Shown: positions 1 through 37,520 of the stretch, piece after piece | Position numbering within the stretch: the stretch's first letter is position 1 | Layout of the letters: each line of letters begins with the position of its first letter | Origin: a virus | Virus record (IMG/VR): IMGVR_UViG_3300023093_000071 | Span: 1 to 37,520 of that record | DNA length: 37,520 nucleotides | Strand: one strand, 5' to 3' | Made by a program: the position numbers and the translations under genes | Notes under the pieces: generated by a model | The model's database searches: none | Seen by the model: only the letters and a program-made list of their open reading frames with translations | What the model was told of the DNA's origin: nothing

Positions 1-540
1 ATGAAGGACGAAATTAAGGGTCAACTTGACGCGCTGTTCGCTGACGAAGCTGCGCAGAAGATGAAAGCTGAACAGAAGCGCGGCGCCGAAGCCGAGCGGC
101 AGGCAGCTTTCCTTGAGCAGTTCGGTAGGGTGACGGATGACGTGATTGCGCCAGCTTTCGAGGAGTTTGCCGTTTATCTCAACCCGCAAGGTTGGGGTGG
201 CTTGGTCAAGCGCGAGTCGGAAGCGCCAGCGGGGCAAAACTATAGACCCGCCTTTTCTCATGCGCCCAGCGCACCGGAGAGTGTCTCTTTGGTTTTCTCT
301 CATGCTACGCGGGCTATTACGGGAATTAACAAAGGTGATCAGCCTCGTTTTATGATAAGATGCGACAAGGTAAAGCGCCTCGTGCATTTCCATGAAACGA
401 CGCCCAGTATGTCGGGTCCAGCAGGGTCGGCTAAGCTTGACGAAGTTACAGCGGACTATCTTCAGGAGAAGCTCGTCACTTACTTCAAGAAGTTGATGCA
501 CGACGCTCGTCCGCACGACGAGCAATGGCGTGGTGCGTAA
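1..540 (+). CDS. hypothetical protein, 179 aa
   Basis: I do not recognise this protein. It opens with an ATG at the first base of the window, so a longer upstream start cannot be excluded. The first 40 residues are rich in Lys, Glu, Ala and Gln and look helical or coiled-coil. The rest is a mixed globular sequence with no cysteine pair, membrane segment or signal peptide beyond one Cys near residue 121. It ends with TAA at 538-540, and the next genes run in the opposite direction. It is probably a phage accessory gene. Coding is likely because the frame is long, open and has normal protein composition, but the function is unknown. Confidence 0.7.
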   Translation: MKDEIKGQLDALFADEAAQKMKAEQKRGAEAERQAAFLEQFGRVTDDVIAPAFEEFAVYLNPQGWGGLVKRESEAPAGQNYRPAFSHAPSAPESVSLVFSHATRAITGINKGDQPRFMIRCDKVKRLVHFHETTPSMSGPAGSAKLDEVTADYLQEKLVTYFKKLMHDARPHDEQWRGA

Positions 541-606
541 GGCGACTTGAGTTCTCATCCTGATTGAGATTTGGGATGATCTTTTCTCCGATCCGCCGAA
601 TCATCA

Positions 607-936
607 CTAACTCCGATTGACGGCGCGCTTCCATTCGTGGGCGGGCGGCATTGTCAGACAGATCATGTCGCCAGTCTCACGTACCAACTCCAACACGCGC
701 GGCCTGATCCTCATGCCGATCCTCTCGCCGCATTTCCGGCACCAGAAGCGTTGGCACGCGGCTTGTAGCCCTTGATCCCAACCGTGTCGGGTGAAGTGCC
801 ACCAAAGGGCGTGAGGATGGAACACGGCGCTGTGCGGGCACCGGCTACAAACCGGCTTTACCGCATGGTGCCACGCCGACGCTTCGAAGAGCGTCGTCGC
901 GATCCTATCGCCATCAGCGTCATATTTCGCCACCAC
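607..936 (-). CDS. zinc-ribbon-like small protein, 109 aa
   Basis: This is a small protein with two CxxC-type pairs, CSRC near residues 30-33 and CRKCGE near residues 66-69, separated by a Trp- and His-rich stretch (ALWWHF). That arrangement suggests a zinc-binding fold. GTG at 934-936 is chosen as start because it comes two bases after an in-register TGA (938-940) that would end the preceding DUF6771-like gene, giving a tight two-gene operon. The frame is open further upstream into the preceding gene, which matters for a possible frameshift fusion. The pair resembles small accessory genes of sphingomonad phages. The biochemical role is unknown. Confidence 0.6.
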   Translation of the reverse strand: MVAKYDADGDRIATTLFEASAWHHAVKPVCSRCPHSAVFHPHALWWHFTRHGWDQGLQAACQRFWCRKCGERIGMRIRPRVLELVRETGDMICLTMPPAHEWKRAVNRS

Positions 937-937
937 A

Positions 938-1139
938 TCACAGCAGCGGAAGCTGATCGGGCGAATGGTCGGGCCGGGTTTTCCAGACGCTCCGCAATCG
1001 TGACCGCAAGCTCCGTCAGAGCCGCGTCACGTAGCCTGCCATTGCCGAACGTCAAACCTACCCTCGCCCACCCCGGCGCATGGGCGAGCGCCTCTTTGGC
1101 GGTGAGAACGACGGTCGGGTCAGGAGCGAATCGGGCCAT
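938..1139 (-). pseudogene. DUF6771-like small protein, apparently frameshifted
   Basis: The ATG at 1137-1139 has a GAGGA ribosome site directly before it. The frame gives a sequence typical of the small DUF6771 family (AHAPGWARVGLT, then RLRDAALTELAVTIAERLEN). After LEN the family normally ends in a short tail such as DQLALPL. In the open frame the tail is lost and the protein runs on with low-complexity Arg and Ser. Moving the frame by +1 in the CCCGGCCC tract (971-979) gives HSPDQLPLL then TGA at 938-940, exactly the family ending. I infer a one-base indel, which could be real or a sequencing error. A heptamer AAACCCG in the right phase could alternatively support a -1 shift into the next gene. 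The family name is from memory. Confidence 0.55.
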
Positions 1140-1150
1140 TCCTCATTTTA

Positions 1151-1165
1151 GAACAAATAATGAAC
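1151..1165 (-). promoter_or_regulatory. LexA (SOS) box, alphaproteobacterial type
   Basis: GAAC at 1151-1154 and GAAC at 1162-1165 are separated by exactly 7 bases. This matches the direct repeat GAAC-N7-GAAC (GTTC-N7-GTTC on the minus strand) known as the LexA operator in alphaproteobacteria. It lies 12-26 bp before the ATG of the DUF6771-like gene, overlapping the likely promoter (TAAAAT at about 1145-1150 on the minus strand). The position suggests DNA-damage induction of the two-gene minus-strand operon. One box could occur by chance. Confidence 0.5.
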
Positions 1166-1247
1166 ATGTTAACAGCGAGATCGAACGGGCAGGAAGGATA
1201 CGGACGCGATTTGGCCTGATCTGCCCGACTGCTTGCCTCGTTCGAAA

Positions 1248-1994
1248 TCAGGGTCGATATTTTGCTTCATCTTTTAGACGTGAAATGACGACGGGGTCAC
1301 TAACCTGCCAAGCATCGAAAAGGTCGATTGAACGTGATGTCACAAACGACGGGGGTGCGCCCGTGTAGCTGCCAGTAAAAAGGTCAATATGGTTCAGCTT
1401 AATTCCCCCGCCGACATCGCTAGCGATCACATAGCCGTCATGAACACGACTCTGACCATCATCAATGAAAGTATATCCTTTCAAACGCGGAATAAAAAAC
1501 ACCGTTCCGATAGCGATTTTTGCTGGGTCTACCGCGATCGTTCGGAACGGCACGAGACGAAAACCGTGAACACCCAGCCCCATATTTCCGTTACCAGTTA
1601 TCTTTGCCCAAGCCTGATGTCCAAGCTGGTAGTTTACCTTATCCGTAAGGCTTTTATATTTACAGACAGTCGAGGCGGTCGGGATAGCGCTGTTCACATT
1701 GAACACTGCTGTATTATCGCCACTTTTGACCGCTATGGTACCTTGCAGTGCTCCGAAACAAAAGTCATTGGGAGATACATTTACCCCGATCGGCGAACCA
1801 TTTCGAGCAAGTAAAGGCACGCTATCAGGATCGGTTGAAGCTAATGCTAAATGCTTGTAGTAGCGTGTCGCCCAAAGCTTTGATACTTTCACACCAGTCG
1901 GAGGCGCAGCCATATTGAACTCGTCGCCTAACGCGACGACAGGGTATGTTGATGCCAACACTGCAAGTATTGCAGATATTAGGTTTTTCTTCAT
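1248..1994 (-). CDS. secreted 3D-domain (MltA/RlpA-like barrel) protein
   Basis: 248 residues. The N-terminus (MKKNLISAILAVLASTY, then ALG) is a clear Sec signal peptide, so the product is exported. The C-terminal half carries the 3D-domain pattern: VDPAKIAIGTVFFIP near residues 155-170, then IASDVGGGIKLNHIDLFTG near residues 190-208, with the conserved aspartates of the double-psi barrel seen in MltA-type lytic transglycosylases. A role in cutting peptidoglycan, perhaps during lysis, is inferred. The ATG is preceded by GGGGAG. The gene is clearly more AT-rich than its neighbours, which suggests separate acquisition. No other lysis gene is recognisable in the window. Confidence 0.7.
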   Translation of the reverse strand: MKKNLISAILAVLASTYPVVALGDEFNMAAPPTGVKVSKLWATRYYKHLALASTDPDSVPLLARNGSPIGVNVSPNDFCFGALQGTIAVKSGDNTAVFNVNSAIPTASTVCKYKSLTDKVNYQLGHQAWAKITGNGNMGLGVHGFRLVPFRTIAVDPAKIAIGTVFFIPRLKGYTFIDDGQSRVHDGYVIASDVGGGIKLNHIDLFTGSYTGAPPSFVTSRSIDLFDAWQVSDPVVISRLKDEAKYRP

Positions 1995-2091
1995 GTGGCG
2001 CTCCCCGCATCATTAGGTGAGATACACAAAACACGCCAGATGCCAGACCCGCTGCACCACGAGCAATGCAGGTGATACGCTAATGAGCGCA

Positions 2092-2619
2092 CTACGCAAC
2101 AAACTTCCAAGTCTCGCGCCTGACAACCATTCGCACAGTGTCAGGGCCAACCCCCATCTGGCGCCCGATCTCGGCGTTGCTCACACCCTGCGCTGACATT
2201 TGGCGGATCGTTCGCACCTTCGCCGGATCGAGCTTCTTCCGACCGTCGCCAAGGGTGCCGTCTCGAACCGCATCAGCCGCATTCTCTGCCCGCGTCTGCC
2301 ATGCGAGATTGTCAGCGCGATTGTTGCTCTTTCTCGGGTCAGGCGAATGACAAGCCAGCATTCCGGTGGGTCGCGGCCCCACGAACGTTTCGAGCATAAG
2401 CTGGTGGACGTACCGCTGAACTCGACCACCCTGACCGTCATAGAGCAAAACGTGGAGGTAGCCGTTCGCCTCGATCTTCGGCGTCAGCCGAGTCAGCTTG
2501 CGCCGACGCGCCGAGTAGATATTCCCGTCGAAGTCTGCATAATATCCGGGATGATTTGGGATCGGCAGGAAGAAAGATATGGCGCGTGATGCCGCGCTCT
2601 TGTTAGTATGATGATACAA
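2092..2619 (-). CDS. HNH endonuclease with NUMOD4-type N-terminus
   Basis: 175 residues. Residues about 18-40 (IPNHPGYYADFDGNIYSA) match the NUMOD4 module common in phage HNH homing-type nucleases. The HNH_3-like core follows (VHQLMLETF, CHSPDPRKSNNRADNLAWQT, EN) at about residues 78-125. A C-terminal helix-turn-helix (VSNAEIGRQMGVGPDTVRM) should bind DNA. Initiation is assigned to TTG at 2617-2619 because AGAGGA (2626-2631) sits 6 nt before it and no ATG exists nearby. It is probably a free-standing homing endonuclease. Its 5' region has an unusual promoter-hairpin arrangement, described separately. It lies downstream of the methyltransferase gene on the same strand. Confidence 0.85.
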   Translation of the reverse strand: MYHHTNKSAASRAISFFLPIPNHPGYYADFDGNIYSARRRKLTRLTPKIEANGYLHVLLYDGQGGRVQRYVHQLMLETFVGPRPTGMLACHSPDPRKSNNRADNLAWQTRAENAADAVRDGTLGDGRKKLDPAKVRTIRQMSAQGVSNAEIGRQMGVGPDTVRMVVRRETWKFVA

Positions 2620-2625
2620 GTAAAG

Positions 2626-2670
2626 TCCTCTTGGTGAGGAAACCCACTCCCCTCACCAAGAGTATTTATA
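2626..2670 (-). promoter_or_regulatory. TATAAATA late-type promoter abutting an RBS-hiding hairpin
   Basis: On the minus strand TATAAATA (2670 to 2663) is identical to the T4 late-promoter sequence. It is followed at once by a perfect 12-bp hairpin: CTCTTGGTGAGG (2662-2651), an 11-nt loop, and CCTCACCAAGAG (2639-2628). The ribosome site AGAGGA (2631-2626) of the HNH gene pairs with the first bases of the upstream arm. Read-through transcripts would hide the ribosome site. A transcript starting about 6 nt after TATAAATA would lack the pairing bases and leave it open. Confidence 0.65.
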
Positions 2671-2712
2671 GAGATGACGCTACATGGCCTCGATAAGGGC
2701 TATTTTCAGCGA

Positions 2713-3615
2713 TTACGCTGCCTCCTTCACCAACAATTCGTAAACTGCGACTACATCGTCCCAACTGATTGCAGGGCGGATAGTGGATCGACGCGATAGA
2801 GCCTGATAATCGATCATCAACAGTCGTCTACGCACCGCAGGGGTCGATGCAGAGAACAAAGCATAGTCGCGGCCCTTCACGAGCGGATCACCATTCCACA
2901 ACTTTTCGGTAAAATCGTAGCAGCCGGTGCGCGGTACTGCGAAATCCCAGTTGTCGTTTGCGAAGCGCTCCGGGTGATGACGGCGAACGCACGCATCTGC
3001 TCGAATGATCTTGAAGTCCGGATGTCGGCTCGGCGGTTTTGCTTTTAGACGAAGATCGGGCCACTTATCGCCCAAGGTCCAAACCTGAAAAGTAGTGCGC
3101 GCGTCGAAGTCGTTGCCCATATGGGTGAACGCCGTTTCCGGGAGCGGATGATTCAGCACCAAGCGGGCGTCCGATCGAACAGTTTTTTGCGCAAACCATT
3201 TCTGGAACGTCAAGGGAAGCACGAAGGCCACCATGCCCGCCGTTTCCAGACCGCGATTGATGAACTGACTGGCGAGCTTCCATCGCCGACCATAGGGCGG
3301 ATTTCCCACGATGGCGGCGCTACTCAACAGTTTGACCGGCAACGACAGGAAGTCGCGTTTGATGATCATGTCCGCATCGGGATCGATGTCGAAGGCGACG
3401 ATGTTGCGATCAGTCTCGTTGATGAAGGCCCCCGCTCCGGCGCTCGGCTCGATCAGAAGCGTGTCAGGTTCAAGGTAAGGTTCCAACAAGGCGAGACACA
3501 GACGAGCTACTTCCGGCTTGGTGTAGTATTTTTCGAGGCGAGTAGCGCGCTTGCATTCACGCGAGGTATTGCGGGCGCGACGCTTCACGCCCCGGCGAGG
3601 AGGTTTGTTGTTCAT
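2713..3615 (-). CDS. N6-adenine DNA methyltransferase, 300 aa
   Basis: This is an AdoMet-dependent DNA methyltransferase. Motif I (IEPSAGAGAF) is at residues 55-64, the acidic loop FDIDP at 75-79, and motif IV NPPYG at 105-109, the signature of N6-adenine enzymes. The frame is open further upstream, but ATG 3613-3615 is chosen because AAGGAA precedes it and the extra upstream segment is Arg-rich noise. No restriction nuclease is adjacent, so it is probably an orphan enzyme that protects phage DNA from host restriction or marks it. It appears to form an operon with the gene ending at 3669 (53-bp gap). Confidence 0.85.
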   Translation of the reverse strand: MNNKPPRRGVKRRARNTSRECKRATRLEKYYTKPEVARLCLALLEPYLEPDTLLIEPSAGAGAFINETDRNIVAFDIDPDADMIIKRDFLSLPVKLLSSAAIVGNPPYGRRWKLASQFINRGLETAGMVAFVLPLTFQKWFAQKTVRSDARLVLNHPLPETAFTHMGNDFDARTTFQVWTLGDKWPDLRLKAKPPSRHPDFKIIRADACVRRHHPERFANDNWDFAVPRTGCYDFTEKLWNGDPLVKGRDYALFSASTPAVRRRLLMIDYQALSRRSTIRPAISWDDVVAVYELLVKEAA

Positions 3616-3668
3616 AGCGATTTCCTTGGAAGGTGGGGGCTGACGTTGCGTGTCAGCCCCGGAGGGGT

Positions 3669-4496
3669 TCAGGCACGAGCGTAGTGGTCGGCGCCGCCGA
3701 TTGGGGTCACGTCGGCAACGCCAAGGCTGACAAGGCAGTCGCAGACACGCTGAACGGTAGTCAGGGAGTAAGCCCAACCGAACGCCCCGCATTCGTCATG
3801 GATCGTCGGCACATCCTTGAACTCGTCGGTCAGCAGAGATTCGATCCGAGAAGAAGCCGTGGCGAAGTAGTTGCCGTTCGACTTCTTCTTCGTTGGCGAG
3901 CGCCGGGGCTTCATCTTGGTTTTGATGGGCGCGGGGGCTTCGTGGTCTACCATCACGGCCTTGGCCTTACCCACCGCCCCCTTACGCGGCGCGGCGGCGC
4001 TTGCTGCCGTCTTCACCGCCTTGGCCGAAGTGTCGGGAGCGGCCTTGCTTTTGATCCGCCACGCCTTCCCCTCCGCCACGATCAGGTCAGGGAGCGCATC
4101 GGCGAGTTTGGGCATCCGCTGATAGATCAGGCCTTTGCTGACCTTGATCCCCATCGTGGCGAGCGTCTCGACCATCTGCGCGGGCTTCTGGTTGCGCCTC
4201 GTCAGAGCGTCGATCAGGTTGGAGTCAGCGAGCTTGCTACGACCGCCCTTGCCCGGCGCTGCGGCGGCGCTCGACGGCGGCGGCGGCGTCGCGGCGTTGT
4301 CATTTGCAGCTTCGACAGGAGGCTCCACCTCGATGGAAACGGTGGCCTCGGCGACGGGCATAACCGGGGGCGGAACGTCGCCAATTTCGTTGTCGTTAGC
4401 AAAGGGGGCGAGCACCGCGACCGCGTTGCGGATCGCATCTGCCTTGGCGATAAATTCCTCGGCTTTGTTGAGGAAATGATTGAGGTTGTTCGACAT
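3669..4496 (-). CDS. putative DNA-binding protein with two winged-helix-like parts
   Basis: 275 residues. The sequence alternates compact segments with Ala/Pro/Lys-rich linkers (a run of Pro and Ala near residues 73-83, a basic stretch near 190-210). Residues about 92-150 (LIDALTRRNQKPAQMVETLA, then SKGLIYQRMPKLADAL) look like a winged helix. The C-terminal 60 residues (SLTTVQRVCDCLVSLG) may be a second one. Two ANDN motifs, frequent in alphaproteobacterial proteins, occur near the N-terminus. No specific family is recognised. It is transcribed divergently from the gene at 4601 across about 104 bp and probably heads the methyltransferase operon. Confidence 0.7.
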   Translation of the reverse strand: MSNNLNHFLNKAEEFIAKADAIRNAVAVLAPFANDNEIGDVPPPVMPVAEATVSIEVEPPVEAANDNAATPPPPSSAAAAPGKGGRSKLADSNLIDALTRRNQKPAQMVETLATMGIKVSKGLIYQRMPKLADALPDLIVAEGKAWRIKSKAAPDTSAKAVKTAASAAAPRKGAVGKAKAVMVDHEAPAPIKTKMKPRRSPTKKKSNGNYFATASSRIESLLTDEFKDVPTIHDECGAFGWAYSLTTVQRVCDCLVSLGVADVTPIGGADHYARA

Positions 4497-4600
4497 TGTA
4501 TGTTCCCTGCATCGTTTCTGATGCCATTATTAAAACACAGCGGACCGTGGATTTCAGGTTTTGTCACAGCTACAGGGATGGGCAACGATGGGGCGAAAAG

Positions 4601-5215
4601 ATGGACGACGAAGCAGCGCGGGGGCGCATCAAACGGCATTCATTGATGCGGCAAAACTGCCTCGCACGAGCGCAGCATATGCTTCCAGCCCTGCGCGATC
4701 TGGGGAAGGAAATCGGCGGCGATAAGGAGCCGATCGCCCTTCGAAGAATCGGTCGATGGCTCGCCGATCATCCCGACAGGCTCTACCCAGACCTTGTGCC
4801 GACCGGCGACAATCCGGTTCACCCAAACGTGGTAGCCCGCCTGCTCAATCTGCGCGAAGCGGGCAATGAGGCGAGAACAGCATGTAACGCTGCCTGCGCG
4901 CTCGAAGATGTAAATCAGCGCCGTGGAACCCCTCGCCGATCACACCTCGATTATCTACTCGCAAAACAGGCTCTCCGCGACGTGCGGGACACGCAAATCG
5001 CCGAGGCATGGAGCCTCGTCAAAGACATGAAGTCCGCCGTGAATCGCTGGGATGAAGACTCGTGGGATGAACGGGCTGCGTGGCGTGAACAGGCAGCAGA
5101 GGAACGCACCCGCCATCTGGAAGCAATCGAGCATGAACGGCGGCGTGAGCAGAACCGAAACGAGTTCGGCGGGCGGCCACCACAGACGGTGCTTGAGACC
5201 CGCAAGCGCGACTGA
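4601..5215 (+). CDS. hypothetical charged protein, 204 aa
   Basis: The function is not recognised. The frame stays open upstream to 4496, but ATG 4601 is chosen because the extension runs through the divergent promoter region and looks non-coding. Residues about 45-85 (RRIGRWLADHPDRL, then VVARLLNL) weakly recall the helical DNA-binding unit of serine recombinases. The second half is strongly charged, rich in Trp, Glu and Arg, and probably a long helix or coiled coil. Ends with TGA at 5213-5215. Coding is likely from length and composition. A regulatory or DNA-associated role is only a guess. Confidence 0.6.
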   Translation: MDDEAARGRIKRHSLMRQNCLARAQHMLPALRDLGKEIGGDKEPIALRRIGRWLADHPDRLYPDLVPTGDNPVHPNVVARLLNLREAGNEARTACNAACALEDVNQRRGTPRRSHLDYLLAKQALRDVRDTQIAEAWSLVKDMKSAVNRWDEDSWDERAAWREQAAEERTRHLEAIEHERRREQNRNEFGGRPPQTVLETRKRD

Positions 5216-5385
5216 CGACAGTCTGACGCATTGACAGAACAGACAACTTCGAGCCGCCGGCGCATGGGGAGGCTCGGATGACCGAAATGACCTGCCCATC
5301 CGAAATCAAGATCACTTGACCGCGCGCCCGGTTCGTTCGAATTGGAGTAGCCGCCAAGTCGGCGGGGGAACACCGGGGGAATATA

Positions 5386-6099
5386 ATGATTAGGGGAGTG
5401 AGCGCCGTTCTCGGCGCAGTAGCATTTTGCGCGTCGTCATCGTCAGTCGCGCAGGTTCAGCCAGCGGTAGCAACTACGGCTCCACAGACCGTGGTCACCA
5501 CGGCTCCGCAGGCGCTGGTAGTCCAAAAGGCGCAGATCGGAAACTCGCTGCCGGCGAACAGCGAAGTTTGGGTCAGCCTCAACTCGCTCGTTTCGTCGAA
5601 GAAGATGGAAGGCAAGAAAACCAAGGTCGGCGACAAATTCGACGTGACCGTTTCACGCGACGTGATGATGGGCGACTACATCGTGATTCCGCGTGGCACA
5701 CCCGGACACGGGCAGATCGGCTATCGCACCGGCAAGGGCGCCTTTGGTAAGTCTGCCAAGATGGAGTTTGATCTGGTCGATGTGAAAGTCGGCGATCGGT
5801 TCATCCCGGTCAGCGGCCATTATCGCGTCGAAGGCGAGGGGAACACTGGCGCAGCCATCGGAGCGGCTGTCGCGGTCGGTGTGTTCGGTGCATTCGTCAC
5901 CGGTAAGAGCGCCACAGCCGCGCAGGGCAGCGAGTGGAAGGCTTACACCAAGGAGCCGATCCTTCTCGCGGTTGCGCCTGCTTCGGTAGCCACTCCTCTG
6001 GTCGCTGCGAACGCGGGCAACACGATCCAGCCAACCCCAACCACTACTGCGCCGGTTCAAGGGCCTACGACTGTCAGCGCGACGGTCGTCAAAAACTAA
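5386..6099 (+). CDS. exported hypothetical protein, 237 aa
   Basis: The N-terminus (MIRGVSAVLGAVAFCASSSS then VAQ) is a Sec signal peptide, so the product is periplasmic or surface-exposed. The middle is a beta-rich domain (residues about 55-150: EVWVSLNSLVSSKK, DYIVIPRGTPGHGQIGY). A Gly/Ala-rich hydrophobic stretch near 155-175 could insert in a membrane, and the tail is Thr/Pro/Val-rich. I do not know a named family. GGGGGAA precedes the ATG. The stop codon TAA overlaps a CTAAATAC motif, and a strong terminator follows at 6133. It may be a lysogenic-conversion gene. Confidence 0.75.
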   Translation: MIRGVSAVLGAVAFCASSSSVAQVQPAVATTAPQTVVTTAPQALVVQKAQIGNSLPANSEVWVSLNSLVSSKKMEGKKTKVGDKFDVTVSRDVMMGDYIVIPRGTPGHGQIGYRTGKGAFGKSAKMEFDLVDVKVGDRFIPVSGHYRVEGEGNTGAAIGAAVAVGVFGAFVTGKSATAAQGSEWKAYTKEPILLAVAPASVATPLVAANAGNTIQPTPTTTAPVQGPTTVSATVVKN

Positions 6100-6162
6100 A
6101 TACCACTGACGGTCTCTGACCGCGCGCATGGGACGCCCCGGATCATCGATCCGGGGCGTTTC
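6096..6162 (+). terminator. TAAATA motif followed by a strong intrinsic terminator
   Basis: CTAAATAC (6096-6103) overlaps the stop codon of the exported-protein gene. It is followed by a small hairpin (CGGTC-TCT-GACCG) and then a perfect 11-bp stem, CGCCCCGGATC (6134-6144) and GATCCGGGGCG (6148-6158) with a 3-nt loop, then a short T tract. The terminator is certain by structure. Whether TAAATA starts a short RNA here, as at 10208, is open. Confidence 0.8.
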
Positions 6163-6169
6163 GCGTTCT

Positions 6170-7242
6170 CAGTCAGCCCCCTACCCTCTCACGAGTTCAT
6201 CCTTACAGATATCCAAAGCGGGCTCCTGCGGAGAAACACGCAAGGGATTTGGTCAACTCGCCGATCTGTATGGCGACAAGAGACACCTCGCGTTCAGAGT
6301 TGAACTTGCGAGCCGTCGCGTGATCTCTGTGTTTTTGATCAGCTTTGCTGTGATGCCATTTTATACTCGCATCGTACTTGTTCAACTCGTTCTCGTTCAA
6401 TATTAAATGACATCTCCGTGAGTGATAAAACCAGAACTACGCTCCCAAGCGGTCGCTCGTTCTGGTGCTTGTTTATCTGTTTTCTCGCTATTCGCGCTCA
6501 AACAGATACAAGCGGTTTCAGTGAATGGGTTTGATATGACTTATTAGATATATTGGAATTAGATATATCGAAAGACCTATCACTCATCATTCTTCGGTTG
6601 AGGACGAACTCTATCCCCCCGATACCTCGCGCACCGATCAGATGGGCCAGATATCGGGGGGAGAGGTCACCATTCTTTCGGATTAGACGTATTAGCTCGC
6701 ACCTATCACTCTGGAAGCCGGTGGTCGCCCTGACCCGGCATATGGTGCGCTCTCCGATCCTCTTCCGAGGATCGCGACGGTTGGCAATCGAGATTGCCGC
6801 AACGATAGCCGCCGCTGATTTACTTGACGGGCTATCGCTTGGGGAGTTGTCAGCATCGCGGACATAGCTCCCCTCTTGTTGTGCCACCCCCTACGCCTCG
6901 CAGCAGCAGGGGCCTTGTTCGCTGCGCGTACCCTCTTCGGACGCAGCTACCGCATTGACACGTCGCGGTCGGGTTCCTCTTCCCTTCCCGGTAGGCATCA
7001 AGCCCCCGGTCTTTTTTGCCGTTGGAGCGACGGCGCAGTATAGCTCCATGAAGAATATGTTGCCACAATACCAAATCGGAAGGAGGCACGCAGTATTTAC
7101 TTTCGTCACCGTGGTAACATTATGGCAAATGTGGCGACAATAAGGCAATTGCAAAACCACATCAGTTAATGCAGATGGCGATACCCAACACGCGTTGGAA
7201 ATTTCAGCGCTGCGATCCTCACCTGAAAAATAAAGGCTCAAC
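6170..7242. other. AT-rich region without a confident gene
   Basis: About 1.07 kb with no convincing coding sequence. Weak candidates are a TTG-start 65-residue minus-strand frame (6203-6400), a GTG-start 129-residue minus-strand frame (6498-6887), and a 57-residue minus-strand frame starting at ATG 6865 after GAGGGGAG. Repeats present: a 10-bp direct repeat TTAGATATAT (6544-6553 and 6559-6568, 15-bp period), a 10-bp inverted repeat (6615-6661), clustered GTTC near 6380-6398, and related GGCGACAA/GCCACAAT words near 6272, 7065 and 7130. It may be a decayed or regulatory segment. Confidence 0.5.
6615..6661. repeat. perfect 10-bp inverted repeat
   Basis: CCCCCCGATA (6615-6624) and TATCGGGGGG (6652-6661) pair perfectly across 27 bases. 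It would form a stable hairpin in RNA from either strand. No T tract follows, so it is not a simple terminator. It lies inside the weak minus-strand frame 6498-6887. Confidence 0.7.
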
Positions 7243-7842
7243 ATGGACAGCTTGATTTACTCGATAGGGATCGATGGTTTAGCTCGGGCTTATCATGCAA
7301 GTATGAAAGCATTTGACGCCGAAAAAAGCAGCATAGAGTCCGATTGGCAGCTTCACTTGGCGGCGGTTGCCGCAGGGACAGCCGAGACGTTCGTAGAAGA
7401 CGATATCAACAACACATATTTTGACTACGGAGAGTATACCGGAGAACTACTCGACAATGTTGAAGATGGAAAACGCCATATACGAGAGGCATTCGCCATT
7501 GCGTTATACCATTATTGGGAGAAAAAGTCGGCTTACCTTCTTAAAATGAAGTATGAAATTCAGAAGACACTGACATCGGCAAAGGCGGCGGGATGGAAGC
7601 CTAATGAAGACATAATCAATCGAATGCGCTTGGTTGCCAACTGCATTAAGCATGACAGCAAATCTTCCGCAGACCTCAACAGCATTGATCCGTCTTATTT
7701 TGACCAAGCTACAATTCAGCACGGCTGGCATGACGCTCTACGTTTAACTGACGCCCACCTCGAATCATTCATACAGGCTGTTAAAGAGGGCGGCCCTCCG
7801 ATGAAGAAGTGGCTTGGAAAACCGCAGGTGGTAACGTTGTGA
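7243..7842 (+). CDS. hypothetical helical protein, possible HEPN/Abi-like
   Basis: 199 residues, preceded by AAAGG. The sequence looks all-helical. Near residues 127-140 it has RMRLVANCIKHDSK, a motif often seen in uncharacterised HEPN-like or abortive-infection proteins, where a conserved Asn and Lys-His pair follow an Arg. The Arg-to-His spacing (R129 to H137, seven residues between) is longer than the canonical HEPN R-x4-6-H, so membership is uncertain. The gene is AT-rich compared with the virion genes and is bounded by a non-coding stretch on the left and a convergent gene 1 bp away on the right. Defence cargo is a reasonable guess. Confidence 0.65.
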   Translation: MDSLIYSIGIDGLARAYHASMKAFDAEKSSIESDWQLHLAAVAAGTAETFVEDDINNTYFDYGEYTGELLDNVEDGKRHIREAFAIALYHYWEKKSAYLLKMKYEIQKTLTSAKAAGWKPNEDIINRMRLVANCIKHDSKSSADLNSIDPSYFDQATIQHGWHDALRLTDAHLESFIQAVKEGGPPMKKWLGKPQVVTL

Positions 7843-7843
7843 T

Positions 7844-8164
7844 TTATTTCTGACTCAGAGCCTCAACCGCCGCCAACGCGTCTTCGATCGGCACCTCATG
7901 GTAAGCCCCATCGTCACGACGAACCATGATCCGGGAACCGGCGCCTGTGGCAAGATGATAGATCATCCTGACCTCGGGAGTCGGATCGCCGAGCAAGGCC
8001 ACCCCGCTCTCGTCGATGACATACATAGCCCCTTCATGGTGGATACCGACGCCGCCCTTAACGTCCGCGAACGCCAAGCTCGTCGAGTCGAGCGCCGCTG
8101 ACAATTCGCGAAGCATCGCAATCACTCCGCCGCCGGTGAACTCCGCATCTTCGATTTGAGCCAT
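7844..8164 (-). CDS. hypothetical protein, 106 aa
   Basis: Starts at ATG 8162-8164 after AGGAGACTGCTT, a good ribosome site. The product is acidic, with no membrane segment and a probable beta-rich middle (GIHHEGAMYVIDESGVALLG). No family recognised. It ends 1 bp from the stop of the convergent gene 7243-7842. It follows the minus-strand fibre-like gene (97-bp gap) and may be cotranscribed with it, which would allow a role in fibre assembly, but nothing in the sequence demonstrates that. Confidence 0.7.
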   Translation of the reverse strand: MAQIEDAEFTGGGVIAMLRELSAALDSTSLAFADVKGGVGIHHEGAMYVIDESGVALLGDPTPEVRMIYHLATGAGSRIMVRRDDGAYHEVPIEDALAAVEALSQK

Positions 8165-8260
8165 AAGCAGTCTCCTACCTCGCCCGAAAATACTTGATGC
8201 GTCAGACGACCGCCACCCCTACCCGGCAATAGTATGCGAGGAGGGTGCGCCGCCGCTCAA

Positions 8261-8836
8261 TCACTTATAGCCGAGCCGCTGAATAAACGCCGCCTGCAAG
8301 TTGAGGATGGCGGCAGCGCTGCTGATTGTCGCTATGTCCATATTGTCCTGTAATGCAGCGTCAGCCGCAGATCGCGCCGTAGTTTCGTCAGTGACCCGCT
8401 GCCCCAACGCCGCATCCGCCGCTTGCCGTGCCGTCGTCTCTGCCGCAGCATTGGTCGCCAGCGTCGCCGCCCCGGTTGTCAACGTCGATACCGCAGCCGA
8501 ACGTGCCGTTGCCTCGTCGGTGATCCTCTGTCCCAAGCCCACATCTGCCGCTTGGCGAGCCGCGACTTCATTCGTCAGCGCTGTCGCAGTAGCGGGATCG
8601 CCGGTGACGAACTCGATCCACGATCCACCAACCCAGACGAAGGACGTCCGGGTCGCCACCACATAGACGATCGCGCCATCTTCAAGGCGTTCGAGCGGGA
8701 TCGCGTCGCGGTCAGCAATCGTCGATGCGGCCTTCCAGCCACCACGTCCCCAGCGACTGTCGTGCGTCGGATATGTGTCAGCGGAAGTCTGGGGAACGAT
8801 GGGGGCGGAAACGTTGGTGCCGGGGATGTTGGTCAT
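8261..8836 (-). CDS. tail-fibre-like protein, 191 aa, on the opposite strand
   Basis: The first 75 residues (IPGTNVSAPIVPQTSADTYP, then RDAIPLERLEDGAIVYV and a GGSWIEF segment) match a virion-anchor type domain of phage tail proteins. Residues about 85-170 are Ala/Thr/Arg-rich repeats (RQAADVGLGQRITDEATARS, repeated as RQAADAALGQRVTDETTARS) of the same kind as in the fibre at 30483, suggesting a trimeric coiled coil. The frame is open to 8974, but ATG 8834-8836 is chosen because GATAAATA-CCTG-ATG fits the start pattern of the late genes. ATG 8861-8863 is the alternative. It may encode an alternative or accessory fibre. Confidence 0.75.
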   Translation of the reverse strand: MTNIPGTNVSAPIVPQTSADTYPTHDSRWGRGGWKAASTIADRDAIPLERLEDGAIVYVVATRTSFVWVGGSWIEFVTGDPATATALTNEVAARQAADVGLGQRITDEATARSAAVSTLTTGAATLATNAAAETTARQAADAALGQRVTDETTARSAADAALQDNMDIATISSAAAILNLQAAFIQRLGYK

Positions 8837-8840
8837 CAGG

Positions 8841-8872
8841 TATTTATCAGAGGGCTGATTCATCGATAAATA
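8841..8872. promoter_or_regulatory. divergent pair of GATAAATA motifs
   Basis: TATTTATC at 8841-8848 (GATAAATA on the minus strand) lies 4 nt before ATG 8836 of the fibre-like gene. GATAAATA at 8865-8872 lies 4 nt before ATG 8877 on the plus strand. The two form an inverted repeat across 16 bases. Neither start codon has a ribosome site between it and the motif. Best read as back-to-back promoters for nearly leaderless mRNAs. Confidence 0.6.
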
Positions 8873-8876
8873 GACG

Positions 8877-8966
8877 ATGACTCCGCTCCTCTCCCGCATT
8901 CTCGACGAGCTTTTGGCACTCCGCTTCACCAGCGTCAGGCCGAAGGACAGGCCGAAGGAGGCGTGA
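8877..8966 (+). CDS. 29-aa leader ORF coupled to the next gene
   Basis: ATG 8877 sits 4 nt after GATAAATA and opens a 29-codon frame (begins MTPLLSRILDELLALRF). Its TGA (8964-8966) overlaps the GTG start of the next gene at 8963-8965, a typical coupling arrangement, with AGGAGG just upstream of the overlap. It may be a leader peptide that lets ribosomes from a leaderless mRNA reach the next start, or a short real protein. Too short to judge by composition. Confidence 0.45.
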   Translation: MTPLLSRILDELLALRFTSVRPKDRPKEA

Positions 8967-9883
8967 ATGCGCATCCGCGTTTCCTCGCGCTACTCGACGA
9001 ACTCGAACGCTACCAACTTCCGGCTCGCCATCGCCTCAACCCCGGCGAAGCCGTTGGGGGGAAGGCGCGCGCCGTGGTCAGCATGTCAGCCAGCGCGACG
9101 GCGATCTGCTCACCTCCGACGCCAGCAGGCGGGATCAGCGCGAAACTGATTATTCGGTCGGCGATCCGGGTGGGCGTGCTGCGCCACAGCGAAGTCGCGG
9201 CACTGTCAGCGCCTGTCGAAAGACCGAAGGCCGTGAAGATAGTGCGCGACCGAAAACCGAAGATCGTCCAGCCGAAAGCGCCGCGTCAGCCTCGATCAGC
9301 AGAGGCCATCGCGAGTGCAGCGGCCAAGGTGCGAGCGCAACGCCAATCCCGCGTGGACACATTGCTACCGCTGGTAGAAGAGGCACGCCGGGCAGGTTGC
9401 AAATCGCTTTCAGCGATCTGTCAGTGGCTCGACGACATTGGGCATAAGCCTGAACGGTGCGCAAAATGGTCAGCGGGAACGTTGAGTCAGATGCTACCGG
9501 CGATCACCGAAGAGGAGCGACAGGCGCGTGAGGCTGACCGAAAGGCCCGCGACAGCAAGTTTGCACGTTTGATTGCCGAGGCTCGCGCAGATGGCGCGAG
9601 CAGTAACGACAAAATCGCCGACTGGCTAAATGTGCGCGGATATCGCACCGCGACTGACCTCGCATGGACAAGCACTAACATTAGTCGATTCAGGCGAGAA
9701 ACGGAAGAAAGCCGTGCAGCGCATGTCGAAAGACTCCCCGAGCTTTTCGCCGAAGCCGGCGCTGATGGAGCAACGTCCGACTCAAAAATCGCGAACTGGC
9801 TAAACGCGCGTGGTATTAAGAGCGCGAACGGCTCCACATGGGAGTGGGCCAATGTAGGCTATTTTCGTCGAAAGCAGATGTAG
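8963..9883 (+). CDS. DNA-binding protein with three recombinase-type helical repeats
   Basis: 306 residues. The C-terminal 190 residues hold three copies of a roughly 60-residue unit like the DNA-binding 'Recombinase' region of serine recombinases: an IADWLNVRGYRT-type helix, a basic or aromatic step, then a helix ending FRR. Copies begin near residues 128, 188 and 245 (LSAICQWLDDIG; DKIADWLNVRG; SKIANWLNARG). There is no serine-recombinase catalytic domain. The N-terminal 110 residues are Ala/Pro/Arg-rich. It could be a regulator or a DNA-organising protein. Start GTG 8963 is chosen for the overlap with the leader ORF; an ATG at 8967 lies in another frame. Confidence 0.65.
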   Translation: MNAHPRFLALLDELERYQLPARHRLNPGEAVGGKARAVVSMSASATAICSPPTPAGGISAKLIIRSAIRVGVLRHSEVAALSAPVERPKAVKIVRDRKPKIVQPKAPRQPRSAEAIASAAAKVRAQRQSRVDTLLPLVEEARRAGCKSLSAICQWLDDIGHKPERCAKWSAGTLSQMLPAITEEERQAREADRKARDSKFARLIAEARADGASSNDKIADWLNVRGYRTATDLAWTSTNISRFRRETEESRAAHVERLPELFAEAGADGATSDSKIANWLNARGIKSANGSTWEWANVGYFRRKQM

Positions 9884-9956
9884 AAAGGCCGCGCCATCGT
9901 GGTATCGAACGACGCGGCCCCGAGACAGTGCCGAGTAAGTAGGAGTTTACTTCGAC
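9881..9956 (-). ncRNA. candidate small RNA, minus strand
   Basis: GATAAATA on the minus strand (9968 to 9961) is followed by about 70 nt without a start codon. A hairpin with a 7-bp GGCCGCG/CGCGGCC stem (9919-9913 with 9893-9887, plus inner TCGT/ACGA pairs) comes next, then TTTCTA (9886-9881), which resembles an intrinsic terminator. The RNA would end just beyond, and opposite, the end of the plus-strand gene 8963-9883. Ends are approximate. No homology is known to me. Confidence 0.4.
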
Positions 9957-9963
9957 GATGTAT

Positions 9964-10098
9964 TTATCGAAGCGCCCGCTGATCGCTTGAATAGCCCATA
10001 TTTTCGAGCCATTCCGCAAAATCGACAGGTATGACGGCGGTTGATCCGTCGTCGTCTTGATCATCAAGATGTGATTCACATTCGGCGACATCTGCCAT
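9964..10098 (-). CDS. small acidic protein candidate, 44 aa
   Basis: ATG 10096-10098 opens a 44-codon frame rich in Asp and Glu (begins MADVAECESHLDDQDDDGST, ends with EWLENMGYSSDQRALR). Its TAA lies inside the GATAAATA motif at 9961-9968. A GGGTGG stands 5 nt before the ATG. This composition is more protein-like than that of the longer overlapping frame 9816-10151, so I prefer it. No known family. Confidence 0.45.
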   Translation of the reverse strand: MADVAECESHLDDQDDDGSTAVIPVDFAEWLENMGYSSDQRALR

Positions 10099-10207
10099 AC
10101 TATCCACCCCGTATTCAGCGATGATCTTGCCGCCGTCATTCCATCCTCCAAATCGACAGAAACATCAAAGGAGTTCTCTCGAACTGCAAAGATAGTGAAC
10201 TGCGCTG

Positions 10208-10308
10208 GATAAATAGATCAGCGGCTTTCAGCCGCGAGAATACGGTCAGAGCATAGACCGTAGCTTCGGGGGATCGCACTCGCCGACATGCTTGGTGCGA
10301 TCCCTTTT
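10208..10308 (+). ncRNA. candidate small RNA with own promoter and terminator
   Basis: GATAAATA (10208-10215) is followed by three hairpins and no coding frame: GCGGCT/AGCCGC (10221-10235), ACGGTC/GACCGT (10242-10261), and a 10-bp stem GGGATCGCAC (10270-10279) with GTGCGATCCC (10295-10304) followed by TTTTCC. The last is a clear intrinsic terminator. A transcript of roughly 85-90 nt starting near 10220 is predicted. It has no obvious tRNA fold. It faces the minus-strand gene 10311-10679 tail to tail. Confidence 0.6.
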
Positions 10309-10310
10309 CC

Positions 10311-10679
10311 TCACTTCACGGCAGGCATCCACGTTTCGTGATTACAACTCCGGGGAGACTCGGTGCCGGTGGCCTTCATACGATCATTTTTACAAGACAG
10401 CGCAGGCAGCATGTAGCGCACCTCACTCGGCGTCGTGGTCGGCATCGGACAATGATGATCCCGCATCAGATCGAGCGCCATGTGGGCGCGCTCCATCGTC
10501 ATCACACCGTCGAGCTTCCGGTCGATACTGCGATAGACGCTCTGATCCCCAAGGCCCGACATATCACCTTCGGCAAGGTCTTTTGAAGCGTCGTCGTAAT
10601 CAGCAGCCAGTGCCGAGCACACACCCGGCGCGGGCGTCGCAGGCACAGCGGCAGCGAGAGCCGCGAGCACAATCCACAT
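10311..10679 (-). CDS. exported Cys-containing protein, 122 aa
   Basis: The first 19 residues (MWIVLAALAAAVPATPAPG) form a Sec signal peptide. The mature part has four Cys (near residues 21, 76, 95 and 110), compatible with disulphides in the periplasm, and a helical middle (AHMALDLMRDHHC). GGGGGAA lies 6 nt before ATG 10677-10679. No family recognised. It resembles the other small exported proteins near the right end of the prophage, which are likely conversion genes expressed by the lysogen. Confidence 0.75.
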   Translation of the reverse strand: MWIVLAALAAAVPATPAPGVCSALAADYDDASKDLAEGDMSGLGDQSVYRSIDRKLDGVMTMERAHMALDLMRDHHCPMPTTTPSEVRYMLPALSCKNDRMKATGTESPRSCNHETWMPAVK

Positions 10680-10755
10680 ATCATTCCCCCATTTAAGCCC
10701 GCGCCAGTGATGGCAGCACCTGTGGCGACGAACAATCCGCGTTCGCGCGCCGGGC

Positions 10756-10761
10756 TAAATA
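10756..10761 (+). promoter_or_regulatory. TAAATA motif before the oxygenase gene
   Basis: GCTAAATACGGGATG: the motif ends 4 nt before ATG 10766, with no Shine-Dalgarno sequence beyond CGGG. It opens the terminase block. Confidence 0.55.
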
Positions 10762-10765
10762 CGGG

Positions 10766-11467
10766 ATGCTAAACTTTCTCCATCCTTTCTGGTGTCCCGA
10801 GCGCACCGAAGCGATCTGGCCGGTCATAAAGGCACAGGCGCATGGTCGAGACGCGATCCGCGACGCTTACGCCGCCCTGCCCGACGATCTCCGTATCGAC
10901 CTCTCCACAGCCGTGGCAGACGGTCGCGTGCCGATGATCGCCAGTTCGGCGTTCGTGCTCCCCATCCTGTCCCCAGAAGGCTGTCAGGCCATCCTTGAAC
11001 GCTCCACGTCCTACCAGTGGGCGGAGAACGTCGAGGGCGAGGAAGAGCGCTACCGAATGAAGGAGGCGGTGCTGTCAGCGGTCGATCCCGAATTCGCCAC
11101 GATGCTTGGTAGCGTCCTCATGACCGGTCTCGCGCCGTGGTGGCTCATGCTGCGCGGTCGCCTGCCCTCCCAACTCGCCAGCTTACAACTCGCCCAATAT
11201 AGCGCCGACGATCGCGCCGAGGGCGCATTTCATGTTGATAGACACAGTGACTACTCGTGCGTGATCAACCTCAATCCTGACGAGTACGATGGCGGCGGTC
11301 TCGAAATAATGGATGGCCTGATAGGCGAGTTTCGCGTCCCAAAGCTCCCGCAGGGTTACGGTATCTTTTTCGACGGCCAGCGCTTGATTCATCGCGGGGT
11401 AACGGTGACGAGCGGAATTAAGAAGATACTGGTCGCTTGGGCCAACACGAACAACGACATTTGGTAA
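10766..11467 (+). CDS. 2OG-Fe(II) dioxygenase (prolyl-4-hydroxylase-like)
   Basis: 233 residues. The iron-binding triad is visible: H156 and D158 in FHVDRHSDYS, and the distal H209 in LIHRGVTVTSGIKKILVAW, with a Lys after it where P4H-type enzymes bind 2-oxoglutarate. Gly-rich EYDGGGLEI between them is typical of the double-stranded beta-helix. It would oxidise an unknown substrate using oxygen and 2-oxoglutarate. Similar genes occur in many phages, often near structural genes. It starts 4 nt after TAAATA, and its TAA stop is itself part of the TAAATA before the small terminase gene. Confidence 0.85.
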   Translation: MLNFLHPFWCPERTEAIWPVIKAQAHGRDAIRDAYAALPDDLRIDLSTAVADGRVPMIASSAFVLPILSPEGCQAILERSTSYQWAENVEGEEERYRMKEAVLSAVDPEFATMLGSVLMTGLAPWWLMLRGRLPSQLASLQLAQYSADDRAEGAFHVDRHSDYSCVINLNPDEYDGGGLEIMDGLIGEFRVPKLPQGYGIFFDGQRLIHRGVTVTSGIKKILVAWANTNNDIW

Positions 11468-11470
11468 ATA
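11465..11470 (+). promoter_or_regulatory. TAAATA motif before the small terminase gene
   Basis: TAAATA at 11465-11470 includes the oxygenase stop codon and ends 5 nt before ATG 11476. No ribosome site is present in CCATC, which separates them. Confidence 0.5.
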
Positions 11471-11475
11471 CCATC

Positions 11476-11964
11476 ATGTCAGATGAAACCACCCCCGCCG
11501 ATCCTAAGCCCAAGCGCGGCGCGCCACCCGGCGGACAACAAGGTCGGCACGGCTTCAAGAAAGGCGAATACGACCCCCGCCGCGCTGTCGGGGCCAACAT
11601 GCGCCGCACCAAGGATGGGAAGTCCGTCACCAGTCTCGCCCGTGAATATACAGAAGAGGCATTGCTGAAACAGGTCGAGATCATGCGCGACCCTGACACG
11701 CCCGCTCGCGAAGCTTTGAAGGCCGCTGAAAACATCATCTCGCGCGGCTGGGGAGCCGCCAAGCAGCAAATCGAAATGACGCAAACTGTCGAGCACGAGC
11801 ACATCGTCTCCCGGATCGATTTCACCGCCATGACGCAAGAGGCTCGCCTAAACCTGCTGGCGAACGTGCGCGCCGTGCCGGTGGTGGATTTCACGACGCT
11901 GCCTGCCGAGGACGCCAGCTTCACCCTTTCCGAAAACAACCGGGAGACAGATGACCGCGATTGA
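11476..11964 (+). CDS. putative small terminase subunit, 162 aa
   Basis: The small, basic N-terminus (KPKRGAPPGGQQGRHGFKKG) is a typical DNA-binding entry of phage small terminases. It is followed by a helical region (SVTSLAREYTEEALLKQVEI) that probably oligomerises, and an acidic tail. Assignment rests mainly on its position directly before, and 14-bp overlap with, the large terminase gene. The frame extends to 11437, but ATG 11476 fits the TAAATA spacing and avoids overlap with the oxygenase gene. It should recognise phage DNA for packaging. Confidence 0.7.
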   Translation: MSDETTPADPKPKRGAPPGGQQGRHGFKKGEYDPRRAVGANMRRTKDGKSVTSLAREYTEEALLKQVEIMRDPDTPAREALKAAENIISRGWGAAKQQIEMTQTVEHEHIVSRIDFTAMTQEARLNLLANVRAVPVVDFTTLPAEDASFTLSENNRETDDRD

Positions 11965-13495
11965 GGCGCTTACCCCCGATGAACTGATCGACCTCGAACG
12001 ACAGATTTGCGAATTCTCCCTCTACGAGTTTGTCAAAGCCGCGTGGCACATCCTCGAACCCGCCACCCCGCTGATCCTCGGATGGCACATCGAAGCCATC
12101 TGCCAGCGCCTCGAAGCCGTCAGCAGGGGCGACATTCAGCGGCTCGCGATCAGCATCCCGCCCGGTTTCATGAAGTCCTATCTCGTCAGCGTGTTCTGGC
12201 CCGCGTGGGAATGGACGCACTCACCGCACATCCGCTTCGTCAGCACCGGGGCCTCAGAGACCTTCATTGAACGCGATTGCGGCTACATGCGCCGGATCGT
12301 CGGTAGCGAATGGTATCAACGACGCTGGCCCCTCACCTTTCCGCACGACGACACAAAGCTCAAATTCGAGAATGACAAAACCGGTTATCGCTGGGGGCGC
12401 AGCTTCCAAAAACTGACGGGCGCCCGCGCTAACCGATTTATCTTCGACGATCTGTTGATGGTCGATGACGCCAACTCAGAAGTTGAGCGCGAGCGCGTCA
12501 ATCGCATTTTCTTCGAATCCACGCCCTCACGCGGCGCGAAAGAAACCGATGCTGTCGTGATCATCATGCAGCGCGTCCACGAAGGCGATCTGATCGGCGA
12601 GCTAAAAAGGAAGATTGCCGAGGGGAAGAAGCTCGACTTCCACTTCCTCGAAATCCCGATGGAATACGAACCGGTAGAACCGTGCGCATTCGGGATCACT
12701 GACCCGCGCACCACGATTGGCGAACCGCTCTTGCCGGAATATCGGTCGCGGCAATGGATCGAGCGCACCAAAGACATGATGGGCGCTTACGCGTGGTCGG
12801 CACAGTATCAGCAAGACCCGGTGCCGCGCGGCAATGGCCTGTTTAAACGGGAGGATTTCAACCTCTACCGCCCGTCAGAGCTTCCCACCTCCCTCAACCA
12901 TTACATCACGAGCGATCACGCCAACGGCGGGAAGGATTATAACGTGATCCGCGTGTGGGGCGTCGATCACCTGCGGCGTTTTTGGCTCGTGGACAGCTTC
13001 CGCGAACGGTGCTCGATCAACACGGCGCTCGGCATAGACGCCGCAGACGGGAAACTCTCAATCGCCAAGCGTGGCGCACTCGCGTTCGTGAAACGCTACC
13101 GCCCGCTATGTTGGTACGCCGAGCCTGATCCGATGTTCAAAGCCAACCTCGAAATGGTGCGCAACGTCATGCGGACCACCGGAGTAAGTTGCCCGATCGA
13201 GTTCAGCAGCGGGCACGGTCGAAACAAGGTTGAGAAGTCATCGGCCTATCAGAGCCTGTCGCAACTCGGGATGGTCTACCTCCCTGACACCTCGACCGGC
13301 GAGCAAGCCCTGATGGAATATTGCGCCTTCCCAGCCGGTCGCCACGACGATCAGGTGGACGCTGACTCGATCCTCCCCCGCATGATGACGCACGTGGCAT
13401 TCGTCGCCCCCACGGTGTCAGCACGGTCGAGGGATGATTACGTCAGCGCTGGCGACTACGACGATGGCGAGACGGCAACGAGCAACAGCTTTTAA
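11951..13495 (+). CDS. terL: large terminase subunit (packaging ATPase/nuclease)
   Basis: 514 residues, normal length for the family. The ATPase has an adapted Walker A ISIPPGFMKS near residues 67-76 and Walker B FIFDDLLMVDD near 162-172. The C-terminal RNase-H-like nuclease follows (WGVDHLRRFWLVD near residue 340, HDDQVDADS near 461-469, with the acidic residues expected for metal binding). It drives DNA into the prohead and cuts it. GGGAG precedes the ATG, in contrast to the TAAATA-led genes. In P22 order the portal gene should follow directly, but here about 2.9 kb of cargo intervenes. Confidence 0.93.
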   Translation: MTAIEALTPDELIDLERQICEFSLYEFVKAAWHILEPATPLILGWHIEAICQRLEAVSRGDIQRLAISIPPGFMKSYLVSVFWPAWEWTHSPHIRFVSTGASETFIERDCGYMRRIVGSEWYQRRWPLTFPHDDTKLKFENDKTGYRWGRSFQKLTGARANRFIFDDLLMVDDANSEVERERVNRIFFESTPSRGAKETDAVVIIMQRVHEGDLIGELKRKIAEGKKLDFHFLEIPMEYEPVEPCAFGITDPRTTIGEPLLPEYRSRQWIERTKDMMGAYAWSAQYQQDPVPRGNGLFKREDFNLYRPSELPTSLNHYITSDHANGGKDYNVIRVWGVDHLRRFWLVDSFRERCSINTALGIDAADGKLSIAKRGALAFVKRYRPLCWYAEPDPMFKANLEMVRNVMRTTGVSCPIEFSSGHGRNKVEKSSAYQSLSQLGMVYLPDTSTGEQALMEYCAFPAGRHDDQVDADSILPRMMTHVAFVAPTVSARSRDDYVSAGDYDDGETATSNSF

Positions 13496-14157
13496 AGCTG
13501 ATCTGCAACAAAATCCTCAACTTTACTGATCATGTCTGCGACATCCGCTGCCACGAACTTGTCGGGATTGCCGTGTGCAGCATTATTGCGAATGTCCGCA
13601 AGCGCTGTGATTCGCTTACTCACCAGTAAGTTGTAGCAGCCGTCCTTTGCCAAATCGGCGTTCATCTTGTTGAGATTTCCGATCGCCAAGCCGCGATCCA
13701 CGCATTGCTGCCGCATCGTAGTTTCCAGCACCACTCCGGCTACAACGGCAGCAGCGACAATATAGCCCGCCTTATATAGCTCGCGAGCTTGATCGAGTTC
13801 GCTGCTAAAAACTTCTGCCTGCACGAGGTTGCGGATGGTATTCAAATACCCTCCGTCGAAATCCTCTCGTGCAGCAGAAAAAACCGCACGAAGATCTTTA
13901 AACTTTCCATGGCTATCACGAAAGGATTGTGGCTGCTCCTGCTTTATAAATTCTTTGTAATGCTCCGAGTCCGGTCCGCATGCCTTGACGATCAAATTAC
14001 GCGTCTTGACGACCCAAGCAAGAAAAAGCTCTTCATCAATCTGAAATCCATCGAAATAGTCAGTGACGTGCTTCTTCGCGGTTTGATTTACCGCCTCCGC
14101 TTGGGCAGCAAGCTCTGCAAAACGCTTCTTCAATAGAGACTGATCAACCAAAGCCAT
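13492..14157 (-). CDS. HEPN-domain protein, 221 aa (defence cargo)
   Basis: The protein is helical, with a C-terminal HEPN-like region. The motif ADIRNNAAHGNPD contains R190-x4-H195, the RNase signature R-x4-6-H of HEPN proteins, and the preceding LYKAGYIVAAAVVAGVVLET segment is the usual paired helix. HEPN proteins act in RNA-targeting toxins and abortive infection. The gene runs against the virion genes and its stop codon shares bases with that of the large terminase through a small palindrome. It is less GC-rich than its neighbours. It probably acts as anti-phage cargo expressed in the lysogen. Confidence 0.75.
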   Translation of the reverse strand: MALVDQSLLKKRFAELAAQAEAVNQTAKKHVTDYFDGFQIDEELFLAWVVKTRNLIVKACGPDSEHYKEFIKQEQPQSFRDSHGKFKDLRAVFSAAREDFDGGYLNTIRNLVQAEVFSSELDQARELYKAGYIVAAAVVAGVVLETTMRQQCVDRGLAIGNLNKMNADLAKDGCYNLLVSKRITALADIRNNAAHGNPDKFVAADVADMISKVEDFVADQL

Positions 14158-14292
14158 CCCCCTCCGTATTCTAACCTATGCCCGCGATACTGCGCCATCG
14201 CATTAGATCGCGCCATCGTATTCGCTACGATATGCTGCAAAATGACTGACTTTTGCTGACTCTCTGCGCCACACCCGAAAACCGCGCCTCTC

Positions 14293-14838
14293 CTACGCTC
14301 CCGGCAACGCTCGGTAGACGCTGGCGCGGTTGATCCCGAGCGCCTTGGCGATTGCACTCGGACTCTCCCCAGCCGCTCGCATTGCGCGGATACGCTCGCC
14401 GTCGATCTTCGGCGGTCGCCCCTTATAAACTCCTTCCTCCTTCGCCTTGGCGATCCCCTCTAACTGACGCTCTTTCCGGATACTGGTCTCGAACTGAGCG
14501 AACACCCCGAGCATCTGCAAGAACGCCACACCAGCCGGTGTCGAGGTGTCGATCGGCTGCTCGGTGGCGCGGAGGTGGCAACCCTTGGCTTTCAGCGTAG
14601 CGACGATCGCTTCAAGGTCGGCAACCGACCTCGCAAGCCGGTCGAGCCGCGTTATCAGCAGCGTGTCGCCCTCCCGGACGAATTCGATCGCATCTTGTAG
14701 TGCCTGACGATTGCTCGCCTTGGTGCCGCTCATCTTCTCGCTGAACACCTTGTCAGCGCCAGCCGCAGAAAGAGCCGCCAACTGGATGTCGAGGCTCTGT
14801 GATGCGCTCGACGCGCGTGCATATCCCACGATCATCAT
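14293..14838 (-). CDS. serine resolvase/invertase, 181 aa
   Basis: Small serine recombinase of the Tn3-resolvase/invertase type. The catalytic Ser10 is in VGYARASSAS. ITRLDRLARS and GVAFLQMLGVFAQFETSIRKE are conserved active-site and oligomerisation segments. A C-terminal helix-turn-helix (SPSAIAKALGINRASVYRAL) binds DNA. GGAAGG sits 5 nt before ATG 14836-14838. It is unlike the large integrase at the prophage end. Multiple TGTCGC/GCGACA words lie directly upstream as a probable recombination site. It may be the remnant of the element that brought this cargo between terminase and portal genes. Confidence 0.88.
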   Translation of the reverse strand: MMIVGYARASSASQSLDIQLAALSAAGADKVFSEKMSGTKASNRQALQDAIEFVREGDTLLITRLDRLARSVADLEAIVATLKAKGCHLRATEQPIDTSTPAGVAFLQMLGVFAQFETSIRKERQLEGIAKAKEEGVYKGRPPKIDGERIRAMRAAGESPSAIAKALGINRASVYRALPGA

Positions 14839-14849
14839 ATCGCCTTCCG

Positions 14850-14967
14850 TGTCGCTTTTGGGTTTAGACCCTCCCTCTATCCTGTCGCATAAAGCCAATG
14901 TCAACCCAAATGCGACACGATCAAGCCATCGCTGCGACGACGCTTTTGCGTTTACCTAAATGCGACA
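14850..14967. other. putative res site of the serine resolvase
   Basis: TGTCGC at 14850-14855, TGTCGCAT at 14883-14890, ATGCGACA at 14910-14917 and ATGCGACA at 14960-14967. The middle two form a 35-bp inverted-repeat subsite. A span of about 120 bp next to the resolvase start codon matches the size and location of Tn3-type res sites. The third subsite is only partial. Confidence 0.55.
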
Positions 14968-15419
14968 CACAGTTCACTGACAAAGGGATCAAGGGGACAC
15001 CTCGCAGACGCCGATCTTCCTGCCGAGGATCACCCTCGACGGTCTGAAACGATTGTGTCAGACGGTCTGACAATGGCGCTACATCATTGTTCTTATTCAG
15101 CTTTTATGGTGTCCGAAGGTCGGAGATGGTCGGAAGGCCGGGGGGAGTCAGACCCCACCCGCCCCTCTCCGGCCCCCGGCCTCGCTGATGGAGGCGACCA
15201 AGCACCTCCGGGAATTTTTATAGAATTTCAGAAACCGGCGGCATCAGCGAGTTCCGGACCTAACCTTCACGGCGCACCGCCATATAACGTATTGCGCATA
15301 TGGTTATACGCGTAGGAGAACTCAGTTGACGGCATGGTCAACCGAGTGAAGGTTAGACAAACGAAGGTGTTGATAATAGCGGCTGGCATACCGTCACATT
15401 ATTCGCTATGATACGCGTC
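14968..15419. other. non-coding stretch with operator-like palindromes
   Basis: No convincing gene. It holds TGTCAGA-CGG-TCTGACA (15056-15072) and a nearby direct copy of GACGGTCTGA, two GGTCGGA words near 15118-15135, a 9-bp inverted repeat GGCCGGGGG/CCCCCGGCC (about 15138-15181), and an 11-bp inverted repeat CTAACCTTCAC (15260-15270) with GTGAAGGTTAG (15346-15356). TATGAT just before the next gene may be a -10 box. It probably carries regulation for the flanking cargo genes. Confidence 0.45.
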
Positions 15420-15983
15420 ATGAACGACCCAAACCAGATTCTTGCCGAAAAGCGTGCTCGGATAACCGAGCTTGAATCGGCGCTTGAAGTGGAGCGCGCC
15501 GAGCTTCGCGGTATGGAGTTGATGGCGAAATTGATCGTTCCCTCGGAGGCGTTCCTTCAACTTGCAGTGGGTTCGTTGAAGGTCGGAGGCGGGCCAGCCC
15601 GTGCTGGGGCGGCTCGCGCCCTTGATTATGCAGTCGAGGAAGCATCAACAAAGGGTCGCCAGCCCGGTTCGATTTCTATGAGGTGGCGCGCCGTGCTTTG
15701 GCGTCTTGAAGGTCTCGGCGGAAATTTCCGAGCGGCTGATATCGTTGCCGTGGTGAAGGAGCTTGAGGGACGGGAAATGCGCCCCGCAGACGCTAAGCGA
15801 CAGATGGATGTTTACGCGCAGCACGGCTTTGTGAGTGTAGAAAATGACATTTATAACGTCACTGACGAGTTTAGGAGCAAGTTCGCCCAGAGTGCGCAGA
15901 ACGGCTCGAACGAGAATGCCCCACCCAGCGAAAATCAGGACGATGTGCTGGGTGGGGCAGATACCGCGCAGGGTGCGCAATAG
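15420..15983 (+). CDS. coiled-coil plus winged-helix-like protein, 187 aa
   Basis: Residues about 4-35 (ILAEKRARITELESALEVER) form a coiled coil. Residues about 85-145 (MRWRAVLWRLEGLGGNFRAADIV, then FVSVENDIYNVTDEF) resemble a winged helix, the last strand reading as the wing. The tail is polar. A similar layout is seen in uncharacterised regulators. An in-frame ATG exists at 15408, but 15420 is also possible; neither has a strong ribosome site. The function is unknown. A role in regulating the cargo island is plausible because of the palindromes upstream. Confidence 0.65.
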   Translation: MNDPNQILAEKRARITELESALEVERAELRGMELMAKLIVPSEAFLQLAVGSLKVGGGPARAGAARALDYAVEEASTKGRQPGSISMRWRAVLWRLEGLGGNFRAADIVAVVKELEGREMRPADAKRQMDVYAQHGFVSVENDIYNVTDEFRSKFAQSAQNGSNENAPPSENQDDVLGGADTAQGAQ

Positions 15984-16158
15984 AAGGAGACCACAGGAAT
16001 GTTCGACCATTCCGCAGGGTGGCGGGGGTTGCAGCCCCTTAGCTACCCATTGCTCTTATTAAGGAGCCTGTGACCTGCCGTGGGCCATCTCTTTCGAGGC
16101 GGCTCACGGCTTCTTGGATAACGTTATCCCGTTAAGAAGTCAAAAATAGGAGCCTTAG
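15984..16158 (+). other. structured spacer with a perfect palindrome
   Basis: GGATAACGTTATCC (16116-16129) is a perfect 14-bp palindrome, flanked by CTTCTT and AAGAAG, which extend it to a longer hairpin. A CCGTGGGCC...GGCGGCTCACGG fold lies just before it. A 24-codon frame (ATG 15999, after GAAGGAG) is possible but weak. The palindrome may be an operator or part of an RNA leader for the small gene at 16159. Confidence 0.4.
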
Positions 16159-16305
16159 ATGGCTAAAACACCTGATCGACATACAACGCCGAAAGCAGCT
16201 ACGCTGGCTTCTCAGGTTCTTTCGGGCGCGATCAAGCCCTCCCCGGCGCAGTCGCGCTCATTGGCGGCATCAGTGCTGTCACAGGACGCGCCCAAGCGGA
16301 AGTAA
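16159..16305 (+). CDS. small basic protein, 48 aa
   Basis: ATG 16159 is preceded by AGGAG at a good distance. The product begins MAKTPDRHTTPKAATLASQV and continues with LSGAIKPSPAQSRSLAASVL to QDAPKRK. It belongs to a type of small Ala/Ser/Lys-rich protein that is common in alphaproteobacteria and their phages, with LASxxL and SLAASxLSQ steps. The function is unknown. A strong terminator follows, so it is a single-gene unit at the right end of the cargo island. Confidence 0.75.
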   Translation: MAKTPDRHTTPKAATLASQVLSGAIKPSPAQSRSLAASVLSQDAPKRK

Positions 16306-16331
16306 CGCGACGGCATTGCCGTTCATACTCG

Positions 16332-16378
16332 ACAGCGTGTGGAAGTCAGGTGCTCCCGGAAATCCACACGCTGTTTTG
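16332..16378 (+). terminator. strong intrinsic terminator before the portal gene
   Basis: A perfect 12-bp stem, ACAGCGTGTGGA (16332-16343) and TCCACACGCTGT (16363-16374), with a 19-nt loop, followed by TTTT. It should isolate the portal gene from everything upstream, so a promoter is required in the 57 bp before ATG 16435. The only candidate seen there is CATAAATA. Confidence 0.9.
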
Positions 16379-16422
16379 TGGTCGAATGCATTCTGCGCAC
16401 CCGCGCATATCATCACCGTCAT

Positions 16423-16430
16423 CATAAATA
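16423..16430 (+). promoter_or_regulatory. CATAAATA motif before the portal gene
   Basis: CATAAATA-TCGG-ATG: the motif ends 4 nt before ATG 16435. It lies between a strong terminator and the start codon and no Shine-Dalgarno sequence is present. This is the clearest case for the motif being a promoter. Confidence 0.65.
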
Positions 16431-16434
16431 TCGG

Positions 16435-18420
16435 ATGACGAATGACGAAACGCTCGGCGGACTCCTAACACCCCAGACTGACGATCAAAACACCCCGCCG
16501 GGCGATCCCGCGCCCGATTTCGAGATGCTTCGCCGCATGTTCCGGGAGGCGGCATCCGCGAGCGATCTACAACGTGAGCACGCCAAAGAGGATCGCGATT
16601 TCTTCGACGGCCCTCACCAGATCGACGACGCCGCGCGCGCCAAGATGCGCCGGATGCGCGTTCCCGAGACGTACTGCAACAAGATCACGAGCGCGATCGG
16701 CGCCACCCTTGGCCTCCTTGATAGCAATCAGACGCAGCCGGAAGCCGTGGCTCGCAACGAGGATGGGGAGGACGCAGCCACCATCGTCACCCAAATCCTT
16801 CGCTATCAGGCTGACAAAACCCGCCTCCCCTCGGTGCTCGACGCCACGTCAGAGAACGATCTCGTGGAGGGCATCTGCGCGGCCAAGATCGAGATTGATC
16901 AGCACGATAACTGCAAAGTGACCCACATCCCGTATGAGCAATTTTACTACGACCCCAGCAGCATGGCCTATGATTTCAAGGATGCCACTTACCTCATTCA
17001 TGCCTATTGGTCGGATGTCAGCGCTGTAAAGCGCAAGTGGACCGCCTTTGCTGACCAGATTCATTGCATCGGCTTCGACGGAGACGGCCCCGAGGACCGT
17101 CCCGCCAATGCGCGCTATTGGGTCGATCCTACCCGCCGTCGAGTGATGATCGTCGATAACTTCTACATCGACGCCGCCACAGGGAAATGGAAACGCGCGA
17201 TTTACTGTCACTCCACGATCCTCGAACACGGTGACACCGGATATGTTGATGATCAGGGCGAGAGCGTTTGCCCGATTGAGGCCCTTTCATTCCATGTCAT
17301 GCGCGACGGTGAGAGGCGCGGCATGGTGCGCAACCTCGTGCCGCTACAACGCAAGATAAACGGGTTTGAAGCCGCCCTTCACCGGATGGCAATCTCGAAC
17401 CGCGTGAAGGTCAGCAGCAGCGCGGGAACCGCCAATCCCGCCGATCGCGATCTCGCACGTCGAGAGGCGCAGAAAACCGATGGCGCGATGCCCGAGGGCT
17501 ACGACATCATTCAGGGCGATCACCGTTTCACCGACATGGCGAACGCGGTCTCGTTGATGAAACAGGAAATCGACGACGCGGCGCCGGGTCGTGCCCAGAT
17601 CGCCCAAGCGGGTGCCAACACTTCGGGTCGAGCGCGTCAGCTTCTCCAACAGCAGGGCTTGGCCGAACTCGCCCGAGCGTTTGGCAAATGGGAAGATTTC
17701 GAGGAGCGCGTCTATCGCCAAATGTGGTTCCGCGCCCGTCAGTTCATGACCGATCAGACGATGATCCGCGTCACTGACAATGCCGGTGCCCGCCAGACGC
17801 TGAAACTGAACGTCCCCGTGGTCGAGACACAGCTTCATCCGGTGATGGCTCCCGTGATTGATCAGACCGGCCAGCCCGTCGTTGGCCCGAACGGTCAGCC
17901 GGTGATGCGTCCTGCGGTCCATCCTCTCACTGGTGAGGTTCGGCACACCCCGGTTCCTGTGCATGTCTCGACCGAGAATGATGTCGCCACGATGGACGTG
18001 GATATCACCCTGAAGGTCGTCCAGACCGCTGACACGCTGCGCGACGAGGGCAAGCAGAAGCTCATGGAATGGAGCGCGAAGACCGGCATCTCGCTGCTCG
18101 ACCCCAACTTCAAATTTGCGATTAAATTTTTGGGAATCCCGGACGAGCAGCAAGTGCTCGCCGCCTATGAGGAATGCTTTCAGGAAGCGCAGCAGCTTAA
18201 CGCTCCCGCACAGCAAGAAAAGGCGCAGGCGGCACAGCAGGCGCAGTCGGTTCAGGCTGCGGCGGCACAGGCGCATGCCCAGCGTGAACAAGCGGCTGCG
18301 GCGCGTGATCAGACGCTCGCACAGAAGCATCAGGTAGAAGTTCAAAGCACCGAACTCGATAACGCGTGGAAGGCCGCGATGCTTCGCGCCGGTCACAACC
18401 CCAATTCCCCGGCGATCTGA
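16435..18420 (+). CDS. portal protein (P22 gp1-like), 661 aa
   Basis: The length fits P22-type portals. The N-terminal region has a charged helical start and the typical portal core (PYEQFYYDPSSMAYDFKDAT near residues 170-190, and LVPLQRKINGFEAALHRMAI near 300). The last about 60 residues are an Ala/Gln-rich helix (AQQEKAQAAQQAQSVQ), comparable to the barrel helix. It forms the ring through which DNA enters the head. The frame is open to 16339, but that start would lie within the terminator; ATG 16435 fits the TAAATA pattern. The scaffold gene follows after a 161-bp leader. Confidence 0.85.
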   Translation: MTNDETLGGLLTPQTDDQNTPPGDPAPDFEMLRRMFREAASASDLQREHAKEDRDFFDGPHQIDDAARAKMRRMRVPETYCNKITSAIGATLGLLDSNQTQPEAVARNEDGEDAATIVTQILRYQADKTRLPSVLDATSENDLVEGICAAKIEIDQHDNCKVTHIPYEQFYYDPSSMAYDFKDATYLIHAYWSDVSAVKRKWTAFADQIHCIGFDGDGPEDRPANARYWVDPTRRRVMIVDNFYIDAATGKWKRAIYCHSTILEHGDTGYVDDQGESVCPIEALSFHVMRDGERRGMVRNLVPLQRKINGFEAALHRMAISNRVKVSSSAGTANPADRDLARREAQKTDGAMPEGYDIIQGDHRFTDMANAVSLMKQEIDDAAPGRAQIAQAGANTSGRARQLLQQQGLAELARAFGKWEDFEERVYRQMWFRARQFMTDQTMIRVTDNAGARQTLKLNVPVVETQLHPVMAPVIDQTGQPVVGPNGQPVMRPAVHPLTGEVRHTPVPVHVSTENDVATMDVDITLKVVQTADTLRDEGKQKLMEWSAKTGISLLDPNFKFAIKFLGIPDEQQVLAAYEECFQEAQQLNAPAQQEKAQAAQQAQSVQAAAAQAHAQREQAAAARDQTLAQKHQVEVQSTELDNAWKAAMLRAGHNPNSPAI

Positions 18421-18429
18421 CCGCCTGAC

Positions 18430-18581
18430 TAAATAACAATGATGCGAAAGCCGGGGAGTAATTGCCCCCGGTGAGTAGCACACCGATGACGGGTGCAACG
18501 GTCACGCGAGGGTAGTGGACTTCAATCACTTGGGAAGCCGCCAGTCGGGCTGCGAGTTGGCTACTTATAGCCGGGAGAAGC
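18430..18581 (+). promoter_or_regulatory. TAAATA motif and structured leader of the scaffold gene
   Basis: TAAATA (18430-18435) lies 3 nt before ATG ATG, which opens an 11-codon frame (begins MMRKPGSNCPR). The following 140 nt contain CCGGGG/CCCCGG, CACC/GGTG, AGTG/CACT and GGCT/AGCC hairpins, the last just before the GGGAGAAGC ribosome site of the scaffold gene. This could be a regulatory leader that sets scaffold and coat expression. No known RNA family is recognised. Confidence 0.4.
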
Positions 18582-19382
18582 ATGAGCGATACCTTCGACG
18601 ACATCTTCAATTCTGACAATACAACTGACCAGCCGATCGAGGCCATAGAGACTGAACAGCACGACGCCGCCCCTGCGGATGTCGAGCCTGAACGGCCCGA
18701 GCCTGTTGAGGAAGTTGAGGCCCTTGTGACCGAAGCTCCCTCTGAGAATCATGCCGATGAGGACGCAAAGACCGGGAAATCGGTCCCCCTGCCCACCTTC
18801 CTCGACATGCGCGATCGAATGAAAGCCGCCGAGAAACTGGCGGCGGATCATCAGGCAAAGTTGGAAGAATATCAGAAGTCGCAACAGGTCAGCGCCTCCA
18901 TTCCTGATCCCTTTAACGACCCCAAGGGGTATGCTGACTACCGTTTCGCCGAAGTCGAAAAGCAGCGTGTGAATGACAAGATTCTCATGTCTGGCGAATT
19001 TGCGAAGCGGACACACGGCGTAGATGCGGTGGCGGCTGCGGCAAATTGGGCGAGTGCCCAAGCCGAAGCTGATCCTAACTTTGACGCAATGGTGGCGAGT
19101 CAGCCCGATCCTATCGAATGGGTCATCCAGCAGCACAAAGCCGCTACTCAACTTTCTGAATACCAGTCCGATCCCATCGCTGCGGCGAGGAAGATCGCGT
19201 TGGAACAGGGTTGGATCAGCGGCTCCGATACCGCTCCCGTGGTCGCACCAGTGATCCCGGCGGCAACCCCAACCAAAGCAAAGGTGCGTCCTACAACTCT
19301 GAACGACATCCCGGCCTCCACTTCGAAGGCCACCCCTCAATCAGAACAGGAGAGCTTCAACAGCTTTTTCAATCCACGGTGA
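18582..19382 (+). CDS. scaffolding protein, 266 aa
   Basis: Acidic, Pro/Glu-rich N-terminal third (EPERPEPVEEVEALVTEA), a long helical middle (RDRMKAAEKLAADHQAKLEE), and a basic short C-terminus (TKAKVRPTTLNDIPASTSKA). These features, with its place between portal and coat genes, identify a P22 gp8-type scaffold that guides coat assembly and leaves the prohead. GGGAGAAGC gives a ribosome site before ATG 18582. The coat gene follows after 5 bp. Confidence 0.8.
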   Translation: MSDTFDDIFNSDNTTDQPIEAIETEQHDAAPADVEPERPEPVEEVEALVTEAPSENHADEDAKTGKSVPLPTFLDMRDRMKAAEKLAADHQAKLEEYQKSQQVSASIPDPFNDPKGYADYRFAEVEKQRVNDKILMSGEFAKRTHGVDAVAAAANWASAQAEADPNFDAMVASQPDPIEWVIQQHKAATQLSEYQSDPIAAARKIALEQGWISGSDTAPVVAPVIPAATPTKAKVRPTTLNDIPASTSKATPQSEQESFNSFFNPR

Positions 19383-19387
19383 ATTAA

Positions 19388-20479
19388 ATGTCTAATTTTA
19401 CTCTCGCAACTCCCTCACAGAATGAAATCTGGTCCAGCCAGTTCATCTCTGAATATGTTCGTGCCTCGACCTACCAGAACTTCATGTCCACCACGGGCAA
19501 TAACATCATCGCAGTAAAGAATGAACTGACCAACAAGGCGGGTCAGCTTATTCACGTACCGCTGTTCGGCAAGCTTCGCGGTACGCCCAATGATGGCAGC
19601 ACCTCGCTCGTCGGCAACGAAAAGTCGCTGACCAACTATTCGGTGGCGTTCCAGACCAAGCTCGTCCGCGACGCGGTGAGCATCCAGATCACCGAAGAAC
19701 TCAAAACAGAACTCGACCTTCGCGGCATCGCGAAAACCGCTCTCACTCGGTTCGCGTCGGAAATGCTGAAAAACGACCTCACCACCGCGTTCAACTCGGT
19801 GCCGGTCGCGATGGGCGGCGACGCGGAAGACGTGACTGTCGCCTATGGCAGCGCGTCGGCGGGCCAGCTTAACAACTACGTGACCGCAAACGTGGACCGC
19901 ACCTTCTTCGTCGGCGGCAGCAACACCGGCACGATGTCCACGTCGCTTTCGAGCGTCGGAGCATCGACCGGCGTCCTCACCTCTGCCGTCCTGTCGGCGA
20001 TCAAGGACAAGGCTGATGCGACCACGAATTCCAGCGTGTTCGCGATCGAGCCTTATCAGACCAAGGACGGTCAGCCCTACTACGTGCTGTTCGTCAACGC
20101 GGCTGGTTATCGTCAGCTTCGCTCTGACTCGGCGATCTACCAGTCCACCAAGGACGCTCTGCCGCGTGAGAAGGATTCGGATGAAAATCCGTTGTTCACT
20201 GGCGGCGATCTCATCTGGGACGGCGTGATCATCAAGAAAGTTCGCGATTACACCACAATCGGCAACGTCGGTGCGTCATCGGCACCGGTTGCGCAGGCGC
20301 AGCTTTGCGGCCTGAATTCGGTGATGATGGGTTACAGCATGAAGTCGCGTCCAACCCGTCGCTCGGAAGACGATTATCAGCTTAACGCTGGCGTCGGATT
20401 CATGGAGCATCGTGGTCAGATCAAGGCGTCGGTCGCGGGTCTCCAGACTGGCATGGTGACGGTGTTTCACGCTTCGTAA
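19388..20479 (+). CDS. major capsid protein, 363 aa
   Basis: The sequence matches the N4-gp56/P22-type coat group: an entry SEYVRASTYQNFM, then AGQLIHVPLFGKL, a long helix TELDLRGIAKTALTRFASEM, and a C-terminal GVGFMEHRGQIKASVAGLQT. It should form the icosahedral shell with the scaffold before it. It has no Shine-Dalgarno sequence; ATTAAATG includes the start codon and may be a degenerate TAAATA site, or the gene is translated by coupling to the scaffold 5 bp upstream. A strong terminator follows, as expected for a highly expressed gene. Confidence 0.88.
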   Translation: MSNFTLATPSQNEIWSSQFISEYVRASTYQNFMSTTGNNIIAVKNELTNKAGQLIHVPLFGKLRGTPNDGSTSLVGNEKSLTNYSVAFQTKLVRDAVSIQITEELKTELDLRGIAKTALTRFASEMLKNDLTTAFNSVPVAMGGDAEDVTVAYGSASAGQLNNYVTANVDRTFFVGGSNTGTMSTSLSSVGASTGVLTSAVLSAIKDKADATTNSSVFAIEPYQTKDGQPYYVLFVNAAGYRQLRSDSAIYQSTKDALPREKDSDENPLFTGGDLIWDGVIIKKVRDYTTIGNVGASSAPVAQAQLCGLNSVMMGYSMKSRPTRRSEDDYQLNAGVGFMEHRGQIKASVAGLQTGMVTVFHAS

Positions 20480-20498
20480 GCGTCGCACCCACTGCCGC

Positions 20499-20540
20499 TA
20501 AATAGAGGGTCGCTGGATTTTCCAGCGGCCCTTTTTCTTT
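20499..20540 (+). terminator. TAAATA motif directly followed by a terminator
   Basis: TAAATA (20499-20504) is followed by an 11-bp stem GGGTCGCTGGA (20507-20517) with TCCAGCGGCCC (20521-20531, one G-T pair), a 3-nt loop, then TTTTTCTTT. It ends coat-gene transcription. It is the second-clearest terminator in the window. The TAAATA here cannot serve the next gene unless transcripts read through. Confidence 0.88.
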
Positions 20541-20548
20541 GAGGCTTC

Positions 20549-21241
20549 ATGGCATCTGCTAAATCCGTCATCACTCTCGCGTTGTCGAAAATCGGCGTCG
20601 CCGGAGCCGCCAAGGCCCCGCGTCAGGCCGATCTCGACCTTGGCCTCACCACGCTACAAGCGCTGTATCGCTACCTGATTTCATCCGGGGCGCTTGGCCG
20701 TGCTCGACCCGTGATCCCCACAGCCGATTACACCGCGCGGGAGAATGATCGCGTGTATCGCAACAACGGCCATGTCGGCGAAATCACCCTGCCTGACGTG
20801 ATCGTGGATCGCCACGATTGCTCCGACTCGATCTACTACGACGATTACACGTCAGGCCCGCGCCAGCCGCGTGACGGGGCATTCGTGATCATCAACGATG
20901 CGAACACCGGCAACACCGCTGAATGGGTCTATGAGGCATACACGAACCGTTGGATTTCGGTCGATGACCTGTCGCTACAAGAGCGTGAGGAAGTCCGGGA
21001 CGCTGACGGGAACCTCGTCTATGTGCGACCGACATCCGAGGCGCCGCTATCGACGCGCGACATGAACGGGCTGGCGGCACTCCTCTCCACCAAGCTCGCC
21101 GATCACTACGAGGCGACGCCATCGGCGCTGACGATCCGCGACGCCCTCAACTGGCAGGCCGGTTTGAGCAACGGCTTCGGCGAGCCGGAGCGCGAGCTAT
21201 TCAACGATCTGGTGTGGATAGGACGCGGCTCGCGGTATTGA
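20549..21241 (+). CDS. gp4-like head-tail connector protein, 230 aa
   Basis: The N-terminal half (VITLALSKIGVAGAAKAP, LDLGLTTLQALYRYLIS) is the helical portal-binding fold of P22 gp4-type proteins, sitting in the exact position of gene 4 after the coat gene. The middle is beta-rich and the C-terminus holds further helices. It would bind below the portal and close the filled head. GAGG precedes ATG 20549. In P22 the gp10 gene would come next, but an unrelated gene lies between. Confidence 0.75.
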   Translation: MASAKSVITLALSKIGVAGAAKAPRQADLDLGLTTLQALYRYLISSGALGRARPVIPTADYTARENDRVYRNNGHVGEITLPDVIVDRHDCSDSIYYDDYTSGPRQPRDGAFVIINDANTGNTAEWVYEAYTNRWISVDDLSLQEREEVRDADGNLVYVRPTSEAPLSTRDMNGLAALLSTKLADHYEATPSALTIRDALNWQAGLSNGFGEPERELFNDLVWIGRGSRY

Positions 21242-21292
21242 CGGGTTGACCCGATCGCCATCTCCGATCAGTGCAGCGGCTCGGAGAGGTCG

Positions 21293-22126
21293 ATGTCAGA
21301 TACAGAAGTGCCAAAGGGCCAACTTTTCAGCAGAGTCTATTTGGAGAAGGGAAAGCCTGCTTCGGACGGCGAACGCTTTCGGACTCGCATAGCGTCACTC
21401 GCGAGTATCACTTCGTTCAACCGCGCAGACATGGCGAAGATAATTGCCCTAGAACTCGGAGTAGAGGTTCCGTTCGGAGGTTCGCATCCGCGCACAACAT
21501 ATTACTTTGATCGATTTATCGCGCACGCAGAAGTTCGGGATGTCCTTGATGTAATCAGCCTCATACACAAAAACATCCAATCAAATACTCGTGCTGATGC
21601 ACAGAGCGCGTATAGAAACTATGTCTCTAAAATTTTCCGAGAGGAAAATCTTGGATACCGGTTAGATGAAGATTGTGGCGTTCATTTTTACATCGATGAA
21701 GAATTCGAGCGATCCCGCGTTTCGGTAGTGGGATGCCTATCAACCGATGCATATAACGCCGCTCGTGACGCATTCGAAGATGCTCATCGCGCCCTTCTGA
21801 ATTCCGACACGCTGACTGCTGTGCGGCGTTCGTTTGACGCGGTTGAAAACGTCTTTAAGCTTCACTTTGGCGTTGCTCGCTTGGGAACATCGGAAATCAA
21901 AACCAAGTTGACGCCAATTTTACAGGCAACATATGCCGGTCGCGTGAACGATGCGGCCAACCGTCTTTCAGCGTCCTTCGCTGAATGGACGAATGCCGCT
22001 CACCAGTTTCGACATGCTCCGGGAGTCTCCGACCCATCTCCCCCACCCATGGATATTGCGGTCATGATGGTATCTGCGTCTGCATCATACCTTCGATGGC
22101 TCGTGGAACTTGCACCGTCGGCCTAG
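21293..22126 (+). CDS. Abi-like cargo protein, 277 aa, inside the head-completion genes
   Basis: Not a virion protein by appearance. It is a mostly helical protein with a DNA-binding-like start (FNRADMAKIIALELGVEV) and a C-terminal region (FAEWTNAAHQFRHAPGVSDP, followed by MMVSASASYLRWLVEL) like that of uncharacterised abortive-infection or HEPN-related proteins, where an aromatic-Arg-His motif is followed by a hydrophobic helix. The canonical R-x4-6-H spacing is not seen. GGAGAGG precedes the ATG. It is AT-richer than the flanking genes and sits between gp4-like and gp10-like genes. A TAAATA motif restarts transcription after it. Confidence 0.65.
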   Translation: MSDTEVPKGQLFSRVYLEKGKPASDGERFRTRIASLASITSFNRADMAKIIALELGVEVPFGGSHPRTTYYFDRFIAHAEVRDVLDVISLIHKNIQSNTRADAQSAYRNYVSKIFREENLGYRLDEDCGVHFYIDEEFERSRVSVVGCLSTDAYNAARDAFEDAHRALLNSDTLTAVRRSFDAVENVFKLHFGVARLGTSEIKTKLTPILQATYAGRVNDAANRLSASFAEWTNAAHQFRHAPGVSDPSPPPMDIAVMMVSASASYLRWLVELAPSA

Positions 22127-22142
22127 CGCTGTTCGCAATGCC

Positions 22143-22148
22143 TAAATA
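22143..22148 (+). promoter_or_regulatory. TAAATA motif before the gp10-like gene
   Basis: CCTAAATAATGGGTG: the motif ends 4 nt before GTG 22153. The pattern fixes GTG as the start, in agreement with the protein sequence. Confidence 0.55.
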
Positions 22149-22152
22149 ATGG

Positions 22153-23541
22153 GTGAAACCCACCCACATCCCATTCGCAAAACAAGCATACCGGCGCGAC
22201 CTCTCGTTCGCCCCGGAGCAAATCCTTCGCAACCTGATCGTCGAGAAAGACGAATCCGGCTCCGATCCCGAGACCGTGATGCTGTTGCAGCGTCCGGGCC
22301 TCGAACTGCGCACGGCGCTAGCTGGCCCCGTCCAAGCCGTATACGCCCCCAACAACGCTACGGCGGGCTTCCCCACGCTGATCGCGGTCGCGGGTAACAC
22401 CGTCTATTCGATCAGCGGATCGCGGGCCACGGCGCTCGGGAACATCACAGGCACTGACACCCGCGTCGCCATCGCGTCCAACTTCGACCGTATCGCGATC
22501 GTGGCTGACGGATCGTTGTGGCTCTACGGCGCAACCAAGACCTCGACCGCGAACACCTTCCGTCACGTGGCGATCCCGGACGGCTATCGCGCCGTCGATG
22601 TCACCACCCTCGACGGCTACTTCATCATCGCGATGTCGGATGGCACCTATTATTGGCTGGTGCCCGGCGACGACGATTTCACCGGCACGGTGAACGCCCT
22701 GCATTTCGCCACCGCTGAATCCCAGCCCGACAGCCTGATTGGCGTCGAGATTTGGAACGGGAACATCCTGTTCCTCGGCAGCGGTTCGATCGAAGTTTGG
22801 CAGACCACCGGCAACGCTGATCAGCCATTCCAGCGCACCCCCAATCAGGGCTTTCAGCGCGGTTGTCTGTCCCGCGACACCATTCGGCAGATCGACAACT
22901 CGGTGATGTGGGTAGGGGAAAATGCGCAAGTCTATCGGGTCGCCGGGGTGCCGCAGAAGATAAGCACGATCGGCATTGATGAGCGTCTGAAAAAGCGCAC
23001 CGCTGCCCCGTCAGCGTGGACGTTCAGCTATTCCGGCCACCTCTATTACGTTTTGAATATCCCCGGTCAGGGGAGTTTCGCCTACGACCTATCGACGCAG
23101 GTTTGGAGCGAGTTTGCCAGCGAAGGGAACGTGACGTGGCGTCCTCATGTCGGCGCGTCGAATGCCGATACTGTGATTTGCGGCGACAGCACGAGCGGCG
23201 CGCTCTGGACCGTCATCGACGCCTACACAGATGCCGGGACGCTGATCCGTCGTACCACCAACGCGTCGGTGGCGATCGTGGGTGGCCCTGTCAGAAACGG
23301 GAGTCTGGCGATTGATCTCGGCGCGAGCGCGCCATGCACGGTCAACCTGCGATGGGCAGACGCTGACGAGTATTTAACGGATCAGCCGTGGCAGGCGCTC
23401 GACGCACAAGCGGGCGCCAACGTCCTCACCTATCGTCGGCTCGGTCAGGCGCGTGCGCCGTATCGCCAGTTCGAAATCGAGATCACCGATCCTGTCGGCG
23501 TCCGCATCAGCGGCGCTCGTATTGGCGATGTGTGGCGCTGA
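22153..23541 (+). CDS. gp10-like DNA stabilisation/tail hub protein, 462 aa
   Basis: A long beta-rich protein with repeated beta-propeller-like strands (YTISGSRATALGNI type; DRIAIVADGSLWLYGATK; GYFIIAMSDGTYYWLV). Near residue 240 it has GNADQPFQRTPNQGFQRGCL, characteristic of P22 gp10-type packaged-DNA stabilisation proteins. It forms the hexamer under the gp4 ring that binds the needle and receptor proteins. Starts at GTG, with no Shine-Dalgarno sequence. Overlaps the next gene by one base (TGATG). Confidence 0.85.
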   Translation: MKPTHIPFAKQAYRRDLSFAPEQILRNLIVEKDESGSDPETVMLLQRPGLELRTALAGPVQAVYAPNNATAGFPTLIAVAGNTVYSISGSRATALGNITGTDTRVAIASNFDRIAIVADGSLWLYGATKTSTANTFRHVAIPDGYRAVDVTTLDGYFIIAMSDGTYYWLVPGDDDFTGTVNALHFATAESQPDSLIGVEIWNGNILFLGSGSIEVWQTTGNADQPFQRTPNQGFQRGCLSRDTIRQIDNSVMWVGENAQVYRVAGVPQKISTIGIDERLKKRTAAPSAWTFSYSGHLYYVLNIPGQGSFAYDLSTQVWSEFASEGNVTWRPHVGASNADTVICGDSTSGALWTVIDAYTDAGTLIRRTTNASVAIVGGPVRNGSLAIDLGASAPCTVNLRWADADEYLTDQPWQALDAQAGANVLTYRRLGQARAPYRQFEIEITDPVGVRISGARIGDVWR

Positions 23542-23855
23542 TGGCGATCGTCACCTCAAAGGCGTTGGTGCTCGCCCGCCTGAACACTAACATCCCGATC
23601 GTCGATCCGAAAACCGGGCAACCGTTCTCCACTTTCGCGCAGACGATCAACAACGCTTGGGCCAATATCTCCGCCGCCTTCACGGCGCTCGATCAGCGCG
23701 AAAGCGATCAGTCCGCGTTGCTCGCCCAGATCGTCGCCCTCAACGGCCTCATCACCTCCACGCAGGGTCAGGTGACGGCGATCCTCGCGGAGCGTCAGGT
23801 GGGCGCGCTCGCCGCCCCCGTGGTGTTCGGCGTGCGTGTGCGAGGCACAATATGA
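23541..23855 (+). CDS. short tail protein in needle (gp26) position, 104 aa
   Basis: The first 35 residues (LNTNIPIVDPKTGQPFSTFA) are a virion-binding type start. The rest is a heptad-like helix (ALDQRESDQSALLAQIVALN) ending in a short beta tail. In P22 order this is the place of the tail needle gp26, which is also a coiled coil but much longer. It could be a short needle or plug. Assignment is by position and coiled-coil character only. Start codon overlaps the previous stop; overlaps the next gene by 4 bp. Confidence 0.6.
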   Translation: MAIVTSKALVLARLNTNIPIVDPKTGQPFSTFAQTINNAWANISAAFTALDQRESDQSALLAQIVALNGLITSTQGQVTAILAERQVGALAAPVVFGVRVRGTI

Positions 23856-24310
23856 CAGTTTTTAGGACATTTGACCCCAGCACCCACAACCGCATCGCCA
23901 ACATCCCGAGCGTGCGGAAAACGATCGGCGAGCACATCCCAAGCAATGATCCGGTCGATTTCAGTGACAGCGCTCTGGATGCGTTGAATTGGATACTCCT
24001 CACGGATGGCAAACATGCCGCAGCCGTTTTCGAAATCCGTGGGCCGGTGGTGCTCGACGGTCATATCATGTTCGGGCCAGAATGCCGGGGGAGTAAGGCG
24101 CTCGCGGTCGGGCGCGAGATGCTCGACTGGATATTCAAGAATACCAAGACGGAGATCATCACCGCCGCCCTTCCGGTCAGCAATATGGCGGCGCGGGTGT
24201 TCCTAAATCACCTCGGCTTCACCGCTGACGGTCTACGGCTCGTTTCAAATCAGTATTGGACGAAGACGCATGCTTGGTTCCACATGACGCGGGCTGATTA
24301 CGAAAGATGA
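23852..24310 (+). CDS. GNAT-fold protein, P22 gp14-position (DUF2824-like), 152 aa
   Basis: The C-terminal half has GNAT acetyltransferase features: GSKALAVGREMLDWIF (acetyl-CoA loop and helix) and ITAALPVSNMAARVFLNHLGF (the NxxAxxxxxxxGF pattern of strand 5/helix 4). P22 gp14, at the same map position, is also a GNAT-like DUF2824 protein associated with head assembly or ejection. Whether it acetylates anything is unknown. ATGA overlap with the previous gene gives tight coupling. Non-coding or opposite-strand cargo follows. Confidence 0.75.
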   Translation: MTVFRTFDPSTHNRIANIPSVRKTIGEHIPSNDPVDFSDSALDALNWILLTDGKHAAAVFEIRGPVVLDGHIMFGPECRGSKALAVGREMLDWIFKNTKTEIITAALPVSNMAARVFLNHLGFTADGLRLVSNQYWTKTHAWFHMTRADYER

Positions 24311-24382
24311 TAATACAAAAGAGAGGTAGCGATTTCCGCCTTGTGTGACCAACGGCATCCCTCGCTACCCATCATAACCGGC

Positions 24383-24589
24383 TTAAATCACGATTGGCAT
24401 CGGTTTGGGATTTTCGATTTCAATAATGGTTGTAGGCGGGCAGTTCTCGTTGTGCTGCTTGTATACCTTCTTAACTTTGGCGTTATATTTTTCTCCATCG
24501 ATAGTGACAGGCAATCTATCCCCTACCTCTGGATCGGACGCCCCGCCCCAAACTCCAATTTTTTCATCGTCGCACCAAATCTCACTCAC
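24383..24589 (-). CDS. small acidic protein, 68 aa, minus-strand cargo
   Basis: Begins MSEIWCDDEKIGVWGGASDP and continues with a beta-rich, Lys/Glu-rich sequence. AGGAAA lies before ATG 24587-24589. It is AT-rich and runs against the virion genes, between the gp14-position and gp7-position genes. An 8-bp inverted repeat GGTAGCGA (24325-24332)/TCGCTACC (24362-24369) lies at its 3' side. No family recognised. Its orientation and composition suggest a moron expressed from its own promoter in the lysogen, or an anti-defence protein. Confidence 0.65.
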   Translation of the reverse strand: MSEIWCDDEKIGVWGGASDPEVGDRLPVTIDGEKYNAKVKKVYKQHNENCPPTTIIEIENPKPMPIVI

Positions 24590-24703
24590 TTTCCTACTCC
24601 ACCTTCAGTTCAAATTCGGGACGCTATGCTTGTCGTGGTGAGCCGAATCTTCGCCTCAGTCACGTTGTGCCACATCACTCCGAAGAACGAATGAGCGCAA
24701 TGA

Positions 24704-24740
24704 GATAAATACCACCATGACGATTCATGGTGATATTTGA
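24704..24740 (+). promoter_or_regulatory. GATAAATA motif with hairpin and 7-codon leader
   Basis: GATAAATA (24704-24711) ends 5 nt before ATG 24717, which opens a 7-codon frame (MTIHGDI) whose TGA overlaps the next ATG (TGATG at 24738-24742). CACCATGA/TCATGGTG forms an 8-bp hairpin over the leader start codon. This restarts transcription of the ejection-protein block after the minus-strand cargo. Confidence 0.5.
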
Positions 24741-25438
24741 TGCCGCCCGCAGTCGCTGCGGCGGGCATCTCGGCGGCAGGCACCGTCGCGGGCGGAGTGG
24801 TTTCTGGCAAGGGCGCGAGCAAAGCCGCAGCCATTCAGGCGAAGTCGGCGGCTGATCAGCTTGCCTTCCAGAAGCAGATGTATGGCGATGATGTCGCCCG
24901 CTACCAGCCTGACATCGCGCGCGGCGACACCGCCGCCACCAACTATTCAGCCCTGCTCGGACTCGGCGGCGATCAGAAAGCAGCCGATGACGCCTTTGCG
25001 ACATGGAAGGCCGGGACCGGCTACCAGAACACGCTGAATGCCGCACTCGACGGTGTAAACGCCTCCGCTTACGCGAGTGGCATGGGCCGCTCCGGCGCGG
25101 CCTTGAAGGCGTTGCAGGACCGTGCGGGTCAGGTCGCGGACGGCACGTACAACAGCTACATGGGCGATCTGAGCAACGTGGTTCAGACTGGCGCGAATGC
25201 CAAAGCTTCCCTGACTGGCGCGAGCACTTCGGCTGTCTCGCAGAATGCCGCGACCACCAGCAACGCCGCGAATGCCTCGTCGAACGCGGCGCTATCCTCA
25301 GCGGCTTCGACCTCATCAGCACTTCAATCGCTCGGGCAGCTTGGTGCTTACGCCTACAATTCCAGCTTCGGCACCCCGGCCAAGATCGGCACCACGAGCA
25401 CCGCCCCCGTCGTCATCAACAACGCGAAGGGGTCGTAA
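24740..25438 (+). CDS. ejection protein in gp7 position, 232 aa
   Basis: Ala/Gly/Ser-rich protein with a hydrophobic start (AVAAAGISAAGTVAGGVVSG) and a helical middle (AAAIQAKSAADQLAFQKQMY). This is the usual look of internal virion proteins that leave the head with the DNA and build a channel in the host envelope. It is in the position of P22 gene 7. TTG 24737 is an alternative start, but ATG 24740 is coupled to the leader stop. The lytic transglycosylase gene follows directly. Confidence 0.7.
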   Translation: MPPAVAAAGISAAGTVAGGVVSGKGASKAAAIQAKSAADQLAFQKQMYGDDVARYQPDIARGDTAATNYSALLGLGGDQKAADDAFATWKAGTGYQNTLNAALDGVNASAYASGMGRSGAALKALQDRAGQVADGTYNSYMGDLSNVVQTGANAKASLTGASTSAVSQNAATTSNAANASSNAALSSAASTSSALQSLGQLGAYAYNSSFGTPAKIGTTSTAPVVINNAKGS

Positions 25439-27292
25439 ATGAGCGAGATCAACTGGGGCATCCTCACCGCCGCGAACGCGCCAATCGCCAATCCGATCGA
25501 CGCGTTGAGAGTGGGAGCCGCTGATCGCGACGCCGCGCAGCTAACCGCGCTCAAACAGCAGCAGTTCGCGGCGCAACAGGCGGCGGCACAGCGCGCGCAG
25601 GCGGCACAGCAACAGGCGGGTAGCGCTTACGCAAGTGGCAACGTCCGGGGCGCGAATGCCGCCCTCATCGGCTCCGGTCAGAACGATCTCCTCTCGACCG
25701 TCAACACAACCACGAAGCAAGACTTCGACCAGCATCAAGCGGGGCAAAAGGCCATCGCCGACATGGCGGGATATATTCAGGAGCATATCCCCTCTGATCA
25801 GCGCGCCGCCTTCATCACGCATCTCGACCCGTGGTTTCAGGCGGCTGGCGCAAGCCCGAGCGACATCGCGATGGTGGCGAGCAACCCGACGAATGAAACG
25901 CTCGGCGCGATCTCGCGCGCCTTCTACTCGACGCAGGAACAGGACGCCGCGCGCGTCGCACAGCAAAATGCCGATTCCACGACACAGAATGTCGCCGTCA
26001 ATCAGCAGAACGCTGACACCACGCGGATGGGCGAAATCCGGCAGGAAAACACGCCAATCGGGATCAGCCTCAACGATAACGTCTATGTCCCCGGTGGCGT
26101 CACTGGCACCGCCCCCGCCCCCGCCACGACCTACGATCGCATGGTCGGCGCGGAATCCAGCGGTCACCAGCTAAACGCACAAGGCCAGCCCCTCACCTCC
26201 TCGAAGGGCGCAGTCGGGATCGCGCAGCTTCTACCCTCAACGGCGCGCGACGCCGCCAACATGTTGGGCGTGCAGTTCGATCCGCAGCGCTTCGCAACCG
26301 ACGCCAACTACAATCGCCAGCTTGGTCAGACCTACTTCAACTTCCTCCTCAACCGTTACCACGGTGATGAGACGAAGGCGGTCGCGGCGTACAACGGCGG
26401 TCTTGGCCGCGTCGATGCAGCCGTGGCCCACAACGGTCAGAATTGGCTCTCCGCCATGCCGCACGAGACCCGCGCCTATGTCGCAAAGGTTCAACCGGGA
26501 CAGTCGGTGCGTGGCCCCAAAATGATCGCGGCGGGCGTCCCGAAGGCAGAGGCAAATGCGATCGATCCCGCAGACCCCGCGATCGAGATGGCGGCGCGCC
26601 AGTATGCCGCGACCGGCGAGATGCCAGCCTTGGGCAACGGTCAGGGACCGATGCGCCATGCGATCCTGACACGCGCCGCGCAGATCGTTCAAGCCAATCA
26701 TTGGACCCCGGCGCAAATCGCGGCGAACAAGGCGACTGTCAGGGCGGCAACGACCGCCTTGTCGGCTGACAACCGGATGTATGACACCATCCAAACCGCC
26801 GAAGAAACCGCTTTGGCGAACGGTCAACGCTATCTCGACCTCGCCGCCAAGATGCCCGGAAACACCTCCTCGACGTGGTATAACCGGGTTCGGAACGGTC
26901 TCGGTGTGGAGTTCAGTGACCAGCGCGTCACCGATGCCAACACGGCCTATCAGACCTTCGTCAGCGAATATAACCGCGTGATCAACTCGACCCCGAGCGG
27001 TTCGGGCACGCTGACGGATGCTTCCCGTCGTGAGGCGCAGGAGACCTTCAACAACGCGACCAGTTCAGCCGCGAAGGTCAGCGCCTTTGCGGTCATGAAG
27101 GCCGACATGGCGGCACGTAAGGCGGCGCAACAGCGCATCATCGACAGGCGCACCGCCATCATCGCGAATGTCGGCCAGACGCCTCCCGCCAATACAGGAC
27201 CGGTGCGGATCACATCGGCGGCTGAATATCATGCGCTGCCATCCGGGACGGTTTACATCGATCCGACTGGCCATCAGCGGAAGAAGCCGTAA
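25439..27292 (+). CDS. ejection protein with lytic transglycosylase (SLT) domain, 617 aa
   Basis: Residues about 230-345 are a Slt-type lysozyme domain: catalytic E239 in VGAESSG, GAVGIAQLLPSTA, AYNGGLGRVDAAV. It would cut peptidoglycan as DNA enters. The N-terminus is a Gln/Ala coiled coil (QQQFAAQQAAAQRAQAAQ), and the C-terminal half is helical. The map position is that of P22 gp20, which lacks this enzyme in P22 itself, so the fusion is specific to this phage or its relatives. AAGGGG precedes ATG 25439. The start of the next gene overlaps its stop by one base. Confidence 0.85.
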   Translation: MSEINWGILTAANAPIANPIDALRVGAADRDAAQLTALKQQQFAAQQAAAQRAQAAQQQAGSAYASGNVRGANAALIGSGQNDLLSTVNTTTKQDFDQHQAGQKAIADMAGYIQEHIPSDQRAAFITHLDPWFQAAGASPSDIAMVASNPTNETLGAISRAFYSTQEQDAARVAQQNADSTTQNVAVNQQNADTTRMGEIRQENTPIGISLNDNVYVPGGVTGTAPAPATTYDRMVGAESSGHQLNAQGQPLTSSKGAVGIAQLLPSTARDAANMLGVQFDPQRFATDANYNRQLGQTYFNFLLNRYHGDETKAVAAYNGGLGRVDAAVAHNGQNWLSAMPHETRAYVAKVQPGQSVRGPKMIAAGVPKAEANAIDPADPAIEMAARQYAATGEMPALGNGQGPMRHAILTRAAQIVQANHWTPAQIAANKATVRAATTALSADNRMYDTIQTAEETALANGQRYLDLAAKMPGNTSSTWYNRVRNGLGVEFSDQRVTDANTAYQTFVSEYNRVINSTPSGSGTLTDASRREAQETFNNATSSAAKVSAFAVMKADMAARKAAQQRIIDRRTAIIANVGQTPPANTGPVRITSAAEYHALPSGTVYIDPTGHQRKKP

Positions 27293-29499
27293 TGGCTGAT
27301 CCGAACGCGCCGTGGCTCGACGATCCGATCGCGGACGCACCAGCGACTGCCAATCAGGCGCCTACCGCTGATACGCCTTGGGCATCCGATCCCGTGGCTG
27401 CACCCTCGAACACGCCAGCGGCACCGCCGACGCAACAAGAGATCAACGATCACATCCTGACGCTGATCAACGATCCCAAGGTGTCGAGTCAGCAGATACG
27501 CGACTATTATGCGAGCTTGGGCGGGAAGCTGAACGAGCATGACTCGGGTGTGCTCGACCAGCGCGACATCTACATCGCCAAAAATCACCACGCGCCGACA
27601 GTCGGCCTCGACACCACGCATCCGATCGCGTCCGGAAGCCCCACGCTCACCGACAACCGCCCATATGATTTCGCGGAAGGCGTCCGCCAAGGCGATCAGC
27701 ATGTCCTCTCGAATGTCGCGGGCGGAGCCGGGTGGCTCGCCAACAAGGTTGGGATTGAGAACACTTGGGGCGACGACACCCGCCGGTATTTTGGCAATCT
27801 CGAAGCCGCCGAACCAACGCAGGGATCGGCGCTCGGGAAACTGACAGGCGAGGTCATTGCCGCATCACCTGCCGCGATTGCTGCCGCCCCGATCGAAGGC
27901 GGAGTAGCGGCGATCGGTGCGCCGCTTTGGGCGGCACGGTCTCTCGCCATGCTGGCTGACGGTGCGGCACAGGGCGCTCTGACGACGCATGCCAACACAG
28001 TTGGGGGCGTCGCCAAGGATGCCGCGATTGGCGGCGGGCTAGGGCTTGGCCTCGGTTCTGCCGCGCACGGTCTCGCCGCACTTGGCAGCACCCCCACCCG
28101 CGCAGCCGTCAGAGGCCGCGAAGTGCTCGACGCTGCGGACCGTCTCTCGCGTGATGGGCTTCGAGTTGGCCCCTTGCCCGCCGATGTCGGCGGAACACTC
28201 ACCAAGGGGATGAACGCCGCAGGTGAGTCAGGTTTGCTGTCAAACATCCCGCTGACGCAGGGCGCCGATCGGTATCTCGCCAGCGTTCAGGCCGCGCGAG
28301 ACCGCGCCGCAGCGTCCTTTCTCCCCGCAGGCGCAGCGCCGCGAGACATCGATTCAGCCGCGCTCCACGTCCTTCATGCGCCGGGTGGCCTTGGTGATTA
28401 TGAAGCTCGATCGGCGGAAGCTGGTGGTCGTCTCTACGATGACGCCGCGCAGATGGCGGCTGGAACCCAGATCGAGACCCCGCGCACGCTCGCTGCGGTC
28501 AATGCGCTGATCGATCAGGCCGAACGGACACCGGGCAACACACCGGGGCTGGAAGCTTTGCGGAGCCTTCGTGACGATCTCACCCCGACACCGGATCAGA
28601 CCGTCAGCCCGAGCATTTTCGACCGTGAGTTCGGCGGGACAGGCCCGACCACCATTCCGGGCAATCGCGCCCAGTATGCGATCGACAATCTCCGCCGCCT
28701 TCGCACCTCATTTGGCGACAACTTCGACAGCAGTCAGCGCGCTGCTCGTGAAGCGGCGAATTCGCTATGGGGACCGCTATCCGAGGATATTCAACATGGC
28801 CTGACCGCACAGGGGCGCACCGATGCGGCGAACGCCTATCGCGCGGCGGATCAGCATTGGGCGCAGCGTCAGCAGAACCTCGACGAAATCGTCGATCCGA
28901 TCCTCGCCGGTCGGTCGCATGAACTTCTTTCTGACAAACTCGTCGATATGACCCGCAACGACAGTGATCTGTTGAACCGTGGCCTCGCCCTCATGTCGCC
29001 GGATCAGGCGGCGCAGGTTCAGGCAGCGCTGGTGAGGAACCTTGGCCGCAGCAAGTCCGGGGCGCAAAATACGGCTGGTGATGCGTTCAGCCTCCACAGT
29101 TTCGGCACTGATTGGGACAAGCTCTCTGATGGCGTGAAATCCACCATGCTGTCCGGTCAGGCGGGGCAGGATTTGCAGGATTTGGCACGTATCGCGGAAG
29201 CCGCCAAAGCATCAGGGCGCTACAAGAATACCTCGAACACCGCCCGGTCACTCGACGCCCTCAACCTTCTTCGTGCCGGAACGAGCGGCATTCTGGGGGC
29301 CGGTGGCGAGGCTGTCGGCGGTCTCACCACGATGGGTGCCACGCTCGGCGCACAATATGGCCTCGGGCATCTGCTCGCCTCTCCAACGGTCGGTCGTGCC
29401 GCCGTCCGCATGGGCGAAGTTCGTCCGGTGGCGAAGTCAGCGGCAGCGCTAGCTGCTATCGCTCGGCGCGTTGCCCCGGCGGTGAACGACCAGCCCTGA
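27292..29499 (+). CDS. large ejection protein in gp16 position, 735 aa
   Basis: A long protein with a Pro/Ala-rich N-terminus, a hydrophobic Gly/Ala segment near residues 190-265 (AIGAPLWAARSLAMLADGAA; GGGLGLGLGSAAHGLAALG) that could cross a membrane, and a helical remainder. This fits the P22 gp16-type protein that helps DNA pass through the host membrane. Sequence identity is not recognised, so the call rests on synteny and composition. Start codon overlaps the previous stop. A GATAAATA motif follows 8 nt after the stop. Confidence 0.7.
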   Translation: MADPNAPWLDDPIADAPATANQAPTADTPWASDPVAAPSNTPAAPPTQQEINDHILTLINDPKVSSQQIRDYYASLGGKLNEHDSGVLDQRDIYIAKNHHAPTVGLDTTHPIASGSPTLTDNRPYDFAEGVRQGDQHVLSNVAGGAGWLANKVGIENTWGDDTRRYFGNLEAAEPTQGSALGKLTGEVIAASPAAIAAAPIEGGVAAIGAPLWAARSLAMLADGAAQGALTTHANTVGGVAKDAAIGGGLGLGLGSAAHGLAALGSTPTRAAVRGREVLDAADRLSRDGLRVGPLPADVGGTLTKGMNAAGESGLLSNIPLTQGADRYLASVQAARDRAAASFLPAGAAPRDIDSAALHVLHAPGGLGDYEARSAEAGGRLYDDAAQMAAGTQIETPRTLAAVNALIDQAERTPGNTPGLEALRSLRDDLTPTPDQTVSPSIFDREFGGTGPTTIPGNRAQYAIDNLRRLRTSFGDNFDSSQRAAREAANSLWGPLSEDIQHGLTAQGRTDAANAYRAADQHWAQRQQNLDEIVDPILAGRSHELLSDKLVDMTRNDSDLLNRGLALMSPDQAAQVQAALVRNLGRSKSGAQNTAGDAFSLHSFGTDWDKLSDGVKSTMLSGQAGQDLQDLARIAEAAKASGRYKNTSNTARSLDALNLLRAGTSGILGAGGEAVGGLTTMGATLGAQYGLGHLLASPTVGRAAVRMGEVRPVAKSAAALAAIARRVAPAVNDQP

Positions 29500-29506
29500 C
29501 AGCGGG

Positions 29507-29514
29507 GATAAATA
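29507..29514 (+). promoter_or_regulatory. GATAAATA motif before the first fibre gene
   Basis: GATAAATA-TCCTC-ATG: the motif ends 5 nt before ATG 29520. TCCTC is not a ribosome site. Confidence 0.55.
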
Positions 29515-29519
29515 TCCTC

Positions 29520-30428
29520 ATGTCCACCGGATCAATCATCAATCTCAATTTTCGCGGCACCACTCCAATCAGGTCGGTTGGCACCATCACCGAGCTTCGC
29601 CGTGTGCTGTCCAATACCATCGCCACCGCTGACAACATGATCGTTGATGGCGGTCTCGCGCTCGGCGACGGTAAGGGCGGCACCTTCGCCTTCGACGGCG
29701 CCTGCATGCTCGACGACGACGGTGTTGCGACCGTCAAGCCGATCGACATTGGCGACGGATCGCCGGGCCGTTGGCGCATCGTCGAAGCACAGATCACCGA
29801 CGCTTCCTCGATCGTCTACGGGGGTCAGTTCGCCAGCGTGAGGGATGCGCTCGACGCCATTTTGTATGTCGCGCCCACGATCAGCAGCTTCGCGGCCTCG
29901 CCATCAGTGGTCGAACTCGGCAGCACAGTATCTTCCGTCGCGCTCACATGGACGCTCAACAAGACCGTCACCAGCGAGACGATCACAGGCCTCGCCACCA
30001 TCACGCCCGATGCGCGCACCGCGACCGCCGTTGGCCCGTTTACCTCGGATCGTTCGTGGACGCTTACCGCGAGCGACGGGAAGACCAGCGTCAGCGTGAC
30101 CACCGCCATCGCGTTCCGGCAGAAGCGCTATTGGGGCGTGTCAGCCAAGACCGCCCTTTCCAACGCTGACATCCTCGCACTGAATGGCGAGTTCGCCACG
30201 TCGAAGTCGAAGACGGTCGTCTATGACGCCACGGGCGGAAACTACCCATACATCGCCTATCCCGCTGCGTGGGGCGATCCCAGCGCGACTGTCGGCGGAC
30301 TGGCGTTCTCCGATTTCGTTACCGTCACCCAGTCAGTCACAAATTCCAGTGGCTACACCAGTGACTATAAAGTCGTGCGTTTCGGCAGAATTCAGAATGG
30401 ATCGTCGATCAGCGTTCAGTGGAGTTAA
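29520..30428 (+). CDS. tail fibre/spike protein with Ig-like domain, 302 aa
   Basis: The first about 90 residues (IINLNFRGTTPIRSVGTITE, GLALGDGKGGTFAFD, SPGRWRIVEA) are the same anchor type as in the next fibre gene, so both proteins may attach to the same tail site. Residues about 120-200 are an Ig-like beta-sandwich (PSVVELGSTVSSVALTWTLN, SWTLTASDGKTSVSVTT), followed by a beta-rich C-terminal domain. Likely a receptor-binding or decoration protein. No tailspike-type enzyme motif is seen. Confidence 0.75.
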   Translation: MSTGSIINLNFRGTTPIRSVGTITELRRVLSNTIATADNMIVDGGLALGDGKGGTFAFDGACMLDDDGVATVKPIDIGDGSPGRWRIVEAQITDASSIVYGGQFASVRDALDAILYVAPTISSFAASPSVVELGSTVSSVALTWTLNKTVTSETITGLATITPDARTATAVGPFTSDRSWTLTASDGKTSVSVTTAIAFRQKRYWGVSAKTALSNADILALNGEFATSKSKTVVYDATGGNYPYIAYPAAWGDPSATVGGLAFSDFVTVTQSVTNSSGYTSDYKVVRFGRIQNGSSISVQWS

Positions 30429-30470
30429 TGTAGCGTTCTGACGACACGCGGGCGATGATCGCCCTCATCT

Positions 30471-30478
30471 GATAAATA
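30471..30478 (+). promoter_or_regulatory. GATAAATA motif before the second fibre gene
   Basis: GATAAATA-TCGG-ATG, with 4 nt before ATG 30483. The spacer TCGG is identical to that before the portal gene. A GGGCGAT/ATCGCCC hairpin (about 30450-30464) lies just upstream and may end transcription from the first fibre gene. Confidence 0.6.
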
Positions 30479-30482
30479 TCGG

Positions 30483-32285
30483 ATGAGCACATCACCCACG
30501 ATCGACCTTCGCTTCGGCGGATATATCGCCAGCGTTCCGACCGTCTCCGTTCTTCGCAATACTGTCGATCCCACTCAATACATCAAGGGTGATTCGATCA
30601 TCGTCCTTGGCAACGCGGACATCTCGGATGGTCGCGGTGGCGTCTATGCGTGGTTGCCCGATGCGACCGCCGACGATGACAACTACGATGTCATCGCCCC
30701 TGTTTCTGGTGCCGGTCATCCGGGGCGATGGGTGCTGGCAGTCGGCCCCACCCCTGAACTCGCAGCGCTCGTGCTCGCGGTCGGCAACGAGCAATCCGTC
30801 CGTCAGAACGCTGACTCCTCGCTCGCCGCGTCGATCCACACAGAGCAAATTGTCCGCACCACCGCTGACGAAGCTCTGGCGCAGCGTACCACCACGCTCG
30901 AAGCGAGCTTCACCTCGCATCAGGGGGCGATTGACGGTCTCGCAAACAGCCTCGCAACTTCAAACGCCCGGATCACTGACGAGGCAACCGTTCGCGCGTC
31001 GGCGGATCAAGCGCTCGCTTCACGCACCCTGACGCTGGAAGTCTCGCACACCGAGCAACAAAATTCCCTCAACAATCTCACCACCAATCTCACGACGGCC
31101 AATGGTCGCATCGAAGATGAATCGACCGTCCGAGCGACCGCCGATCAGGCACTGGCGTCTCGCACCACCACTCTGGAATCCGACTTCACGACCCAGCAAG
31201 GCGCGATCGGCGGGCTGCTGACCGACCTCACCTCGGCGAAGGCGTCGATCACCGATGAAGCCAGTACGCGCGCAGCGGCTGACTCGGCGCTGGCGTCTCG
31301 AACCACCACGCTCGAAGCCGGTTTCAGCGGTCATCAGACATCGCTGGACGGTCTCACCAGTGGCCTTGCCACCGCTAACGCCAAGGTCACCGACGAAGCA
31401 ACTGCTCGCGCCGATGCTGACTCGGCTTTGGCGCAACGAACCACGACGCTCGAAAGCAATTACAGCAATCAGCAAAACGCGATCAACGCGACGAATGCCA
31501 GTCTCTCGACCGAGCAGACTGCGCGCTCTGATGCGGATGGCGCACTCGCGAGTCAGATCACCACCCTGATCGCTTCCACCAACAGTTCGGCGGCAAACCT
31601 GTCCGCCCGCCTCTCTGACGAGGCTTCGGCCCGGACGAATGCAGATCAGGCATTGGCGTCACGCGCCTCGAACCTCGAAGCCACGGCGGGCAACCTCACC
31701 TCCCGCGTCAGCGTCACGGAAAGCGCCGTCGCAAACTTGGCTGGCAAAGGCGAGGCATATTGGAAGGTCGAAGCGGTATCGGGGAGCAACCGCGCACAGT
31801 TGTCGATCCACGCCGACGCCAACGGCGGGGCCGGTGTAGATATCGTCGGCGATGTCACGATTTCGGGCAACCTCGTCGTGGATGGCACCCTGAATACCGG
31901 GAAGCTCTCAAACGGCGCAATCACCGGTTACTATCAGGGTTACAACAGCATTTCATATCGCGGCGCTGGCACCGGCTACCAGCAGACGCTCGTCAGCTAC
32001 AACGTCCACATGGACTTCGAAGGCGACATCCTTCTGTGGGCCACAGCAACGCAGTCCTACGGCAGCACGGATGGCCTTCACCCTTGGAACATGAGCGTTT
32101 GGGTAGACAGCGGTAGCTATGGCTCCTCGGGCGGCGGCACGGCTGTCACTGACAGCGCTTCGACATCAGGGCGCGCGCACGTTGGCCCCGGCGATCATAC
32201 GGTCGAACTCCGCTGGATCGGTCACAGTGCGATCACGATCAATCCCGGTTCGGCCAGTATTATCGCGATGAGGGCCTACAAATGA
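30483..32285 (+). CDS. long tail fibre with coiled-coil repeats, 600 aa
   Basis: N-terminal anchor (residues 1-95, GDSIIVLGNADISDGRGGVY, then HPGRWVLAVG) as in the first fibre. Residues about 100-420 contain at least six copies of a roughly 36-residue unit of the form ALASRTTTLEAxFxxHQ, then LxxAxAxITDEAxxRAxAD, suggesting a trimeric coiled coil. The C-terminal about 130 residues are beta-rich and Gly/Ser-rich (YQGYNSISYRGAGTGYQQ) and should bind the receptor. ATGA overlap links it to the DUF4376 gene. Repeats in the DNA may recombine and change fibre length. Confidence 0.82.
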   Translation: MSTSPTIDLRFGGYIASVPTVSVLRNTVDPTQYIKGDSIIVLGNADISDGRGGVYAWLPDATADDDNYDVIAPVSGAGHPGRWVLAVGPTPELAALVLAVGNEQSVRQNADSSLAASIHTEQIVRTTADEALAQRTTTLEASFTSHQGAIDGLANSLATSNARITDEATVRASADQALASRTLTLEVSHTEQQNSLNNLTTNLTTANGRIEDESTVRATADQALASRTTTLESDFTTQQGAIGGLLTDLTSAKASITDEASTRAAADSALASRTTTLEAGFSGHQTSLDGLTSGLATANAKVTDEATARADADSALAQRTTTLESNYSNQQNAINATNASLSTEQTARSDADGALASQITTLIASTNSSAANLSARLSDEASARTNADQALASRASNLEATAGNLTSRVSVTESAVANLAGKGEAYWKVEAVSGSNRAQLSIHADANGGAGVDIVGDVTISGNLVVDGTLNTGKLSNGAITGYYQGYNSISYRGAGTGYQQTLVSYNVHMDFEGDILLWATATQSYGSTDGLHPWNMSVWVDSGSYGSSGGGTAVTDSASTSGRAHVGPGDHTVELRWIGHSAITINPGSASIIAMRAYK

Positions 32286-32830
32286 GCCTCTACGCAGTGG
32301 GTGAGCCGGGTCAAACACCCCGCATTGTTTTTGCCATGCCGTTGGCGGATGTTCAGCGTCAGCTTCTCGCAGGCGAAGTCGCGGTCGAGCATCCACCTCT
32401 CGATGGTAGCACCTACACGATTTCAGCGGACGGGAAGTCGCTGGTCGCTATCGCCGTCCCGCTAGAAGCGGCCAAGGCTGCGCGGTGGGCGGAGGCCAAG
32501 GCATATCGCAGCGCGATTTCCGGGGGCGGGTGTTCGACGCCGCTTGGCCGCGTGCAGACCAACACGGCGAGTTATCAGCGCATTCTCGGCGCGATGGCGG
32601 CAGCACAGGCCGCGCAAGCGTCAAGCGCTCCATATAGTGTGAAGTGGACAATAGCCGATAACTCGATCGTCGAGCACGACGCCGCCGCTGTGATCGCTAT
32701 GGGGCTGGCGGTGACGGAGTTCCTAAACGCCTGTCAGAATGTCGGCGAGACGATCCGCGTGCAAATCGAGGCGGCGGCGGATGCCGAGACGCTGGCGGCG
32801 GTCGATGTGACGGATGGCTATCCTTCGTAA
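32282..32830 (+). CDS. DUF4376-type fibre-associated protein, 182 aa
   Basis: The second half (YQRILGAMAAAQAAQ, VKWTIADNSIVEHDAAAVIA) matches the DUF4376 domain found in proteins next to or fused with phage fibres. The N-terminus may be a separate small beta domain. It probably assists fibre assembly or caps the fibre. It overlaps the fibre gene by 4 bp (ATGA), so the two are made together. It is the last gene of the virion block. Confidence 0.75.
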   Translation: MSLYAVGEPGQTPRIVFAMPLADVQRQLLAGEVAVEHPPLDGSTYTISADGKSLVAIAVPLEAAKAARWAEAKAYRSAISGGGCSTPLGRVQTNTASYQRILGAMAAAQAAQASSAPYSVKWTIADNSIVEHDAAAVIAMGLAVTEFLNACQNVGETIRVQIEAAADAETLAAVDVTDGYPS

Positions 32831-32936
32831 ACGACACACCGACATCCATTGACAATGCAAAGAAATTGGTTGTGATTACAGGAGCATTTTCTTGCCGCGA
32901 TCCCGAATCGGGGATCGTGAAACGGGGGTAGTTATT

Positions 32937-33197
32937 ATGCATTCTCGCTCAGTTTTACTGACGGTATTCGCCGTATGCGTTGCAAGCCCAGTCGTCGCAC
33001 AATCCACTCACACTGTTCGTGGTTACACCCGTTCTGACGGCACGTACGTTGCGCCTCACCGGGCAACCAACCCGAACAGCACTCGGAACGACAACTGGTC
33101 TACAATCGGCAACGTCAATCCCGACACCGGCGAAGCGGGGACGAAACCGCGTGACGACGGTCTATCTACACCCACGGCACCCAAGAGGCGCTACTAA
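32937..33197 (+). CDS. small exported protein, 86 aa
   Basis: Signal peptide (MHSRSVLLTVFAVCVASPVVAQ) followed by a polar Tyr/Thr/Asn-rich mature part (HTVRGYTRSDGTYVAPHRAT, then TIGNVNPDTGEAG). Proteins with the VRGYxRxDGTxVxPHxRT pattern are common in proteobacteria; their function is unknown to me. ATG 32937 is chosen at the signal peptide. TTGACA (32849-32854) and a GATCCC/GGGATC hairpin near 32899-32917 lie upstream, which suggests a host-type promoter and lysogenic expression. Confidence 0.75.
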   Translation: MHSRSVLLTVFAVCVASPVVAQSTHTVRGYTRSDGTYVAPHRATNPNSTRNDNWSTIGNVNPDTGEAGTKPRDDGLSTPTAPKRRY

Positions 33198-33481
33198 TGC
33201 GGGGCCTCGCAACTCTCATCCCATTCGCCATTGGCTTGGCGGCATTTGCTTCAACGGCGGATGCCAAAAGCGGTCAAAGCGACGCCCAGATCAAGCAGCG
33301 GATCATCAAGCAATCCATTGCGGAATATCCGGGTAACTGCGCGTGCCCGTATAATTCGGCAAGCAACGGTTCCAGTTGCGGCGGTCGCAGCGCTTGGAGT
33401 CGGGGCGGTGGATACGCGCCGATGTGCTACGCCAAGGATGTAAGCAAAGCCCAAGTTAGCGCTTGGCGCGCGAGTCACTGA
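33197..33481 (+). CDS. small exported Cys-rich protein, 94 aa
   Basis: Signal peptide (MRGLATLIPFAIGLAAFAS), then IIKQSIAEYPGNCACPYNSA and SSCGGRSAWSRGGGYAPMCY. Four cysteines and the YPGxCACPYN...CGGRSAWSRxGGYxPxCY pattern define a family of small periplasmic proteins seen in many Gram-negatives and on mobile elements. Function unknown to me. Overlaps the previous gene by one base and forms an operon with it. A terminator follows. Confidence 0.8.
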   Translation: MRGLATLIPFAIGLAAFASTADAKSGQSDAQIKQRIIKQSIAEYPGNCACPYNSASNGSSCGGRSAWSRGGGYAPMCYAKDVSKAQVSAWRASH

Positions 33482-33519
33482 TAAATGTGCCGGGTAGCTA
33501 ATTGCTACTCGGTACTTTC
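33480..33519 (+). terminator. GATAAATG and terminator-like hairpin
   Basis: GATAAATG (33480-33487, overlapping the stop) is followed by CCGGGTAGC (33490-33498) and GCTACTCGG (33504-33512), a 9-bp stem with one G-T pair, then TACTTTC. Ends the two-gene operon; the T tract is weak. The motif differs from TAAATA in the last base. Confidence 0.6.
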
Positions 33520-33522
33520 AAT

Positions 33523-33729
33523 TCACTTGACTGGCTTCGCTCCCGGCGTTCCGCATTTGGCAAACTGACCTTTGACATTGCGGCAGCGCTCAGGCTTGGG
33601 TTTATCCGCACACTTCACAAACTTGCCGTGAGCATCCCGACAGGGTGCAGCCTTCGCATAAGTGATCGAGCCGGTACTTCCAATCATGGCAAGAGATGCA
33701 AGCCCGACCATCAACGACTTCAACGTCAT
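33523..33729 (-). CDS. small exported protein with two C-x9-C motifs, 68 aa
   Basis: Signal peptide (MTLKSLMVGLASLAMIGSTG, then SITYAKA). The mature 40 residues carry CRDAHGKFVKC and CRNVKGQFAKC, two copies of a small Cys-bounded basic motif common in sphingomonad and other alphaproteobacterial periplasmic proteins. Function unknown. It converges with the preceding operon. Confidence 0.75.
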   Translation of the reverse strand: MTLKSLMVGLASLAMIGSTGSITYAKAAPCRDAHGKFVKCADKPKPERCRNVKGQFAKCGTPGAKPVK

Positions 33730-33781
33730 TACCGTGTCCTCCGCGTGTGATAGGCAATTAACGGCTGAAAACAGGTTCCGG

Positions 33782-33997
33782 TCAAGTGCCGCTACCAGAC
33801 CGTATTTTCTCTAATTGCGTCAGGATGCCGCGCCAGACGATCTCGTCGCCTTCTCGACCTCCCTCCTGCGCGTCGTTTAATCTTTCATTGGCGATGGCCT
33901 CGGATTCCTCGCCGTGTGTGGCAACCAGCATGGTGGCGACGCTCCACAACTCCCATGTTGCAATCGGAGACCTATCGCTGAAAGGGCTATTTGACAT
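33782..33997 (-). CDS. small cytosolic protein, 71 aa
   Basis: Begins MSNSPFSDRSPIATWELWSV and has a helical middle (ATHGEESEAIANERLNDAQE) and end (VWRGILTQLEKIRS). Such small ATHGxxAE...VWxxIxxQL proteins occur widely in sphingomonads. Function unknown. It overlaps the end of the upstream DUF4236 gene by 11 bp and is cotranscribed with it. Confidence 0.7.
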   Translation of the reverse strand: MSNSPFSDRSPIATWELWSVATMLVATHGEESEAIANERLNDAQEGGREGDEIVWRGILTQLEKIRSGSGT

Positions 33998-34577
33998 AGC
34001 GAGACGACACCCAGCAGTCGGTATCTCCCGTCGTCACCCGCGACCATCCTGCCTGCGTGCTGACAATGGTAACTGCCTCCCTTGCGCCAATGACCGTGAC
34101 GACCTTGGCGCGACTGCTCGGGTTCGCGCGACAGTTCGCTTCCGTTGTTATGCGCGCTGATTCGCTATCGGCCTGTAATCCCGCCTGCGGACCCGCATTC
34201 GATTGGAGCGGCGGCGAGACGGCATTCGACACTGGCAGAGGGGTGGATTGCCGGGCGCTCATCAGGCCCGCGCCAAACAGCACAACCCCGAAGATGACTG
34301 CGATAGCAACGGCAATGAACAGGCCGCTTGGCAATTTGCGCGCGGATGGTTGGGCCGGGTCGCTTCCGATCGGACGAGAGCCTCTGTTCTGCGATCTCAG
34401 GATCATGTCAGAATAGGACAACCCCGATCCGGGTAGCCCAACTGTGCCTCGCACGCCCCGCTTGCCGACATTGATCGTCGCGCCGCGTGGGCCGATGCTC
34501 GTGCTGATGCCCGTTTTGCTGATGTTCAAGCGCACCCCGGGTATGAGACGTATACTTTTGCGAAATCGGAATCCCAT
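33987..34577 (-). CDS. DUF4236 protein with membrane segment and SH3-like domain, 196 aa
   Basis: Residues 1-55 (MGFRFRKSIRLIPGVRLNIS, GISTSIGPRGATINVGKRG) are a DUF4236 domain. A membrane helix follows (GLFIAVAIAVIFGVVLFGAG, about 85-105). The C-terminal 60 residues (CRANPSSRAKVVTVIGARE, WSRVTTGDTDCWVSSRYVK) are a bacterial SH3-like domain, often a peptidoglycan binder. It is likely an inner-membrane protein exposed to the periplasm. Possibly a superinfection-exclusion or conversion gene; nothing shows this directly. Confidence 0.8.
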   Translation of the reverse strand: MGFRFRKSIRLIPGVRLNISKTGISTSIGPRGATINVGKRGVRGTVGLPGSGLSYSDMILRSQNRGSRPIGSDPAQPSARKLPSGLFIAVAIAVIFGVVLFGAGLMSARQSTPLPVSNAVSPPLQSNAGPQAGLQADSESARITTEANCRANPSSRAKVVTVIGAREAVTIVSTQAGWSRVTTGDTDCWVSSRYVK

Positions 34578-34710
34578 CTTCTATCCTCCCGTTGAGCGAT
34601 CCCGCGTCGCGCTACATCACCAGCCTCGCCGAACCTGACTCACCTCAGACGCCTACCTTTGCGTCGATTGGTGGTTCCAAAGCGCATCGGCACCATTGTA
34701 GCCTGAACAC

Positions 34711-35412
34711 ATGGCGCTTGAACCACAAGGTGTCGATGTTGCCGGAGTCGTAGAACGGCTTCGCCACGCGAATCGTCGGATCGTTCAGACGGTCGAATGG
34801 GCTCGGGCCGCAACCGAGGTCTGGACCGTCTTCAACGAGTTTGAGGATCGCATGACGGTGGCTCACTCACCGGCCCAAGAGGCTGCACATGTATACGAGC
34901 GCGCGTCGCTAGATGCCCGGATTGTTATGATCACGCGAGTGCTGGACCGCCCCGGTCGTGGGCGCATCATGGAACAGAACCGACTCAGCTTTCCTGTCTG
35001 CCGTGAATTGATGGCGCAACCGGGCGTGATGGATTGGCTCATACAGGATGCCGATGACCGGGACATCCTCGAAAATCGTCGCGGGCCTGCCGTTCGGGAA
35101 CGCTGCCCCGCCTTCCTCGATCTTTTAGCAGAAATAGAAACGGAGGCTGATCCAAATCGCGCCCAGCTTCTGCGCGATTTTCGGGATGAAAATATAGCTC
35201 ACGAGTTGCGCTTCGACGAACTTCGGGCACGCCCTGAGTTTCAGCACCTCCATTCGCTTCTTCGAGACGTGCAGACACTGACTGAACATTTGGCAATGAT
35301 CGTTCAAGGAGAACGCGTACTTTGGCGCGATGGCAATGTCGCACGCAGCGCCACCGCCCTGTGGCAAGCGGTTGCGGATCGTTTTCGCGACGATGAACCC
35401 GAGTTTGCGTGA
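34711..35412 (+). CDS. AbiU2-like HEPN protein, 233 aa
   Basis: All-helical protein. LLRDFRDENIAHEL contains R158-x5-H164, the HEPN RNase motif in the form typical of the AbiU2-like group (FR[DN]xxxAH). Upstream helices (ASLDARIVMITRVLDRP) fit the family pattern. The predicted role is abortive infection by RNA cleavage. It lies next to the integrase at the end of the prophage, a frequent place for cargo, and its stop codon touches that of the integrase. No clear ribosome site precedes ATG 34711. Confidence 0.75.
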   Translation: MALEPQGVDVAGVVERLRHANRRIVQTVEWARAATEVWTVFNEFEDRMTVAHSPAQEAAHVYERASLDARIVMITRVLDRPGRGRIMEQNRLSFPVCRELMAQPGVMDWLIQDADDRDILENRRGPAVRERCPAFLDLLAEIETEADPNRAQLLRDFRDENIAHELRFDELRARPEFQHLHSLLRDVQTLTEHLAMIVQGERVLWRDGNVARSATALWQAVADRFRDDEPEFA

Positions 35413-37140
35413 TCAGTTCCTCGCTCCGGTTGTGAGATTGCGCCCGTCTCGACGCCGCAGGAAGCCATCAACTGTTTCATCCTGCCCGTAGTCGCGCCCG
35501 CCCCTGACGAGATCAAGGTAGCCCACCTTGCCGTTGGGTAGAATGTGCATGGCACCCAGCCCCTGCACCAAGGAAACGCTCACTAGGCCCGTCTTGGGAT
35601 CGAACACGATGCGGTCGATGACATTCTGGAACGCGGCCTTCACTAACGAGCGCGTCTCATATCGCTCATCAACGTCTTCGCTCTCCATCTTGCATCGAAC
35701 TTCGGCGACGCGGACAACATGCTCGCCGGGAGCGACCATGCCCTTGGCTTCTGAAAGAGTCTCCTGCGCCTTCGCGAGATCGGCCCTTGCGCGTTTGAGT
35801 GCCGCGTCTGCCGCCGCGTATGCTTCGCGCGCTTCCTCATCGTCGTCTCCCGCGATTATAGCGAGAATGCGCTTTTTGGAGGCCTGCCGGTCGGTGACCG
35901 TGCGCTGTAGGCGAACCACCTCACCTTCAAGCCGCGCGGTGGTTTCATCATCCGCACGGAAATGCTGATCATCGATTGCGAGCGTGAGCAAACGATCCAA
36001 GATTGGGCCTTCGATCGAGCGATACGGCCATCCGCGCTGATTCGTGCATCCCGCTCCCTTCGTCATTTTCGCCGTCAAGCAGTAGATTGGGTAGTGCTGC
36101 GATGTGCTGCCGTCTCTGTTCACGCGGATGCGTGACGAACCAAGCGGCTGCATGGTGCCGCCACACTGCTTACATTTCGCCAGCGGGCCAAGGAGGTTGG
36201 ACACCGCGCGGCCCCGACCCTGTGTTTGAAGCTGGTTGGTGAGTCGAGCATCGTTTGCCCTTGCCCATGTCGCGTCGTCTATCACGGGCGGGTAGACCTT
36301 GATCGGATCGCCCAACGGCACCTTCTTCTCCGCCCCCCGAGGCGCGCGATGATACTGGACATATCCAGTCACCGCTCGATCCTGAACGATGCGGGCAACG
36401 GCCGATGGCGTCCAAGCCTTTGGAGGCGTCTTGCTGGTAGACCACGCCGCAAACCGAGCGTCGGTCGCCGCGACCTCATTGAAGTGCTTGGCGATGGCTC
36501 CCTTGCCCCAGCCTTTCAGCCGCAGCCGGAACATTTCGTGGACCAGCCACACGCGATCGGCGATTTCTGCATAGCCTTTGGTGTCCGCGTCCCAGCGAAG
36601 CCAGCCGCGAGCGCGATGCCGAGAAAGGTTCTTCCCGGCTGCGGCGGCTTCCCGACGCTTGCTCCAAGAGGCGTTGCCGCGCTCGCGTTGCTTGCGCGAG
36701 AATTCATAGTTGGAAAACGCACTGCTCATCATCGTGACGAACCCGCCGAAGTCCGTCTCCATCACAGTTCGGGTGAGAATCTGGCCGGTGTTCGCTATGG
36801 CAATGGTAAGGCCAAGGTTCAGCAGTGGGGTCAGCCACGCCGTCATCACGCCGGGAGACTGGCGCGATAACCGATCCAGTTCCTCCACTACCACGACGTG
36901 TGCATTCGGATCGAGCGCTCCGGTGTGGAAGCGCCGCGTTAGCTCGCCAAGTTTGCCCTTCGTAAGATTCTCGCCCGTGAAGGCTGATCGGCCTGCATCG
37001 ACATGCCGCTCAACAATAGGCCAACCGTGGAAGGTCGCCATTCGGTTGATATTAGCATCCTGCCGAGCTTCCGAGCTACGATCACTGTTGCCTTGTTCGA
37101 GGGTGCTCCACCGAAGCACCGCGATTGCTTTCTTGTCCAT
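35413..37140 (-). CDS. large serine integrase, 575 aa
   Basis: The N-terminal catalytic domain has S12 in [10 protein letters not shown] and EELDRLSRQ near residues 87-95. A 'Recombinase' DNA-binding domain follows ([14 protein letters not shown], then [19 protein letters not shown]). Next come a zinc ribbon (CKQCGG near 323-328, with further Cys in [13 protein letters not shown]) and a coiled coil (about 410-480) that controls direction of recombination. It starts 41 bp from the comM junction, the normal place of an integrase beside attP. It should integrate the phage into comM; excision would need a directionality factor, which I cannot identify. Confidence 0.92.
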
Positions 37141-37200
37141 GATGACAACTCTACACCACCTGTTGATAGGGGTGCATTATTGTCGAGCAGCGGGCCGGAC
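37141..37200. other. attachment-site junction (prophage/comM)
   Basis: Read on the minus strand, comM codons for SGPLLD end at 37182 and the sequence then departs from comM (the family continues RIDLH). The crossover core therefore lies at or just right of 37182. Serine-integrase cores are only a few bases, so the exact bases cannot be set without the left junction, which is outside the window. Confidence 0.7.
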
Positions 37201-37520
37201 ACCTTGGCCTGATAATCCGCCGCGCATTTCGGCGCGCGCGAACAGGCGAGCGCGGCATCGCCAAGGTGGCCGCAGCGGCACGGGTTCATCGCCGCGATCA
37301 ACTGCACCCGCGCCGGGAAGGTGACGTGCGCGTTGGCGCGCGCGACGCTGACCGTGCCGGTCTCGAGCGGCTGGCGCAGCGAATCGAGCACAGCGCGCTG
37401 GAACTCGGGCAGTTCGTCAAGGAACAGCACGCCGAGATGTGCGAGGCTGACCTCGCCCGGCTTCACTTTCAACCCGCCGCCGGTGAGCGCCGCCATCGAT
37501 GCGGAATGGTGGGGGCTGCG
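37182..37520 (-). pseudogene. comM: comM (YifB) fragment, interrupted by the prophage
   Basis: The reading frame enters from the right edge with [14 protein letters not shown], then Walker [22 protein letters not shown] and ends SGPLLD, all diagnostic of the ComM/YifB Mg-chelatase-like AAA+ helicase used in natural transformation. It is cut before the arginine of SGPLLDRID. The N-terminal part lies beyond the window, and the C-terminal part should lie beyond the prophage's left end. ComM acts in branch migration of incoming DNA, so the lysogen is probably impaired in transformation by homologous DNA. Confidence 0.92.

Follow-up and report, generated by a model that had tools for sequence, protein, structure and literature searches.

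The HNH gene and its leader

The window, i.e. the whole 37,520-nt stretch of DNA that was analyzed (IMG/VR record IMGVR_UViG_3300023093_000071), belongs to a temperate phage of Sphingomonas-type bacteria. On its minus strand, a gene encoding an HNH endonuclease follows a gene resembling phage adenine methyltransferases, and the region holds the features below.

2713-3600, minus strand: co-directional gene resembling phage adenine methyltransferases, upstream of the HNH gene and putative source of read-through RNA
2663-2670, minus strand: TATAAATA, putative promoter element of the NATAAATA family that would drive the HNH gene (sequence and motif family)
2658-2662, minus strand: anti-SD CTCTT, the first five nt after the motif, expected only in read-through RNA; pairs with AAGAG (2632-2628)
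2657, minus strand: predicted transcription start, a G, the sixth nt after the motif (from the spacing between motif and ATG at other sites)
2651-2662, minus strand: 5' arm of the hairpin, CTCTTGGTGAGG (sequence, folding)
2640-2650, minus strand: hairpin loop, partly closed by further pairs that leave 5 nt (folding)
2628-2639, minus strand: 3' arm of the hairpin, CCTCACCAAGAG, ending inside the Shine-Dalgarno sequence (sequence, folding)
2626-2631, minus strand: Shine-Dalgarno (SD) sequence AGAGGA of the HNH gene, overlapping the end of the 3' arm
2092-2619, minus strand: HNH_3 endonuclease with a C-terminal HTH, 175 aa, TTG start (open reading frame and domain match)

By employing a domain search with the HNH protein of the window, an HNH_3 match above the cut-off was obtained (4.5e-7). 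The open frame has its first start codon, a TTG, at 2619, with GAGG 7 nt before it. The motif TATAAATA is present as a single copy in the whole 37,520-base window, both strands counted, against 0.09 expected. According to the original prediction, this motif abuts a perfect 12-bp hairpin whose first five 5'-arm bases (2662-2658) pair with the ribosome site of the HNH gene; the coordinates, the perfect stem and the pairing of CTCTT with AAGAG were all confirmed in the sequence. The stem grows to 15 bp when G-U pairs are allowed, and in the folding of 2600-2662 none out of 200 shuffles was as stable (z -4.05). After TATAAATA, the fifth nt is a T and the sixth a G (2657). The stop of the methyltransferase-like gene (2713) is situated 42 nt from the motif, and read-through RNA from this gene into the HNH leader is plausible. 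The leader had no match in Rfam, and no close relatives of the junction were found in phage records, IMG/VR or the species genomes, nor was a close relative of the junction found that lacks the HNH gene and could serve for comparison.

By its capsid, portal, ejection and head-closure genes, the window belongs among podovirus-type phages. At the window end, a serine recombinase (35413-37140) adjoins a host gene that is 85% identical to Sphingomonas jinjuensis DNA and which we take to be comM/yifB. This neighborhood (35413-37496, minus strand) also appears in a different prophage of G244 (L129, 2191-4318), and a distant methyltransferase relative adjoins comM in Sphingomonas jinjuensis as well (L027, 3334-3665). 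Furthermore, HEPN-like, AbiJ-NTD4-like and AbiU2-like matches, the first two of them below the cut-off, were obtained at 13492-14157 (minus strand), 21293-22126 (plus strand) and 34711-35412 (plus strand), respectively; going by sequence, these could possibly be phage-borne defence genes. A perfect 13-bp inverted repeat is found at 15917-15959, near the 3' end of the gene at 15408-15983.

The motif family in the window and its relatives

With the first base left free, the motif of the NATAAATA family reads ATAAATA, of which the window holds nine copies, against 0.7-1.9 expected. Seven of the nine are GATAAATA, and several directly precede late genes. Five are followed, after 4-5 nt, by the ATG of a gene or of a coupled mini-ORF, as identified by the motif scan:

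8834-8847, minus strand: ATAAATA-CCTG-ATG, minus-strand gene with 191 aa from that ATG
16424-16437, plus strand: ATAAATA-TCGG-ATG, portal gene
24705-24719, plus strand: ATAAATA-CCACC-ATG, mini-ORF of 7 codons, its stop overlapping the ejection gene start at 24740
29508-29522, plus strand: ATAAATA-TCCTC-ATG, gene at 29520
30472-30485, plus strand: ATAAATA-TCGG-ATG, tail-fibre gene at 30483

Two copies stand back to back with about 18 bp between them (8847 on the minus strand and 8866 on the plus strand; 8834-8879).

Relatives were picked by capsid similarity with the motif ignored, namely L005, whose capsid is 97% identical to that of the window, and Sphingomonas prophages of G231 (two), G142 and G042, with 40-43% capsid identity. 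All of these carry the motif in the same position. Together with the window and two further prophages (in G244 and G175), which were found via the motif and so provide no independent validation, they make up a set of 60 sites. An ATG follows the motif after 3-5 nt in 37 of the 60, as compared to 6.1% by chance (p 8e-30), and in the motif-independent subset, i.e. L005 and the four prophages, in 23 out of 34 (p 2e-20). The spacer is 4 nt long at 18 of the 37 motif-ATG sites, 5 nt at 16 and 3 nt at three, which means that the ATG starts at the fifth or sixth nt after the motif in 34 of them. The genes downstream of motif sites include those for portal, tail, ejection and lysis functions. Where no ATG is adjacent, an SD with a start codon is often found 24-75 nt downstream, as would be the case for a promoter. 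No conserved -35 element was found, neither at TATAAATA nor across the 60 sites, which in this respect have the form of T4-type late promoters, i.e. TATAAATA or NATAAATA without a -35 element before late genes. T as the first base, as in TATAAATA, is a minority variant, seen in about 12% of sites.

We infer from these data that the ATAAATA family is a promoter family, and the motif-ATG spacing would place the RNA 5' ends 5-6 nt after the motif, in agreement with the start about 6 nt after the motif that the original prediction had assumed. Such a start would apparently give leaderless mRNAs at most sites. In a search of open-access papers, we found no description of the motif or of leaderless late genes in sphingomonad phages.

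The fixed spacing of 3-5 nt could also mean that NATAAATA is an element that acts in translation near start codons, or else a binding site for a protein, with the HNH hairpin as a stand-alone RNA switch. Some motif sites in hairpin loops would fit this as well, with weak support overall (combined p about 0.02). The sites that lie 24-75 nt from an SD-led start are better accounted for by a promoter, however, and the 8-mer is identical to the late promoter sequence of T4 and cyanophages, so that this explanation is unlikely, although it fares best among the alternatives. The more general idea of an occluding hairpin at every motif site, with arms flanking the motif, had the same weak support and is not claimed here; for hairpins right after the motif, the combined p across sites was 0.003-0.009.

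Slightly less probable still is a host promoter with a standard sigma-70 -10 element that is linked to late genes only by coincidence. TATAAA agrees with the -10 consensus at five out of six positions, and the search for a phage sigma factor found none. Against this stand the absence of the -35 element noted above and the rarity of the motif-ATG arrangement in host chromosomes outside prophages. In three whole lysogen genomes, matches to ATAAATA-N3-6-ATG fell inside prophages in 9 out of 10, 5 out of 6 and 6 out of 8 cases, i.e. 20 out of 24 in total, indicating that the motif is mainly a phage element; the reversed pattern, used as a control, gave at most three matches per lysogen genome.

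As for the factor that would read the motif, the late sigma factor gp55 (phrog_234, phrog_12791) had no match in the window, in L005 or in the three lysogen genomes, while the T4 control matched at 2.5e-70. The lysogens were covered as whole genomes in this search; the window may be a fragment. No Sigma70_r2 domain was identified in the prophage regions, and no gene outside the structural block was found to be common to all motif-bearing phages.

Certain sites have a more elaborate configuration. A tail-region gene in the G175 prophage (L131, 11165, plus strand) follows a logic of the HNH type, with GATAAATA, CCTCAC...GTGAGG, TTTCCA and ATG in succession and an SD opening cost that goes from 8.7 to 4.1 kcal/mol. 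Behind the motif of the ejection gene lies a mini-ORF of 6-8 codons (24705-24742, plus strand, in the window; L005, 11237; L114, 15448, minus strand; L112, 13838, minus strand), and in no fewer than three of these four phages its stop overlaps the gene start (TGATG/TAATG). The peptide is variable and a hairpin around the first ATG recurs; this looks like a leaderless start with translational coupling. Lastly, GATAAATACCATCATG was found in five and GATAAATAGCCGGATG in four Sphingomonas genomes (from the set G030, G060, G089, G124 and G280), possibly as conserved host sites of the same form.

Leaders of related HNH genes and SD accessibility

HNH relatives were collected by protein similarity from 295 Sphingomonas genomes, 398 genomes of the family and IMG/VR. 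Out of about 105 relatives checked, only three, i.e. those in the window, L084 (G113) and L140 (G310), have the motif just upstream, and the leader with motif and hairpin is consequently not general in the HNH family. All three, however, have a perfect hairpin right after the motif with the SD in its 3' arm. The L084 leader reads AATAAATA CTTTTGGAG ... CTCCAAAAG GAGTATCTACA ATG and that of L140 GATAAATA CCTGTGAGGAG ... CTCCTCACAGG AGATAATAATA ATG, the bases after the 3' arm being GAG and AGA, respectively. The counterparts of the anti-SD CTCTT are CTTTT in L084 and CCTGT in L140. Over the first nine arm positions of the three leaders, all 27 pairs are canonical, and five of the nine positions have two-sided, compensatory changes, which is the very check that had been proposed along with the original prediction. 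Lack of hairpin conservation in related phages had been named there as evidence against it; instead, the arrangement recurs in these two HNH genes. The L140 HNH protein is 42% identical to that of the window, and the prophage in which it lies shares the structural family of the window; the neighbor gene upstream is divergent there. The gene upstream in L084 has a NATAAATA start of its own, and the HNH frame of L084 ends early, near a transposase-like frame. Two further matches to the leader pattern in IMG/VR (L136 and L137) were discarded as chance: both contigs are AT-rich, and no HNH start follows the match.

That pairing should be conserved among bases which the promoter's own RNA would lack makes little sense unless this pairing has an effect on read-through RNA. 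That the hairpin is instead an intrinsic terminator or 3' stabilizer of the methyltransferase operon, with accidental SD masking, is suggested by its position some 50-85 nt downstream of the methyltransferase stop codon and its terminator-like score (15 pairs, tail GACTTTACTT), but is rejected as the main explanation and left the least probable alternative, because there is no clean U-tract, the SD and start region (GAGTATCTACAATG, AGATAATAATAATG) rather than a U-run follows the homologous hairpins of L084 and L140, the gene upstream in L140 is divergent and all three hairpins begin at the first base after NATAAATA.

In partition-function folding, opening the window SD (GAGGA) was predicted to cost 7.5-7.9 kcal/mol in read-through RNA and 0.7-2.9 kcal/mol with the 5' end at +4 to +6. 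The corresponding values were 4.6-5.1 vs 0.9-2.3 kcal/mol for L084 and 5.8-6.9 vs 0-1.8 kcal/mol for L140. When the inner arms were randomized as a control, an equally large drop was seen at +4 to +6. It thus follows from the geometry, i.e. a hairpin that starts at nt 1 after the motif and whose first five bases are the anti-SD, and it is no separate evidence of tuning; the minimum at +4 to +6 was accordingly rejected as a sign of such. The short RNA keeps a 10-bp stem directly upstream of the SD, by which ribosomes might still be hindered.

A proposed promoter-linked RNA switch and its counterparts

The reading we favor, with a probability of about 0.72, is that TATAAATA is the HNH gene's own promoter, and that the hairpin blocks translation of read-through RNA while the promoter's own messages expose the SD. 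The NATAAATA promoter family would serve the late (capsid, tail, lysis) genes of this sphingomonad phage group. Messages from upstream would carry the whole hairpin, the first five bases of which would cover the SD and leave the HNH gene untranslated, while messages started at the motif would begin at about G2657, lack 2662-2658 and have the SD exposed. HNH synthesis would thereby depend on the gene's own promoter and be independent of neighboring transcription. Since the upstream gene is divergent in L140 and has its own motif in L084, it is safer to describe the gene as "insulated from read-through" than as "early off, late on", in that the hairpin may act as insulation from read-through RNA of every kind and not from early RNA alone.

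For the phage group as a whole, we lean, if only a little beyond even odds, towards the view that temperate phages of sphingomonads, belonging to two or more structural types, have a T4-like late-promoter system without a recognizable T4 sigma factor, often with leaderless mRNAs, since the start codon would sit at the transcription start, and with an SD-masking hairpin at some mobile HNH genes. The recognizing factor would then be a new late-transcription regulator or an unrecognized host sigma factor. If true, the T4 way of timing mobile endonucleases would also exist outside T4-type phages, in small temperate phages, and their lack of a recognizable gp55 points to convergence on the same logic. 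For a phage group that has received little study, it would also provide a concrete set of late promoters with leaderless mRNAs and raise the question of what reads NATAAATA; compared to the HNH gene, this wider motif set with its apparently leaderless mRNAs may be the more important finding. The original prediction had called the arrangement T4-like. This holds for the 8-mer and the logic, and the promoter-like motif, the putative start past the masking bases and the recurrence speak for the interpretation; the likeness does not extend to the T4 machinery, as the window and the three lysogen genomes yielded no relative of gp55. The arrangement probably arose independently of T4.

Among known phages, the Pseudanabaena phage Pam1 group has major capsid proteins 29-37% and portal proteins 28-30% identical to those of the window but, unlike the window's phage group, is without NATAAATA-ATG sites. 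The late promoters of the cyanomyoviruses S-PM2 and Syn9 are NATAAATA, placed before late genes (PMC2984593), i.e. the same 8-mer with a free first base as in the window's phage group. Cyanomyoviruses have gp55 homologs, however, whereas the window's group has many motifs 3-5 nt before an ATG, implying leaderless mRNAs. In T4, the genes for I-TevI, I-TevII, I-TevIII and segB combine a hairpin that masks the ribosome binding site (RBS) with a late or middle promoter, and in I-TevI the late promoter is placed so that its RNA is without the masking bases (PMC2988022, PMC3014915). The window shares with I-TevI and segB a ribosome site masked in read-through RNA, here as predicted by folding. The T4 set consists mostly of GIY-YIG and of intron-encoded endonucleases, found in large phages of the T4 type that possess gp55 and gp33, whereas the HNH gene of the window is free-standing and belongs to a temperate prophage of podovirus type with gp55 undetected. 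A free-standing HNH homing endonuclease, mobE of Aeromonas phage Aeh1, has an RBS-sequestering hairpin and a late promoter nearby (PMC2988022). It differs from the HNH gene of the window in belonging to a T4-related phage, where it is inserted in a ribonucleotide reductase gene, but resembles it in being free-standing and in having an RBS hairpin, here a predicted one, and a nearby promoter. As in I-TevI and mobE, the SD would be sequestered by a stable hairpin in read-through RNA, as indicated by folding, and RNA from the gene's own promoter would be without the masking arm, as indicated by the sequence and the motif spacing.
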